Origin: Kangiella koreensis DSM 16069
GTDB taxonomy: Bacteria; Pseudomonadota; Gammaproteobacteria; Enterobacterales; Kangiellaceae
DNA length: 64,000 nucleotides
Reading direction: 5' to 3'
Assembly: GCF_000024085.1 (NCBI RefSeq)
Contig: NC_013166.1
Span: 1,178,001 to 1,242,000, forward strand
The position numbers were made by a program, and so were the translations under genes. The notes under the pieces are model-generated. The model was not told the DNA's origin. It was given only the letters and a program-made list of their open reading frames with translations, and ran no database searches. Shown in pieces: positions 1-64,000 of the stretch. Position 1 is the first letter of the stretch. Every line of letters starts with the position of its first letter.

Positions 1-854
1 CCTATACCACAGCGACCGCGCTATCAAATGGTTGGGTGTGGGACATTCCAATGCAAAGTCAACGCTCATTAGGCTATGTGCATTCTAGCGCTTTTATTAG
101 CAAAGAAGCGGCTGAGCGAGAGCTGAGGGCGTATCAAGGAGGAAGCTGTGATGAACTTCCCGCCCGGTTTGTGGATTTTAAAGTGGGTCGGCGTCATAAA
201 GCCTGGGAAGGTAACTGTATAGCGATAGGTTTATCAGGTGGCTTCATTGAGCCACTTGAATCGACCGGGCTTTATTTGAGTGACTTAGGCGCTGTGGCGC
301 TTGCAGAGTACTTTCCTTATAGGGATGAAGATATAGAGGCTTTGTCTTTCCGCTACAACCGGATACTCAGTAATCGTTTTTATGAGATTTTAGATTTTAT
401 TAATATGCATTACTGCTTAACGCGCAGAGCGGATACTGAGTTTTGGCGCACGGTACAGAAACCTGAGCATATTACTGATAGGCTTAAGACAAAGCTAGAG
501 TTCTGGGAAAGAAAAATACCGAGTATGTCAGATTTTGATGACCAGTTTTTCCTAAACCAGAATACTGGCTCGTTGGGTAATTTGGGTGCTAATTTTGACT
601 CTAGAGCTCCTGTTGATACTGCGGGGTTATGGAATCATGAAAGTTATCAATGCATTTTATATGGGATGCATTTTAAGTCAAAAATCCCAAGCATTGATAT
701 AAGTACAGCATCGCAACTTAATGTGCATCCCTATATATTAAATCGCCTGCAACAGGCAAAGAATAAACTTCCAAAGCATGCTGACTGGTTACAAAGAACC
801 CTTGGAATGAGGCAATACAGGTATTCTTCAAAGCCTGCTGGATGGGTGGTATAG
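1..854 (+). CDS. Flavin-dependent tryptophan halogenase family protein, C-terminal part (gene begins before the window)
   Basis: The reading frame is open from base 3, so the gene enters from the left. The visible part has the W-x-W-x-I-P motif (WVWDIP) of flavin-dependent halogenases and the EPLESTG motif, whose second Glu is catalytic in PrnA/RebH. The FAD-binding N-terminus lies outside the window. The family uses FADH2, O2 and halide to halogenate tryptophan or other indoles and phenols; the substrate here is unknown. The stop is 4 bases before the next halogenase, so the two are probably co-translated. Bases 1-284 and 348-506 are almost identical to the next gene, but the 63 bases between and the C-terminus differ. 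Family assignment is strong, substrate open. Confidence 0.9.
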   Translation, partial: YTTATALSNGWVWDIPMQSQRSLGYVHSSAFISKEAAERELRAYQGGSCDELPARFVDFKVGRRHKAWEGNCIAIGLSGGFIEPLESTGLYLSDLGAVALAEYFPYRDEDIEALSFRYNRILSNRFYEILDFINMHYCLTRRADTEFWRTVQKPEHITDRLKTKLEFWERKIPSMSDFDDQFFLNQNTGSLGNLGANFDSRAPVDTAGLWNHESYQCILYGMHFKSKIPSIDISTASQLNVHPYILNRLQQAKNKLPKHADWLQRTLGMRQYRYSSKPAGWVV

Positions 855-858
855 ACCT

Positions 859-2475
859 ATGATAAAAAAAGTATTGATTGTTGGTGGGGGCTCTTCAGGC
901 TGGATGACCGCAGCATATCTAGATGCTGCCATTAATAAGAAAGGTACTCAAAAAAAAATTAGTATTGAGTTAGTCGAATCTCCAGACATTCCCAGAATAT
1001 CTGTAGGCGAAGCTACCGTTCCCTCAATTAGACACCTACTAGCTACTATTGGCGTTACAGAAGTGGACTTTATGAAGTCCACTGACGCAACTTTTAAACA
1101 GGCAATTAAGTACGTGAACTGGGTTGATAATGATAACTCTTTTTACTATCACCCCTTTAATCGATTCAGTCCAAAGCCCTTAGATACATTAGCTCATCAC
1201 TGGATATTGAGCGATAAGAGTATCCCATTTGGCGATATTTGTTCTGCGCAGCCTCAAATATGTGAATTAGCTTTATCTCCTAAAACATTATCTGAGTCAG
1301 GGTGGGGTAGTCCTTTTTCTCATGCATATCATATGAATGCTCAGAAATTTGCAGATTACCTTCGTGATATATCAGTTTCTCGAGGAGTAAATCATGTTTT
1401 AGCCAATGTCACTGACGTTGAGATGAAGAGTGACAAGCAAATCAAAGCTGTGAATACAGATAATGCTGGGCGTTTGGAAGCTGATTTGTTTATTGACTGC
1501 ACCGGTTTTCGAGCAAAACTGATTGAGGAAAAACTGGGTGTAGGTTTTGAGGATTGCTCTCAATGGTTACTGTGCGATCGCGCGGTAGCGATGCATGTTC
1601 CTTATGATAAATATTATCCCGGGATGGTAAGGCCCTATACCACAGCGACCGCGCTATCAAATGGTTGGGTGTGGGACATTCCAATGCAAAGTCAACGCTC
1701 ATTAGGCTATGTGCATTCGAGCGCTTTTATTAGCAAAGAAGCGGCTGAGCGAGAGCTGAGGGCGTATCAAGGAGGAAGCTGTGATGAACTTCCCGCCCGG
1801 TTTGTGGATTTTAAAGTGGGTCGGCGTCATAAAGCCTGGGAAGGTAACTGTATAGCGATAGGTTTATCAGGTGGCTTCATTGAGCCACTTGAATCGACCG
1901 GGCTTTATTTGAGTGACACTGGCGTGGTAATGCTAGCTGAGCACTTTCCATTTGATGAGTCCACCATTGATGATATGTCCTTCCGCTACAACCGGATACT
2001 CAGTAATCGTTTTTATGAGATTTTAGATTTTATTAATATGCATTACTGCTTAACGCGCAGAGTGGATACTGAGTTTTGGCGCACGGTACAGAAACCTGAA
2101 CATATTACTGATAGGCTTAAGGCAAAGCTAGAGTTCTGGAAAATAAAGCCACCATCACCACTTGATTTCGAAGACCAAAGTTTTATGGGTTATGATAGCA
2201 AGCATCTTTTGCAAGGGGGGGATAATCGCTCACCTATTGATAACGCTGGTCTTTGGAGCCATTTAAGTTATCAAAATATATTGTTTGGCATGAAGTTCGA
2301 AGAGCAAATGCACCAAGCAAACAGTCATTCATCAATACCTTCAGTTATTCATCCCATGGTAAGACGAAGGCTGGAAGTTGCAAAAAGTATGCTTCCTACT
2401 CATGAACACTGGCTGAGACATTCTCTAGATATGCCTGAATATTCTGTATCGAGCTTTCCCGATGGTTGGGTATAA
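859..2475 (+). CDS. Flavin-dependent tryptophan halogenase family protein (complete)
   Basis: 538 residues, the usual length for the PrnA/RebH/BrvH family. GGGSSG near residues 9-14 is the FAD dinucleotide-binding loop. Lys80, in the context DATFK, matches the catalytic lysine that carries the haloamine or positions hypohalous acid. WVWDIP lies near residue 270. E345-S346, in EPLESTG, match the Glu/Ser pair of RebH. All key residues are present, so it should be active. It needs a flavin reductase, which is not visible here. Such genes often come in tandem next to TonB receptors in marine gammaproteobacteria; the upstream context is cut off. The middle of the gene is shared with the preceding paralogue. 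Confidence 0.93.
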   Translation: MIKKVLIVGGGSSGWMTAAYLDAAINKKGTQKKISIELVESPDIPRISVGEATVPSIRHLLATIGVTEVDFMKSTDATFKQAIKYVNWVDNDNSFYYHPFNRFSPKPLDTLAHHWILSDKSIPFGDICSAQPQICELALSPKTLSESGWGSPFSHAYHMNAQKFADYLRDISVSRGVNHVLANVTDVEMKSDKQIKAVNTDNAGRLEADLFIDCTGFRAKLIEEKLGVGFEDCSQWLLCDRAVAMHVPYDKYYPGMVRPYTTATALSNGWVWDIPMQSQRSLGYVHSSAFISKEAAERELRAYQGGSCDELPARFVDFKVGRRHKAWEGNCIAIGLSGGFIEPLESTGLYLSDTGVVMLAEHFPFDESTIDDMSFRYNRILSNRFYEILDFINMHYCLTRRVDTEFWRTVQKPEHITDRLKAKLEFWKIKPPSPLDFEDQSFMGYDSKHLLQGGDNRSPIDNAGLWSHLSYQNILFGMKFEEQMHQANSHSSIPSVIHPMVRRRLEVAKSMLPTHEHWLRHSLDMPEYSVSSFPDGWV

Positions 2476-2499
2476 ACTTAAAGTTTCTTAAATTTATAC

Positions 2500-3768
2500 C
2501 TAACTGAGTTTTAAGATATCCTGCCAGCGTGAGGTGTAGTGGGGGGAGCAGGAATTGGCGCGCATAGCCCAGTTTTTGGCAAAACCCAAACTTCCAAATT
2601 TCACGGTGTCCTGGCCGTAGCGTCGATTGATTTTGTCGAGACTTTCCATCAGCTCTGGCCGTTGCGGCACGCCTTCAAAAATATCAGGCTGATAACCATG
2701 ACTATCGACTATTCCATTGAGCATGATTCCTGCCTTTTTATAAGATTCACCTGCTTTCACAATATGTCTTAATCCTTGCTCAACGGCTTGCAGAAAAATA
2801 CTGGTATCATCTGTTGGTTCAGGCAGTTGAAGAGTGACACTTGGCCGATTGTGGTAAACCAGCTCCTTGCGTTGCCCGTAAAGAAATACGGTAATTGATG
2901 AAGCGAGAGAGGATTGATTGCGCAGTTTTTCGCAGCAACGACTGGTGTGGTGTGCAACAGCTTCTTTTAAATCAGAATAGATACTAAGAGGTTTGCCAAA
3001 AGAGCGTGAATTTAGAATCGATTTCTTAGGCTCAGGCAATTCAGAAAACTTCAGACAAGGCTGACCACGCAGTTCTAAAATGGTGCGTTCCATATTGACG
3101 GAAAACATCCGTTGCAAGGTTTTGTAATCAGCGTTATGCAGATCCCAGGCGGTGTGAATATCCTGCAGGATCAGTTTCTTGGAAAGCTGGCGCCCAATCC
3201 CCCATATTTTAGCTACAGCAATTTGCTTTAACGCCCATTTTCGAGTCGCCGGGTTGCTCAGATCGACTACACCATGAGTTGTTGTTTTATGCTTTTTAGC
3301 AAAATGATTGGCGACTTTTGCGAGTGTCTTTGTTGGGCCTAACCCTATACAAACGGGCAGAGACAAACAACGCCAAAGTTCTGAGCGAATAGCTTGAGCG
3401 CGTTGAGTTAGATCATTCTGAAACCCTTCAAATCGCATAAAAGACTCATCCACCGAATAAGGTGCAACCTGATCGCAGTGTTGCTCCAGTATCCAATTAA
3501 AGCGTTTGGAGATATCACCATACAAACCATAGTTCGATGAAAAGCAGGTGACTTTATGTTTCTGAATAATTGGGCGAGCTTCGTGATAGGGTGCTGCCAT
3601 GGGGATGCCAAGCGCTTTGGCTTCATCGGACAGCGCAATGATGCAGCCATCATTGTTGCTTAGCACAATCACCGGCTTGCCGTATAAATCCGGACGAAAC
3701 ATGCGCTCGCAGGACACATAAAAACTGTTCACATCGCATAACGCATAGGTAGCTTGCGGTTTGTTCAT
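2500..3768 (-). CDS. umuC: DNA polymerase V catalytic subunit UmuC
   Basis: A 422-residue Y-family translesion polymerase, the normal UmuC length. The N-terminus, from ALCDVNSFYVSCERMF, holds the first metal-binding Asp and the YVSCER steric-gate region. The palm motif with SVDES (PYSVDESF, about residue 105) carries the catalytic Asp-Glu. A helix-hairpin-helix thumb (IWGIGRQLSKKL) and little-finger domain follow. It acts with UmuD' and RecA at stalled forks and is mutagenic. Its start overlaps the umuD stop by one base (TAATG), showing translational coupling. It converges on the halogenase gene, with only 24 bases between the stops. Confidence 0.96.
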   Translation of the reverse strand: MNKPQATYALCDVNSFYVSCERMFRPDLYGKPVIVLSNNDGCIIALSDEAKALGIPMAAPYHEARPIIQKHKVTCFSSNYGLYGDISKRFNWILEQHCDQVAPYSVDESFMRFEGFQNDLTQRAQAIRSELWRCLSLPVCIGLGPTKTLAKVANHFAKKHKTTTHGVVDLSNPATRKWALKQIAVAKIWGIGRQLSKKLILQDIHTAWDLHNADYKTLQRMFSVNMERTILELRGQPCLKFSELPEPKKSILNSRSFGKPLSIYSDLKEAVAHHTSRCCEKLRNQSSLASSITVFLYGQRKELVYHNRPSVTLQLPEPTDDTSIFLQAVEQGLRHIVKAGESYKKAGIMLNGIVDSHGYQPDIFEGVPQRPELMESLDKINRRYGQDTVKFGSLGFAKNWAMRANSCSPHYTSRWQDILKLS

Positions 3769-4190
3769 TAACGCAAGCTCCGTGCTAAACCAGTGACTAC
3801 GCCCCAGATCACCAGCTCGCTTTCACCAGTGATTAGAATATCCTGATAAGCCGGGTTTTCAGCTTGTAGCCGTAAGGCACCGCTAGTACACAAGCGCTTA
3901 ACGGTGAACTCATTATCGAGCATGGCTACAACCACATCTTTGTCCTTGGCGGTCAAAGAGCGATCAACCACTAGAATATCATTCTGAAAAATTCCAGCCC
4001 CGATCATTGAGTCGCCTTCAACCTTGGCGAAAAAAGTCGTCGCTGGGTTTTGAATCAGTAGCTGATCAAGGCTGAGCGTATCTTCCATGTGCTCGTCAAC
4101 GACACCCGGAAAGCCAGCAGAAATCTTGCCCGAATATAAAGGGATATCAGAGTATTGACCGCTTGGTTTAAGGATGGAAACTTTGCTCAT
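3768..4190 (-). CDS. umuD: DNA polymerase V accessory protein UmuD (LexA-like S24 self-cleaving peptidase)
   Basis: From the ATG at 4190 the product is 140 residues, matching E. coli UmuD; an upstream in-frame start would add 18 atypical residues. The self-cleavage site is A25-G26 (ISAGFPG). Ser61, in GDSM, and Lys98, in FTVKR, form the Ser/Lys dyad. RecA-stimulated cleavage yields UmuD', which activates UmuC. SOS control is expected, but no canonical CTG-N10-CAG LexA box was found by eye in the 130 bases upstream. The operon is umuD-umuC with a one-base overlap. Confidence 0.95.
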   Translation of the reverse strand: MSKVSILKPSGQYSDIPLYSGKISAGFPGVVDEHMEDTLSLDQLLIQNPATTFFAKVEGDSMIGAGIFQNDILVVDRSLTAKDKDVVVAMLDNEFTVKRLCTSGALRLQAENPAYQDILITGESELVIWGVVTGLARSLR

Positions 4191-4329
4191 AATGACTCGT
4201 AGTGTTGATAGTGATTGTGCTGAAAAATACTGCTGGTAACCCAATTAGATTAGCACACCAGGCCGACCTGAGTCAGCAGTAAATGGCCGTACAAAATCCA
4301 TACAAAAGATTACTTTAGTTATCATGGGC

Positions 4330-4343
4330 TTGATTCAGATCAA
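4330..4343 (+). promoter_or_regulatory. FNR/Anr-type operator upstream of the oxygen-binding diiron protein
   Basis: The palindrome TTGATTCAGATCAA is an exact match to the FNR/Anr consensus TTGAT-N4-ATCAA. A TATATT box lies at 4365-4370, which puts the start of transcription near 4377 and the site centre near -41, the class II activator position. This suggests oxygen-limited activation of the gene starting at 4411. The spacing is measured from the sequence; the regulation is inferred. Confidence 0.8.
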
Positions 4344-4410
4344 GTTTAAAAATCTGCGCTCGATTATATTAAACCCACTTAAAGTATCGGGCAGAAGCAA
4401 GGTTGTTATC

Positions 4411-5223
4411 ATGTTCAAGAGTAAGGCGATAGAGTTATACAATGACGGGCATCATAAGTGTTATGCCTTCAATAATCTGGTCACTGGTGAAGCGGTCCAG
4501 GCTAACCAGTTTTTAATTATCGATGGCGACAAAACAGCCTTGCTCGATCCCGGTGGCGACCTGACTTATGCCAAGTTAAAGCTGGAAATTGAAAAACTAT
4601 CGCCAACTCATCAATTAAACTACATCATCGCGTCACATCAAGACCCGGACATTATCGCTTCAATTGGTCGCTGGATGATGCAAACGCCTGCAAAAGTCAT
4701 CTGTTCAAAGCTGTGGGAGCGCTTTTTGCCACACTTTGCGTCGTCATTTTATAACCAGGTGAACGAAACAGAATTATCCAAGCGAATTATTGGCCTCGAC
4801 GACGAGGGTGGAGCGATACGTTTAGGCGATAACCATCTATACGCAGTACCTGCACACTTTCTGCACTCTGTTGGTAACTTTCAGGTGTATGACCCTGTCA
4901 GCAAGATTTTATTTACGGGTGATATGGGCGCTTCTATTGTTGATGATGATGACTTTAGCGGCGTCAAAGATTTTGCGGAACACATCAAGTATATGAAAGG
5001 ATTTCACCAACGCTATATGGTCGCCAATAAGGCCTGTCGTCTTTGGGCCAATATGGTTGCAGATCTGGATGTCGAAATGATCGTACCGCAGCATGGTGCA
5101 CCCTTCAAAGGTGTTTTAAGTGTGCGACAGTTTCTCGACTGGATATCGAAACTGGAGTGTGGACTGGACTTATTTACTCAGAGAGATTACAGCGTCCGCA
5201 TGAATAAGAGGGAAGTGGCTTAG
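4411..5223 (+). CDS. ODP-type metallo-beta-lactamase-fold diiron protein (oxygen-binding/FprA-like)
   Basis: 270 residues from the ATG at 4411. A longer in-frame start at 4324 would place the FNR site inside the coding region, so the shorter start is preferred. The fold is metallo-beta-lactamase-like, with the motif SHQDPD characteristic of ODP/FprA-type diiron proteins, later metal ligands in PAHFLHS and GDMGAS, and a last His in PQHGAPF. No flavodoxin domain follows, unlike full FprA/NorV flavoproteins, so it may sense or reduce O2 or NO with a separate redox partner. It is monocistronic, with an FNR site before it and a strong terminator after it. The exact reaction is unknown. Confidence 0.8.
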   Translation: MFKSKAIELYNDGHHKCYAFNNLVTGEAVQANQFLIIDGDKTALLDPGGDLTYAKLKLEIEKLSPTHQLNYIIASHQDPDIIASIGRWMMQTPAKVICSKLWERFLPHFASSFYNQVNETELSKRIIGLDDEGGAIRLGDNHLYAVPAHFLHSVGNFQVYDPVSKILFTGDMGASIVDDDDFSGVKDFAEHIKYMKGFHQRYMVANKACRLWANMVADLDVEMIVPQHGAPFKGVLSVRQFLDWISKLECGLDLFTQRDYSVRMNKREVA

Positions 5224-5257
5224 CTACTGACTAAGGTTTGTAAGTTTGAGAGTGATT

Positions 5258-5279
5258 GGCGCCTGCGGGCGCCTTTTTT
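5258..5279 (+). terminator. Rho-independent terminator of the diiron protein gene
   Basis: GGCGCC, a TGCG loop and GGCGCC are followed by six T residues. It lies 35 bases after the stop codon. Confidence 0.88.
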
Positions 5280-5338
5280 GTTGCTAGAAAAAACTATTTA
5301 TCTACAATGAATAAATCTTAACTAAACATAATAATCCT

Positions 5339-6346
5339 ATGATTGATTTACGAAGTGATACGGTAACTGTGCCATCCGAGGATATGCGTCGCGCCATGTC
5401 GACGGCTGCGGTGGGTGATGATGTGTTTCATGATGATCCGACGGTCAATCGCTTGGAAGCTATGATGGCCGAGATGGCGGGTAAAGAGGCTGCACTGTTT
5501 GTTCCTTCGGGAACCATGTCGAATCTGGTTGCACTGCTTGCGCATTGCCAGCGTGGCGAGGAGTATATCGTTGGACAGGGTTATCATACCTATCTGTACG
5601 AAGCGGGTGGCGCGCCCGTTTTGGGCAGTATCATTCCCCAGCCGATTGCGGTTGAGCCGAATGGTACTTTGGATTTTTCTAAGATCGAGGCGGTGATTAA
5701 AAAAGATGATTACCACTTTGCGCGTAGCAAGCTACTGTGCCTGGAAAACACCCATAATGGCAAAGTAATCAGTCTTGAATATATGAAGTCGGCTTATGAG
5801 TTTGCTCAGTCTAAGAATTTATCGGTGCACCTTGATGGTGCGCGTGCATTTAATGCAATCACAGAGTTGGGTTGTGAGCTTAAAGATCTGGCTCAATATG
5901 CAGATTCTATTTCCATCTGTTTGTCTAAAGGGCTGGGGGCACCGGTTGGCTCAGTTCTATGTGGCAGTGAGGAGCTGATTAAATGGGCGCGTCGTTGGCG
6001 CAAGATGGTAGGCGGCGGTATGCGTCAGGCCGGTATCTTAGCGGCAGCTGGTATCTATGCCTTAGAGAACAATGTTAAGCGTTTAGCGGAAGACCATCGT
6101 CATGCCAGGCAGCTTGCGCAACGATTACAGGATATTGAAGAGTTATCGATTAATCAGGACTTGGTACAAACCAATATGTTGTTTGTAAAAACGACAATGG
6201 CAACTGCTGAGGCCCTAGCCAACTATCTCAAAGATAAGGGTATCACTGTTATTCCAGCAGAAACCATGCGTTGGGTGATGCATTTAAATATTAGTGATGC
6301 GGATGTGGATTATATTGAAGAGCAGGTGAAGGCATTTTTTGCTTAA
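5339..6346 (+). CDS. ltaE: Low-specificity L-threonine aldolase
   Basis: A 335-residue fold-type I PLP enzyme. It begins MIDLRSDTVT, the family hallmark; HLDGAR near residue 165 carries the Asp that binds the PLP pyridine nitrogen, and Lys197, in SICLSKGLGAP, forms the Schiff base. It cleaves L-threonine or allo-threonine to glycine and acetaldehyde and acts on related beta-hydroxy amino acids, in the cytoplasm. It stands alone between a terminator and the convergent fabR-like gene, 38 bases away. Confidence 0.95.
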   Translation: MIDLRSDTVTVPSEDMRRAMSTAAVGDDVFHDDPTVNRLEAMMAEMAGKEAALFVPSGTMSNLVALLAHCQRGEEYIVGQGYHTYLYEAGGAPVLGSIIPQPIAVEPNGTLDFSKIEAVIKKDDYHFARSKLLCLENTHNGKVISLEYMKSAYEFAQSKNLSVHLDGARAFNAITELGCELKDLAQYADSISICLSKGLGAPVGSVLCGSEELIKWARRWRKMVGGGMRQAGILAAAGIYALENNVKRLAEDHRHARQLAQRLQDIEELSINQDLVQTNMLFVKTTMATAEALANYLKDKGITVIPAETMRWVMHLNISDADVDYIEEQVKAFFA

Positions 6347-6384
6347 TCGTTATTCCAGAACGAAAAGCCTGACGATAAAAACTC

Positions 6385-6993
6385 TCAGGCTTGTTCTTTT
6401 ACACCAGCCGCACCAAAAGTGATAAAGCGTAATTGCAGAATAGTTCTTTCTTTGAGCTTTTCACGCTCTATGGGATTCAGATCCAAGGCTTCAGCACCTG
6501 CGTTAAACACCAGTGTGACCAAACCTTCTGCTAAAGTATAAGCAAATTCTTGCGTATATTCGGACTCGGTCATTAAATATTCGGTGAGCTCATCTTTGAA
6601 ATGGTTCACTTCACGAGCTACAGCTTCACGAAATTTTAGTGAGGTGCCGCTACGCTCCCGCAATAACAGGCGGAAAATATTAGGGTTTCGTTCAACGAAC
6701 TCCATGAAAGTTTCCACCGAGGTATTGATAACGCTACCATTCTTCTCGATTCGTTGACGTGCCTTGCGCATAAGCTCGCGTAGGGTTAGGCCGGACTCAT
6801 CAACTAAAGTCAGACCCAGTTCGTCCATGTCATTGAAATGTCGGTAAAAAGAAGTGGGGGCTATGCCGGCTTCACGAGCCACTTCGCGCAGGCTCAGACT
6901 GGCAAAGCTGTGTTCTGCCGACAAATGCATCAATGCCGCGTCAATTATGGCCTGACGGGTTTTTTCTTTCTGTAACGCACGCGCTCCGGCCAT
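6385..6993 (-). CDS. fabR: FabR/DesT-type TetR-family repressor of unsaturated fatty acid synthesis
   Basis: 202 residues from the ATG at 6993 ([13 protein letters not shown]), which has a GGAG-like site upstream; longer in-frame starts add sequence not seen in FabR. The N-terminal helix-turn-helix ([20 protein letters not shown]) and the following [13 protein letters not shown] and [12 protein letters not shown] segments closely match E. coli FabR. FabR and its Pseudomonas relative DesT sense the saturation of the acyl-CoA/ACP pool and repress desaturation or unsaturated fatty acid synthesis genes. It is divergent from a desaturase, and two matching palindromes lie between the two genes. FabR versus DesT is a naming choice; the function is the same type. 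Confidence 0.9.
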
Positions 6994-7039
6994 GCTGTTC
7001 TCCTCAGTAATTATCCCTAGTATAGAAAACAATGGCTTA

Positions 7040-7057
7040 AGAGTACAGGTGTACGCT
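7040..7057. promoter_or_regulatory. Probable FabR/DesT operator (fabR side)
   Basis: AGAGTACA-GG-TGTACGCT is an 18-base imperfect palindrome with one mismatch. It shares its half-site with the perfect operator 62 bases to the right, and lies 47 bases upstream of the fabR start, suggesting autoregulation. Confidence 0.75.
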
Positions 7058-7100
7058 GGATTGCAATTGTCATATTCCGTGGTTATACTAGCCCAAGACT

Positions 7101-7120
7101 TAGCGTACAAGTGTACGCTA
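7101..7120. promoter_or_regulatory. Probable FabR/DesT operator (desaturase side)
   Basis: TAGCGTACA-AG-TGTACGCTA is a perfect 9-2-9 inverted repeat ending 21 bases before the desaturase start. The AGCGTACA half-site is the one recalled for E. coli FabR sites. Binding here would block the desaturase. Confidence 0.85.
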
Positions 7121-7141
7121 ATTTATAGTTAGAGGCACTAC

Positions 7142-8278
7142 ATGACAGATTCTACCCAAACACATTCAAGACCCATCTGGACCAACATCATCTTTTTTGG
7201 ATTAAGTTTCCTTGCTGCCATTACCTTAGTTCCTTGGTATGGCATTCAATACGGCTTCCATTTCTCAAGCTGGGCTTGGGGAGTAGGGCTATGGTTATTC
7301 TCAAGCACTGCCATTTCAATGGGCTACCACCGTTTGTGGTCGCACCGTGCTTATGAAGCCAACCCTGTTTTACGCGTTATTCTTGCAATCGGCGGTTGCT
7401 TATCATTGCAGAACAGCGCCTTGCATTGGTCTTCTGATCACCGCATACACCATAAGCATGTTGACCATGAGGAAAAAGATCCTTATTCGGCCAGCTTAGG
7501 TTTTTGGCACTCACATATTGGTTGGCTGTTAGTACGCCGCGATAATGGTCGTTACGACGAGCAGTATGACCGTTGCAAAGACTTGCAGCGCGACCCGATT
7601 GTGATGTTCCAGCACAAGCACTATTGGAAATTAAGCGTTGGTTTGAATGTTCTGGTTCCGGTTGTTTTAGGTTTGGCTTATGGCATCTTCTGGGAAATGA
7701 TTTTGGTTGCCGGCGTTCTGCGTCTGGTTTGGTCACACCATTTAACTTTCTTCATTAATTCGCTAGCCCATATGTGGGGCACGCGTCCTTATACCGAAGA
7801 AAACTCAGCGCGTGACAACCTGGTATTAGCGGTCTTGACGGGCGGCGAAGGCTATCATAACTATCACCATAAATTTCAATATGACTATCGTAATGGCGTT
7901 CGCTGGTGGCACTTTGATCCTTCAAAATGGTGGATTAAGTCATTAAGCTGGGTTGGTATTACCTCTAATTTGAAAAAAGTACCGGTCGAGAAGATCGAAA
8001 AAGCCAAGGCCGAGACTTTATTATTAAAGGCAAAAAGCAAAGTTGCTCATTTGCCTAACGCAGAAGAAGTGATGCAAATGCTGCATGATGAGTATGAAAA
8101 GCTTGTTCAGCACTTAGCCGAAGTTTATGAAGCTCAAAAGCGGTGGGTGGAAGCAAAGAAAAACAAGTTAATCGAAAGTTATGAACATTCAGCCTTGATG
8201 GATAATTACCATCAACTTCGCAAGCGTTTTGAAGAGCAGAGAGCATCCTGGATGACTTTAGCAAAGCAATACGCTTAA
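7142..8278 (+). CDS. Membrane fatty acid (acyl-CoA) delta-9 desaturase
   Basis: A 378-residue integral membrane diiron desaturase. The three histidine boxes are present: HRLWSH near residue 63, HRIHHKH near residue 100 and HNYHH near residue 239. Hydrophobic segments occur near residues 13-50, 76-95 and 160-200. The reaction is O2-dependent introduction of a cis double bond into saturated acyl chains. A charged, Lys/Glu-rich C-terminal tail of about 100 residues (280-378) extends beyond the usual bacterial core and looks helical. The FabR-type gene is divergent, with operators in the shared promoter, matching the Pseudomonas DesT-desaturase arrangement. Confidence 0.93.
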   Translation: MTDSTQTHSRPIWTNIIFFGLSFLAAITLVPWYGIQYGFHFSSWAWGVGLWLFSSTAISMGYHRLWSHRAYEANPVLRVILAIGGCLSLQNSALHWSSDHRIHHKHVDHEEKDPYSASLGFWHSHIGWLLVRRDNGRYDEQYDRCKDLQRDPIVMFQHKHYWKLSVGLNVLVPVVLGLAYGIFWEMILVAGVLRLVWSHHLTFFINSLAHMWGTRPYTEENSARDNLVLAVLTGGEGYHNYHHKFQYDYRNGVRWWHFDPSKWWIKSLSWVGITSNLKKVPVEKIEKAKAETLLLKAKSKVAHLPNAEEVMQMLHDEYEKLVQHLAEVYEAQKRWVEAKKNKLIESYEHSALMDNYHQLRKRFEEQRASWMTLAKQYA

Positions 8279-8301
8279 CAGGCTTAAAGAGTTACAGCTA
8301 T

Positions 8302-8336
8302 AAAAAAAGGCCGTTCGATTGAACGGCCTTTTTTTG
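8302..8336. terminator. Bidirectional terminator between the desaturase gene and trxB
   Basis: GGCCGTTC, loop GATT and GAACGGCC are flanked by A7 and T7, so it can stop transcription from both convergent genes. Confidence 0.9.
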
Positions 8337-8367
8337 TTTATCATAGAAAGCACACTACATGGCAGAG

Positions 8368-9327
<960 letters not shown>

Positions 9328-9525
9328 CTAAATTCTTGTCTATTAATAATTTTTAAGGGCAAATTGTAGGGATTTAAAGGCTAAAAATAAACCTTTATTC
9401 GATAATCTTCATCTATGGTTTTCATAGAAATTGCAGTTGATGAGTATCTGCAGATGCAGATTTGCATTGATATTAAGGCGAATTAGCATTAATCTGCTTA
9501 GTAGGCTAACGCATGGGAGATTCTT

Positions 9526-9696
9526 ATGACTACTGAGCATTCTAATGAAGAAAAAGAGATTGACGTTGCGATTCAACAAATCGCTAGAGATGTTAATCTA
9601 TATGGCTTAGACGCTGAGAAAGTAAAGAAAATCTGGTTTTCAGCACTGTTGCAACAAGTTGCCGATAATGAGCTAGACAACCAGCAGGCTCACTAG
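9526..9696 (+). CDS. Small acidic protein of unknown function (56 residues)
   Basis: An ATG at 9526, preceded by GGGAGA at a 6-7 base spacing, opens a 56-residue frame ending in TAG. The product is acidic and predicted helical (KEIDVAIQQIARDVN; AEKVKKIWFSALLQQVADNE), with no Cys, signal or membrane segment. Its stop overlaps by four bases the convergent stop of the DUF1801 gene. The good ribosome site and amphipathic pattern favour a real gene; I do not recognise the family. Confidence 0.5.
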   Translation: MTTEHSNEEKEIDVAIQQIARDVNLYGLDAEKVKKIWFSALLQQVADNELDNQQAH

Positions 9697-10121
9697 CAGC
9701 CTGACTGGTTTTCTTCTACATAGCGAGCCGAAAGCTTGATTAACTCCTCAAGAACAGCCTTATCAACATCTTCTAACTTATTGATATAAAGACAGGACTT
9801 GCCTGTTTTATATTTCCCCAATTGAGCCATTAGCTCCTCGTACCGCTTAAATCCAGCCATAATATAAACGCTGATGTTTTGTTTTCGTGGTGAAAAGCCC
9901 GTTAAGAACCAATCGCCTTCGTGGCCACTGGCATATTGGTAATGATATTCACCAAAGCCAATGATGCTGCCACCCCACATTTTAGGCTCAGCCCCAGTAG
10001 CTTTTTTCATCATGTTAAGAATTTGCTGGCAGTCTTCTAGTTTTTGAGCAGGCTCTACCTGCTGCAAGAAGCTCGCTACGTCTTGCTCGGTTGGCTGGGT
10101 TTTGTTTTCAGTTTTGGCCAT
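9693..10121 (-). CDS. DUF1801 (YdhG-like) domain protein
   Basis: 142 residues. The central part, from MWGGSIIGFGEYHYQYASG to NISVYIMAGF, is typical of the DUF1801/YdhG fold, and the C-terminal CLYINKLEDVDKAVLEELI fits the same family. These are small soluble proteins; relatives have been linked to iron chaperone-like or unknown roles, so no function is assigned. The N-terminal 30 residues are charged. It stands alone, converging on the small gene at 9526. Confidence 0.8.
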   Translation of the reverse strand: MAKTENKTQPTEQDVASFLQQVEPAQKLEDCQQILNMMKKATGAEPKMWGGSIIGFGEYHYQYASGHEGDWFLTGFSPRKQNISVYIMAGFKRYEELMAQLGKYKTGKSCLYINKLEDVDKAVLEELIKLSARYVEENQSGC

Positions 10122-10229
10122 GCTTTATTCCTTGCTTGACTTAATAAGTGGTGGCTAGGTTTCTGAAACTATTGCATATTTCCGACTATGACAAAAGTGT
10201 GACTTTTCGGTTAAATGCTAAAAAAAATC

Positions 10230-10462
10230 TTTACTTCTGCGGTGTATATAGTATTCTTTTCATCGCTGGTTAAAATAACAGCTATCGAATGGATACATTT
10301 TCGATGATACACCGAGTAAATCAGTGGGCCTTAGCTTCATAGATTCACTTCAAGTCGTACCTCGCTATTTGTTACCTAAGTTAGTGTCAATTTTATCTCA
10401 GTAAGACCGCCGTTTTTGGCAACAACTTTATTTTTTTAAGCAATTAGCTTTGGAGTTTTATT
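10230..10462 (+). promoter_or_regulatory. Promoter and long structured leader of the cold-shock gene
   Basis: TTTACT at 10230 and TATTCT at 10252, 16 bases apart, are a plausible sigma-70 promoter. This gives a leader of about 200 bases before the ATG at 10463, the long 5' UTR known for cspA-type genes. A small inverted repeat, ATCGAA/TTCGAT (10284-10305), lies early in it. The stretch holds no convincing coding frame. A role in temperature-dependent translation is inferred by analogy. Confidence 0.45.
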
Positions 10463-10669
10463 ATGTCTAAGATCACTGGTACCGTTAAGTGGTTCAACGA
10501 ATCTAAAGGTTTTGGTTTCATCGAGCAAGAGCAAGGCGAAGATGTGTTTGTACACTTCCGTGCTATTCAAGGTGACGGTTTCAAAACTTTAGCAGAAGGC
10601 CAACGTGTTGAGTTCGATATCGAGCAAGGCCCTAAAGGCGCTCAAGCTGCTAACGTAACTAAAGTATAA
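10463..10669 (+). CDS. Cold-shock domain protein (CspA family)
   Basis: 68 residues, one cold-shock domain. RNP1 (KGFGFI) and RNP2 (VFVHF) are both intact, with [11 protein letters not shown] at the N-terminus. It binds single-stranded RNA/DNA and acts as an RNA chaperone. A long leader and a strong terminator frame it as a single-gene unit. Which CspA paralogue it represents, and whether it is cold-induced or constitutive, cannot be told from the sequence. Confidence 0.96.
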
Positions 10670-10694
10670 TTTTATAAAATTGTATATTTAGATC

Positions 10695-10727
10695 TAAAAA
10701 ACCGCGTCAAATGGCGCGGTTTTTTTA
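10695..10727 (+). terminator. Rho-independent terminator of the cold-shock gene
   Basis: AACCGCG pairs with CGCGGTT around a short loop and is followed by T7. Confidence 0.88.
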
Positions 10728-10773
10728 TGCTTAAAATTTGATCGATCTAAATAAGAAATCACGGAAAGCGACT

Positions 10774-11127
10774 ATGAAAATTGTATATCACGCAGAAAAC
10801 GCTATGGATGCAAACATCTTGGTGGGAGTCTTAGCTTCGGCTGATATTTATGCGCAAGTACGCGGTGCCGGTATGCAGGGAGCGGTTGGCGAAGCCGCCG
10901 CCATGAACAATGTCAAAGTCTGGGTTCACGATGAAGACTATACAGAAGCTCGTGATATTGTTGATGGTTGGCAAGCTGCTGAATTCACAGCCGACGATGC
11001 AGACTTGTTTGACGCAGCCGATGACTATCATCAAGAGCCTGCACCAACAGAGAGCCACCTGGTAAGAGATGTTTGCATTGCCGTAGCCATTGTTTTGTTG
11101 TTTGTGGCAGCGACGATCGAGTTTTAG
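10774..11127 (+). CDS. DUF2007 domain protein with C-terminal membrane anchor
   Basis: 117 residues from the ATG at 10774; a TTG 36 bases earlier is in frame but lies against the terminator. Residues 1-65 (KIVYHAENAMDANILVGVL ... VKVWVHDEDYTEARDIV) form the DUF2007 ferredoxin-like domain, suggested to be a signal-transducing module. An acidic linker follows, and a single hydrophobic helix (VCIAVAIVLLFVAATI) ends the protein, so it is probably tail-anchored in the inner membrane. No partner is evident nearby. Confidence 0.8.
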   Translation: MKIVYHAENAMDANILVGVLASADIYAQVRGAGMQGAVGEAAAMNNVKVWVHDEDYTEARDIVDGWQAAEFTADDADLFDAADDYHQEPAPTESHLVRDVCIAVAIVLLFVAATIEF

Positions 11128-11375
11128 CGTTAGGCTCTATTAATGGGCTAATAACAAACTCGCCTTTGATGCGTTAGTTTATTCCCTTTAAGTTAGCATC
11201 TATTTTTATCTCAGCTGTATCAAAAAGTACATTTTTGACGTGCTGCCTGTTTCAGCAATAAAAACAACCTGCTACTGTCTCTCTTTCCTTCAATTTCGAT
11301 TAAACTTCTCAACTCTAAGATTTAATTAAAATAAAGCGTATTCATGCTTTATATCCAGGGGAATGAGGGGATATT

Positions 11376-12896
11376 ATGAAATTGTTCAATAGCAGGCTTG
11401 CGGGAAAGTCTTGTGTACTGGCTTGCTTAATGGCATTAGGTGTTTATGCAACACCAATACTCGCAGAAGAAGCAGATGACCAGTCGCAGGGCACTCACTC
11501 ACAAGGCATTTCGAAACACGAATTCATTTATAGTTATGACGAAATGCTCAACTTTGATGTTGAGGAATATCTGCAAGTTCATGCACCTCATTTGGTGCCG
11601 TATGCAGAAGAAATTTCTCACTACGCCGGATATTCATCCGTTAGTCCAAAAGTGCTGATTGCACTGATGGAGCATCAAACTGGTATTGTCACCCGAGCCA
11701 GTACAGCCTCAAAAATAGAACGACCTTTTGGCAACTTATCAAAGAAAGTCGGTTTTAGAGAGCAACTTGAAGATATCAGTAGTCGTTTAGCCAAAGAGTT
11801 TTATCGAGGCCACGCCTACGGCCAGACAGGGCGCAACGACAAGTTAACCAGCGATAAAGACGCGCAAAATGCGATTATGGTAATTCTCTCCAAACAGGGC
11901 GATGATGCCATGGGGATCTTAAGAAGACGCGGTGGCAAAGGCGATACAACATCATCTAAAGAGGTTGGGAAAGCTTATCGAAAATTATTTGAAGGCAAGA
12001 AAAAAGAAGAAGAAGAATCAAAAGCGCAGCTAGTGACAGTTGCTGATATTAATGACTATTTTCAACTACCTTTCCCAGCAGGTGAGTCATGGCGTAATGG
12101 TGGTAGTCACACCAATCATGGTAGTGGTACTTATCCTCAGTCATCCCTGGACTTTAATGCAGGCGGTTATTGGGGTGATAATTTAAGCCATATCTGGGTC
12201 TCATCCTCAGCACCAGGAACCATAAAAAATCACTCGCCATGCTTTTCGGAAATCATCCATGAGGATGGTTGGTCAACCACTTATTATCATATTGAAAACA
12301 TTCAGTATGCCACTGGCTCAAGGGTAGGCCGTAACGTCCGAGTCGCCAACTACGCCAATGATAAGCCACAAGCCTTGTGTAATGGAGGCCAGTCAAGCGG
12401 TCCTCATTTGCACTTTTCAATGAAGAAGAATGGCCAATTTTATCATCTCAATGGCATGAAGTTTTCTGGTTACGAAGTGCGAACCGGTCGCGACAGCTAT
12501 GACTCTAATTGCAGCTATTTTTGGTTAGCTCGGAGTGGTTATAAATATTGCGCCTGGACCAACGTGTATAACTACGGCGTGACAGATTCAGAACCGCCAG
12601 AGCAAGGTGATGCATACAGCGGTTATTTGAGCCATCAGGGATCTCAAATACAGCCTGATGGCAGCTGGTTCTATTATTCGGGTGGCAATATTGCTGCCGA
12701 TTTGACAGGACCTGCTAATGCAGACTTTGATTTAAAGCTCGAACGATGGAATGGCTATAACTGGTATCAGGTAGCTATTTCAGAAACACCAGAGTCTGAT
12801 GAAACTATTAGTTATGCCGCTAACTCAGGCTATTACAGGTTGATCGTTTATTCTTACTCAGGCTCAGGAAACTATAGCTTGAGAGTTGTGAAATAA
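11376..12896 (+). CDS. Secreted LasA-type M23 metallopeptidase with C-terminal PPC-like domain
   Basis: 506 residues with a signal peptide (about residues 1-30, AYATPILAEE region). Residues 50-215 are a pro-region with a Lys/Glu-rich end. The catalytic domain, about 222-405, aligns motif by motif with Pseudomonas LasA: H245 (GSHTN) and D259 (SSLDF) as zinc ligands, H305 (TTYYH), and H344/H346 (GPHLHF). Residues 415-506 resemble a bacterial pre-peptidase C-terminal beta-sandwich. LasA cleaves glycyl bonds in staphylococcal peptidoglycan and elastin, so export and a lytic role against Gram-positive walls or protein are inferred. GAGGGGA precedes the ATG. It is single, with a strong terminator. 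Confidence 0.92.
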   Translation: MKLFNSRLAGKSCVLACLMALGVYATPILAEEADDQSQGTHSQGISKHEFIYSYDEMLNFDVEEYLQVHAPHLVPYAEEISHYAGYSSVSPKVLIALMEHQTGIVTRASTASKIERPFGNLSKKVGFREQLEDISSRLAKEFYRGHAYGQTGRNDKLTSDKDAQNAIMVILSKQGDDAMGILRRRGGKGDTTSSKEVGKAYRKLFEGKKKEEEESKAQLVTVADINDYFQLPFPAGESWRNGGSHTNHGSGTYPQSSLDFNAGGYWGDNLSHIWVSSSAPGTIKNHSPCFSEIIHEDGWSTTYYHIENIQYATGSRVGRNVRVANYANDKPQALCNGGQSSGPHLHFSMKKNGQFYHLNGMKFSGYEVRTGRDSYDSNCSYFWLARSGYKYCAWTNVYNYGVTDSEPPEQGDAYSGYLSHQGSQIQPDGSWFYYSGGNIAADLTGPANADFDLKLERWNGYNWYQVAISETPESDETISYAANSGYYRLIVYSYSGSGNYSLRVVK

Positions 12897-12908
12897 TATA
12901 CTTCTCAT

Positions 12909-12943
12909 AAAAAAAGCCACTCATTATAGAGTGGCTTTTTTTT
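12909..12943. terminator. Bidirectional terminator between the LasA-like gene and ald
   Basis: GCCACTC, loop ATTATA and GAGTGGC are flanked by A7 and T8. Confidence 0.9.
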
Positions 12944-12962
12944 GTTACAGCAGTACTACTAC

Positions 12963-14096
12963 TTACATCGTATCGGTACTAATACCTAATGCAGTAGTTG
13001 GCTCAACATAGTCGAAGCCTAAATTTTCGGCTACTGAACGCTCAGTAACTTTTCCACGGTAGACGTTCAAACCGTTCAACAGGTGTGGATCGTTTGCTAA
13101 AGCTTTCTTATAGCCTTTGTTAGCAATATTAATGATGAATGGTAATGTTGCGTTGTTTAATGCGAAGGTTGAAGTGCGCGGCACAGCTCCCGGCATGTTG
13201 GCAACACAATAATGAACCACATCATGAAGGATATAAGTTGGATCAGCATGGGTTGTCGCTTTAGATGTTTCGAAGCAGCCGCCCTGATCAATGGCAACGT
13301 CAACTAATACAGCACCGGGCTGCATACGCTTTACCATATCTTCTGTCACTAACTTAGGAGCAGCGGCACCTGGAATCAAAACACCACCAATTACTAGATC
13401 TGCCGAAATAACGTGTTTCTCAAGTGAGTCATGGCTTGAGTAAACCGTTTCCACTTGTGAGCCAAATTCTGCATCAATACGACGTAATGCATTGACGTTG
13501 CGGTCAAGAACAATGACGCGTGCGCCCATGCCGACCGCCATTTTGATTGCGTTAGTACCGACAACACCGCCACCAATGACTACGACTTTGGCAGGTTGGA
13601 CACCTGGTACGCCGCCTAATAACATGCCACGGCCGCCGTTAGATTTCTCTAAGCATTCGGCACCGGCTTGAATTGACATACGCCCAGCAACTTCTGACAT
13701 CGGAGCCAGTAGCGGAAGGCCACCAGCTGCGCCAGTTACTGTTTCATAAGCAATGCACACGGCACCAGACTTAACCAAGTCTTCTGTCTGTGGCATATCT
13801 GGAGCCAAATGTAAGTAAGTAAATAGAATTTGTCCTTCGCGTAAACGCTTACGCTCATCTGCCAGAGGTTCTTTTACTTTGACGATCATGTCCGCTTGAG
13901 CAAACACTTCTTCAGCTGAGGGTGCAATAGTTGCGCCAACAGCTTGATAATCTTCATCAGTAAAACCGATACCAATACCAGCATTGGTTTCAACGATAAC
14001 TTGATGCCCATGAGCTATCACTTCACGAACACTAGCTGGCACCATTCCCACGCGATATTCGTGGTTTTTAATTTCTTTTGGGACCCCAATCAACAT
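12963..14096 (-). CDS. ald: Alanine dehydrogenase
   Basis: 377 residues. The N-terminus [18 protein letters not shown] is the AlaDH/PNT signature, with the substrate Lys in VKVKEP. The Rossmann motif [12 protein letters not shown] lies near residue 172, and [20 protein letters not shown] is diagnostic. It reversibly deaminates L-alanine to pyruvate with NAD+. An Lrp-family regulator is divergent, 140 bases away, the usual partner that controls ald. Confidence 0.97.
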
Positions 14097-14236
14097 ATTT
14101 TCAGCTCCAATAAATCAAGGTTTACCTCAAAGAGGGATGCGCTATTATAGTGATGAATATAAAGAATTGTTTGCTGTTATTGGCTGTTTTGTAGTATAAA
14201 ACACTAAATAAGCGTTATTTTGGCAAGGAAAATACT

Positions 14237-14734
14237 TTGAAAGTTCAGAGTGACAGCAAGCAGATATTGGACAGAATTGACCTGCGGATTCTGAATGAGT
14301 TGCAGCAAAATGGTCGGATCTCTAACGTTGAATTAGCAAAGCGCGTTGGGCTAAGTGCAACCCCCTGTCTGGAGCGAGTCAAAAGGCTTGAGACTAATGG
14401 ATTTATTGAAGGCTATTCGGCCAAGTTAAACCCCATGAAACTGGCAGCTTCTTTGCTGGTGTTTGTTGAGATTCGTCTATCCAGAACTTCCCCTGATGTA
14501 TTCGAAGAATTTAAGCAAGCTGTGACCATGTTACCAACGATTCTAGAGTGCCATCTGGTGTCCGGTGATTTCGACTATTTATTGAAAGCCCGTGTTGCAG
14601 ATATGAAGGCCTATCGTAAGCTATTGGGTGAAACCTTGCTCATGTTGCCCGGTGTTAGCGCATCACGTTCCTATATGGTGATGGAAGAGGTTAAGGAAAC
14701 CAGCCTGTTGCCTATCAATCCCGATAAGCGTTAG
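14237..14734 (+). CDS. lrp: Lrp/AsnC-family regulator
   Basis: 165 residues. An N-terminal winged helix (LDRIDLRILNELQQNGRISNVELAKRVGLS) is followed by the RAM ligand domain (VEIRLSRTSPDVFEEF ... VSGDFDYLLKARVADMKAYRKLL). The start is TTG, chosen because AAGGAA lies 7 bases upstream and no in-frame ATG fits the family's start. The protein is close to E. coli Lrp in layout. It is divergent from ald and probably regulates it in response to alanine or leucine; it may also be the global Lrp, given its position before ftsK. Confidence 0.93.
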   Translation: MKVQSDSKQILDRIDLRILNELQQNGRISNVELAKRVGLSATPCLERVKRLETNGFIEGYSAKLNPMKLAASLLVFVEIRLSRTSPDVFEEFKQAVTMLPTILECHLVSGDFDYLLKARVADMKAYRKLLGETLLMLPGVSASRSYMVMEEVKETSLLPINPDKR

Positions 14735-14827
14735 GGATTGCTCACAGTTCAGAATTCGCCACAATTAACTGCTTGAGATAGCTGAAACATGCTTTAGAAT
14801 AACTGCAAATTATGAAAGGAAAGTATT

Positions 14828-17164
14828 TTGAGTAAAACAAAAACTAAACAATCTGCTACTCGAAAGTCTCCGCAAGCGTTGGAGTCCAAGGCGATCCTGC
14901 GTAAACGCCTTAGTGAAGGCGGTATGATCCTGTTGGTCACTTTAGCATTATTCTTTTTATTAGCGTTACTGACTTACAGCCATAATGACCCAGGCTCATT
15001 TACCAATGGTAATGGTGGTCCAATTCAGAATTCTGCTGGTAAGGGTGGGGCTTGGTTTGCGGACTTCTTTTTACATTTATTTGGCTATTTAGCTTATTTA
15101 ATCCCGATTATATTCGCCTACTTAGGCTATATACTGTACACCGAAAGGAATATTGAACACGAACACCCCAATGCGTTCTGGGCCGTCAAAGGACTCGGAT
15201 TGCTGATGGCGGTAATCGGTGGTGCGGGTTTATGTAGCTTGCACTTCTTTGACCCTCAAATTCAGCCAAGCTACACCTCGGGCGGTATTTTGGGCGAGTT
15301 TATTATCAGTTTGACGATAGATGGACTTGGCCTATATGGCACCACACTCATTCTATTGGCGCTGTTTTTGTCTGGTTTAACTCTATTCACTGGGATTTCA
15401 TGGCTAAGCATCATGGACAGAGTTGGCGTATGGTTTGTGCAAAGCTGGAGTAAGCTGGTTGAATGGTACGAAAATTTCAGAGACCGTAAGCAAGAACAAA
15501 AGTCGGTAAAAGAATCAGTTGTTAAGCGTCAGGAAGCGCTTAAACAGGAAAAAGTGAAACGTGAGACTCGTAGCCCGGTCAGGGTTGAACCTCGCGTTGT
15601 ACCATCACCCGCACCAGCAAAAGTTGCGGCGAAAGCCAAACAAAAGCGTTTGTTCGATGATGTTCCCGTTGGGCCAATGCCGGCCATGGAATTGTTGGAC
15701 GAGCCGGAACCTCCTAAGAATCATTTCTCGGAGGAGGCGCTTGAAGCTATGTCGCGCCTGGTTGAGTTAAAGCTGAAAGACTTCGGTGTCGAGGCGCAGG
15801 TCATGGAAGTTCATCCAGGACCTGTGATTACCCGATTCGAGCTTGAGTTAGCACCGGGCGTTAAGGTTAGTAAAATTTCGAATTTAGCTAAAGATTTAGC
15901 TCGTTCACTATCGACTATTTCGGTTCGTGTGGTTGAAGTGATTCCTGGCAAAACTTATGTCGGGATTGAAATCCCCAATGAGTCGCGGGAAATTGTACGT
16001 TTACGCGAAGTATTGGCCTGTGATGAATTTGAGAAAGTGAAATCACCGTTAAGTATGGCGTTGGGTAAAGATATTGCCGGCAATCCAATTGTCGTAAATA
16101 TGGCCAAAATGCCACACTTGTTGGTGGCGGGTACTACCGGCTCCGGTAAATCGGTTGGTGTTAACGCCATGATTATCAGCATGCTGTACAAGTCTGCTCC
16201 TGATGATTTGCGACTCATTATGATTGACCCGAAAATGCTTGAGTTAAGTGTGTACGAAGGTATCCCACATCTCTTGTGTGAAGTGGTAACCGATATGAAA
16301 GATGCCGCTAACGCATTGCGTTGGTCGGTGGGTGAAATGGAGCGTCGTTACCGCTTAATGTCTGCGCTAGGCGTCAGAAATCTGGCTGGCTACAATAAAA
16401 AAGTGTTAGATGCGATTAAAGCAGGCGAGCCGATTAAAGATCCAATTTGGCAGCCTACGGATGGCCTGGAAGAAGAGCCACCAACACTCGAGAAGTTACC
16501 CTCGATTGTGATTGTTATTGATGAGCTTGCTGACATGATGATGATTGTCGGCAAAAAAGTCGAAGAGCTTATTGCCCGTATTGCACAAAAAGCGCGTGCG
16601 GCAGGTATACACCTGATTTTAGCAACACAAAGACCGTCGGTTGATGTGATTACAGGTTTGATCAAAGCGAATATTCCGTCGCGGATTGCCTTCCAGGTTT
16701 CCTCTAAAATCGACTCCCGAACCATTCTCGATCAAATGGGAGCGGAGCAGTTACTGGGAATGGGGGATATGTTGTATCTGCCCGGAGGCTCTAATATTCC
16801 AACTCGGATTCATGGTGCCTTTGTTGATGATGATGAAGTACATCGTGTGGTTGAAGATTGGAAACAGCGTGGGGAGCCGGACTATATAGAAGAGGTTATT
16901 AACGGAACCAGTGAAGTACCCATCCCAGGTATGCCGGGTATGGATGGTGATGAAGACAGTGAGCAAGATGAGTTATTTGATCAAGCGGTAGCCATTGTGA
17001 CAGAAACACGTCGCGCTTCAATTTCAGGTATTCAGCGTCGCTTAAAGATTGGTTACAACCGAGCCGCACGAATGGTGGAAGCGATGGAGGCTGCTGGTAT
17101 TGTGTCGGAGATGGGTTCGAACGGGGGGAGGGAGGTGTTGGCTCCGCCTCCTCCAAAAGACTGA
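14828..17164 (+). CDS. ftsK: DNA translocase FtsK
   Basis: 778 residues. Four or more membrane segments fill residues 32-200, a short linker (about 220-290) follows, then the motor: alpha domain, Walker A (GTTGSGKS near residue 437), Walker B ([12 protein letters not shown] near 560) and a C-terminal gamma winged helix ([41 protein letters not shown]) that reads KOPS. It pumps chromosome termini at the septum and activates XerCD. The start is TTG with AAAGGAAAG before it. The linker is short compared with E. coli. Confidence 0.97.
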
Positions 17165-17194
17165 TCCAGCTAGCTTGCTTGCCAATACTTTGTT

Positions 17195-17257
17195 GTTCTT
17201 TATTATTAAGCATAGTCATTTACAAGAGCGTAAACTCCTCGCTCAATAATAAAGAAC
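17195..17257. repeat. Large bulged inverted repeat between ftsK and lolA
   Basis: GTTCTTTATTATT (17195-17207) and AATAATAAAGAAC (17245-17257) are perfect 13-base complements. A nested GAGCG/CGCTC (17226-17230, 17240-17244) sits directly against the right arm, giving an 18-bp stem with an 18-base left bulge and a 9-base loop. It is not followed by a T run. The rest of the 326-base gap (17165-17490) shows only loosely repeated TGACGCTGGAT-like words and no gene. Confidence 0.6.
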
Positions 17258-17490
17258 GCCGCGTCTTGGCTGCACCGCTGACGCTGGATTTATACAAGAG
17301 TTAGGTGTGTTGTCACTACGAGGTTATGGAATGTTTAAATTTTATGCCTTGTCTTAACTTCACCGTTGACGCTCAAAGTATTTGATTCAGAACTGACGCT
17401 GGATGTCGCATAGACCCTTTACCATCGAGAATGATGTTAAGGCCTAATTCAGTATAACTAGGCTATAAACTAGTTAACGTTGACCATATT

Positions 17491-18186
17491 ATGGTATCTA
17501 TAATGATTAAAAGTATTAAAAATCGATTAACCCAATTTGTTTCTGCCAGTGCTTTATTATGTTTTAGTACTTTGGTAGCTGCTGATGCGCCTCAGGACTT
17601 AGAAAAAAAGCTGACTGCGATTGATAGTTTTAAAGCTAACTTTAGTCAGGTCATTACAGATGAGTTCGGTACTTTGATCGATGAGTCTTCCGGTTATTTC
17701 GAACTGCAAAGACCCCAGTTGTTTCGTTGGGTGGTGAGCGAGCCATTTGAGCAGGAAATTATCGCAGATGGTGTTAACTTGTGGCAGTTTGATATTGATA
17801 TTGAACAAATCAATGTCTCGAGCCTTGATCAAACGTTAGCTAACTCACCAGCTGCATTATTGAGCCAGGCGCAACTGGATGTAGCAACCAATTATGAAGT
17901 GGCTGCGGTACAAGGCCAGCAAGAAGGTGTGATGATTTATCACCTGATGCCTCGCGATCCTGATGCTTTATATGAAGTGTTAATCATTGAGTTTAATGGT
18001 GATGATCTGGTTGCTCTACAGGTAAAAGATAACCTGGGGCAGTCGACCTTAGTCGATTTCACCAATGTGGTTATGAATCCACCGTTTGATGAAGACCACT
18101 TTGAATTTACCGTTCCTGAGGGAGTTGATGTTATAGATAGTCGTGAAGTGGTGGAGCAGGAACCACTTGAGGCCGAGCGTCCTTAA
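17491..18186 (+). CDS. lolA: Outer-membrane lipoprotein carrier protein LolA
   Basis: 231 residues; the start may also be the second ATG at 17503. A signal peptide (about residues 10-31, ALLCFSTLVAADA) is followed by the LolA core: FKANFSQVI, GYFELQRPQLFRWVV, QEIIADGVNLWQFD and PPFDEDHFEFTVPEGVDVI. It carries lipoproteins across the periplasm from LolCDE to LolB. The acidic tail of about 20 residues (REVVEQEPLEAERP) is longer than in E. coli. It sits between ftsK and rarA, the conserved gammaproteobacterial position. Confidence 0.95.
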   Translation: MVSIMIKSIKNRLTQFVSASALLCFSTLVAADAPQDLEKKLTAIDSFKANFSQVITDEFGTLIDESSGYFELQRPQLFRWVVSEPFEQEIIADGVNLWQFDIDIEQINVSSLDQTLANSPAALLSQAQLDVATNYEVAAVQGQQEGVMIYHLMPRDPDALYEVLIIEFNGDDLVALQVKDNLGQSTLVDFTNVVMNPPFDEDHFEFTVPEGVDVIDSREVVEQEPLEAERP

Positions 18187-18192
18187 TTCCTT

Positions 18193-19544
18193 ATGAGCGG
18201 GCAATCGAACTTATTTTCAAATTCACCACTCAATGCTCCATTGGCTGACAGGCTACGCCCAACATCTTTGAACGATTATGTTGGGCAGGAGCATCTTCTA
18301 GCCGCTGGAAAACCGCTGCGCCAAGCAATTGAAACACAGCGTCCGTTTTCTTTGATTTTCTGGGGGCCTCCCGGTACAGGAAAAACAACCTTAGCTCGCT
18401 TAATTGCACAAAGCTCCAATGCCCATTTTATTACCATTTCTGCAGTCCTTGCCGGGGTTAAAGATATACGCGCAGCGGTGGATGAAGCGCGCCAATATCA
18501 ATCGCAAGGCAAACCAACTATATTATTTGTCGATGAGGTGCATCGTTTTAATAAGGCTCAGCAAGATGCATTTTTACCTTATGTTGAAGATGGCACGCTG
18601 ACCTTTATTGGTGCAACTACTGAGAACCCATCCTTTGAATTAAACAACGCCTTGCTTTCCAGAGCCCGTGTATTTGTATTAAAAGATTTGTCAGAAACAG
18701 CCTTAGACAAATTGATCAGTCGCGCTTTGACTGATGAGGAGCTTGGGCTTGGTAAATATCATTTATCAATTGCCGATGACAGCCGGAAACATTTAGTTGA
18801 TGCAGCTGATGGTGACGGACGTCGCCTGCTCAATTTTCTAGAGCTGGCCAGCGAACTTGCCTTAGCTAAAAACGAAAGCTCACCCGTAATTGATGATGAA
18901 GTTTTAGAAGAAACTCTGACCCAATCCTTGCGTCGTTTTGATAAAGGTGGTGAACACTTTTATGATCAAATATCGGCGCTACATAAATCAGTAAGGGGAA
19001 GCAATCCCGACGGGGCTCTGTATTGGTTTTGTCGTATGATTGATGGTGGTTGTGAGCCTTTGTATGTGGCGCGCCGTGTTGTGCGAATGGCCAGTGAAGA
19101 TATCGGCAATGCGGATCCGCGTGGTTTAACCTTAGCGCTGAATGCCTGGGATGTGCAGGAGCGCTTAGGAAGTCCTGAAGGGGAGTTAGCGATTGCCCAG
19201 GCGATTATTTATCTGGCATGTGCGCCAAAAAGTAACGCAGTCTACAAGGCTTATAACAATGCGCTGCGTGATGTCAGAAACGAACCGACCTACGAAGTAC
19301 CGCTACATATTCGCAATGCTCCGACAAAGTTGATGAAAGAATTGGATTATGGCACTGAATATCGCTACGACCATGATGAGCCCGATGCTTTCTCTGCCGG
19401 ACAAACCTATTTACCAGATGAAAAGGGCGATACTCGATATTATTATCCCGTGGACAGAGGGCTGGAGAAAAAGATCGCTGAAAAACTGGCCTGGCTCAAA
19501 ACTAAAAGCGCTCAATATAGCTCTCAATACAACAAGGGGAACTC

Positions 19545-19548
<4 letters not shown>
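18193..19548 (+). CDS. rarA: Replication-associated recombination protein A (AAA+ ATPase)
   Basis: 451 residues. Walker A (GPPGTGKTT near residue 58), Walker B (LFVDEVHRF near 113) and sensor 1 (GATTENPS) are present, with the MgsA/WHIP C-terminal tetramerisation part (SVRGSNPDGALYWFCRMIDGG). It is related to clamp loaders and acts at stalled forks. It starts 6 bases after lolA and overlaps crcB by ATGA, so lolA-rarA-crcB is one operon. Confidence 0.97.
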
Positions 19549-21234
<1,686 letters not shown>

Positions 21235-21249
21235 CTATCGCACTTCTGC

Positions 21250-21326
21250 ACCCCCGTAGCTCATCTGGATAGAGCGTCCCCCTCCTAAGGGGAAGGTAAC
21301 AGGTTCGAATCCTGTCGGGGGTGCCA
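21250..21326 (+). tRNA. tRNA-Arg (anticodon CCU)
   Basis: A 77-base cloverleaf with encoded CCA. The acceptor ACCCCCG pairs with CGGGGGT; the D arm is GCTC/GAGC; the anticodon stem TCCCC/GGGGA holds the loop CTCCTAA, with CCU at positions 34-36; the T arm is ACAGG-TTCGAAT-CCTGT. It reads the rare AGG arginine codon. It lies 15 bases after serS. Confidence 0.96.
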
Positions 21327-21397
21327 TTCCTTTCTTGATTCTCTTCTTATCTCGTATAACAATGGGCTTGTATTCTTTTTATACCTGCGGGGGATTT

Positions 21398-22078
21398 ATG
21401 AAAGCTTTTAGACTAGTTTGTTTACTATCAATCACATATTTTATTGCATCTTGTGCATCTACGCCTACTGTTGAAAGCGGGGACTCAACGACTGATAAGC
21501 TTCTGGCTAAAGAGTATCTGGTTTCAGTGGGTGATAAGGTTTCATTTAAGGATTCTACTATAGAATTTCTCGATATTGTGAATGATTCAAGGTGTCCTAA
21601 AGGCGTTCAATGTGTTGCTGAGGGTGATGCGACATTAAGCTTTATTTATTCGACTCCAAGCTCTGCGGAGTCTTTTAATTTAAATACCTCTGATTCATCG
21701 ATAGGTGATTTTAATGGTATGAAAATTGGTTTAATGTCATTTGATCCTCTGCCTTCTGAGGGAAATATATTAAGTCCAAAAGAATTCAAAGCACGACTTG
21801 TCGTTACTGAAGAAGGTGCTTTGGATGATGTCACAATAATTGATGTCAGAACTGATGGCGAGTATAACAATAGCCATTATTCTGGTGCCGTAAATATACC
21901 TGTAGATGAGATCGGTAGCCGTATTAGTCAGCTGAATCTTGCTAATGAACAAACTTTTGTTGTCTACTGTCGAAGTGGAAATCGAGCTGCTAAGGCTAAG
22001 GATGAGCTCGAGGCTATGGGGTATACTAGCGTCATTAATGGTGTTAATGAAGATAGTCTTGATAAGCTTCTGGACTGA
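21398..22078 (+). CDS. Lipoprotein with C-terminal rhodanese domain
   Basis: 226 residues from the ATG at 21398. A lipoprotein signal with lipobox IASC puts the acylated Cys near residue 19. Residues 40-125 contain SRCPKGVQCVAEGDA, a Cys-pair motif seen in many small secreted lipoproteins of unknown role. Residues 135-226 are a rhodanese domain (IIDVRTDGEYNNSHYSGAVNIPVDEI) with the active-site loop CRSGNR, so the sulfur-accepting Cys is kept. A membrane-anchored periplasmic or outer-membrane sulfurtransferase is inferred. It is followed after 2 bases by the VOC gene, probably co-transcribed. Confidence 0.85.
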   Translation: MKAFRLVCLLSITYFIASCASTPTVESGDSTTDKLLAKEYLVSVGDKVSFKDSTIEFLDIVNDSRCPKGVQCVAEGDATLSFIYSTPSSAESFNLNTSDSSIGDFNGMKIGLMSFDPLPSEGNILSPKEFKARLVVTEEGALDDVTIIDVRTDGEYNNSHYSGAVNIPVDEIGSRISQLNLANEQTFVVYCRSGNRAAKAKDELEAMGYTSVINGVNEDSLDKLLD

Positions 22079-22080
22079 AT

Positions 22081-22464
22081 ATGAGTGGAAAGGTATTAGG
22101 TATCGGTGGTGTCTTCTTTAAGTGCAAAGATAGAGATGCTCTAGGAGAATGGTATGAAAAAGCTTTGGGTTTTAAAATCGATCCAAGCTATGGCGGTACC
22201 AGTTTTCCTGTAGCAAATATTCCGAAAGAGGGCTATACCGTTTGGGGCGCCTTTAAGGAAGATACTGATTATTTCGCACCATCAGATAAAGACTTCATGA
22301 TTAACCTGATGGTTGATGATGTGGAAGCCTGTATTAAGCAAGTTGTAGCCAATGGTGGTAAGCAGGTCGGCGACATTGTCGTTGAAGATGGTTTTGGTAA
22401 GTTTGCCTGGTTTATGGACCTGGAAGGAAACAAGATCGAATTATGGCAATTGCCAGACCAATAA
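22081..22464 (+). CDS. VOC (glyoxalase/bleomycin-resistance) family protein
   Basis: 127 residues, one VOC unit of two beta-alpha-beta-beta-beta modules: GIGGVFFKCKDRDALGEWYEKALGFK at the N-terminus and FMINLMVDDVEACIKQVVANGG ... FMDLEGNKIELWQ at the C-terminus. The terminal Glu in NKIELWQ is a usual metal ligand. Members include glyoxalases, dioxygenases and resistance proteins; the substrate cannot be told. It starts 2 bases after the rhodanese lipoprotein stop. Confidence 0.88.
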   Translation: MSGKVLGIGGVFFKCKDRDALGEWYEKALGFKIDPSYGGTSFPVANIPKEGYTVWGAFKEDTDYFAPSDKDFMINLMVDDVEACIKQVVANGGKQVGDIVVEDGFGKFAWFMDLEGNKIELWQLPDQ

Positions 22465-22493
22465 AAAGTGTTAATCTAAATTTTGGTGAGAAT

Positions 22494-22523
22494 AAAAAAG
22501 CCCAGCTATTTGCTGGGCTTTTT
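22494..22523. terminator. Bidirectional terminator between the VOC gene and aguB
   Basis: GCCCAGC, loop TATTT and GCTGGGC are flanked by A6 and T5. Confidence 0.88.
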
Positions 22524-22554
22524 GTTATGCGTTGCCTGTTATTTGTGAGCGGCT

Positions 22555-23412
22555 TTAGAACTGATTGATACGGTTATAATATTCCGGACGGCGATCTCTA
22601 AATAAGCCCCAGCTAGCGCGCTGTTTCGCTACCTGGTCTAAATCAAATTCCTGGCAAATCACACCTTCGCTGGTTTTATCCATCTCTTGGATTTTGGCAC
22701 CAAATGGATCTGTTATAAACGAAGAGCCATAGAAGGTAATGCCGCAGGTGTCGCCTTGTTCGGTACCAACGCGGTTTGAAGCCACTACTGGAACCATGTT
22801 TGCCCCACTGTGGCCCTGCATGACACGTTGCCAGTGCTCACGCGAATCCCAGTTTGGATCTTGTGGCTCTGATCCAATGGCTGTAGGGTAATAAATCACT
22901 TCAGCACCTTGCAGCGCTAGAATGCGTGCAGCTTCAGGGAACCATTGATCCCAACAAATGGCTGCGCCCATACGGCCAAATTTGGTGTCCCAAACTTTAA
23001 ACCCTGTGTCGCCTGGTGAGAAGTAAAACTTCTCTTGATAACCGTGCCCATCTGGGATGTGCATCTTGCGGTAGTTGTCCATGATGGTGCCGTCGGCATC
23101 AATCATTGCCAGAGAATTAAAGTGTGCATTGCCAGCTTTTTCGAAATAGCTGATGGGCAAAACTACGCCTAACTGTTTCGCAACTGTTGAGAAGTGCTGT
23201 AATACACGGCTGCTTGGATAAGGCTCAGCCCAATCAAAATATTTAGGATCCTGATCTTTGCACCAGTAATAGCCAGCAAATAATTCCTGTAAAAGAATAG
23301 CGTTCGCGCCTTGTTCAGCAGCTTGTTTAACTAAAGCTTCACCTTTAGCGATGTTCTCATCAAAGTTTGCACTAACCGCAAACTGGGTTGCTGCAAATGT
23401 TACGTTTCTCAT
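22555..23412 (-). CDS. aguB: N-carbamoylputrescine amidase
   Basis: A 285-residue nitrilase-superfamily amidase. The Glu-Lys-Cys triad is visible: Glu in LLQELFAGYYW, Lys in YRKMHIPD and Cys in GAAICWDQWFPEAAR. It hydrolyses N-carbamoylputrescine to putrescine, CO2 and ammonia, the last step of the agmatine deiminase route. It lies 38 bases downstream of aguA, with speA before that, so speA-aguA-aguB form one operon converting arginine to putrescine. Confidence 0.96.
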   Translation of the reverse strand: MRNVTFAATQFAVSANFDENIAKGEALVKQAAEQGANAILLQELFAGYYWCKDQDPKYFDWAEPYPSSRVLQHFSTVAKQLGVVLPISYFEKAGNAHFNSLAMIDADGTIMDNYRKMHIPDGHGYQEKFYFSPGDTGFKVWDTKFGRMGAAICWDQWFPEAARILALQGAEVIYYPTAIGSEPQDPNWDSREHWQRVMQGHSGANMVPVVASNRVGTEQGDTCGITFYGSSFITDPFGAKIQEMDKTSEGVICQEFDLDQVAKQRASWGLFRDRRPEYYNRINQF

Positions 23413-23450
23413 AGTGTTATCACCTATTAAGACTCAAATGTATGAGCTCA

Positions 23451-24434
23451 TTAAATTTGGGGTTGCTGCATGGTTATGCAGTGAATGCCGCCGCCGCCGA
23501 CTAAAATTTCATTGGCATTAATTTGATGGATAGTGCGATGGGGGAAGAGGTCAGTCAGAACTGATTTTGCTTCATCATCTTGCTTGCAGTCGAAAGACGG
23601 CATAATGATCGCATCATTGGCAATATAAAAATTAATATACGAAAGAGGCACACGAAGTTCGCCCTCATAACGTGCTTCAGGCTCGGAGACCTCAACCAGT
23701 TTCAAATTGTTTTCACGAAGAATTTGGCGATTTTCCTCATATATAGCAAAGTTCTCGCTCTGCTTGTCACAGTTTTGGCTAATCACTAAATCCTCTTCAA
23801 CGAAGCAGGCAATATTGTCGATATGTCCATCGGTATCCACATCGCCAGCAACGCCTTTCTCTAACCATACAACTTGCTCAGCACCAAATTGCTCCAGCAA
23901 AACCTGTTCGATCTGTTGCTGGTTCATTGAGGGGTTACGGTTTGCATTAAGCAAGCATTCTTTAGTGGTTAAAATAGTACCTTGTCCGTTAGAGTGAACC
24001 GCGCCACCTTCTAATACCATGTCGATCTGACGCGACTGTATACCACTATAGTTTATGATGTTATCAGCAACTTTGGCATCATTATCAAAAGGTGAGAACT
24101 TATTGCCCCAGGCGTTAAATTGGAAATCTAAAGCCAGTGGTTTGCCATCTTCTGCGATCCAGATTGGCGCTGTATCACGCGTCCAACTATCATCAATAGT
24201 CATTTCTACCAAAGTAATAGAGCTGCTGAGCTTCTTGGTGGCAAAAGCTTTATGTTCAGGCTTTACCAGCATAAAAAGTGGCTCATAGTCAGCAATGGTA
24301 TTGGCTACTTCGGCAAAAGCTAGCTGGGCCTTCTCAAGTCCATTGGTCCAGATTTCAGTACGACACGGCCATGCCATCCAGGTCGCTGCATGAGCTTCCC
24401 ATTCGGCTGGCCAGCGTCTTTTCAACTGAGTCAT
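23451..24434 (-). CDS. aguA: Agmatine deiminase
   Basis: 327 residues of the peptidyl-arginine-deiminase-like pentein family. The N-terminal PAEWEAHAATWMAWP, WTRDTAPIW, the GGAVHSNGQGT loop, DVDTDGHIDN with the catalytic His, and the terminal GGGGIHCITMQQP with the nucleophilic Cys are all present. It converts agmatine to N-carbamoylputrescine and ammonia. It begins 7 bases after the speA stop, so the two are tightly coupled. Confidence 0.96.
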   Translation of the reverse strand: MTQLKRRWPAEWEAHAATWMAWPCRTEIWTNGLEKAQLAFAEVANTIADYEPLFMLVKPEHKAFATKKLSSSITLVEMTIDDSWTRDTAPIWIAEDGKPLALDFQFNAWGNKFSPFDNDAKVADNIINYSGIQSRQIDMVLEGGAVHSNGQGTILTTKECLLNANRNPSMNQQQIEQVLLEQFGAEQVVWLEKGVAGDVDTDGHIDNIACFVEEDLVISQNCDKQSENFAIYEENRQILRENNLKLVEVSEPEARYEGELRVPLSYINFYIANDAIIMPSFDCKQDDEAKSVLTDLFPHRTIHQINANEILVGGGGIHCITMQQPQI

Positions 24435-24441
24435 TTTCAGT

Positions 24442-26376
24442 CTAATCCTCTAAATAACTGTAGCCATAAATACCTTCGCGTAATTCGGCCAGGTATTGGC
24501 GTTGTTGCGTTTGCTCAAGGTCGCTTGCTTTGAGCTGGCGACGATAAGACTCCAAAATGGATTTAGCATCAAAATCCACGTATTCAAGCATTTCGTCAAC
24601 ACCTGAGCCGTAGTCAGTCCCTGTGATTTTAATTTCTCCATTCTCGGCTAGTACCAGGTCGATAGTATGCGTGTCGCCAAACAGGTTGTGCATATCGCCC
24701 AATATTTCCTGATAAGCGCCCACCATAAAGAAGCCAAGCAAATATTCATCGCCTGGCGTATAAGTAGGGAGCATCAAAGTAGGGGTAATGCTTTGTGCAT
24801 TAACATATTGCTCTAACACGCCATCACTATCGCAGGTAATATCTTGAATAATGACGCTTTCCATAGGCTCATCTTTCAGCCCGACTAAAGGCATCACCGG
24901 GAAGATCTGGTCAATCGCCCAAGCATCCGGCAATGACTGGAAAATAGAGAAGTTAACGAAGTATTTGCTGGCCAGTTTTTCATTTAAATTGTCTAGCGTA
25001 TTTTGATGCTCTTGAATTTCAGGAATTAACTTCTCTTTGACCAACATCAAAATCATGCGGTGCAGACGCTCAGCCATCGCTCGCTCAGCAAGTGACAAGA
25101 CCTGGTGGCTGAACATTCCTTGAGCTTCTGTCAGCAAGTAACCGGCATCATGGAAAGTCTCCATAAGTTTACGGTTATCTTTAGTGTTCATGGCTTCCTG
25201 ATAGCTTTCCCAAAGGTTGTGTAACACCAGTGGCGCTTCTTCGGAAGGCGCTTCTAGCTCAACTTTTTCAGGAGCTTCTGAATCAATAACATTGGCAATT
25301 AATACCGCGTGGTGAGCAGTCAGTGCTCGACCTGATTCTGTAATGATATTCGGATGAGGTAAATCATTCTCGTTGGCAACATCATAAAATGCCCACACTA
25401 CGTTATTGGCGTATTCCGACAAGCTATAGTTGATTGAGCAATGGCTCTGGCTACGAGTTCCTTCATAATCCACGCCAAGACCGCCACCCACGTCCACGGT
25501 TTCTACTGGCACGCCAAGCGCATGCAGTTCCGCATAAAAGCGAGCGCATTCTTTGAGTGCATTCTGGATGTCACGAATCGAGGTAATCTGTGAACCCAAG
25601 TGGAAGTGTAGTAGTTTAAATATATCCACCTGGTCGCTGGCTTGCAGCGTTTCAACCAAACGCAAAATCTGGCTGGCAGACAAGCCAAATTTGGAATGAT
25701 CACCACCAGAGGTTTGCCATTTAGACTCACCTTTTGAAGCTAGTCGAGCTCGAACGCCAATAGTTGGCTTTACGCCCATGCTTTCAGCTTCTTCAAGCAC
25801 TAATTGAAGCTCTGTCAGCTTTTCTACGACAATGTAGACCTTGTGACCAAGTTGCGTACCAATTAAGGCGGTACGAATGTACTCACGGTCTTTATAGCCG
25901 TTGCAGACGATAGTTGAATTGGTATGCTCGGATAAAGCAAGCACAGCCATTAATTCTGGCTTGCTGCCAGCTTCGAGACCAATCTGTTTATCGTTGTTGT
26001 TGTTAATGGCAGCCTGGCTTTGCACAATTTCTTCGACCACACGACGCTGCTGATTGACTTTGATCGGATAGCAGATCGTATAGCGGCCTTGAAACTCGTA
26101 TTCTTTAATCGCCTGATTAAATGCTTCGCACAAACTATTGACGCGATTATGCAGAATATCGCCAAAGCGAAGCAGAGCAGGCATCTGAAATCCTTTCTTT
26201 TGTAGCTCCTTGCAGATTTCTGAAAGTTCAAAGTTAAACTCTGGGCGGCTACGATCAGGCTTCACCACCAGGTTACCTTGCTCATTCAAGTCGAAATAGC
26301 CTTCGCTCCAGTAAGGAAGGTTGTAGTGGGCGCGGGCTTTTTCGATGCTCCAAGCTTCATTTTGATCAACGACCAT
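24442..26376 (-). CDS. speA: Biosynthetic arginine decarboxylase
   Basis: 644 residues, the usual length of SpeA (fold-type III PLP). YPIKVNQQR near residue 105 carries the PLP Lys, HFHLGSQI near 260 and VDVGGGLGVDYEGT near 295 line the cofactor pocket, and ITCDSDG near 510 carries the Cys-Asp pair. It makes agmatine from arginine. It leads the speA-aguA-aguB operon. Confidence 0.97.
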   Translation of the reverse strand: MVVDQNEAWSIEKARAHYNLPYWSEGYFDLNEQGNLVVKPDRSRPEFNFELSEICKELQKKGFQMPALLRFGDILHNRVNSLCEAFNQAIKEYEFQGRYTICYPIKVNQQRRVVEEIVQSQAAINNNNDKQIGLEAGSKPELMAVLALSEHTNSTIVCNGYKDREYIRTALIGTQLGHKVYIVVEKLTELQLVLEEAESMGVKPTIGVRARLASKGESKWQTSGGDHSKFGLSASQILRLVETLQASDQVDIFKLLHFHLGSQITSIRDIQNALKECARFYAELHALGVPVETVDVGGGLGVDYEGTRSQSHCSINYSLSEYANNVVWAFYDVANENDLPHPNIITESGRALTAHHAVLIANVIDSEAPEKVELEAPSEEAPLVLHNLWESYQEAMNTKDNRKLMETFHDAGYLLTEAQGMFSHQVLSLAERAMAERLHRMILMLVKEKLIPEIQEHQNTLDNLNEKLASKYFVNFSIFQSLPDAWAIDQIFPVMPLVGLKDEPMESVIIQDITCDSDGVLEQYVNAQSITPTLMLPTYTPGDEYLLGFFMVGAYQEILGDMHNLFGDTHTIDLVLAENGEIKITGTDYGSGVDEMLEYVDFDAKSILESYRRQLKASDLEQTQQRQYLAELREGIYGYSYLED

Positions 26377-26481
26377 TGTGCTGGTTTCTCCAATTCGATC
26401 TTCAGGTTATGAAGATGCTTAATGATTAAACTTTATATACCTAATGCGTTTATAAAACTATCATTTCTAAACGCGGGATAC

Positions 26482-26510
26482 AAAAAAGGCGAACTCTTGA
26501 GTTCGCCTTT
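26482..26510 (-). terminator. Terminator of the speD-speE operon
   Basis: On the minus strand GGCGAACTC-AA-GAGTTCGCC is followed by T6. It lies between speE and speA, separating the two polyamine operons. Confidence 0.87.
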
Positions 26511-26527
26511 GTGTTCTCTTGCACGCT

Positions 26528-27391
26528 TTACTTGAGCGCCTCAATCACGTACTGGGGCAGGGCAAAGCTGGCGACATGCAGTTCAGGGTTATAGTACCTG
26601 GTACTAAAATTAGCCTTACTAAATCGCTCTCGTATGGTTTCAACTGAGTGCTGGCGCAAAGTCGCATCATCACTACCCCAGGAAAGGGTCATATTGCCAC
26701 CGATATAAGTTGGCACAGCCGTTACATAAAACCAGCGATCGTCAAAAATACCTTTGAAGCGGTTATAAGTGGTTTTCACTTCATCAATCTGCATGAAGCT
26801 AACACCGTTTTGCGTTGCTAATATGCCGCCTTCATTAAGACTGTTTTTGCAGCCTTGATAAAAGCGTGAAGTAAAGAGCACTTCGGCTGGGCCTTCCGGA
26901 TCAGTTGAGTCAGAAATAATGACATCAAACCTGTCACCGTTCTCAGCATTAGCATTATGAACAATGAAATCAACGCCATCAGCAATCACAAGATTAACTC
27001 GTGGATCGTCAAAAGCACCGTCAGAGTGCTTCGGGAAGTATTGTTTGCACATATCCACTACGGCAGCATCAATCTCCACCATGGTGACCTGTTCGACTTC
27101 AGGGTGACGCAATACTTCACGCAAAATACCGCCATCGCCACCACCAATAATCAAAACCCGTTTTGCATTACCATGTGCAAATAACGGCACATGTGTCAGC
27201 ATCTCGTGGTAAATGAACTCGTCTTTTTCGGTGGTTTGGATAACCCCGTCCAACGCCATAACATGACCAAACTGCTCATTCTTAAAAATGATCAGATGCT
27301 GATGTTCGGTTTTACTCTCGAACAAAACTTCATCAACAATGAAGCTTTGCCCGTAAGTGCTGTATAGGGTTTCGATAAATCTTTTTGCCAT
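26528..27391 (-). CDS. speE: Spermidine synthase
   Basis: 287 residues. The N-terminal beta-domain is followed by the Rossmann core, with [18 protein letters not shown] near residue 80 binding decarboxylated AdoMet, and [17 protein letters not shown] with the catalytic Asp. It transfers aminopropyl to putrescine, giving spermidine. It lies 21 bases after speD in the same operon. Confidence 0.96.
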
Positions 27392-27412
27392 GTCGATTAA
27401 ATGCCTTCGGCT

Positions 27413-28000
27413 TTATTTCTCAACTTGTCCACGCAAAATTTCACTCACTTCAATTTTTGAAGGGTGGAATGCTTTGCGCAGGATTTCTACCGCTTTATGA
27501 GGTTCAGCGTCGCCACACATAAAGACATCAAACGCAGCATAGTCGCGCTCTGGCCAGGTGTGCACACTGATATGGGATTCTGCTAAAACGGCAACACCTG
27601 AAATTCCACCGTTAGGTGTAAAGTGGTGCATATGAATGTGCAACAAAGTTGCGCCACACTCAACTACAGACTCACGGAAAGCTTGCTCCATCAGTTGTAG
27701 GTTATCAAGCTTTGATGCGCCCCATAGATCAATGATCAAATGAGTGCCCGCAAAGATTTTGCCGTTTCTGTGTATGAAATGATCGTTTCGCTCATCGTTC
27801 TCGTTGACGTTCTTAAAAGAAGGCCACTGAGTTTCTGTTGCGCCAGTAGGATCAATCTCTTGGTTATAGTCGAAGTCTTTATACACTTCTTTAATCTCCT
27901 GTACAGGGAAGCCATAAACAAGCTTATTTACAAATTTCTGGGGGCGTAACGATAGAAACTTCCCAGACCTACCAGGCGTGCTGACAAACTCACCATTCAC
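27413..28000 (-). CDS. speD: S-adenosylmethionine decarboxylase proenzyme (class 1B-like)
   Basis: 195 residues. The autocleavage site is E141-S142, in AESHISVHTWPE; S142 becomes the pyruvoyl group. H147 and C162 keep the 5- and 20-residue spacing of the catalytic His and Cys in the Thermotoga enzyme. The core starts near residue 80 (GKIFAGTHLIIDLWG); the first 78 residues are an extension not found in short class 1B enzymes and have no usable internal ATG. It makes decarboxylated AdoMet for SpeE. Confidence 0.93.
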   Translation of the reverse strand: MNGEFVSTPGRSGKFLSLRPQKFVNKLVYGFPVQEIKEVYKDFDYNQEIDPTGATETQWPSFKNVNENDERNDHFIHRNGKIFAGTHLIIDLWGASKLDNLQLMEQAFRESVVECGATLLHIHMHHFTPNGGISGVAVLAESHISVHTWPERDYAAFDVFMCGDAEPHKAVEILRKAFHPSKIEVSEILRGQVEK

Positions 28001-28211
28001 TTAATCAGTGACCGTGAGCAAAAAATAGCCAATCAGCACAAAATGGAATGTGCTTTATACTTTGTTTAGCGAAAAATGCAAGAAAATTCGGGTGGAAATA
28101 AGGAAAAAACTACCCGTTAGAAATTGGGTGTGAAAGAATGCGTCCTTCGTATAGTGATAAATTCTAAACAAATTTATTAATAAGTGTTTTTAACTGATTG
28201 ATTTTTAAAGT

Positions 28212-29084
28212 ATGAATCCAGGTTATTGGCGTTTAGTTTTGCTGGCTGTTTTAGCTGTCTTTTTGATGGCAATGGTGCCGGTTATTATCAAGTATATTGA
28301 GGTCGATCCGTGGCTGATCGGTGCCTTTAGATTGGCGGTCAGTGTGGTAGGCCTGGTACTGCTGGCAGGCATGACGCGAAAGCCATTAATTGCGCGCCGA
28401 GAAAACTGGATATTCATTTTTTTGCTGGGTTTAGTGTTTGCTACACACTGGCTCACTTATTTCTACAGCATTCAACTTTCAACAGCTTCAATTGCTGCTA
28501 TTGGGGTTTCAACCTTTGGCGCGCATTTGCTTTTGCTTGGCTGGTTTGTGCATAAACAACCACCACATTGGCTTGAACTTTTTTGCGTGCTGTTGGCTTT
28601 CGCCGGTGTTTATATGGTGGTGCCGGAGTTCGACCTTAATGATGGCATGACGATTGGTCTTATCCTTGCGGTGATATCCGGTTTCTTATATGCCTTGTTG
28701 CCCTTGATGCATCAGAAGTATCGTCATATCAATGGTGAGCGTCGAACGTTTGGTCAGTTTTTTGTGGCTATGGTTATTTTCAGCTTTGGTCTACCTCAGG
28801 CGGAATGGTCGATTCCTAAAGAAAGCTGGATAGGGTTGATTGTGTTGGGTGTGGTCTGCACTCTGGTTGCTCATAGTCTCTGGATAAAGGTTAGTACCGA
28901 ATTAAATCATGTAGTCACTTCGGTGGTTTATTATCTCTATGTACCCATCGCCATGCTGTTCAGTTTTGTCTTTTTAGATGAAACTCTATCCTCACAACAA
29001 CTAGTTGGAGCTGGTTTGATTATCTTTGCCAATGTTCTCGGTATTTGGTTCCGCTCAATTCGCAAGCATCGGCCTGTTATTTAG
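28212..29084 (+). CDS. EamA/DMT-family transporter
   Basis: 290 residues with about ten membrane helices in two repeated EamA halves (the first ending ...LAFAGVYMVVPEF, the second ...GLIIFANVLGIWFRS). The family exports amino acids, purines or other metabolites from the cytoplasm; the substrate cannot be predicted. It is single and divergent from speD, with 211 bases between. Confidence 0.88.
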   Translation: MNPGYWRLVLLAVLAVFLMAMVPVIIKYIEVDPWLIGAFRLAVSVVGLVLLAGMTRKPLIARRENWIFIFLLGLVFATHWLTYFYSIQLSTASIAAIGVSTFGAHLLLLGWFVHKQPPHWLELFCVLLAFAGVYMVVPEFDLNDGMTIGLILAVISGFLYALLPLMHQKYRHINGERRTFGQFFVAMVIFSFGLPQAEWSIPKESWIGLIVLGVVCTLVAHSLWIKVSTELNHVVTSVVYYLYVPIAMLFSFVFLDETLSSQQLVGAGLIIFANVLGIWFRSIRKHRPVI

Positions 29085-29171
29085 GCAAAAACCTCAAGCT
29101 ATCCGAGATGCATCATATTTGTATCCAATACTGTATCTTTTTGTATTTTATTGATATTCTTCACAAGTCTA

Positions 29172-29235
29172 AAATGCATTGTTCCTTGCTAAACAAGGAG
29201 ATATAGTGCATTTGGCCATTACAGGCTGTAATGGC
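29172..29235. repeat. Two adjacent hairpins upstream of an unrecognised gene
   Basis: The first is nested: AAATGCA (29172) pairs with TGCATTT (29207), and inside it CCTTG pairs with CAAGG (29184-29198). Directly after it, GCCATTACAG-G-CTGTAATGGC (29215-29235) is a perfect 10-1-10 palindrome. A third, CATCAG-TTT-CTGATG, follows near 29290. No T run follows, so they are not ordinary terminators. The 324-base gap 29085-29408 contains no gene. Confidence 0.65.
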
Positions 29236-29360
29236 TTGGGCCTGGTTAGCTCAGGATAGATAATGGAATGATGCATTTATGACTCGCAACATCAGTTTCT
29301 GATGCAAATTTGCCATTAGGTTATCTTATTGTATATGAGATAAATGGTTGCTTGTGTCAT

Positions 29361-29389
29361 AATGTATCTAATTAATATACCAATGTATC
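29361..29389 (+). promoter_or_regulatory. Direct repeat, possible operator of the downstream gene
   Basis: AATGTATC occurs at 29361 and 29382, exactly 21 bases apart (two helical turns), within 50 bases of the GTG start. Two more TGTATC words lie at 29120 and 29132. The arrangement suggests a protein binding the same face of the helix; which protein is unknown. Confidence 0.4.
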
Positions 29390-29408
29390 ACAACAAGAAG
29401 GCAGTACA

Positions 29409-30635
29409 GTGAGTAAGACATTATCCCGCTCAGAATTAGCGCTTATTGATCGAGAGGGTGAGCGCATTAAAAACGGCCTATCGAACCTCGTCGATGATTT
29501 CCCGAATCATGCTAAAACCATTACCGGTATGGCAAATTGGCTCAATGCTAATAAGTCTACCTGTCAGCGTATGGTTGAAACTATCAATAAAGCGGTGGAT
29601 GGCCTGCAAGTTATTCACTCACTACCTGGACCTGCTGGTTTACGTGGATTTATTGATTTGGCCGAACAACACAAAATGAATGCCAAGCTGGTTGAAGAAG
29701 CCAGAGCTATGGTCGTTCGTTTTGAGAACTTGATTTATGAGTATTCACGAAGTCACTCAGCCCTTAAAGCGCTTATCAAATCTTCAGATAAGAGTACCCA
29801 AACTCAGGGCAATAAGTCCGATCAGCGAAAATCACTTTTTGAAGCTTCTCGAACGGTTACCGGTGAACAGATGGAAAATCTGTTTTTCGCCTGTATTCTT
29901 AAAGAGAATGAGCAGGACCATAAATTCCTTCAGCAATATACGCTGACCTTTTTTGACAATTGCATCAAAACAGAAACTGCCCGTCCTTTGGTGATTCCAG
30001 TTGGTCCTTCAGAACAAAAGCTTGAGTTAGAAAAACCAGAATTAATCTCTCAGGATGAGGAGGTTGCTGACAAACTTGCAAACGTCTCATTAATAGAAGA
30101 ACTTACTAGCGCAAGTGTTGTTAAAAGCATTAATGAATTTACTCGCGGAGAAAACTCCATCATTATCCCAGCGATACCGGATCAGGCTAATGGCTTTAAT
30201 ATTGCTGCCATGAAAAATTATCCGGAAGAGCAGTTGGGACCTTTTTATGGTGGAAAAAAAGCCAGCTGTGTCAGCGTGCAGGTGAGAACACCAATTAAAA
30301 GCTTATATATGGTGTGTTTCCTTGAGCGCAGTTATGCCATGCGTAGTGTTGCTAATGCAGGTATTTATTCGATGAATACTCAATTAGCAACCATGATTAC
30401 CAGTCCTGACGCACTCTGGTATGACCGTTTCCATGATGAGGCAGATTTGGTGCTATCAAGCCATGATGCTAACTTCTCAGAGAAACTTAAATACCCAATG
30501 GCTAACGAGTTAGTAGATACATTGTTTACCGTGACAGGGTGTGATCGTAAAGAATATGCGGCATACCTGGTTCGAGTGGACTATCCTATCTGGTCGACTG
30601 CTTACCGCATTTACTTCCAGTATGCTATCGATTAG
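29409..30635 (+). CDS. Conserved-looking protein of unknown function, possible N-terminal helix-turn-helix
   Basis: 408 residues, soluble, with no signal peptide or membrane segment. I do not recognise a family. Residues 1-110 are helical and include MANWLNANKSTCQRMVETI, which could be a helix-turn-helix; LPGPAGLRGFIDLA follows, as in some replication- or stress-type regulators. Residues 130-260 are charged and variable, and 260-408 look like an alpha/beta domain (CVSVQVRTPIKSLYMVCFL ... YPIWSTAYRIYFQY). The start is GTG with AGAAGG upstream. A terminator follows. Repeats and hairpins upstream hint at autoregulation. Confidence 0.75.
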   Translation: MSKTLSRSELALIDREGERIKNGLSNLVDDFPNHAKTITGMANWLNANKSTCQRMVETINKAVDGLQVIHSLPGPAGLRGFIDLAEQHKMNAKLVEEARAMVVRFENLIYEYSRSHSALKALIKSSDKSTQTQGNKSDQRKSLFEASRTVTGEQMENLFFACILKENEQDHKFLQQYTLTFFDNCIKTETARPLVIPVGPSEQKLELEKPELISQDEEVADKLANVSLIEELTSASVVKSINEFTRGENSIIIPAIPDQANGFNIAAMKNYPEEQLGPFYGGKKASCVSVQVRTPIKSLYMVCFLERSYAMRSVANAGIYSMNTQLATMITSPDALWYDRFHDEADLVLSSHDANFSEKLKYPMANELVDTLFTVTGCDRKEYAAYLVRVDYPIWSTAYRIYFQYAID

Positions 30636-30676
30636 TGTGAGTTGACTCATCTCGATAGAGTCTTTTGAGCATACAT

Positions 30677-30707
30677 AAAAAAAACGGGCTAAACGCCCGT
30701 TTTTTTA
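30677..30707. terminator. Bidirectional terminator between the unknown gene and leucine dehydrogenase
   Basis: ACGGGC, loop TAAAC and GCCCGT are flanked by a run of A and T7. Confidence 0.88.
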
Positions 30708-30731
30708 TTCAAACTTATTTAAGAGTTTGAA

Positions 30732-31769
30732 TTATTTCTTTTTTGCATCGGCTACACGTTGACGTGCCAATTCATCAGCAATCACGTTAGTAGGGCGTCC
30801 GCTAAGTTTAGAGGCTTCGAACACTTCAGTTAAAGTGCCATAAATCTCATCAACTTTGGTCAACGCAGCATCACGATTATAATTTTCTTCGAATGATACG
30901 TTAATGATACCACCAGCATTGATGACATAATCAGGTGCATACAAGATACCTTTGCTAAGAAGAATGTCGCCATGACGATCTTCGGCTAGCTGGTTATTTG
31001 CGGCACCGGCAATGACTGATGCTTTAATCTGTGGAAGAGTGTTGTCATTAATGACTGCACCTAAAGCGCAGGGTGCATAAATATCAACATCTAAACCATA
31101 GATATCATCAATACCCACTGCAGTCGCATTAAATTCGTTTACAACGCGTTCAATGCTTTCTTTACTGATATCGGTTACAAATAACTTAGCACCTTCTTCA
31201 TGCAAGTGTCTGCACAGGTAATAACCTACATGACCTAAACCCTGGACGGAAATTTTACGACCGTTTAAATCATCGCTACCAAATTTATGTTTGGCTGCTG
31301 CTTTAATACCTTTATATACGCCGTAGGCAGTTACCGGAGAAGGGTCACCAGATTTGCCTTCCAAGCCTAAAACGTAATTGGTTTCTTTATTGACGATGGC
31401 CATATCGTTTGGATTGATACCGACATCTTCCGCAGTAATGTACTTACCGCTTAACTTTTCAACAAAGCGACCGAATGCACGGAATAGCTCTTCAGATTTC
31501 ATGGTCTTAGAGTTACCGATAATTACAGATTTGCCGCCACCCATTTTCAGGCCAGCCATAGCATTTTTGTAAGTCATGCCGCGCGATAGGCGTAAAGCAT
31601 CAATCAGTGCGCCTTCGTCAGAGTTATAATCCCACATACGACAACCGCCAACCGCTGGACCTAAGTTAGTGTTGTGAACACAGATAATGGCCTTCAAGCC
31701 AGAGTCAACATCACGACAAAAAACGATTTGTTCGTGATCGTCGTATGCACGTAGATTAAAAACTGCCAT
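30732..31769 (-). CDS. Leucine dehydrogenase (Glu/Leu/Phe/Val dehydrogenase family)
   Basis: 345 residues from the ATG at 31769, which AAGGAG precedes; a longer frame adds 14 residues. The catalytic-domain motifs [10 protein letters not shown] and [19 protein letters not shown] (with the catalytic Lys in LKMGGGK) and the Rossmann motif [11 protein letters not shown] near 178 are present. It oxidatively deaminates branched-chain amino acids to 2-oxo acids, the precursors of iso- and anteiso-branched fatty acids. It lies downstream of the antiquitin-type aldehyde dehydrogenase, with a hairpin between. Confidence 0.92.
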
Positions 31770-31801
31770 AAAGAACTCCTTTAATAAGGATATAAACAAG
31801 G

Positions 31802-31822
31802 GAAGCCGCAAAATGCGGCTTC
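31802..31822 (-). repeat. Intercistronic hairpin between the aldehyde and leucine dehydrogenase genes
   Basis: GAAGCCGCA-AAA-TGCGGCTTC is a perfect 9-3-9 inverted repeat without a T run. It may partly terminate or stabilise the upstream transcript. Confidence 0.6.
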
Positions 31823-31837
31823 AATTAAATACAATGA

Positions 31838-33358
31838 TTAACCCAGGTCGAACTTGATGCCCTGAGCCAAAGTAGGTTGGTCACCCCAGAAAATGGTGTT
31901 GGTTTGACGACGCATGTAAGCTTTCCATGCATCAGAGCCAGCTTCACGACCACCGCCTGTTTCTTTTTCACCGCCGAAGGCGCCACCAATTTCAGCACCC
32001 GAAGTACCGATATTGACGTTTGCGATACCGCAGTCAGAACCTAGTGCAGAAAGGAACTTCTCAGCAACTTTCATATCGCGAGTGAAGATAGCTGATGAAA
32101 GACCCGCTTTAGACTGATTTTGCATGGCAATCGCTTCTTCAGTCGTTTCGTAAGTCATAACATACAAAATTGAAGCGAACGTTTCAGTTTGCACAACATC
32201 CCAGTGGTTTTCTGCGCGAATAACCGTCGGCTCGATGAAGAAGCCAGGACCATCAATTGCTTTACCACCAGCTAGAACTTCACCGCCAGCTTCTTTGGCT
32301 TTAGCGACTGCGTTCTCGAAATTCTTAACAGCGTTAGCGTCAACTAACGGGCCCATCAAAGTATCAGTGTCTAATGGGTTGCCAATTTTAACTTGCTTGT
32401 AAGCATTGACGATTGATGGGATGACTTGATCGGCCACATCTTTGTGTACGATTAGGCGACGCGTTGAAGTACAACGTTGGCCGGCAGTACCTACAGCACC
32501 GAAGACGATTGCTGGAACTGCAATGTCCATATCGGCTGTTTTATCAAGGATAAGTGCGTTGTTACCTGAAAGCTCAAGCAAGCTTTTACCCATACGCTCA
32601 GCAACTTTAACGCCAACCATACGACCAACTTCGCTTGAACCAGTGAAAGACATTTTCTTAACACGTGCGTCTTCTATGAAACGCTGTGATAATTTATTCT
32701 CTTCAGTATCGATGAACAAACAGAAGATACCTTTAAGACCAGCTTCTTCTAAAACCTTGTTACAGATGTTTTGTACAGCAATTCCTGTTAGAGGAGTCTT
32801 TGGAGATGGTTTCCAAACCACTGTGTTACCACAGATAGCTGCGATGAACGCATTCCATGACCAAACAGCAACCGGGAAGTTGAACGCTGACATAACACCA
32901 GTGATACCTAGTGGATGCCATTGTTCATACATGCGGTGCTCAGGACGCTCAGAGTGCATGGTTTTACCATACAACATACGAGATTGACCTACAGCGAAAT
33001 CCGCCATATCAATCATTTCCTGAACTTCGCCATCACCTTCGGCCTTGATTTTGCCCATTTCGGCAGAAACCAGACTACCTAAAGCATCTTTGTGATCGCG
33101 TAAGGCATTACCAATTTTACGAACAAGCTCACCGCGTAGAGGAGCTGGAACTTTACGCCACTCTTCAAAAGCAGCTTCGGCTTCCTGCATAACTTTGTCG
33201 TAATCTGTTGCAGAACTGGCGTTAACTTTGGCAATAACTTCGCCAGTTGCAGGATTGATCGATTCAATTACCCCTGCGTCTTGAGTGTCGGTGTAACCTT
33301 GGCCCCAACTAGCTGACTGGTTGACGGCTTCGATACCTAGCTCTTTCAAAAAATCCAT
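31838..33358 (-). CDS. Antiquitin-type aldehyde dehydrogenase (alpha-aminoadipic semialdehyde/piperideine-6-carboxylate dehydrogenase)
   Basis: 506 residues of the ALDH7 subfamily. The catalytic Cys sits in [13 protein letters not shown], the general-base Glu in [10 protein letters not shown] and the NAD motif in [11 protein letters not shown]. The N-terminal [25 protein letters not shown] and [14 protein letters not shown] are typical of ALDH7, which oxidises alpha-aminoadipic semialdehyde to 2-aminoadipate in lysine breakdown. A saccharopine dehydrogenase at 34.5 kb and a lysine-ketoglutarate reductase at 49.2 kb support that substrate. Confidence 0.9.
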
Positions 33359-33574
33359 AAATACCTCTAAATTCAGTTAAAACTACACTAAAGTAACTAA
33401 GATTAGACTACTTTAGCGATAAATAATTTTGCGGCGCTACCATACCACCAGAGGGCAATTTTCGCCAGTTAATTTTGGATATGCTGGTTAAAGATTAGTC
33501 AATGATTGCGCTGGTCAGAGCTGTTGTATGGGCTGGGGTTATGAGGGGGAGGGGATTGATTAGAAATATTAATG

Positions 33575-33607
33575 AAAAGGCGCATTTCAGTTGAAATACG
33601 CCTTTAT
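33575..33607 (-). terminator. Hairpin terminator of the EF-hand gene
   Basis: AAAGGCG-c-ATTTCA pairs with TGAAAT-a-CGCCTTT around GT, with one mismatch. The rest of the 286-base gap 33359-33644 shows no gene. Confidence 0.6.
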
Positions 33608-33644
33608 AGCTCAATAGCTTAGCTGAATGAGTTCATTCGATGTA

Positions 33645-33884
33645 TTAGAACTCCCACCAGCAAGTTTCCCACCATTCTAGAAACTCATCAAATTCAATAT
33701 GAGTGCTGTGGTTTTTGTCCACTAAATCAAAACCACGTTTAACTTGCTCTGCAGTTGCATCAGGTGACAGCACCTTTAACAAGCGCTCGAATTCTTTAAT
33801 GTCGATTTGGCCATTATTGTCTGTATCGAAATAATCAAAATGCTCTTTAACGTCTTGAATATGCTGATCCGTTAATGGCTTCAT
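33645..33884 (-). CDS. Small EF-hand calcium-binding protein
   Basis: 79 residues from the ATG at 33884, chosen because GGAGG lies 6 bases upstream; two earlier in-frame ATGs overlap the preceding gene. Two EF-hand loops are seen: DTDNNGQIDIKE, fully canonical, and DKNHSTHIEFDE, in which Gly at loop position 6 is replaced by Thr. A Trp-rich end (WWETCWWEF) follows. No signal peptide is present, so it is cytoplasmic and probably a calcium sensor or buffer. It follows the pRiA4b-like gene by 34 bases. Confidence 0.85.
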   Translation of the reverse strand: MKPLTDQHIQDVKEHFDYFDTDNNGQIDIKEFERLLKVLSPDATAEQVKRGFDLVDKNHSTHIEFDEFLEWWETCWWEF

Positions 33885-33918
33885 TGAACCTCCGCTGGGT
33901 TTGTTTGTTATAAGTTGG

Positions 33919-34494
33919 TCATTCATCCTCGTAGCTAAAGCTGTCTTGGAGGCTGGTGTTGGCTTCGGCAATACTGAAACGATTGGGTGAGAATCCCTCA
34001 CCAAACCACGTACTGACTTCATCATGTTCAAAGTGATTCGGGGAGCGTAAGACGTTAAGTAAATGCTCGTAACCCGCTACTCCGCCTGCATCCTCAGGGG
34101 GGCAGGCGTTTTTACCATCAATACACTCTACATAGCTATCTGATTGAGTATCGGAAAAACCAACAAAAGTAATTTTATGATGCCAATGGTCAGCAAAGTC
34201 ATAAGTGTATTCAATGCTATCGTCTTTGTTTTTTAATACATCGGTGATAGCAATGTTTGCCTCATTCAGCCACTTCTCATCACCGTCACCTTCTGGGTCA
34301 ATGTAGCCATAACGCTTTCCATTTATCTGGAATTCGTGCTGCTGGTAATCTTCCCAGCCAAAAATGGCTTGAATGGAATAGTGGAGGTCCTCGAGATTAG
34401 CGTTTGGGTCAATGAGAATATCGCGCCAAACAGGAAGGTTAAGGTGTTCCAGTTCGATATGCAGGTGAAGCATGTGTTGCGTTTTAGTTGACAT
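33919..34494 (-). CDS. pRiA4b ORF-3-like protein
   Basis: 191 residues. LHIELEHLNLPVWRDILI, the segment LEDLHYSIQAIFGWEDYQQHEFQI, YTYDFADHWHHKITF and CIDGKNACPPEDAGGVAGYEHLL are the hallmarks of the plasmid pRiA4b ORF-3 family. The family function is unknown; it often lies in mobile or variable regions, though here it sits among metabolic genes. It is probably co-transcribed with the downstream EF-hand gene, 34 bases away. Confidence 0.88.
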   Translation of the reverse strand: MSTKTQHMLHLHIELEHLNLPVWRDILIDPNANLEDLHYSIQAIFGWEDYQQHEFQINGKRYGYIDPEGDGDEKWLNEANIAITDVLKNKDDSIEYTYDFADHWHHKITFVGFSDTQSDSYVECIDGKNACPPEDAGGVAGYEHLLNVLRSPNHFEHDEVSTWFGEGFSPNRFSIAEANTSLQDSFSYEDE

Positions 34495-34527
34495 GGTGTC
34501 GTCTCACAAATGAGGCCTTCAATGGCT

Positions 34528-35670
34528 TCAGGTTGATAAAACATTTTCCTCTAAACGGTAGCGTACTTTTCGTTCTTCTAGATAGTCTAAAACCGTTTTA
34601 CAGCAATCAGTGTGACCACCAATATGCTCAGGTGCAAACACACCTTTTTTATCAAATTTTCCTTTCAGTAGCAATTGGCAAATAGCATTAGCTGTGAACC
34701 CAGTAGTTCGTGCCATCGAAGTTTCATGCTTCACCTTGTCATATTCATCATACATGGTGTAAACATATTCCTTATGCTTTTCGCCTTCTTGACCATGAAT
34801 CGTCACTCGCATAATGGTGAATTCTTCTTCTTTCGGTTTCAGTTTCCATTCATTAATTAAGATCTCAGAAGTAACTTCTAATGGAGTAACTTCAAGACCA
34901 CGAACGGACACTTTATCTTTACTGAAAAAGCCACTGGCTTTCAAGGTTCTAATGGCATCAACATGACCTGGATAACGAAGTGTTTTTTCTTTCATGTTAG
35001 GGACATTATTCATGGTGAACATTAGCGAGCGTAAACCATCGGTGTTAAAAGCTTCAAGCGTTCCAATCTTCTCGAATTCCACCAACTCACGATCACTGAG
35101 GGCCTCTCTTGTCATCATGCGGCCTTGCTCAAAAAAGCGGGCAGGGCGGGTGTACTCTGCAATGACGTCAATCGGTGAGAATGCTGCTTTATATTCAAAG
35201 GGCTTTTTGCGGATTTTAGGCAAGCCGCCGACTAAGCACTCGAAATGACTGACTTCCATTCTGGTATTATGAAAACCTAATAGCAGGTTATCCATGCCTG
35301 GAGCAACACCTGCATCGATTACCGCGGTAACCTTGTGTTTCTTAGCCAGATAATCCAGCTCTAAAGAGTTCTCAGGAGCAAAAGAAATATCGACAACGTT
35401 TTTACCAGACTCAATGATATTCTTTAACGCTTGAAAACCAAGATGGCCAGGCACGCCACAGACCACAAGATCAAAAGCTTTAACCGCACTTTTTACACTA
35501 TCGAGATCCATAACATCGAGTTCAATCGTGGTGAACGAAGGGTGACGTTTTTTTAAGAGTTTTAAGCGCGTATTGCTAACATCAGCAACGGTGACGTCAT
35601 ATTTTTCCGATAGGTCGCGTGCAATGACGCTGCCGACCATACCACCACCGATGACTAAAATATTGCTCAT
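34528..35670 (-). CDS. Saccharopine dehydrogenase family protein (saccharopine or lysine 6-dehydrogenase)
   Basis: 380 residues. An N-terminal Rossmann fold (ILVIGGGMVGSVIARDL) is followed by DAGVAPGMDNLLLG and VGGLPKIRKKPFEYKAAFSPIDVIAEYTRPA, which align with the saccharopine dehydrogenase half of animal AASS. With the separate lysine-ketoglutarate reductase at 49.2 kb and the ALDH7 enzyme at 31.8 kb, the likely reaction is saccharopine to glutamate plus alpha-aminoadipic semialdehyde. Lysine 6-dehydrogenase has the same fold and size and is the main alternative. It lies 33 bases before the pRiA4b-like gene. Confidence 0.85.
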   Translation of the reverse strand: MSNILVIGGGMVGSVIARDLSEKYDVTVADVSNTRLKLLKKRHPSFTTIELDVMDLDSVKSAVKAFDLVVCGVPGHLGFQALKNIIESGKNVVDISFAPENSLELDYLAKKHKVTAVIDAGVAPGMDNLLLGFHNTRMEVSHFECLVGGLPKIRKKPFEYKAAFSPIDVIAEYTRPARFFEQGRMMTREALSDRELVEFEKIGTLEAFNTDGLRSLMFTMNNVPNMKEKTLRYPGHVDAIRTLKASGFFSKDKVSVRGLEVTPLEVTSEILINEWKLKPKEEEFTIMRVTIHGQEGEKHKEYVYTMYDEYDKVKHETSMARTTGFTANAICQLLLKGKFDKKGVFAPEHIGGHTDCCKTVLDYLEERKVRYRLEENVLST

Positions 35671-35709
35671 GGATCTTCCTGATTAAGTTATTGTTCTAAA
35701 TTTAAAAGC

Positions 35710-36447
35710 TTATGGGTTCTCAAGCGCTTCCTGTTCTTCCAGGCTGGCTTTATGAGGGGTCACTTTGAGTAGTATCCCCATGTTAGGATGGTCAAAATAA
35801 TGAAGTTCGTCCAGTTTGACCTTGCGATTTTCAGATAGGACAAAATAACCATGTAATTGATCGGGCATTTGCTGATCGACAACTATCTGATCATTTAAGG
35901 CTTCTGCGTCAACAAAGATGGCATTCATATCTTCATCTGAGTTTTCGTTCGATGAGTTTTGAGGTTCTGACGAAAGAAATTGTTGAGGAATGCGCATGGG
36001 CTTAAAGCCAATAACCTTATGCTCTACTAACAAGCCCTGATTTCGGCTAAAGCGAATAACCCCTTCGAACTGTTCAAGGCCTTCAGTTTCAGCCTCGTCT
36101 GAAAGATTGTAATGGAGCCAGGGAGTATCTGCTTTATCCATCAAAGGTTGGCGCCAACCGAAGTGTAACAATGGTCTGATATTCGGACTGGTTCTCAAGC
36201 GATTATAAACGCCCTCAAGTTTGAACTGACTTGCTAAAAGCTGGCTGTAACCCTCAGGAAGCTCATTCAAAGATATTTCATCGTTCAATTCGGGTAAATT
36301 GGTTTCTTTAACCTGAGCGGCATTGTCTTGCTGATCAATGCGCTTGAAGACAATAAATTCAACATCAAAAACACTTTGTGCGAGAGCAGAGTTTGTGCTG
36401 AAAGCGAGCATCAAACAAGCTGCCAAGATAATGATTCTTTTACTCAT
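35710..36447 (-). CDS. csiV: CsiV family periplasmic protein
   Basis: 245 residues with a signal peptide (about 1-23, ending ALAQ). The mature part begins FDVEFIVFKR and has the family's FGWRQPLMDKADTPWLHYNL segment and C-terminal LDELHYFDHPNMGILLKVTP. CsiV homologues are typically encoded next to mfd, as here; the Vibrio protein is a periplasmic peptidoglycan-binding factor needed for growth with certain D-amino acids. The call rests on motif and location. Confidence 0.8.
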   Translation of the reverse strand: MSKRIIILAACLMLAFSTNSALAQSVFDVEFIVFKRIDQQDNAAQVKETNLPELNDEISLNELPEGYSQLLASQFKLEGVYNRLRTSPNIRPLLHFGWRQPLMDKADTPWLHYNLSDEAETEGLEQFEGVIRFSRNQGLLVEHKVIGFKPMRIPQQFLSSEPQNSSNENSDEDMNAIFVDAEALNDQIVVDQQMPDQLHGYFVLSENRKVKLDELHYFDHPNMGILLKVTPHKASLEEQEALENP

Positions 36448-36501
36448 AAGTCTATTGGTTAACGCGTTTAGTGGTTAGAGTTTACCATGAATGAAGGGAA
36501 A

Positions 36502-36528
36502 GCCCAGTCATAATTGTGTCGACTGGGC
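36502..36528 (-). terminator. Hairpin between mfd and csiV
   Basis: GCCCAGTC and GACTGGGC (8 bp, 11-base loop) lie just past the mfd stop. Only a weak pyrimidine tail follows on the minus strand, so termination is probably partial. Confidence 0.45.
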
Positions 36529-36541
36529 AGAGTGTCAAATT

Positions 36542-39500
36542 TTATGAAATCTTCTCGATGACAGTGTCAATTTCTTTGAGTAATGGTGCTATGTCTTCCT
36601 CTTCAGTCAGAATCTTCAGAATGACATTTTGCTCAAAGCGATAGCGCGTAGGGTTAAGCTGTATTAAGCGAATAAGCTTTGCCGGATCTACCTTGGCATC
36701 TTGTGCAAAGCGTATGCGAATACCACTACGCACCAAGTCAATTTTACTGATGCCGAGTGGTTGAACCTTCAAGGCTAGCTCGGTGATAGTGAACAGGTTT
36801 TTCAGCGGCTCTGGCAGCAAGCCAAAGCGATCAATAAACTCGACCTGTAAACCATCCAGTTGTTCTTTGTTTTTAGCGCTGGCTATTCTTTTGTAGAGGG
36901 ATAGGCGCGTGGCGACATCACCAATATAGTCATCCGGGATCAGGGCCGGCACACTAAGGTCAATTTCGGTTTTTTGTTTTAGGCTTTGTTGCAACGATGG
37001 CTCTTTTCCTTCTTTAAGTGCTTTAACGGCATCTTCGAGCATGTCCATATACAGGTTAAAGCCGACAGCCTGCATTTGACCTGATTGTTCATCACCCAAT
37101 AACTCACCTGCACCGCGGATCTCTAAATCGTGTGTTGCCAGCGTGAAACCAGCGCCCAAGTCTTCCAAGGAAGCGATGGCATCCAGACGCTTCTCAGCAT
37201 CTTTGGTAATTTTCCGTCCGGCTGGGGTAAGCAGATAGGCGTAAGCCTGGTGATGTGAACGTCCCACACGGCCGCGAAGCTGATGCAACTGTGCTAAACC
37301 AAATTTATCTGCACGATCGATAATCATGGTATTGGCATTCGGATTATCAATGCCGGTTTCGACAATGGTGGTACAAACTAGTACGTTAAAGCGTTGGTGA
37401 TAAAAATCACGCATCACCTGTTCCAGTTCACGCTCGCGCATTTGGCCATGTGCTAATTGAATGCGCGCTTCGGGTAATAATTCCTGAAGCTCCTCTACGG
37501 TGCGTTGGATGGTGTCAACCGCATTGTGCAGGAAGTAAACCTGACCACCGCGTAAAACCTCACGTAATATGGCTTCGCGGATTAGAGGCTTGTGATATTC
37601 TCGAACAAAAGTCTTTACCGAAAGTCGTCGTGCAGGCGGGGTAGCGATAATAGATAGGTCGCGCATTCCTGACATCGACATATTCAGGGTTCGAGGAATT
37701 GGAGTAGCGGTTAAGGTCAAAATATCCACTTCGGTGCGGAATTTCTTCAACTGCTCTTTTTGGCGCACACCAAAGCGATGTTCTTCATCAATGATCAGCA
37801 GGCCTAAGCGCTTAAACTTAACATCTTGCTGAATCAGTTTATGAGTGCCGACCACGATATCAACGGTACCATCCTCTAGACCTTTTAAGGTGGCTTGCAC
37901 CTCCTTGCTGGTGGCAAAGCGCGACAAACTGGCCACTTTCATCGGCCAGTCCGCAAATCGATCACTGAAAGTCTCGAAGTGTTGCTGAGCAAGCAGGGTG
38001 GTTGGAACTAACACTGCAACCTGCTTGCCTGATTGTGCTGCGATGAAAGCGGCGCGTAATGCAACCTCGGTTTTACCAAAGCCCACGTCCCCACAGACCA
38101 GGCGATCCATGGGAAGGTGCGAGGTCATATCACGAATCACAGCATTAATTGATGTGGTTTGATCGACGGTTTCTTCAAAAGCAAACTCTGCGCAGAATCT
38201 GCGGTATTCGGTTTCATCGAGTTGATATTGAATACCTTCTTTGGCTGCTCGACGCGCATAAATATCGAGTAATTCAGCGGCCACATCACGCGCTTTTTCT
38301 GCGGCTTTCTGGCGGGCTTTATCCCATTGCTCAGTGCCTAATTTATGCCAGGGAGCTAGCTCAGGGTTGGTGCCTGAATAACGGCCAATCAAGTGCAATG
38401 ACTGAACCGGCATATAAAGCTTATCGCCACCGGAATACTCAATCATCAGATATTCAGCTTCAATGTCTCCGCTTTCTAATTTAACCAGTCCACGATAGCG
38501 ACCAATACCTTGCTCGATATGCACTACAGGATCGCCTTCTTTAAGTTCCGCCAGATTGCGGATCATATCTTCGGCTTGGTCTGCGCCTTTACTGTCGCGT
38601 CGGCGAGTCTTAATGACGTGTTCGCCAAATAGTTCTGTTTCGGTAACAACGGCCAGATCAGATAGGGCAAAACCTTTGCTTAGCGGTGCAACGCCGATGA
38701 CTAAACCCTTAGCATCAGAGGCTTCGTGCCATTGTTCAATAACAGAGGATTGGATGTCATTACGCGCCAACAAATCCTTTAAAGCTTCGCGGCGCCCCGG
38801 CGATTCGGTGGCAATAAAGCACTGCCCAGCCCATTGCTGTAAAAACCCTCGAAACTGGTTCACCGGATCTTTGGCTTTATGATCAATCGCCATCATTGGC
38901 ATTGGGCTGGCTTGATACTCGGCATCAGGGCGTTCTTGTTTGATATGAACCCTGATATGTTGTTTTAACTCGGAATTCAGTTCGTCAGCGGCAAGATACA
39001 GCTTATGGGGTTCTATAATCGGACGCTCAATGTCATGGCGACGTTGCTCGTAGCGCTCGGTGATTTCGTCCCAGTAGTGCTCGGCATGCAATTGGTGATC
39101 GCCCAGCGTGCAAATCAGGGATTGCTGCGGTAGGTAATCGAAGAAAGTATCCAGCTTCTCAAAAAACAATGGCAGATAGTATTCAATACCGGCTGGCGAG
39201 TTACCATTGCTGACTTCCTGATAAAGCCAGACACGTTGTAGATTGACTTCAAATTCAGCGCGGAAATTCTGTCTGAAACTGCCGACACCTTCTTCATCCA
39301 ATGGAAACTCTTTGGCTGGAAGCAACTCGAACTTATTAATCTTTTCATCAGAGAGCTGACTTTCAGGATCAAAGTAGCGAATGCTATCGATTTCATCGTC
39401 AAAAAAGTCTAACCGCAGAGGCTGCTCTGAACCCATTGGGAACACATCAAGAATCGAACCTCTGACTGCATACTCGCCATGCGAAAAGACTTGGTTGACC

Positions 39501-39964
39501 GCATGGTAACCGCTTTCTTCAAATAATCTGCGTACTTCGTGCATATCCAGCTTTTGCCCGGTATGGACAATCAGACTGTTTTGTTCGATGTATTGCTGTG
39601 GTGGTAAGCGTTGCAGGAGCGTGTTGACAGCAATTAATACAATGCCGTGCTTTAATCGTGGCAGCTTATAAAGTGTCAGTAACCGCTCTGAAACAATGTC
39701 CTGATGGGGTGAAAAGTTGTCATAAGGAAGGGTCTCCCAGTCCGGGAACACTAAAACCGGAATATCCGAGTCTTTGCCCAGAAAATACCGAATTTCCTTT
39801 TGCAATTGCCACAATGCAGGCGTGTCATCGCTGATGACCACAATTGGTTGCTCGCGGGTTTCAGCCAGCTTAGCGAAGGCCAGAGCGCGACTGGAGCCAG
39901 CCAGGCCATCCAGATAATGGACAAAATTGGTTTTATCGGTGATCTGCGGTAAATCGAGCTTCAT
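36542..39964 (-). CDS. mfd: Transcription-repair coupling factor
   Basis: 1140 residues, full length. The UvrB-homology modules lie in residues 1-330, the RNA-polymerase-interacting domain near 460-530 (EGDPVVHIEQGIGRYRGL), Walker A GDVGFGKTEVALRAA near 620, DEEH near 725, the SAT motif LTATPIPRTL near 750 and the TRG region near 940, then the D7 domain. It removes stalled RNA polymerase at lesions and recruits UvrA. It is monocistronic or co-transcribed with csiV. Confidence 0.98.
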   Translation of the reverse strand: MKLDLPQITDKTNFVHYLDGLAGSSRALAFAKLAETREQPIVVISDDTPALWQLQKEIRYFLGKDSDIPVLVFPDWETLPYDNFSPHQDIVSERLLTLYKLPRLKHGIVLIAVNTLLQRLPPQQYIEQNSLIVHTGQKLDMHEVRRLFEESGYHAVNQVFSHGEYAVRGSILDVFPMGSEQPLRLDFFDDEIDSIRYFDPESQLSDEKINKFELLPAKEFPLDEEGVGSFRQNFRAEFEVNLQRVWLYQEVSNGNSPAGIEYYLPLFFEKLDTFFDYLPQQSLICTLGDHQLHAEHYWDEITERYEQRRHDIERPIIEPHKLYLAADELNSELKQHIRVHIKQERPDAEYQASPMPMMAIDHKAKDPVNQFRGFLQQWAGQCFIATESPGRREALKDLLARNDIQSSVIEQWHEASDAKGLVIGVAPLSKGFALSDLAVVTETELFGEHVIKTRRRDSKGADQAEDMIRNLAELKEGDPVVHIEQGIGRYRGLVKLESGDIEAEYLMIEYSGGDKLYMPVQSLHLIGRYSGTNPELAPWHKLGTEQWDKARQKAAEKARDVAAELLDIYARRAAKEGIQYQLDETEYRRFCAEFAFEETVDQTTSINAVIRDMTSHLPMDRLVCGDVGFGKTEVALRAAFIAAQSGKQVAVLVPTTLLAQQHFETFSDRFADWPMKVASLSRFATSKEVQATLKGLEDGTVDIVVGTHKLIQQDVKFKRLGLLIIDEEHRFGVRQKEQLKKFRTEVDILTLTATPIPRTLNMSMSGMRDLSIIATPPARRLSVKTFVREYHKPLIREAILREVLRGGQVYFLHNAVDTIQRTVEELQELLPEARIQLAHGQMRERELEQVMRDFYHQRFNVLVCTTIVETGIDNPNANTMIIDRADKFGLAQLHQLRGRVGRSHHQAYAYLLTPAGRKITKDAEKRLDAIASLEDLGAGFTLATHDLEIRGAGELLGDEQSGQMQAVGFNLYMDMLEDAVKALKEGKEPSLQQSLKQKTEIDLSVPALIPDDYIGDVATRLSLYKRIASAKNKEQLDGLQVEFIDRFGLLPEPLKNLFTITELALKVQPLGISKIDLVRSGIRIRFAQDAKVDPAKLIRLIQLNPTRYRFEQNVILKILTEEEDIAPLLKEIDTVIEKIS

Positions 39965-40152
39965 GCCAAATGACTAGTAATTGTTAGAATTGCCGCGGAA
40001 TTATAGCGATCTTGGTCGGATCTTGATAGTGGGCATGAATAACTCCAAATAGTTAGTGGTATATGCAATATGGTTAGCACCTTTATATTTGCAGTGGAGC
40101 GGCAATACCGCTATCTTATTTGTTACTTAAAAAGTAATCACTTAGGGAAAAT

Positions 40153-41481
40153 ATGAGAGTCACATTCAAGCAGGCCGAAGACTTCGAAATCAGTGCTGGA
40201 TTCTTTATTGCAGCCTGGAAAGTGTGGTTTAAAAGGTTCTCGCCAGCTCATGATGCGCAGCGTCATGCCTGGAAATACGGCAAAATGCCGATAGGTTTAA
40301 GTGATAGCAGCCTGAGTGATCTTATCCGCCAGGATAGGCGTTTTACCTTAGAAGTACTCGCCCGCATGATGGTGCCCTGGGCCTACCGCAACAACGCACA
40401 AGTTGACGATACCTTCTTACGTGATCATATCGACTTTCTGCAACAAACCACGATTGGCTATGACTCTGGAAGTGAGGAGCCTGCTGCTTGCCTGAGTGAC
40501 CATGCGCTTGCCTTTTGGGACAGCATGAGTTTTGCCGAGCAAGATACCTACATGAATTACGCGGAAGCGCGTGTACAGGCGGATATCGAAGTCAAATCTG
40601 ATGACCCTGTGGTACTTGATGATCAGGGTATTGAGCTGATTGGTGAAGACACTTATCCGCCTTACGTACCTGAAAAAGGTGCGGATGATTTAGAGTTTGT
40701 TCGTGCGCTGGTGCGCTGGATTGAAGATGCACCGTACCAAGCCTACTATCTCAAAAAGCCAGCAGGTGAAGCGGTTGCCGGATGGCACGATCGCCTGCTT
40801 GCTTTCTTTTGGCCCAAGCCGAGGATTGGATACGCGTTGCATTATGCCGCGGTTGAGCCTTTATACTATCGAGCCAACGAGCTAGCCAAAACACTGGAGC
40901 GGGGTGGTGATTGGGACGATGAATGGCGCGATATGGCTGTTAAAACGGTTACTGAATTATTTAATGTCAGCGGCACACCGCAAAAAGAAGTTACTGTCGA
41001 CAACATCAAAAAAGTAATTAAAGCAGCGATCAATGCTGATGAAAACGCAGATGCAAAAATGAACAGTGGCTGGACCTATCTAGCAGCACTTTGTACCGCA
41101 CACCTGGAAGGTGAGCAGGGTCGCTTGCCATTGCTAAGCTGGAACAGTCGTGTTGCAAGTTCTTTAATATCTCGACTTGATTTTTTACTTGCAGAAGCTG
41201 GCATCACAGAGCTGGGTAATCGTTTTCCGAATATCGGTACAGTCCCTGGTTGGGGCGGCACTCGTCCACGCCAATATACTCTCGAATGGCCAAAAGGTTA
41301 TCGTTCATGGAAAACCCAGATAGCCGCCAGCAAATTGGCGAATCAAATTGTCCATATTCTCAATAGCGAAACCAAGCCCAATGGCGAAAAACGTTACCGT
41401 TTAATGCCACTTGCCGGTGGTGGCAAAGGTCCCTGGACCGTTCGTGGTGTGCAGCGTGTATTGTTCTCGGATGGGTATTAA
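40153..41481 (+). CDS. Protein of unknown function (442 residues)
   Basis: Soluble, Trp-rich (AAWKVWFKRF, WAYRNNAQ, PGWGGTRPRQYTLEWPKGYRSWKTQI), with no signal peptide and no motif I recognise. It is helical in the first half and ends in a basic, Gly-rich segment (LAGGGKGPWTVRGVQRV). Codon use resembles its neighbours. A membrane protein gene follows after 11 bases. No function is proposed. Confidence 0.75.
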   Translation: MRVTFKQAEDFEISAGFFIAAWKVWFKRFSPAHDAQRHAWKYGKMPIGLSDSSLSDLIRQDRRFTLEVLARMMVPWAYRNNAQVDDTFLRDHIDFLQQTTIGYDSGSEEPAACLSDHALAFWDSMSFAEQDTYMNYAEARVQADIEVKSDDPVVLDDQGIELIGEDTYPPYVPEKGADDLEFVRALVRWIEDAPYQAYYLKKPAGEAVAGWHDRLLAFFWPKPRIGYALHYAAVEPLYYRANELAKTLERGGDWDDEWRDMAVKTVTELFNVSGTPQKEVTVDNIKKVIKAAINADENADAKMNSGWTYLAALCTAHLEGEQGRLPLLSWNSRVASSLISRLDFLLAEAGITELGNRFPNIGTVPGWGGTRPRQYTLEWPKGYRSWKTQIAASKLANQIVHILNSETKPNGEKRYRLMPLAGGGKGPWTVRGVQRVLFSDGY

Positions 41482-41492
41482 GAATATCCTTT

Positions 41493-41897
41493 ATGTATAA
41501 AATAACAGCGCTGATGCTTACATTTGTCATATATGTGTTGTTTTTTATTAATCTTGAGCCAGCGTACGAGACATGGAATCAGGCCCAATCTTTAAATACT
41601 GCTATTGAAAAAGCTATTGGTTTCTATTCAATTGTATTGGCAAGCTCAGGACTAAATCTAGCAATCTATTTTTCATATGTATCTTTTAGGGCTGTAGATA
41701 AATTTGTTAGAGAAGGGCTCTTAATCGCGGTCGGACTTGGGTTGTTGCATTACTTTGCGCTGGTTTCCATGCATTTTGACCTGTACCAATATGCTTCTAT
41801 GTTTGTGGCAGAGTTATTATTTTGTCTGGGCCTAATATTTTATTATGAAATAAGCCGAGATAAGGACTTAGTTATACATAATCAAAAATTACCTTAA
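41493..41897 (+). CDS. Small four-helix membrane protein of unknown function
   Basis: 134 residues with four hydrophobic segments, near 6-22, 44-63, 75-92 and 100-118, and a charged C-terminal tail (YEISRDKDLVIHNQ). It lies between an unknown gene and a GGDEF cyclase. No family was recognised and the ribosome site is weak, but the clean four-helix pattern supports a real gene. Confidence 0.65.
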   Translation: MYKITALMLTFVIYVLFFINLEPAYETWNQAQSLNTAIEKAIGFYSIVLASSGLNLAIYFSYVSFRAVDKFVREGLLIAVGLGLLHYFALVSMHFDLYQYASMFVAELLFCLGLIFYYEISRDKDLVIHNQKLP

Positions 41898-41981
41898 AAC
41901 CTTTTCATAACTGTTTCAAAAATAGACAAATCGGTTGATATTGATACAATCAAAGAACAGCTTAGAGAATTGATTTCAAAT

Positions 41982-43991
41982 ATGCGGTTAATGATAAAGA
42001 CAATCCATAAAATATTAATGGCAGCGTTGTTAATCGCTTATTTCAATCCAGCTGTTGCTGCCGAAGAGGAAAGGATTTCTCGACAGGAGCTTGAGCAGCT
42101 CGCCCCCTTTCCTGAATTCTATGAGCAGATGTCACCTGAAGGGCGGCTTGATTGGTTAAACTCCCAAATTGATCAGACCACAACTCCCGCACAGAATTAT
42201 AACTTCCAAAGAGCGCTGGCTTTCGAGCATTTCTTTAATTATAGAAACTCGAAAGCTCAGGACGTCTGCGATAATAATCCTCCTTTATCATTTGATATTC
42301 GATATCGTTTTGCCTGCATACAGGTGAGTGATCTCAGTTATGAAAAACGAATCGATAACTTTCTGGAACTGTATGAAACAGCTATTGAGGAAGATGATAC
42401 GCCAATGGCTGCCAGAGTCTTGACTTCGATGGGCTGGTATCAGTCTGGTAAAGGCGATATTGCTGCAGCTTTTAAAAGTTATGAGGAAGCATTATCGATG
42501 GGCGAGAGCCTTGACTTTTTTACCCTAAATGACGCAATGGTTAATACAGCTAGCCTGTATATTATTCATGGTGATAAGGACTATATAAGAAAAGGGATTG
42601 AGCTGCACAAGCAATCGATTGAAAGAATCAGGCAGAGAGCAAGTGAAGACCCTGAGTTTGCTGAAACTTCTCGCACAGCCATGATTATCCCACAGTTTAA
42701 TATTGGCATAGCCTACGCTTTACACACTTTTGAATATGAGAAAGCCTTGGAATGGTTTGAAATTATAAACGCCAGCAACACTGAGATACCTCATTTAAAA
42801 TTCTCTTCTTTAATCTTCTCTGCATTGTCTGCTATAGAAATCGGTCGCACTCAGTTGGCGGAACAGTACCTTGCTCGCACCTATGACGAGCCAGCGGTTA
42901 ATAACACCGAATTTTCTTATCTCTACTGTTACAGAGAGCTGGTTAAGTTTAAGTTGGGCCAGGAAGCTGATTTGGATGTTTGTCTACCGTTACATGAGAA
43001 CGTGCCGCTAGAGGTTAAAATTGACGTTTATAAACGCATATCAGAGTTAAATGATGATGCTATCAAATATGCGGGTATGGAGCAGTTTTATAAGTTGTTT
43101 GATGAGAAGCTGGAAAGTCAGTTAAAACAGAGCTCGACGTCAGTGGCTTCAACCGCTGAGCTTCATCGACTACAACAGGAATCTCGATTACGTAATGAAT
43201 TGCTGGAAAAAGAAATTGCACTGAAAGAAGCCCAGCAGGAAAGACGCGAGGATCAGATTCGCTTAGTGGTGGCGATTGCTTTTATTTTACTGCTATTGGT
43301 AGTCATAACCGTTATTCGATTAAATCAGAAAAGGCGTCTAGCAGAACAGTATGAAGAGTTAAGTGTATTAGATGTTTTAACAGGCTTGAAAAACCGTCGC
43401 TTCCTTGAGCAGAACATTGGCCGCGAGATGAGTTTTGTAAAACGCTCGCAGGCTAATCAGGATGGCCATGCACTGGGTATCTATTTATTGGATATTGACC
43501 ATTTCAAGTATATTAATGATACCTACGGACATGAAGCAGGCGACCAGATTTTAATCGAGTTTACTCAACGGATTAATGACACTATTCGAGACACTGATCT
43601 ATTTGTGCGTTGGGGAGGAGAGGAGTTTTTATTAGTTGCTCGACTCGATAATGCTGATGGTTTGCAAGTGTTGGCGGAACGCGTCATTCAAGCCATTAAG
43701 CAGGATTCGTATGCTGCTGGGCAGGGTAAAACTGTTGATATCACTTGTACCGTTGGCTCAGTGGTATATCCATGTGTTGAAAATCCTGAGAAACATATTT
43801 CATGGAACAAGCTAGTGCAACTTGCCGATTTGGCGCTTTATTATGGCAAGGAAAAACAGCGAGATTGCTGGGTCTGTATCGAGAAGATTTCAAACTATGA
43901 AAGTAGAAACACTGTTCTTGAGCTGGGCTTTGAAGAGTCTTTAAGACAAGGCTTGTTAACGTTCAGTACTTCAATTTCAAAGCCCGAATAA
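41982..43991 (+). CDS. TPR-containing membrane diguanylate cyclase (GGDEF)
   Basis: About 669 residues from the ATG at 41982; a TTG 12 bases earlier and an ATG at 41991 are in frame. A signal or anchor segment comes first, then a periplasmic helical region with TPR-like repeats to about residue 370 (TSMGWYQSGKGDIAAAFKSYEEALSMG), a coiled coil, a membrane helix (VVAIAFILLLLVVITVI) and a GGDEF domain. The active site is GGEEF, and an RxxD inhibitory site (RDTD) stands five residues before it, so product inhibition is likely. It makes c-di-GMP in response to a periplasmic signal. Confidence 0.92.
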   Translation: MRLMIKTIHKILMAALLIAYFNPAVAAEEERISRQELEQLAPFPEFYEQMSPEGRLDWLNSQIDQTTTPAQNYNFQRALAFEHFFNYRNSKAQDVCDNNPPLSFDIRYRFACIQVSDLSYEKRIDNFLELYETAIEEDDTPMAARVLTSMGWYQSGKGDIAAAFKSYEEALSMGESLDFFTLNDAMVNTASLYIIHGDKDYIRKGIELHKQSIERIRQRASEDPEFAETSRTAMIIPQFNIGIAYALHTFEYEKALEWFEIINASNTEIPHLKFSSLIFSALSAIEIGRTQLAEQYLARTYDEPAVNNTEFSYLYCYRELVKFKLGQEADLDVCLPLHENVPLEVKIDVYKRISELNDDAIKYAGMEQFYKLFDEKLESQLKQSSTSVASTAELHRLQQESRLRNELLEKEIALKEAQQERREDQIRLVVAIAFILLLLVVITVIRLNQKRRLAEQYEELSVLDVLTGLKNRRFLEQNIGREMSFVKRSQANQDGHALGIYLLDIDHFKYINDTYGHEAGDQILIEFTQRINDTIRDTDLFVRWGGEEFLLVARLDNADGLQVLAERVIQAIKQDSYAAGQGKTVDITCTVGSVVYPCVENPEKHISWNKLVQLADLALYYGKEKQRDCWVCIEKISNYESRNTVLELGFEESLRQGLLTFSTSISKPE

Positions 43992-44089
43992 GTAGGTTAG
44001 AAAACGCTAAAAGAGTGCTAGCCGTAGTCTAAACTTGTGTGGCTAACACCCTTTGTTTTTAGTTGTTTGCTTGTCTCTGGCTAACCAAC

Positions 44090-45961
44090 CTAACTGACTC
44101 CTTTTTCTTTCTGTGCCAATTTCTGGAACTGTTCTTTTTGTGCGCCAGCTGGTGTCGGGCGCTCACCTTTTGGATCCTCTGTATCCATAACGATGGAAAT
44201 TATTTTAGTACCTTCCTTGATGTTCTTGCCCTCAGTTTCTGACGAAAAAACTTTCATGGTGTCATTTTTATCAATCATAAACAGGGCAACATAATTTTGG
44301 TTATCCGTCTGGTATTGCTCAAAATTATAGTTCTCAGTGATATTGGTTACTTTAATCTTGGCATTTTTAGCGATCATACTGGCAAGCTGCCCGTAAGTGA
44401 CCGACTCGCCAAACAGCCAGGGTGACTGATAGTACTCATCTTTTTCCTGGCGGTCGTTCTTGCTTTTATCTTTGCTCGAACGCAAGCGATAAATGTTCTG
44501 TTTGCCAAATGTATGCCTGAAATTTAACTCACTGAGGCTGTTCAGCTCCTGGTCCATGCTCATGGCAAACACATGACCATAGCCAATTAAATCGAGGTTT
44601 CGGTCAGCATGTTCCGAAATCGGGTTGCCGAAGTAAACACGAATGCCTTCCATACGAGCTTTAGCAATATTGGTGTAATTGTTGTGTGCCATAAGAACAT
44701 CAATATTGTGATCCTTCAGTGCTTTAGCCACAGTAAGTGCTACAGGGTTGCTACCAATAATTAATACGCCATTGTTTGATCGCTCTCGCACGCCCAATAA
44801 GTTGCCGACAAATGCACCACTTAAGCTTTGAATTAACACCGTGCCTATAATAATAATGAACACTAAAGGTACTAAAAACTCAGTTCCTGCCAGGCCATAT
44901 TCTTCCAGCCGAATAGCGAATAAAGATGAGATGGCAGCTGCAACAATACCGCGTGGACCAATCCAGCTAATCATTAATTTCTCATTAGTTCTTAGCTTGG
45001 AACCGATGCTGGAAGCCCATACGCCAAGTGGACGTGCCACAAACATGATGATTGCCAGCAGAATTAAACTGGTGTAGCCAATTTGTTGTACGCTCGCTAA
45101 ATCCAGTCTTGCTGCTAGCACGATAAAAAGTACTGAGATAAGAAGAATCGACAATGACTCTTTGAAATCAAGAATGTCGTCCTTGGGGAATTTGGGCCAG
45201 TTAGCTAGCGCTACACCAAGAATAGTGACCGTTAATAGCCCTGACTCATGTTCAATATGGTTTGAGACAGAAAATACGAGCAGAACAAATGCCAGCGTGA
45301 AAATATTTCGCAAATACTCAGGAACCCAGTGCTTTTTCAGGAGGGTTGCTAAAACTGCCGCACCGACAAGACCTAATACCGCACCGATCAATATAATCCT
45401 ACCGAATAGTAGCAATGCGCCTTCGCCTGAACCTCCAGATATAATGTATTCATAGACTAATACCACAGCGATTGCACCAATGGGATCGATGATAATACCT
45501 TCCCAGCGCAGAACGTTGCTGATATTTTTATTGGCACGTAAATTGCGCAGAATCGGAATGATAACGGTAGGTCCGGTGACGCACACCAGTGCGCCAAAAA
45601 GCAGAGCAATAAGCGGGTGCATATCAAACAGGTAGTAAGCAGCAACGCCCGCAATGGCGATAGTGATCAGCACGCCAACCGATACGAGAAGTTGTACCAC
45701 GCGACCATGACTTTTTACTTCATGAAATTCTAGCGTCAAAGAGCCTTCAAAAAGAATCACCGCAACGCCAAGCGATATAAAGGGGAATAACAAATCACCC
45801 AGTGCTTGATCAGGATTAAACCATCCAAGGACAGGGCCGATAATAATGCCAATCAATAATAAAAACAGAATAGAAGGTTGCTTTAAATACCAGGCTAGCC
45901 ATTGCGCACCGATCCCGATGGCTAAAACTGCGGATAGAGTTAATGCTAAATCTGGTGTCAT
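44090..45961 (-). CDS. CPA-type Na+(K+)/H+ antiporter with C-terminal RCK/TrkA-N-like domain
   Basis: 623 residues. Twelve or thirteen membrane helices fill 1-395, with the antiporter motifs GIIIGPVLGW, FEGSLTLEF and ALVCVTGPTVIIPILR (the last carrying a Thr-Gly-Pro in place of the usual TDPV region). Residues 400-500 form a nucleotide-binding TrkA-N-like domain (NGVLIIGSNPVALTVAKAL) and residues 500-600 are a regulatory tail. It exchanges sodium or potassium for protons at the inner membrane. It is single. Confidence 0.9.
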   Translation of the reverse strand: MTPDLALTLSAVLAIGIGAQWLAWYLKQPSILFLLLIGIIIGPVLGWFNPDQALGDLLFPFISLGVAVILFEGSLTLEFHEVKSHGRVVQLLVSVGVLITIAIAGVAAYYLFDMHPLIALLFGALVCVTGPTVIIPILRNLRANKNISNVLRWEGIIIDPIGAIAVVLVYEYIISGGSGEGALLLFGRIILIGAVLGLVGAAVLATLLKKHWVPEYLRNIFTLAFVLLVFSVSNHIEHESGLLTVTILGVALANWPKFPKDDILDFKESLSILLISVLFIVLAARLDLASVQQIGYTSLILLAIIMFVARPLGVWASSIGSKLRTNEKLMISWIGPRGIVAAAISSLFAIRLEEYGLAGTEFLVPLVFIIIIGTVLIQSLSGAFVGNLLGVRERSNNGVLIIGSNPVALTVAKALKDHNIDVLMAHNNYTNIAKARMEGIRVYFGNPISEHADRNLDLIGYGHVFAMSMDQELNSLSELNFRHTFGKQNIYRLRSSKDKSKNDRQEKDEYYQSPWLFGESVTYGQLASMIAKNAKIKVTNITENYNFEQYQTDNQNYVALFMIDKNDTMKVFSSETEGKNIKEGTKIISIVMDTEDPKGERPTPAGAQKEQFQKLAQKEKGVS

Positions 45962-46115
45962 GAAAATTCCCGTTGCATTCCGTTTAAGCGTTATCGTTAT
46001 GAAGGCTCATTGTCTTGCGCTGAGATTTATAAATCAAGCGCTTAGGCGTCATTTTGTAGAGTGAGTAAAGTGATACCGATAACTGAGTCTTAACACTTAC
46101 ATTGGTTTATTTAAA

Positions 46116-46302
46116 AGCAGATCCTGAATCAAGTTCAGGATGACAAATTTTTTAGCGCTGTTTGTTAGGTTTTCTTGGGAGTGCTTTTGTAAACTGCGTT
46201 CGGTATCTCAAAGATAAGCTTTTAAACTAGAATCGCATAAGACACATTCCAATAGTATCGCCTCAACAAGCTTGTCATCCTGAACTTGATTCAGGATCTG
46301 CT
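46116..46302. repeat. REP-like doublet (two inverted copies of a 30-base palindromic repeat)
   Basis: Copy A (46116-46145) reads AGCAGATCCTGAATCAAG and onward; copy B (46273-46302) is its reverse complement. Each unit is itself a hairpin, ATCCTGAA-CTTGA-TTCAGGAT. The 127 bases between are not coding. The same arrangement recurs at 59323-59503. It fills most of the 417-base gap between the antiporter and HD-GYP genes, in which I see no gene. Confidence 0.85.
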
Positions 46303-46378
46303 TTTTTGCTTTAAAAATATGCAGGGGAGTGTATTCGGCCGAACGTCAATATTATGTGGAGAAGTAGAGCTCTAACAA

Positions 46379-47596
46379 TTAACGTTGGTTATTTGATTCA
46401 ATATGGTGAGTCTGCTGAATATAACTTCTCATATCGAAGCCCATGGCGCCATCAGCCAATGGACGTTTGATCGCGTAACGCATACCGGACTTGTCAGAAG
46501 GACTCTTGCTAAGGTCGATGATCAGAGACTTGCGTAGTTTTCCTTCGCTGTCACGAACCAGTTCAACCTTAGGTTTCAATTTCTTTTCCGGATGTGTGGA
46601 AATGACAATGCCAACTTCACCATTGTTCATTTCTACCAAAGTGCCCGGTGGATAAATACCTAGCATGCGAATAAATGCTTCGACCAAGTCACCGTCAAAC
46701 TGCTTATTACGCTGATTGAATAGTTCTTTGAGTGAATCGCGAGCAGAGCGGCTACGGCTATAGCAAGTATCGCTCGTCATGGTGTCATACGCATCAACAA
46801 TACTGATAATGCGGCAGTAGAGGCTTATTTGCTCAGTGGGCAGGCTGGGATAGCCTGTACCGTCAATGTGCGCATGATGATTCTTAATAACGTCTTTAAC
46901 CGTGTGGTTAATGGCTGGATCTGAATTGACCAATTCATAGCCTAAAATGGTGTGCTTTTGCATCACTCGCATTTCAATGTCAGTTAAAAGACCTGGCTTA
47001 TCCAGAATGTCTTCAGGGATTTGTGTTTTACCCAAATCGTGCAACATGCCACATAAGCCCAGCAATTCAAGCTGCTGTTGGTCTAGCTTAAGATATTTGC
47101 CTAATGCAATGGCAAGTACTGCCACTCGTACACTGTGCTCAGCAGTAAATTGGTGCTTGTCTTTAATGCGGGTTAACCAGAACAGGGCATTAGCGTTCGA
47201 CATAATGCTAATCATGCAGCTTTGAATGACGCGGCGGGTATGAGCGATATCAATCGACATGCCCATTTTTGCCATTTCGAATAAGTTGATAGCTTCTTCG
47301 CGCGCGGCTTCGTAAGTACCTTGAGCACGCTTTAGCTCATGATGTAGTGGAGTATTTTCAGGAAGCGGGGCGGTTTTTGCTTTTGCTTTGAGCTTGTCTT
47401 TTTGTAACGACCAGAATTGCTCATCAACTTCGATATAGACGTATTTGCAGTATTCTTTAAGGGTTTTAAGCTCGAGTTCGCGTTTGACTACTAGCTTTTG
47501 GAACATCAAAGGCACATCAAGCCAAGGCCTGTCGAGTTCTACGACATACATGCCTAGCTGTAATGAGTCAGCCGGAATTTTTACCTTAAGCGACAT
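46379..47596 (-). CDS. HD-GYP domain phosphodiesterase with N-terminal DUF3391
   Basis: 405 residues from the ATG at 47596, with AGGG upstream. The N-terminal DUF3391 begins KVKIPADSLQLGMYVVELDRPWLDVP. The HD-GYP domain has HD at about 186-187 (CGMLHDLGKTQIP) and HHAHIDGTGYP near 240, where the usual Glu after HH is Ala. It should hydrolyse c-di-GMP to pGpG or GMP in the cytoplasm. It lies close to a GGDEF cyclase, only the antiporter between. Confidence 0.93.
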   Translation of the reverse strand: MSLKVKIPADSLQLGMYVVELDRPWLDVPLMFQKLVVKRELELKTLKEYCKYVYIEVDEQFWSLQKDKLKAKAKTAPLPENTPLHHELKRAQGTYEAAREEAINLFEMAKMGMSIDIAHTRRVIQSCMISIMSNANALFWLTRIKDKHQFTAEHSVRVAVLAIALGKYLKLDQQQLELLGLCGMLHDLGKTQIPEDILDKPGLLTDIEMRVMQKHTILGYELVNSDPAINHTVKDVIKNHHAHIDGTGYPSLPTEQISLYCRIISIVDAYDTMTSDTCYSRSRSARDSLKELFNQRNKQFDGDLVEAFIRMLGIYPPGTLVEMNNGEVGIVISTHPEKKLKPKVELVRDSEGKLRKSLIIDLSKSPSDKSGMRYAIKRPLADGAMGFDMRSYIQQTHHIESNNQR

Positions 47597-47874
47597 AAGT
47601 GCCCTGTGATACGTGTCTAGCCCCAAACGTGAACCAAATGGTTCGCAATTGGTTAACTCTATCACATTTATACAAAAGGTCTATAAATTTTGTATAAAAG
47701 ACTGACAGTTTCAGAGCTTTATAGTTTTTATTTATTAACTATTCCTCATTGATAGCCAGATAGGTTGCAAAATAGTATTGATTGACGACTGTGGTTACAT
47801 TTTTATGATTGCTTGAAGCCTTGAATGCTGGTAATTTTCGGCTCTCAGTCAGGTTGCCCAAAAGACAAATTACT

Positions 47875-48675
47875 ATGCAAGCAAAGGTTAATGCTTTAGT
47901 TCACAACCAGTGGTTCGAGCGATTCATCATCTCAGTTATCGTATTAAGCGGTATTTTGATCGGCATAGAAACCAGTCGAAGCCTATCGCAGGGCCAATTG
48001 CACTGGATTGAAACTATTCATGCCATAATCTTAGGCATCTTTGTCATTGAGGTGATTTTAAAGCTCTACGCCTGCGCGCCGGATGTAAAAAAATACTTTA
48101 AGGATGGTTGGAATGTCTTTGATTTCTCGATTGTTGTCGTCGCTTTAATTCCTTTTACTGGCCAATTCGCGGTGATTGGTCGTTTGCTGCGCCTGTTGCG
48201 CGTTGCGCGTCTGATTTCAGTATTGCCTGAGCTGCGTCTTATTGTAACCACCTTAATCAAAACCATTCCCTCCATGTTCCATGTGGTGGTTCTGATGCTG
48301 GTATTGTTTTATATCTATGCAGTCGCGGGCTTCAACCTCTTTCATGAAAGCAATCCGCAATATTGGGGCGATCTGGGCACCTCAATGCTGACCCTGTTCC
48401 GTATTGTCACACTGGAAAGCTGGACGCAGATTATGTATATCGATCTAGCCGTACATGATTGGGCTTGGATATTTTATGTCAGCTTTATCGTTATCGGCAC
48501 CTTTATCATCATTAACCTGTTTATTGCCCTGGTGCTTAATAATCTGGACGAAGTCAAAGAACAAAAGAAAGCGTTGGAACGTACTCAAAATACCGAAGCT
48601 CATATTTTGAACAATATCGTTCTGATTCGTAAGCAGTTACAGGAAATCGAAAAGGATATGCATCAAAAACAATAG
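47875..48675 (+). CDS. Bacterial voltage-gated sodium channel (NaChBac/NavBac type)
   Basis: 266 residues from the ATG at 47875. Six helices are seen. S4 has R103, R106, R109 and R112 at every third position (GRLLRLLRVARL). The selectivity filter TLESWT (179-184) matches NaChBac. S6 is FIVIGTFIIINLFIALVL, followed by a C-terminal neck and coiled coil (about 225-262). One subunit assembles as a homotetramer in the inner membrane and passes Na+ on depolarisation; in relatives this affects motility and pH. A Na+/H+ antiporter is encoded 2 kb away. Confidence 0.96.
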   Translation: MQAKVNALVHNQWFERFIISVIVLSGILIGIETSRSLSQGQLHWIETIHAIILGIFVIEVILKLYACAPDVKKYFKDGWNVFDFSIVVVALIPFTGQFAVIGRLLRLLRVARLISVLPELRLIVTTLIKTIPSMFHVVVLMLVLFYIYAVAGFNLFHESNPQYWGDLGTSMLTLFRIVTLESWTQIMYIDLAVHDWAWIFYVSFIVIGTFIIINLFIALVLNNLDEVKEQKKALERTQNTEAHILNNIVLIRKQLQEIEKDMHQKQ

Positions 48676-48819
48676 GTTAGTCCTGATACTTTTTGATACT
48701 GGCAACTGATAACAAAATCGAGGATAATTGCGCCCACTTTCGTTCTGGGAAGCTAGTTCTTCGGAAACAGCCTCTCGTATCAGTTGTCCCAGAAAGCCGT
48801 TGTTGTGGAGATCATAATC

Positions 48820-49179
48820 GTGTCAACAGATTACGCCAAGCTAGTCGATTCTTTAACGCCTGACATCGTCGAACGTTTCACTGAAGCGGTCGAAACGGGT
48901 AAATGGCCGGACGGCAGTGCTTTAACCGAAGCGCAGCGCGAGAACTGTATGCAGGCGATTATGTTGTACAACGCACGACACAATAGCAGCGACGAGCCGT
49001 TCACCATTTCAGCGCAAGGTGAAATTCAGACCGGCAAAAAAATGCGTAACGACTTTGAAGGCCAGTCGAGCAATGACCGGCTCCGCCAGCAAGGTCACAC
49101 TATTGATTCGAAAACCATTGACTTGAAAACAATCGAGTCAACCATTGATTCTAAAACAGTCGACAATTCTGACGAATAA
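48820..49179 (+). CDS. YeaC-like (DUF1315) protein with a repetitive C-terminal tail
   Basis: 119 residues from the GTG at 48820, with GGAG eight to nine bases upstream; an ATG 36 bases earlier is in frame but would add a hydrophobic stretch. Residues 2-75 (YAKLVDSLTPDIVERFTEAVETGKWPDG ... AIMLYNARHNS) match the YeaC family. The last 35 residues are a degenerate repeat, T-I-D-S-K-T, found about three times (TIDSKT, TIDLKT, TIDSKT). Function unknown. Confidence 0.8.
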   Translation: MSTDYAKLVDSLTPDIVERFTEAVETGKWPDGSALTEAQRENCMQAIMLYNARHNSSDEPFTISAQGEIQTGKKMRNDFEGQSSNDRLRQQGHTIDSKTIDLKTIESTIDSKTVDNSDE

Positions 49180-49229
49180 CAATTATTCCAGTCAGCTATA
49201 TCTAAAAAATTCAGCAAAATAGGGTAGTT

Positions 49230-50489
49230 ATGCTTAAAACGATTATTCGAAAAGAACATAAGAATAAGTGGGAAAAACGAGCCCCATTAACACCAAAGGC
49301 CGTTAAGACCTTAACCGAACAAGGCCTTTCCATTGAACTAGAACCCTGCGATATCCGCATCTTTCCAGACCAAGATTACCAAGCCGCCGGCGCCATTTAT
49401 CCTTCCTCTCCAGACCAAGCAGAATTCGTATTAGGCATTAAAGAACCGCCCGTTGGTTCCATCAAACATGGACAGGTTCATTTAGCGTTTTCGCACACTA
49501 TTAAAGGTCAGGAATACAACATGCCGTTGCTGCAGAAATTTCTGGATGAAGATGCAACGCTTTTAGATTATGAACCGATCGTAGATCCCGCCACGGGGCA
49601 AAGAACTATCGCCTTCGGACGTTATGCCGGTATTGCTGGCGCAGTCGATAGCTTTGCTGTGCTTGGCGAAAAGCTGGCACAAAAAGAATTAGCCACGCCA
49701 TTATCAGAACTGAAAATGACCCACACCTACGGCACGGTTGAAAACCTTAAGCAATCGCTCGAGCAGTTTGACCTGTCGCAAGGCGAACCAATCCGCGCGT
49801 TAGTGGTTGGTACCGGTAAAGTCGGTAAAGGATCGATCGAAGTATGCGAATGGTTAGGACTTCCGAAAGTCAGCGCCAAAGACTTCCTGGCCGGTAACTT
49901 GCCAGAAGGTAGCTTCTACGCAGTCTTGAGCAGTCGCCACATCAACCGCCGCAAAGACGGTGGTGAATTCAGCATGAAAGAATTCGTCGCAAAAGGCAGT
50001 GAGTTGTACGAAAGCACCTTCGATCAAGTGCTCGGAAAATTCAACATCCTGCTGCAAACCCCATACTGGGAAGAGATGTACCCGAAACACCTGACAAAAG
50101 AACGCATGCAGCAATTCAAAGACAAACTGCCACTAGTCATCGGCGACATCAGCTGCGACATCAACGGCAGCCTCGAATGCACCACCAAAGCATCCGACAG
50201 CGACAACCCAGCCTTCACCTACAACGTCGACACCGGCGACAGTCAAGACGGCATCAGCTGGCAAGGTGTCACCGTCATGTCCATCGACAACCTGCCATGC
50301 GAGTTGCCGATCGACGCCTCAAACGACTTCTCCAAAGCGTTAACCACCTACGCACCACAAATCATGCAAATGGATCTTAGCAAACCATTCGCAGAATGCG
50401 GCTTGCCAAAAGACCTCGCCGACGCAGTCATCGTCTACAAAGGACAGTTAACGCCAAACTATGAGTATTTAAAAGAGTATTTGTCCTAG
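49230..50489 (+). CDS. Lysine-ketoglutarate reductase (saccharopine-forming) / AlaDH-PNT family
   Basis: 419 residues aligning with the N-terminal LKR half of AASS: KWEKRAPLTPKAVKTL, the SHTIKGQEYNMPLL segment (human has SHTIKAQEANM), GRYAGIAGAVDS and ADIS-type GDISCDINGSLECTT. The Rossmann motif is VVGTGKVGKGS. It condenses lysine with 2-oxoglutarate to saccharopine. The partner saccharopine dehydrogenase would be the gene at 34.5 kb and the next enzyme the ALDH7 at 31.8 kb. Codon use shifts: the second half is clearly C-rich at third positions. No operon partner is adjacent. Confidence 0.88.
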   Translation: MLKTIIRKEHKNKWEKRAPLTPKAVKTLTEQGLSIELEPCDIRIFPDQDYQAAGAIYPSSPDQAEFVLGIKEPPVGSIKHGQVHLAFSHTIKGQEYNMPLLQKFLDEDATLLDYEPIVDPATGQRTIAFGRYAGIAGAVDSFAVLGEKLAQKELATPLSELKMTHTYGTVENLKQSLEQFDLSQGEPIRALVVGTGKVGKGSIEVCEWLGLPKVSAKDFLAGNLPEGSFYAVLSSRHINRRKDGGEFSMKEFVAKGSELYESTFDQVLGKFNILLQTPYWEEMYPKHLTKERMQQFKDKLPLVIGDISCDINGSLECTTKASDSDNPAFTYNVDTGDSQDGISWQGVTVMSIDNLPCELPIDASNDFSKALTTYAPQIMQMDLSKPFAECGLPKDLADAVIVYKGQLTPNYEYLKEYLS

Positions 50490-50527
50490 CTCGTCATAGC
50501 GTGACTTAAACAAGTTTAGGTAGGGGC

Positions 50528-50690
50528 GGGCCATGGCCCACCAAAAGACAAAGGCACTGGATACCGCGGTCTAGCCGCGGTATGACAAGCATAAGGAATA
50601 GTGCCCAACTCCACAGGCTTGTCATCCTGAACTTGATTCAGGATCTGCTCTTGGCTCTTAGATGGTAGGGGCGGACCAATGTGTCCGCCC
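50528..50690. repeat. Cluster of dispersed intergenic palindromes
   Basis: Four different hairpins sit in a row: GGGCCATGGCCC (50528-50539); ATACCGCGG-TCTAG-CCGCGGTAT (50561-50583); the 30-base REP-like unit also found at 46 and 59 kb (50620-50649); and GGGCGGAC-CAATGT-GTCCGCCC (50669-50690). All resemble widespread intergenic repeat families. No gene lies in 50490-50763. Confidence 0.8.
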
Positions 50691-50715
50691 AAATCTTTCA
50701 TGGATTACATACAAA

Positions 50716-50741
50716 AAGGGCAGACACACCGGTCTGCCCTT
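50716..50741 (-). terminator. Probable terminator of ansA
   Basis: AAGGGCAGAC and GTCTGCCCTT with a 6-base loop are followed on the minus strand by T5. Its stem is of the GGGCAGAC repeat type also seen at 61 kb. Confidence 0.7.
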
Positions 50742-50763
50742 ATCAATACGAAACAAAAACCAA

Positions 50764-51783
50764 TCACTCCGGTTCCGTCAGTTCTCCTCGCAAATTCTCA
50801 CTCATCTTCTGACGAATAGTCTGCCTGTCTAATCCGCGGCTAAACAAATAATACAATTTGGCCAATGCCGCTTCGGTGGTCATGTCATACCCAGAAATCA
50901 CGCCTGCATCCATCAATACTTTGCCCGTTTCATAGGTCGCCATATTGACGCTGCCTTTCAAGCACTGGGTGCAGTTCACAATAACCTGGCCATTGGCGCA
51001 GGCTTCGCGAATGGCGTCCATCAAAGCCTGGTTCTTTATCGGCGCATTGCCTGCACCATAAGACTGCAACACAACACCATCCAGTGGCTGGCTCAAAAAG
51101 CCTTTAACCAGATCGGCAGAAATACCGGGGAATAGGGTCAGAATCGCAATCTTCGGCGAACTAAACTTCTGTACATTCAACGCAGGCTTGTTCTGCTTAA
51201 ACACTAAATGGTCGCGCACTTTAATGGTGCTGCCGATACTGGCCAGCGGTGGCATGTTGGGTGAAGAAAACGCTGCGAAACCATCGGCATCCGTTTTAGT
51301 GCAACGATTACCGCGATGCAAATGGTCATGGAAAAACAGACAGACCTCAGGAATAGGGTGGTTAGCCGCCAGATACACTGCATTAATCAGGTTATCGCGC
51401 GCATCGGTGCGTAGCTGAGTCAATGGGATCTGCGACCCGGTCAGAATCACAGGCTTCTGCAAGCCCTCAAGCATAAACGACAAAGCCGACGCCGTATAAG
51501 CCATCGTATCGGTGCCATGCAACACCACAAAACCATCGTAATCGTCGTAATTGTTCTGAATATCCTGCGCAATCAGATACCAATCCTCCGGCGTCATATT
51601 CGCCGAGTCAATTGGCTCCGCATAATCACGAATCGTAATCTCCGGCATATCCGGATGCTTAAACTCATGAAAGCTCGCCAGAGTATTCTCCAGAAAACCC
51701 TCCTGCGGCACAAAACCCTTATCACTCGGCTTCATCCCAATCGTACCGCCGGTATAAGCGATATAAACTTTTTTCTTCTTCAT
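50764..51783 (-). CDS. ansA: Cytoplasmic type I L-asparaginase
   Basis: 339 residues from the ATG at 51783 (MKKKKVYIAYTGGTIG); a longer frame adds 20 residues. The two catalytic threonine motifs are present: TGGTIG at 11-16 and HGTDTMAYTA near 90, plus LTGSQIP. No signal peptide, so type I. It hydrolyses asparagine to aspartate and ammonia. It is single, with a terminator after it. Confidence 0.96.
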   Translation of the reverse strand: MKKKKVYIAYTGGTIGMKPSDKGFVPQEGFLENTLASFHEFKHPDMPEITIRDYAEPIDSANMTPEDWYLIAQDIQNNYDDYDGFVVLHGTDTMAYTASALSFMLEGLQKPVILTGSQIPLTQLRTDARDNLINAVYLAANHPIPEVCLFFHDHLHRGNRCTKTDADGFAAFSSPNMPPLASIGSTIKVRDHLVFKQNKPALNVQKFSSPKIAILTLFPGISADLVKGFLSQPLDGVVLQSYGAGNAPIKNQALMDAIREACANGQVIVNCTQCLKGSVNMATYETGKVLMDAGVISGYDMTTEAALAKLYYLFSRGLDRQTIRQKMSENLRGELTEPE

Positions 51784-52047
51784 AGATTGCTCAATCTTTT
51801 TGTTATTCCCGTGTAAGGAGATCGATATTCGACTATTCAACAAGTTGGCAGAAGTATAACTTTTATTACGGGGATAAAGAAGTCAGGCCTGAGAAGACAG
51901 TAAATTACTGAACTCTCATGATCGGGCAGGAAAATGAATTGTAAAATCTTTTGACAATTAAATTGCATTATTAGAAAAGCTAATTAGTATGGGGGGCTGT
52001 CCATCATCACAAAGTAATGTTAATTAATCTATAAGGAGGGATTTAAG

Positions 52048-52197
52048 ATGGCTGTAAAACATACACCTACGGGAATTATCCACCAAGGTTCTAAAGGTGG
52101 TAAAACCGGCTGTGGAGTTGATACTAAAAATCATTTAGATCATTGGGTTACCACTCATCAGAAGATAACCTGTGATAAGAATGGTTGTAAGAATTAA
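52048..52197 (+). CDS. Small Cys-containing protein of unknown function (49 residues)
   Basis: An AAGGAGGG ribosome site, nearly perfect, lies 7 bases before the ATG. The 49-residue product has three Cys (C22, C42, C47), four His and many Lys and Gly, and neither signal nor membrane segment. Cys/His content could bind metal. It heads the AT-rich island with DUF5343, HEPN and PIN-GHKL genes, 106 bases before the first of them. I do not recognise a family. The exact start could be off by one base in my count. Confidence 0.6.
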   Translation: MAVKHTPTGIIHQGSKGGKTGCGVDTKNHLDHWVTTHQKITCDKNGCKN

Positions 52198-52303
52198 TGA
52201 TAACTAAACAATCATTAGCAGGAGTTTGACAATTGGTAGGGTCAAAGTAAAAGTATTTTCTTAAAATACTGTGATCTAACATTTCTAAAATAAGGATAAT
52301 GAT

Positions 52304-52924
52304 ATGGGGTTGCCAACGAGTTATACACAAGCATTTGGAGCTTTTGAGGAATTTTTTGCGAGGATTAGAGATGCGCAAGCACCAGTTAAATTTACTCAGC
52401 AAATATTAAAAGATTGGGGTTATAAATCCAACAATCACAGGCCATTTATTCCCTTGCTTAAGTCTTTGGGTTTTCTTTCGCCAGACGGAACCCCCACGCA
52501 GCGGTACCATGAGTATAGAAACCATGCCAAGTCAAAAGAAATAATGGGACAAGCACTAAAAGAGGCGTATAGCGATATTTTCCTAATTAAAGCGCATCCA
52601 ACCTCTGCAGATAAAGATTTAATTCAGGGTAAATTTAAGAGTTATCACAATGCTAGCGATAATGTAGCAAGATTACATACAAATACGTTTTACTCTTTAT
52701 TAGAATTAGCTGATCTATCTTCAAAGTCAGAAAAAGCTACCCATATAGATGAGAGTAAGAACCAAGAAAAGTCCATTAATACAGATAACCAAAAAACATT
52801 GCCTCAGTTACCTGCTGGGAAGGTGGGACTTCATTACAATATTCAAATCCATTTGCCTGCTACAAAGGATGTTGAAGTTTACAACGCTATATTCAAATCT
52901 TTAAAAGAGCACTTAATTGACTAG
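52304..52924 (+). CDS. DUF5343 domain protein
   Basis: 206 residues. The first 110 residues match DUF5343: SYTQAFGAFEEFFARIRDAQAPVKFTQQIL, FIPLLKSLGFLSPDGTPTQRYHEYR and AYSDIF. They look like a winged-helix fold. A Lys/Ser/Asn-rich linker (about 135-165) and a small terminal alpha/beta segment (GLHYNIQIHLPATKDVEVYNAIFKSL) follow. It overlaps the HEPN gene by 8 bases, so the two are made together. DUF5343 proteins often occur in accessory islands; the function is not known. Confidence 0.85.
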   Translation: MGLPTSYTQAFGAFEEFFARIRDAQAPVKFTQQILKDWGYKSNNHRPFIPLLKSLGFLSPDGTPTQRYHEYRNHAKSKEIMGQALKEAYSDIFLIKAHPTSADKDLIQGKFKSYHNASDNVARLHTNTFYSLLELADLSSKSEKATHIDESKNQEKSINTDNQKTLPQLPAGKVGLHYNIQIHLPATKDVEVYNAIFKSLKEHLID

Positions 52925-53501
52925 TAAAAAAGATATTCGTGACTTCTTTTTTAGAGGTCTAATGTTTGAATCTGAGGCGTCCAGCTTTCAAAGTGCAGGC
53001 ATTGAAATCGGCGCGGATTCGCAATATACAGAAAAAGAGTTATTAGCTGAAGCATTATCACCATTCGGTCTTACAAGAAGAAATAATGCATTAGAAATGG
53101 CTAGAGTGTATGCGATTCTTAATTGTTTTGAGAATGAATTGCGTACATTCATAAGGGAAACACTTGAAGAGAAGAAGGGGCTAGATTGGTGGGACCAGCT
53201 ACCTTCACGAATAAAAAGTCACGCAGAAGGAAGGCAAGAAAGCGCATTAAAAGACTCTTGGTTGGAGGGAGAGAAAAGTGATCTGCTAGGATTTGTTGAT
53301 TTCGGAATGTTAGCTAAAATTATTATTGAGGAATGGGAACTCTTTAATAATCTGATCCCATCTCAACACTGGTTAAAGCAACGAATGGAAGAGTTAGAAA
53401 GAGCAAGAAATTTTATTGCTCATAACCGTATGCTGCTTCCCTCTGAGTTTCAAAGAATCTATATGTATGTATCTGACTGGAACCGAGTTATTGGACTGTA
53501 A
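52917..53501 (+). CDS. Swt1-type HEPN domain protein (putative RNase)
   Basis: 194 residues starting at a TTG that overlaps the DUF5343 stop by 8 bases. The HEPN fold is visible as helices: ENELRTFIRETLEEKKGLDWWDQ near 72-94 and a final helix ERARNFIAHNRMLL, with the R164-x4-H169 motif that marks HEPN ribonucleases. The pattern resembles the HEPN domain of Swt1. HEPN proteins are often toxins or defence effectors. It lies 58 bases before a PIN-domain gene; Swt1 itself joins PIN and HEPN domains. Confidence 0.82.
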   Translation: MTSKKDIRDFFFRGLMFESEASSFQSAGIEIGADSQYTEKELLAEALSPFGLTRRNNALEMARVYAILNCFENELRTFIRETLEEKKGLDWWDQLPSRIKSHAEGRQESALKDSWLEGEKSDLLGFVDFGMLAKIIIEEWELFNNLIPSQHWLKQRMEELERARNFIAHNRMLLPSEFQRIYMYVSDWNRVIGL

Positions 53502-53559
53502 TAAGTTATTCATTCAGATGAGCTTAGGCATGTTTTACAAATAATATAGAATATATGGC

Positions 53560-54963
53560 ATGATAGAAAAATTAATAAAACTACATAGAAATAGTGATCA
53601 GATAGACTTTGAAAAGATTTGGAGCGAAGGGCTGTTTACTTTTGATTCAAATGTGATATTGGATCTTTATAGATTACCAAAATCTGCGCGTAATGATCTG
53701 ATGAGTGTGTTTGAAAATGATCAGTTTAACAAGCGCATATGGATTGGTTTTCAAGTAGCATTAGAGTTCCTTAATAATAGATACGATGCTATTAGTGATC
53801 AAAAAAACAAGTTTAATACTGTTCGTACACTTCTTGAAGATTCAAAAGAACAATATGAAGAGCTGGTTACTTCTTTAAGGTCTGGACTCAATAATCTAAA
53901 GCTTAAGCAAAGGCACTCTCTTATAAATCCTGACGCTTTTATAACGCCAGAAAATGTCGAAAATGGTATTAAGTACATAAATGATTTCATTGAGGAACTT
54001 GAGCGTTTAGAAAAAGAACAGTCTGATGTTAGTGATCACGATGAAATAAAAGATTTTGTGTTCAAAACATTTGAAGGAAAAATTGGTAAAGGCTTTGATA
54101 AAAAAGAGCTATCATCAATATATAAAGAAGGTGAGAAACGTTACGAGTTTCAGTTCCCCCCTGGTTATAAAGACAAAGGTAAGGAAGGTTCCTATCATTT
54201 TGAAGATAAAGAGTACATCAGAAAGTATGGTGATTTAATACTTTGGAAAGAAATTATTCAAAAAGCAAAGTCAGAGAACTATAAATATATTGTTTTAGTT
54301 ACCGGAGATATAAAAGAAGATTGGTGGTTTGAAAAAAGAGGGAAAAAGCTTGGGCCAAGAAAAGAGCTTATAAATGAAATATATACGGAGGCTACAGAAC
54401 TAGATACTTTTTATATGTATGACACTTCGACATTTCTTCAATATGCTAGAAACGAGTTAAACCTAAAAATTCAGGACTCATCTATAAACGAAGCAAAGGA
54501 CTTAATTGATTTAAGTAGACAAGAGAGGATAGATGATGAAGAAGGACTGGTTTCTTTGGCTGAACTTCTTAAGTTTGCCTCTAGCCAGTTTAAAAATCTA
54601 AAGGTTGGGATCGGTAGATCTGTTAAAAATATTGACCCCATCAAGATTAACAGCAGAGCAATATTTACGGCTCTTATGGAGATATATTCTAACGTATTAC
54701 ATCATGGACGCGATAACTATGTTGGTATCCAAGCCAAAGAGGAAAAAAATTATGTTTTGCTAAGGTTCAAGAACTTAAGAAACGATATGACTGGTTCAGA
54801 AATTCCTAGAGTGCCGAACTCTCCAGATAGTGCACGTGGTTATGGCTTGCAGTTTGTAAGAGAATCTCTTGCGAAAGAAGGCATAGATGTACATATAGAG
54901 AATGAAGGTAAAAGATTTGTTTTAGAAATGTTTATACCTAAAACATACTATGAAGTGGCTTGA
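53560..54963 (+). CDS. PIN-like nuclease fused to a GHKL-type ATPase domain
   Basis: 467 residues. Residues 20-300 form a PIN_8-like nuclease with D29 (FDSNVILDLY), E69 (QVALEFLNNR), D225 (YGDLILWKEI) and D250 (VTGDIKEDWW) as the likely metal ligands; a helical insert (about 80-200) interrupts it. Residues 330-465 resemble a GHKL/HATPase fold, with an N-box-like E374-x3-N378 (MEIYSNVLHHG) and a G2-like GYGLQFV at 427-433. The usual DxGxG box is missing (NLRNDMTG), so ATP binding is uncertain. It follows the HEPN gene in the same orientation. Confidence 0.8.
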   Translation: MIEKLIKLHRNSDQIDFEKIWSEGLFTFDSNVILDLYRLPKSARNDLMSVFENDQFNKRIWIGFQVALEFLNNRYDAISDQKNKFNTVRTLLEDSKEQYEELVTSLRSGLNNLKLKQRHSLINPDAFITPENVENGIKYINDFIEELERLEKEQSDVSDHDEIKDFVFKTFEGKIGKGFDKKELSSIYKEGEKRYEFQFPPGYKDKGKEGSYHFEDKEYIRKYGDLILWKEIIQKAKSENYKYIVLVTGDIKEDWWFEKRGKKLGPRKELINEIYTEATELDTFYMYDTSTFLQYARNELNLKIQDSSINEAKDLIDLSRQERIDDEEGLVSLAELLKFASSQFKNLKVGIGRSVKNIDPIKINSRAIFTALMEIYSNVLHHGRDNYVGIQAKEEKNYVLLRFKNLRNDMTGSEIPRVPNSPDSARGYGLQFVRESLAKEGIDVHIENEGKRFVLEMFIPKTYYEVA

Positions 54964-55098
54964 ACTATGACTATATAGTCCCAAAGAGTGGCACCTCTAT
55001 GGTTGGATCTGCGTTACGACGCACCCTACATATCCACCTCATTCAACCCCCGCAATAATCCCCCCATCTTTCCATTCGCTGTTTATTTTTAAGGCGTG

Positions 55099-55104
55099 TA
55101 TAAT
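55099..55104 (+). promoter_or_regulatory. -10 box of the thiamine operon
   Basis: TATAAT with a weak upstream TTCGCT (55075) 18 bases away. Transcription would start near 55111, the first stem of the riboswitch. The stretch 54964-55098 shows nothing else. Confidence 0.6.
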
Positions 55105-55110
55105 GCCGAG

Positions 55111-55230
55111 CATTCCCGAGGGGCGGCTTTTGCCTGAGAATTGGCTCATTGCGGTTACTGTTTGTAATTGCTTGAGCGCCAGACCCTTTGAACCTGATCC
55201 GGGTTATACCGGCGTAGGGACAGGGAGTGC
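55111..55230 (+). promoter_or_regulatory. TPP riboswitch (THI element)
   Basis: The conserved cores are present: GGGGCGGC ... GCCTGAGA at 55119-55138 and ACCCTTTGAACCTGATC ... GGCGTAGGGA at 55183-55220. The closing stem pairs CATTCCC with GGGAGTG. It binds thiamine pyrophosphate and would shut off the following operon. The 150 bases after it hold no clear terminator hairpin, so control may be at translation. Confidence 0.95.
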
Positions 55231-55381
55231 AGACGATTTGCTTTGCCGTTTATGGAATGACCTTTAGCTTTTTTGTTTTAACTAGCTTCAGGTCGATTGT
55301 TTTACAGGGATTGGTTGGCGCTTTTGAGCTTGTATCTCTGCCTTTTCTGTTGTTACTCCGCATAGCCCAAACATAAGTTAT

Positions 55382-57589
55382 ATGTGGAGTTGTCTTTTGA
55401 AACACGCAATCCGTTCTTTTAAACCTCTTGTTTTGACCAGTCTGTTGGCGATATCGCTTGGTTTGCTTGCTGATGAGCAGGCGGATGACGACATTGAGAC
55501 TTTGGTAATTAATGCTGAGCATCTGTCTGAGAGTCCTTTGACTTTGCCGTCGAGTGTGACGGTGGTTGATAGCGAGACGGCTCGTAAGAACAATGCTTAT
55601 CATCTTGATGATATTTTCAATCTGGCGCCGAATGTGAATTTCGCCACTGGCGCGGCGCGCGGTCGTTTTATTCAGATCCGTGGCGTAGGCGAGCGTAGCG
55701 AGTTTGTTGAGCCGGTCAATTACTCGGTAGGTCTGATTGTCGATGGCATTGATATGACGGGGATTGCTGGCGGCGCTTTAATGCTGGATACGCAGCAGGT
55801 TGAGATTTTGCGTGGGCCACAGGGAACTCTGTATGGCGCCAATGCGTTGGCGGGTTTGGTCAATATGGTATCGGCTGCTCCTGAAGCAGATTTGTTGAAG
55901 GTTGCTGCTTCGTTTGAATCCTACAATGGTCGTAGCGCTTCTTTGATCAGCAGTGATCAGTTATCGGAAGCCTGGGGCTATCGTTTTGCGGTGGGTCAGT
56001 ATCGTAGCGATGGCTACACTGACAATATTTTCCTCGGACGCGACGATACCCAGAACTTTGATGAATCAAGCATCAAAGGGCGTCTGGTCTATCAGCCGGA
56101 TGACAGCTTTTCACTAACTTCTAATCTGATTGTGGTGGATGTGGACAATGGCTACGATGCCTTTAGTCTCGATAATACGCGCCAGACCTATTCTGATGAG
56201 CCGGGTCATGATCGCCAGGAAACGATTGGCGCTTCCTTTATCGCGGAATGGGCATGGGATTCTACCAAGCTGCAAAGCACCTTGTCTTTTGCCGATAGCG
56301 AACTGGATTATGCGTATGACGAAGATTGGAGCCATACGGGTATTTGCGAAGGCACGCCGTGCGATAGTGATGACTGGGGTTTTGATTGGTGGTATTCGTC
56401 GTTTGATCGTTTCTTAAGAGACAATCGTAACCTGAGTTTAGACGTGAAGCTGATAGGTGGGCAGGGCTCTTTATCAGAGTCATCATCTGAAACCTTATCG
56501 AATCAGTGGGTGGTCGGCGCTTATTTCCGTGACCAGTCGGTTGATCTGTTACGTCAATATACTTTCAATCCTGTGGATTTCACCAACCAGTACGATACGC
56601 GAAATGCGGCGCTTTATGGTCAGCTGGATATTCCGTTGAATGAAGCCTGGACTTTGGCGAGCGGGTTGCGTTATGAGCGTCAGGCAGCTGATTACAGAGA
56701 TAACCAGCCGTTTGTCGACGATCGTTCTGAAAATTTCTGGGGTGGTAAGGTTTCGCTGGAGTATCAGGCCAATGAACAGACCATGCTTTATGTCTTGCTA
56801 TCGCGCGGCTACAAAGCAGGAGGCTTTAATACCGCGCAGGAGCTGCCCGAATCGCAGCGCGAATATGATTCAGAATACATGCTCAACCATGAGCTGGGTG
56901 TTAAAGGAATGTGGCCTGATGCTGGATTAACTTTGCAGGCCTCAGTGTTCTATCAAGACCGCGATGATATTCAGTCCAAGCAATCTTACGTCACCTCGCA
57001 GGCAGATGGCCGTACCTTGCAGGAAGGCGGCGAGTGTCCCTGTAATTTCACTGATTACAACATCAATGCCGGTGGCGCTCAAAGCTATGGCGCTGAAATT
57101 GAATGGAACTGGCGTTCGCTGGATTGGATTCACCTCTATGGTTCATTAGGTCTGCTTAAAACTGAGTTTGAAAACTTGCAGAGCTTTACCCATGTTCTAG
57201 CCGATTTGACCGCTAATCCTCCGGTGCCTTATGATTTGAGCGGTCGCGAGCTGGCGCACTCGCCAGAGTTACAGTGGGTGGCTGGCGCTGATTTTTACTT
57301 GAACGACTACTGGAGTCTGAATCTGCAAACTGAATTCAAAGATGAGTTTTATTTGTCGGACCGTCATCAGGTTAAAGCCGATGATTATCAGTTGTGGCAT
57401 CTGGCACTTACTTATGAAGATGCTAATTGGCTGTTAGAATTCTATGGGCGCAACCTGACTGACGAGACAATTGTTAACCGTGGCTTTGGCAGCTTCGGTA
57501 ATGACCCACGTAAGTTTTATGAAACCGAGCCTTATTTCCAATATGGCACACCAAGAATCGTTGGTGTTCGAGCCGCCTATCAATTTTAA
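55382..57589 (+). CDS. TonB-dependent outer-membrane receptor, probably for thiamine
   Basis: 735 residues with a signal peptide (about 1-30). The plug domain has LDDIFNLAPNVNF, the IRG motif (FIQIRGVG) and EILRGPQGTLYGANALAGLVNM; the beta-barrel ends in VRAAYQF with a terminal Phe. Two Cys pairs lie in an extracellular loop (EGTPCDSDD, GECPCNF). The TPP riboswitch and thiamine genes around it point to thiamine or its phosphates as the substrate, as in riboswitch-linked receptors of marine bacteria. Confidence 0.92.
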   Translation: MWSCLLKHAIRSFKPLVLTSLLAISLGLLADEQADDDIETLVINAEHLSESPLTLPSSVTVVDSETARKNNAYHLDDIFNLAPNVNFATGAARGRFIQIRGVGERSEFVEPVNYSVGLIVDGIDMTGIAGGALMLDTQQVEILRGPQGTLYGANALAGLVNMVSAAPEADLLKVAASFESYNGRSASLISSDQLSEAWGYRFAVGQYRSDGYTDNIFLGRDDTQNFDESSIKGRLVYQPDDSFSLTSNLIVVDVDNGYDAFSLDNTRQTYSDEPGHDRQETIGASFIAEWAWDSTKLQSTLSFADSELDYAYDEDWSHTGICEGTPCDSDDWGFDWWYSSFDRFLRDNRNLSLDVKLIGGQGSLSESSSETLSNQWVVGAYFRDQSVDLLRQYTFNPVDFTNQYDTRNAALYGQLDIPLNEAWTLASGLRYERQAADYRDNQPFVDDRSENFWGGKVSLEYQANEQTMLYVLLSRGYKAGGFNTAQELPESQREYDSEYMLNHELGVKGMWPDAGLTLQASVFYQDRDDIQSKQSYVTSQADGRTLQEGGECPCNFTDYNINAGGAQSYGAEIEWNWRSLDWIHLYGSLGLLKTEFENLQSFTHVLADLTANPPVPYDLSGRELAHSPELQWVAGADFYLNDYWSLNLQTEFKDEFYLSDRHQVKADDYQLWHLALTYEDANWLLEFYGRNLTDETIVNRGFGSFGNDPRKFYETEPYFQYGTPRIVGVRAAYQF

Positions 57590-57605
57590 GGAATAGAAGG
57601 AAAGC

Positions 57606-57860
57606 ATGATGAAGATTTCAGTTGAATTAAGTTTGTATCCGCTGGACGATCAGTTCCTGCCGATTATTCAGGACATCGTCGAGCGTTTGATGGGCGATAA
57701 GCGCGTTGAAGCTATCGTTAACACCATGAGCACGCAGATTTTTGGTGACTTTGAGTCGGTCATGGCGGTGGTCAATGAAACCATCGAGTATTCGTTTAAG
57801 ACTTATGGCAAACAGGTGTTCGTTGCTAAGTTTTTAAACAGCGACGTTAAGCCGGATTAA
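57606..57860 (+). CDS. YkoF/MTH1187-like thiamine-binding protein
   Basis: 84 residues, one ferredoxin-like unit: KISVELSLYPLDDQFLPIIQDIVERL and VNTMSTQIFGDFESVMAVVNETIEYSF match the family that binds thiamine or HMP. Start is one of two adjacent ATGs with AAGGAAAG upstream. It has no signal peptide, so it is cytoplasmic and may hand thiamine from the permease to the kinase. It lies 16 bases after the receptor gene. Confidence 0.88.
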   Translation: MMKISVELSLYPLDDQFLPIIQDIVERLMGDKRVEAIVNTMSTQIFGDFESVMAVVNETIEYSFKTYGKQVFVAKFLNSDVKPD

Positions 57861-57878
57861 AAAGCCATAAGGAACAGG

Positions 57879-58490
57879 ATGAGCGACTTCTTAGAAACTT
57901 TTGGTCAGCAGGTTGCTGCTACTTCCGTTTGGGAATGGCTGGCAGTTGCTTTGGCCATTGCCTACATTTTATTGGCGATTAAAGAAAATATCTGGTGTTG
58001 GGTTGCGGCATTTTTTAGTACAGCGATTTACACGGTTTTGTTCTTTGACGTTAATCTTTTTATGGAGTCGCTGCTTAATGTTTACTATTTATTGATGGCG
58101 GTTTATGGCTTTTATCTATGGCGTTTTACCGGGCGCAAAGGTAATGACAAGCCGATTAGTCGCTGGTCAATAAAAACACACTTGTGGTGGATTGTTGGAT
58201 TGTCAGTTATTGTCGCTGTTAGCGGTTATCTGCTCGATAAGTACACCACACAGGATTTTGCTTACATCGATTCCTTTACGACCTGGTTTGCGGTGTTTAC
58301 AACCTATTTATTGGCGCAGAAAGTTCTGGAGAACTGGTTGTATTGGGTGGTGATTGATTTTGTATCTGTGTTTTTGTATTGGGAAAAAGGGCTGCTTATA
58401 ACAGCGATTCTATTTGCTGGTTATACGGTGATGGCGATTATTGGTTGGCTGGAGTGGAAAAAACATTATGAACAACAAACAACAGCCTGA
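57879..58490 (+). CDS. pnuT: PnuC-family permease, thiamine type (PnuT)
   Basis: 203 residues with about seven membrane helices. NIWCWVAAFFSTAIYTVLFF, the conserved ESLLNVYYLLMAVYGFYLWR and DFVSVFLYWEKGLLITAILFAGYTVMAIIGWLEWKK are the PnuC/T signature. The substrate follows from the TPP-riboswitch operon. It moves thiamine across the inner membrane, driven by phosphorylation by the kinase. It starts 18 bases after the YkoF-like gene. Confidence 0.92.
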   Translation: MSDFLETFGQQVAATSVWEWLAVALAIAYILLAIKENIWCWVAAFFSTAIYTVLFFDVNLFMESLLNVYYLLMAVYGFYLWRFTGRKGNDKPISRWSIKTHLWWIVGLSVIVAVSGYLLDKYTTQDFAYIDSFTTWFAVFTTYLLAQKVLENWLYWVVIDFVSVFLYWEKGLLITAILFAGYTVMAIIGWLEWKKHYEQQTTA

Positions 58491-59310
58491 TTGGTGGCGC
58501 TATTCAACAAGAAGTTGGCAGCAGTTGCTTGAATTGTTGGCTGAATTACAGCCCACAACAGTCGACCAATGTGCCAATCAAGCTAGCTGGCAGTTGCTTA
58601 GAGTAGGTGATACCAATACTAACTTTAAATTGAGCCTTTCTCATCAGGACTATTTTGTCCAGTTGGTCGATCAGGCAAAACTTGATCAGCTTCCAAGCGG
58701 AGCATATCGCTCTCAGACTCGTTTAGTCAGCGAGAATCCTGCTTTATCAAAATGGTTACCTAAGTGCTTATTGGACAGCGAAGATATTCGTGTTTCGATT
58801 TGGCTTTATGCCAGCCCGACAGTAAATCAACACTTCAATAACCCTGATCTAATTGTTGAGTTGAGTCGTTTACTAAGTGAGCTTCATCAATCGGAATTAT
58901 CATTGCCAGAGCTTGATATGAAAAAGCATCTAGCAAAATATTATGAAATCGCAGGAGCCAATAAAAGTGCAGATCCCTTACGTTCAGAAGTTTTGTATGA
59001 ACAGGGACAGAAGTTAGTCGATTATTTTGAGGCTTCCCATAGTTGCCACAATGATATTTCGCCAGGCAATTTGCTTTCGGGCCATCAAGTATTTTTGGTG
59101 GACTGGGAGTACGCAGCTTTAAGCGATCCGCTGTTTGAGTTGGCGGGAATCATATTTAACTTCGATCTTTCCGACCAGCAGGAACAAGAGTTGGTTACAG
59201 AATACTGTAAGCAGTCACAAATGGAGGTTGATATCGACAAGCTTGAAGCGATGAAAGACTTGTACAGAATTATCACTGAGCTTTGGTATATGGGGAATGA
59301 GCATAGCTGA
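58468..59310 (+). CDS. Aminoglycoside/choline kinase-fold phosphotransferase, probable thiamine kinase
   Basis: 280 residues from the ATG at 58468, overlapping the permease by 23 bases. The kinase core has the catalytic loop HNDISPGN (H-x-D-x4-N) and the metal-binding Asp in VDWEYA; LLRVGDTNTNFKLSL forms the nucleotide lobe. The operon suggests it phosphorylates thiamine as ThiK does, trapping it inside. Choline kinase-like alternatives cannot be excluded. Confidence 0.82.
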   Translation: MNNKQQPDWWRYSTRSWQQLLELLAELQPTTVDQCANQASWQLLRVGDTNTNFKLSLSHQDYFVQLVDQAKLDQLPSGAYRSQTRLVSENPALSKWLPKCLLDSEDIRVSIWLYASPTVNQHFNNPDLIVELSRLLSELHQSELSLPELDMKKHLAKYYEIAGANKSADPLRSEVLYEQGQKLVDYFEASHSCHNDISPGNLLSGHQVFLVDWEYAALSDPLFELAGIIFNFDLSDQQEQELVTEYCKQSQMEVDIDKLEAMKDLYRIITELWYMGNEHS

Positions 59311-59322
59311 GAGCGAGCTAAG

Positions 59323-59503
59323 AGCAGATCCTGAATCAAGTTCAGGATGACAAAAGTTTGGGTTTGTTTAATCAAATTTGAGTTATTCAGTTACTTCATA
59401 TTTCATTTTTATTAGGCAATCGGAAACATAGAGTAAGGGTATATTGCTTGACTGAATTCGATCATAAAAGGTGTGTCATCCTGAACTTGATTCAGGATCT
59501 GCT
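59323..59503. repeat. REP-like doublet (second inverted pair of the 30-base palindrome)
   Basis: Copy D (59323-59352) and its inverted copy E (59474-59503) repeat the units at 46116-46302 base for base over about 30 positions, with a 121-base spacer that is not alike. It fills the gap after the thiamine operon; no gene lies in 59311-59556. Confidence 0.85.
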
Positions 59504-59556
59504 CTTTTACTTTAGGGTTAGCTAGCTATTACCCCAAACTTTAAGAACAAAGTAAT

Positions 59557-59587
59557 AAAAAAGGTGCGTCTCAACGCACCTTTTTTT
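59557..59587 (-). terminator. Terminator of the M20 amidohydrolase gene
   Basis: GGTGCGT, loop CTCA and ACGCACC are flanked by A6 and T7, so it could act on both strands. Confidence 0.88.
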
Positions 59588-59604
59588 ATTGAAGTTGTTA
59601 ACGG

Positions 59605-60912
59605 TTAATGTGCATCTTGATATTTGTTCAGATAATCAAGCGCTAGTTGTGATAATGCTTTAACGCCAGTTTTCATGCCTGCCTCATCTACATAGAAATC
59701 TGCGGTGTGATGCGGTCCCACTTCACTGAGTGGTGTATCAATTGGTTTGCCACCAAGGAAGAAGAACATGCCGGGTACTTCATTAGCGAAGATGGAAAAG
59801 TCTTCAGCACCGGTGACTGGATTGACGATGTGGATCTTGTCTTTGCCAATAACGTTTTCAAGAGTGGGCATCATGGCTGCTGTTAAGCCAGGGTCATTGT
59901 AAGTAACTGGCAGTGAGCTAGAGTAGGGAACTTCAACCACTGCGGTGGCGCCCATGCTTTTAGCAATTAATTCTGCTTTTTCGCGAACTTGCTTAGCGAT
60001 ATTTTTACGATCATTTTCATCAAGCGCGCGTATGGTGCCAAGCATTTCCACTTCTTCAGGAATGATGTTGGAGCGAACGCCACCATGAATAGCGCCAACG
60101 CTGACGACTGAAGCTTGCTGGGTAAGTGGCATGCTGCGACTTACGATAGTTTGCAGGCTATTAACGATTTGCGCGGCGGTGACTACTGGGTCGACGGATA
60201 ACCAAGGTGTCGAGCCGTGAGCCCCTTTACCTTTGATGGTAATTTTAAAGTCGTCGACGCTGGCCATTAAACCTTCGGATTTAATACCGATTTCACCAAT
60301 ATTAATTCCGGCCCAGATGTGCAGACCAAAGATAACGTCTACATCTGGATTTTTCAGCGCATTTTCTTTAACCATCAATTCCGCGCCACCTTCTTCACCG
60401 GGAGGCGAGCCTTCTTCTGCTGGTTGGAATAAGAATTTTACGGTGCCGGGAATCTCGTCTTTCATGCCTGTTAGAATTTCAGCGACGCCCATCAACATAG
60501 CGACATGAGTATCATGGCCACAGGCGTGCATTACAGGGACTTCATTACCCATGTATTCGCCAATGGCGGTAGATTTAAAGGGTAAGTCGTTGCGCTCTTT
60601 AATGGGAAGGGCGTCCATATCGGCGCGCAAAGCGACTACCGGGCCAGGCTTGCCACCTTTGAGTATGGCTACGATGCCGGTGTGGGCTACGCCGGTCTGA
60701 ATCTCAAGGCCTAGATCACGTAAATGCTGTTCAATATATTTGCTGGTTTCGAATTCACGATTGCTAAGTTCTGGATTCTGGTGAAGGTGACGACGCCATT
60801 CGATGACTTTTGGCTCGATGGCATCAGCCTTATCAGAAATAACCTGTTGGGCGTCCTGCGCGAAAAGAGATAGTGAAAATCCTGCTAGTAATAGACTGAC
60901 AATAAACTTCAT
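59605..60912 (-). CDS. Secreted M20-family metal-dependent amidohydrolase
   Basis: 435 residues from the ATG at 60912, with GAGGGGG upstream. A signal peptide (about 1-18, ending LFAQ) exports it. The M20D pattern is present: MHACGHDTHVAMLMG (metal ligands), FQPAEEG with the general-base Glu, and GAEDFSIFA near the C-terminus. Members hydrolyse N-acyl amino acids, hippurate or peptides. Periplasmic location and exact substrate are inferred. Confidence 0.92.
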   Translation of the reverse strand: MKFIVSLLLAGFSLSLFAQDAQQVISDKADAIEPKVIEWRRHLHQNPELSNREFETSKYIEQHLRDLGLEIQTGVAHTGIVAILKGGKPGPVVALRADMDALPIKERNDLPFKSTAIGEYMGNEVPVMHACGHDTHVAMLMGVAEILTGMKDEIPGTVKFLFQPAEEGSPPGEEGGAELMVKENALKNPDVDVIFGLHIWAGINIGEIGIKSEGLMASVDDFKITIKGKGAHGSTPWLSVDPVVTAAQIVNSLQTIVSRSMPLTQQASVVSVGAIHGGVRSNIIPEEVEMLGTIRALDENDRKNIAKQVREKAELIAKSMGATAVVEVPYSSSLPVTYNDPGLTAAMMPTLENVIGKDKIHIVNPVTGAEDFSIFANEVPGMFFFLGGKPIDTPLSEVGPHHTADFYVDEAGMKTGVKALSQLALDYLNKYQDAH

Positions 60913-60996
60913 AAAGACCCCCTCAAAATTTAAGCGCATTCAGTTTGGCCTTTTTTGGGCTTTAATGCAAATGGGTGTTGGTGGTTTGTTAAGGAG

Positions 60997-61086
60997 GGGC
61001 AGACCTGCGTGTCTGCCCGTTTGTATATGATGGTTAAAGCCATTGGGCTCACACACAGGCACCCAACGGGGCAGACCCTGCGCCCC
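60997..61086. repeat. Intergenic palindromes of the GGGCAGAC type
   Basis: GGGCAGAC-CTGCGT-GTCTGCCC (60997-61018) matches in stem sequence the ansA terminator at 50.7 kb. A second, GGGGCAGACCCTGCGCCCC-type, lies at 61068-61086. No gene occurs in 60913-61135. Confidence 0.7.
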
Positions 61087-61135
61087 TACTTAAGAGAATT
61101 TTCTATTTGCTACAAAAGGTTTGATTTTTATGTAC

Positions 61136-61164
61136 AAAAAAAAGGCGTCCTACTGGACGCCTTT
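61136..61164 (-). terminator. Terminator of fadE
   Basis: AAAGGCGTCC, loop TACT and GGACGCCTTT; on the minus strand a long T run follows. Confidence 0.88.
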
Positions 61165-61190
61165 GGGGTATTGCAAGGGGTGTTACAGGT

Positions 61191-63611
61191 TTAAACTTTC
61201 TCGTGCACCATTTCTTCTGGTTCGAAGTCGTCAACGTTGATGATGTCGAGGCGCGCTTTCTCAGCCTCAATGATCAAGTTGTACTCATCGTCGGTAATGA
61301 GGTCATCGTTTTTGGCTTGTTCAGCGAAGATAACAACCTGGTGATTTTCCGGTTTGACCGATAATGCGGAGGCGATTTTCTTCACTAATGGTTCAATCTG
61401 AAGCTGTAGGCGCAGCGCACGATCAACTTTGGCTGCGTTGTTGAACTCAGACTCTGTTTTGAACATACCGTGGGTCAGTTCTTCGCGCATTGGGCCTGCT
61501 TCTTGCAGTTGACGCGCGACTTTGCGTTGCAGTTTGTCGGATGGTGCCGATACTGGCATGCCTAATGGGAATACCACCAAGCGCAAGGCTTTGCCTAACC
61601 AGCCGATTGGGAAGTTTCGCAGAACACCATCAGCTGCCATTTGAGTTTGATGCAGACAGAAGTCGAGTGACCATTGCACGATCTCACGGTCATGGGCAGG
61701 GCGGCCTTTGTCTTCATAGAACTTCAGGACCGAGGAGGCGATGTACATGTAACTCAACATATCGCCTAGGCGACCTGAGATCATTTCACGACGTTTGAGT
61801 TCACCGCCGAGCACACCCATAGTGACGTCAGACAAAAATGCCAGGGTACTGGAGAAGCGAGTCAGCTGTTGGTAATAACGTCCAGTAAAGTCCGATTTCG
61901 GTTTGAATACCAGACGACTGCTGGTTAAGCCAAGCCAGAAAGTTCGAATCTTATTACTGGCGGCAAAACCTACGTGAGCAAATAAGGCTTTATCAAAATC
62001 TTTAATGGCCTGCTTGGTGTTTGGGTTTTGCGTGGCAGCAATTTCTTTTAATACATAAGGATGGCAGCGGATCGAGCCTTGGCCATAAATGATCAGGCTA
62101 CGAGTCAGGATGTTCGCACCTTCAACGGTGATCGAAATGGGAGCGCTTTGATACGCTTTGGCCATGTAGTTTTTCGGTCCCATGATGATGGCTTTACCGC
62201 CATGCACGTCCATGCCGTCTGTGGCAATTTCACGTGACATGTTGGTGGTGTGGCATTTTACGATGGCTGAAGCTACCGATGGCTTTTCGCCGGTATCAAT
62301 GCCAGCTGCAGTGAAGGTACGTACCGCATCGATCAGATAGGTCTTACCGGCAATGCGTGCTAGCGCTTCCATCACGCCTTCCATGTAACCAACGGGAACT
62401 TTAAATTGCTTACGGATGCGGGCATAAGCGCCAGTGGTATAGGCAACTGCCTTAGAGCCACCGGTTGCGCCAGATGGCAATGAGATCGCACGACCAGCTG
62501 ACAGGCAATCAACCAGCATGCGCCAGCCGATACCAGCATTCTTCGCGCCACCAATAATATAGTCTAGCGGTACAAACACATCGTTACCGGTTGTTGGGCC
62601 ATTTTGGAATGGCGTGCTGATAGGATGATGGCGACGGCCAAAGTTTACCCCTGGGGTGTCAGTTGGAATCAGGGCGCAGGTAATGCCTAAATCTTCTTCT
62701 TCACCGAGCAGACCATCAGGATCATAGAGTTTAAAAGCCAGGCCGAGCAGGGTAGCGACAGGTGCAAGCGTAATGTAACGCTTGTTCCAGGTCAGGCGCA
62801 TGCCTAATACTTCTTCCCCGTTCCAGTCGCCTTTGCAGATGATGCCTTTATCAGGAATCGCACCGGCATCGGAGCCTGCTTCTACTGCGGTCAATGCAAA
62901 GCAGGGCACTTCTTCGCCACTGGCCAGGCGTGGTAAATAATGTTTCTTTTGCTCATCGGTACCGTAATGCAGCAATAATTCAGCAGGGCCCAATGAATTA
63001 GGCACTGAAACGATACTGCCGACAGTGGCACTACAGGAATTGATCTTGGTTAAGACTTGCGACTGGGCATAAGACGAGAAACCCAAGCCACCATATTCTT
63101 TAGGGATGATAAAGCTGAAGAAGCCGTTCTTTTTGATGTATTCCCACATTTTAGGTGGCATATCACGGTCATATTCAGAAATGGTCCAGTCATCAATCAT
63201 TTTGCACAGTTCTTCAACTGGGCCATTAAGATAGGCTTGCTCTTCCTCAGATAACTTGGCCGGGGGCACATCGTGCAGGCGCTTCCAGTTTGGCTTTCCA
63301 CCAAAAACCTCCGCTTCCCACCACACAGTACCAGCGTCCAGCGCTTCTTGCTCGGTGTCGGAAATAGTTGGCATGATGCCTTTGAACACTTTCAACAACT
63401 TGCTGGAAATGATTTTGCGAATTGGCTTGAGGTTCAAAGGGATAGTGATGGCAAGGAAGATAACCCAATGTACATAAGGAATTGAAACTTGAAGGCTATA
63501 AAGCACCAATATGGCTGCCAGAGTTAACGTTGTTACCAGCAGGCTTAATCGGTGGTATAGCGTGATGGCCAGTGCGACAATCAGGACTAACGTGAGGATA
63601 AGCAAATTCAT
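61191..63611 (-). CDS. fadE: Acyl-CoA dehydrogenase FadE
   Basis: 806 residues, the long FadE type. Three hydrophobic segments at 1-60 anchor it, then the acyl-CoA dehydrogenase fold begins near 110 (PKEYGGLGFSSYAQS, FALTAVEAGSDAGAI, LRLTWNKRYITLAP) and a FadE-specific C-terminal domain of about 300 residues follows (REELTHGMFKTESEFN, ending with HEKV). It oxidises acyl-CoA in the first step of beta-oxidation. No FadR- or PsrA-type site was recognised upstream. Confidence 0.97.
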   Translation of the reverse strand: MNLLILTLVLIVALAITLYHRLSLLVTTLTLAAILVLYSLQVSIPYVHWVIFLAITIPLNLKPIRKIISSKLLKVFKGIMPTISDTEQEALDAGTVWWEAEVFGGKPNWKRLHDVPPAKLSEEEQAYLNGPVEELCKMIDDWTISEYDRDMPPKMWEYIKKNGFFSFIIPKEYGGLGFSSYAQSQVLTKINSCSATVGSIVSVPNSLGPAELLLHYGTDEQKKHYLPRLASGEEVPCFALTAVEAGSDAGAIPDKGIICKGDWNGEEVLGMRLTWNKRYITLAPVATLLGLAFKLYDPDGLLGEEEDLGITCALIPTDTPGVNFGRRHHPISTPFQNGPTTGNDVFVPLDYIIGGAKNAGIGWRMLVDCLSAGRAISLPSGATGGSKAVAYTTGAYARIRKQFKVPVGYMEGVMEALARIAGKTYLIDAVRTFTAAGIDTGEKPSVASAIVKCHTTNMSREIATDGMDVHGGKAIIMGPKNYMAKAYQSAPISITVEGANILTRSLIIYGQGSIRCHPYVLKEIAATQNPNTKQAIKDFDKALFAHVGFAASNKIRTFWLGLTSSRLVFKPKSDFTGRYYQQLTRFSSTLAFLSDVTMGVLGGELKRREMISGRLGDMLSYMYIASSVLKFYEDKGRPAHDREIVQWSLDFCLHQTQMAADGVLRNFPIGWLGKALRLVVFPLGMPVSAPSDKLQRKVARQLQEAGPMREELTHGMFKTESEFNNAAKVDRALRLQLQIEPLVKKIASALSVKPENHQVVIFAEQAKNDDLITDDEYNLIIEAEKARLDIINVDDFEPEEMVHEKV

Positions 63612-63815
63612 GGAAAAACCTACCTTTTTGACTTGTTTATTTCGATACCAGAATCGGCATCGATTAATGGCAATTTATTGCAACTAGAATAACACATCGT
63701 ACCAGTTTTACTAGTGTGATTTTTTTGTTTCAAAGTTTGTAACTACTTGAACTGAAAGAGCAGTTGTAACAATATAGGCGTGAACAAAATATAAAGATAA
63801 ATCGAGGAGCGGGAA

Positions 63816-64000
63816 ATGAAGCGTTTAGCTGTAGCTATTATCCACGGGATTGGTTCTGAGAAGGAATTTTTCTCTATTGAATTGAAACACCGAATTGTTC
63901 AGGAATATCTGAAGGGTGATCCTGAAAACCGTATGGAAGACGATTTGTTATTCCATGAGATTTACTGGGGCGATTTGGTTAAAGACGAGCACGGTGAACT
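63816..64000 (+). CDS. Start of an alpha/beta-hydrolase-like gene (cut by the window end)
   Basis: An ATG at 63816 with GAGGAG upstream opens a frame running off the edge (61 codons seen). It begins KRLAVAIIHGIGSEKEFF; AIIHGIG is an oxyanion-hole loop of alpha/beta hydrolases. EIYWGDLVKDE follows, as in some lipase-like proteins. Divergent from fadE. The family is uncertain without the rest. Confidence 0.6.
   Translation, partial: MKRLAVAIIHGIGSEKEFFSIELKHRIVQEYLKGDPENRMEDDLLFHEIYWGDLVKDEHGE

Follow-up and report, generated by a model that had tools for sequence, protein, structure and literature searches.

A DUF5343-HEPN pair and a PIN_8-GHKL protein as two candidate RNase-based defence modules in a variable slot of Kangiella koreensis

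A Swt1-type HEPN domain and a PIN nuclease are combined in eukaryotic Swt1, which the relevant part of PMC3710099 describes as a single polypeptide whose HEPN dyad is listed as inactive. An excerpt of PMC12839542 presents a BREX-associated fusion in which a Schlafen RNase is followed by a minimal histidine kinase and a wHTH. As outlined in an excerpt of PMC13092281, DS-3 is a one-protein PIN defence system without an antitoxin; its PIN domain is split between the N- and C-terminus, and its catalytic residues are needed for defence. PtuZ, according to an excerpt of PMC11980606, joins an N-terminal PIN-like domain without catalytic residues to a BECR toxin domain and belongs to a three-gene operon. 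Among candidate systems, PADLOC lists PDC-M34, a two-gene arrangement.

We analyzed an island of three genes, here called A (DUF5343), B (HEPN) and C (PIN_8-GHKL), in a window of 64,000 nucleotides from K. koreensis DSM 16069, whose genome is a single contig of 2.85 Mb. Like Swt1, the island combines a HEPN of the Swt1 type with a PIN nuclease. However, the two are encoded by separate genes rather than in one polypeptide, the HEPN motif is intact, and the PIN gene shows no regular linkage, so membership in a Swt1-type system is ruled out. Gene C shares an RNase head and a C-terminal GHKL-type domain with the Schlafen-histidine kinase fusion, but its RNase is PIN_8 and a search for a wHTH gave no match. 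Compared by excerpted description only, it resembles DS-3 as a single PIN-containing protein and PtuZ in carrying a PIN-like domain at the N-terminus fused to a second domain; unlike PtuZ as described there, it retains the catalytic residues and forms a one-gene module. Genes A and B match the PDC-M34 models end to end and their order recurs, whereas PDC-M34 has candidate status only and some DUF5343 genes pair instead with a DUF4145-like HEPN protein. The pair also differs from HEPN-MNT toxin-antitoxin systems, in that the partner of gene B is DUF5343 and not a minimal nucleotidyltransferase, for which no match was found.

A variable slot between conserved flanks

The island is flanked by an asparaginase gene on one side and by a TonB receptor gene behind a TPP riboswitch on the other (Table 1). 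Because the riboswitch lies directly upstream, the import substrate of this receptor is probably thiamin or one of its precursors. The GC content of genes A, B and C is 0.37, 0.38 and 0.33, compared with 0.48 in both flanking genes, in agreement with the AT-rich island described before. The start given for the three-gene island, 52048, turned out to be the start codon (ATG) of an additional 49-aa ORF and not of genes A-C. This putative ORF is preceded by a Shine-Dalgarno-like sequence that looks good by eye; it was found in its own genome only among 41 related genomes (own included) and in none of the foreign loci examined. Promoter and terminator scans of the island gave signals not above those of shuffled sequence, and searches of E. 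coli genomes returned no DNA match to the island or to the Enterobacter PIN_8 gene.

Nineteen stretches around the asparaginase gene of relatives were compared, and three of them (L077, L078 and L079, all congeners) hold both flanks. BLASTN similarity of these congeners to the window stops at 51884, 51885 and 51992 and restarts at 55066, 55054 and 55049, respectively, and in 3/3 the same flanks enclose other AT-rich cargo. Since the cargo between the same flanks differs and, among the 41 related genomes, gene A, the 49-aa ORF and full-length gene C occur in their own genome only, the island occupies an exchangeable slot. By eye, the congener cargo consists of lipase-like and lipoprotein genes, or of membrane-protein paralogues with an ankyrin-type gene. 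A PADLOC scan of this cargo, covering 7 of 20 ORFs of at least 60 aa, gave six proteins without a match and one weak PDC-M72A match. The idea of a defence hotspot was kept in part only: the slot is variable, but the congener cargo, as far as scanned, is not recognisable defence.

Table 1. Features of the island, its flanks and the rest of the window
Feature	Position in window	Strand	Evidence
cspA thermoregulator RNA, elsewhere in the window	10307-10727	+	RF01766
Variable slot, AT-rich, flanked by the asparaginase gene and by the TPP riboswitch with TonB-receptor gene	51993..55048 (ends approximate)	.	BLASTN against congeners
Putative 49-aa ORF, left island end	52048-52197	+	Translation, ATG at 52048
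Gene A, DUF5343 protein, PDC-M34A	52304-52924	+	206 aa; PF17278 E 6.8e-44
Gene B, Swt1-like HEPN, PDC-M34B, predicted RNase	52917-53501	+	194 aa; PF18731 HEPN_Swt1 E 1.5e-13
Gene C, PIN_8-GHKL, separate one-gene module	53560-54963	+	467 aa; PF18476 E 1.7e-57, PF14501 E 2.1e-6
Predicted RNase head of gene C (PIN_8, residues 25-270)	53632..54369	+	D29, E69, D205, D225, D250
C-terminal tail of gene C, residues 329-465, GHKL (histidine-kinase-like ATP-binding)	54544..54954	+	N-box E374/N378
TPP riboswitch	55109-55238	+	RF00059
TonB-dependent receptor gene	55382-57589	+	TPP riboswitch directly upstream

The DUF5343-HEPN pair

The three genes lie on the same strand, and gene B, with a TTG start, overlaps gene A by 8 bases, as first described. 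The Pfam scores of all three genes (Table 1) are far beyond chance, and gene B carries the Rx4-6H motif of active HEPN RNases (R164/H169) at the positions proposed earlier; both residues are invariant in 16/16 aligned M34B proteins, the window protein included. In PADLOC, gene A corresponds to PDLC04589 (PDC-M34A; E 1.1e-76, residues 1-204) and gene B to PDLC04592 (PDC-M34B; E 4.3e-69, residues 1-193). By homology and adjacency, genes A and B are thus assigned to the phage-defence candidate PDC-M34, and the earlier statement that no named system contains this set does not apply to the pair.

DUF5343 was found in 16 other genomes, and wide regions were read in 15 of them (G538, below the cut-off, was omitted), giving 14 loci; G452 (L040) had no profile match. 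A HEPN-type gene follows DUF5343 directly on the 3' side in 14/14 loci matched by profile in other genomes, 10 with M34B and 4 with a DUF4145-like protein, and in 7/7 viral-contig loci (5 M34B, 2 DUF4145-like). Part of the counted loci had served to build the profiles, with L120-L125 and L223-L229 (13 loci) outside profile building. The counts include L038, where DUF5343 is spread across two frames, and a match in G155 that contains a stop. The DUF4145-like partners occur in L037, L038, L039, L123, L228 and L229; the Rx4-6H motif is absent from 4/6 of them, and the three that were scanned gave no M34B match. Among the 41 related genomes (own included), gene A is found in its own genome only. 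The plasmid search found no DUF5343 and one weak M34B relative, in Sphaerospermopsis, with no DUF5343 neighbour by profile; a single-protein HEPN scan of viral contigs found none. Searches by sequence for solved homologues of genes A and B returned only chance-level matches.

No third gene is conserved with the pair in the 14 loci, except for shared housekeeping flanks. In L124, a TIR-domain gene (3241-4203, -; PF13676 E 1.1e-20) directly follows the pair, and its near twin L125 has, by eye, a transposase-like gene in that place. Some pairs have PIN-type genes from other families nearby, namely PIN_12 in L037 (7304-8485, -, after the pair) and NYN in L039; phmmer found no relatives of these two, or of the unassigned neighbours in L035, in the other 20 pair loci.

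The PIN_8-GHKL protein and its family

The preliminary description of gene C, a PIN domain with D29, E69, D225 and D250 fused to a GHKL-like domain containing E374, is borne out by the Pfam matches and by the residues themselves. The GHKL match is to HATPase_c_5 (PF14501), and the model of the protein has a good histidine-kinase-type fold of the Bergerat (GHKL ATP-binding) kind. Structure-comparison lists for the model were filled by histidine kinases, and the PIN assignment comes from Pfam; no solved homologue was found by sequence for the PIN_8 alignment. A search for a HisKA/DHp phospho-acceptor domain gave no HisKA match at E up to 1. In histidine kinases the G1-box Asp contacts the adenine; by eye, this position is Asn in 5/5 GHKL-tailed proteins, and the N-box Glu and Asn are kept in 4/5, the Asn being lost in L142. 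The tail is probably a binding or sensing fold, possibly ATP-dependent, and not a kinase.

Full-length relatives of gene C (L002, L003, L142 and L222) lie in other contexts, on a plasmid and in proviruses among them, with no DUF5343 or M34B gene by profile. Its own genome gave the single full-length match both in the class sample (1/274) and among the related genomes (1/41); the latter set also has partial relatives: G681 encodes a PIN_8-only protein, and in G662 the GHKL part is matched marginally.

PIN_8 was detected in 13 other genomes, of which 11 were read and 10 had a profile match (G364 had none). The cellular and plasmid loci number 22 (10 genomes, 11 of 63 plasmid records, and Herbaspirillum) and the viral loci 81 (80 kept of 91 stretches, plus L222), some viral loci being copies of one another, such as L142-L144, which are the same element. 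From these loci, 99 complete PIN_8 proteins were reduced to 92 at 90% identity. The heads are related in 4186/4186 pairs, whereas the tails (73-402 aa) are related in only 38/4186 and fall into 69 clusters, as compared by phmmer only, so that clusters could merge under profile or structure comparison. A looser cut, in which head ends were still attached to the tails, had for that reason grouped 38 proteins in one of 36 clusters; the figure of 69 comes from the stricter cut. As a control, two length-matched windows taken from inside the head, with medians of 127 and 141 aa, were related at the same thresholds in 4182 and 4186 of 4186 pairs, and a variable helical insertion at residues 85-190 (median 95 aa) was related in 1702. 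The GHKL cluster, with 5 members, is one tail of many: Pfam-matched tails include GHKL, IF2_N, PcrA/UvrD tudor and a zinc ribbon (sub-cut-off), and some others are tandem repeats.

The conserved acids of an active PIN nuclease are present throughout. D29, E69, D205 and D225 are invariant in 92/92 proteins, the invariance of D225 being partly ascertainment because a pattern covering this residue had retrieved 80/81 viral loci, and position 250 is D in 79 and E in 13. A PADLOC-DB scan of eight PIN_8 proteins gave six without a match and two weak matches (E 0.002-0.008). The protein matches PHROG 9788, a phage-protein family without assigned function. Among open-licence PMC papers, none was found for PF18476, and papers on PIN8 concerned plant PIN8 only.

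In 5/11 plasmid PIN_8 loci, a count uncorrected for background, a neighbouring gene carries a restriction, Abi, SIR2 or S-4TM/nucleotidyltransferase annotation, and 6/11 have no annotated defence neighbour; two of the plasmids measure just 4.2 and 5.2 kb. In viral contigs, the PIN_8 gene lies among NinB, O-like and RecT genes (L142), alongside an integrase and a repressor (L222), or alongside a terminase and a scaffold gene (L150). Three PIN_8 queries gave zero matches against 50,697 deposited phage records, while a control query with the scaffold protein gave 350; for this reason, the viral-contig copies may be mostly provirus passengers.

Several other neighbours were noted. A Cas2-like gene of 90-91 aa lies just upstream of a PIN_8 gene with a tandem-repeat tail in L045 (8977-9249) and L058 (2867-3142), with PF09827 E-values of 2.2e-4 and 0.013, both below the cut-off. 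A DUF2971-like gene adjoins the PIN_8 gene in L002 (4990-5865, by eye) and L052 (6381-7238, annotated), and in L043 the gene beside it (9780-10835, -) encodes a protein related to PIN_12 of L037 (E 8.7e-8). In the viral contig L179, a 403-aa HEPN_Swt1-like protein (6866-8077, +; below the cut-off, PDC-M34B E 7.7e-9) is encoded 3' of the PIN_8 gene, the only M34B-profile neighbour among the 103 other PIN_8 loci.

Alternative readings and a proposed mechanism

The preliminary description had read the three genes as one RNA-targeting defence system, in which DUF5343 would sense and the HEPN and PIN-GHKL proteins would be two linked RNases, and co-occurrence across genomes had been set beforehand as the check on it. 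Apart from the shared strand and the A/B overlap, the arrangement of gene C agrees with such a system: it starts 58 bases after gene B, and because of this short gap on the same strand co-transcription is possible, with no terminator-like site between the two. The HEPN_Swt1-like neighbour in L179 and, in L037, the PIN_12 gene that follows the pair also point that way. However, PIN_8 was found in 0/21 other DUF5343-HEPN loci (the downstream flank being shorter than 1.4 kb in 5/21, L121 and L225-L228) and DUF5343 in 0/103 other PIN_8 loci; the three genes are not together elsewhere in the sample. The closest relative of genes A and B (L035) lacks the PIN_8 module, and the closest relatives of gene C (L002, L003) lack the pair. 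Co-occurrence in the sample searched thus speaks against a three-gene system and for A+B and C as separate modules, and we regard the linked reading as highly unlikely for this locus. The domains and residues of the preliminary description stand, while its single system is replaced by two separate modules.

Both modules could instead be toxin-antitoxin-like stabilisation or stress devices, with DUF5343 as the antitoxin of the HEPN protein and the PIN_8 tail as a built-in antitoxin. Tight two-gene pairs with overlaps, the frequency of PIN and HEPN among toxin folds and the occurrence of PIN_8 genes on very small plasmids are consistent with this, whereas the listing of the pair in PADLOC as a phage-defence candidate, itself a prediction, and a tail diversity that suits trigger recognition more than a conserved antitoxin make it rather unlikely. 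It is scarcely probable that gene C encodes a regulatory or RNA-processing enzyme whose GHKL domain phosphorylates a substrate or hydrolyses ATP in normal physiology. Its good histidine-kinase-type fold and the N-box residues kept in most GHKL-tailed proteins would fit such a role, but its patchy distribution, its relatives on a plasmid and in proviruses, the missing HisKA match, the Asn at the G1 position and the N-box loss in L142 argue against it.

We lean towards a slot that holds two independent RNase-based defence-candidate modules, the PIN_8 gene encoding an RNase that inhibits itself and carries an exchangeable tail for sensing the trigger. DS-3 offers a published precedent for a PIN system of one protein. 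In the first module, the HEPN protein would be the RNase, and DUF5343, perhaps a nucleic-acid-binding partner, would restrain it and/or sense the invader; in a variant of this scheme, DUF5343 would bring the RNase to its target. In the second, the PIN_8 head would be kept inactive by its own C-terminal domain until a phage- or plasmid-derived trigger meets that domain and the head is released, and RNA cleavage would then stop growth (abortive infection). The tail would be the part exchanged in evolution, here a GHKL fold. Autoinhibition, trigger, RNA target, abortive outcome and anti-phage role are what we infer for these modules.

In summary, the DUF5343-HEPN pair is an already listed candidate for which no paper was found among open-licence PMC papers, either for DUF5343 or under the name PDC-M34, and the PIN_8-GHKL fusion adds a new form to the nuclease-plus-sensor kind. 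The diversity of PIN_8 tails is the most interesting result of the analysis, as a constant effector with variable tails is the pattern expected of innate immune receptors. We suggest tentatively that PIN_8 proteins may form a large class of one-gene, receptor-like immune proteins, with an invariant, intact RNase head and a hypervariable trigger-recognition tail, spread by proviruses and plasmids; the GHKL type would be one receptor among them, using an ATP-binding fold as its sensor. If this is true, the tails of the PIN_8 family would be a catalogue of trigger-sensing domains.
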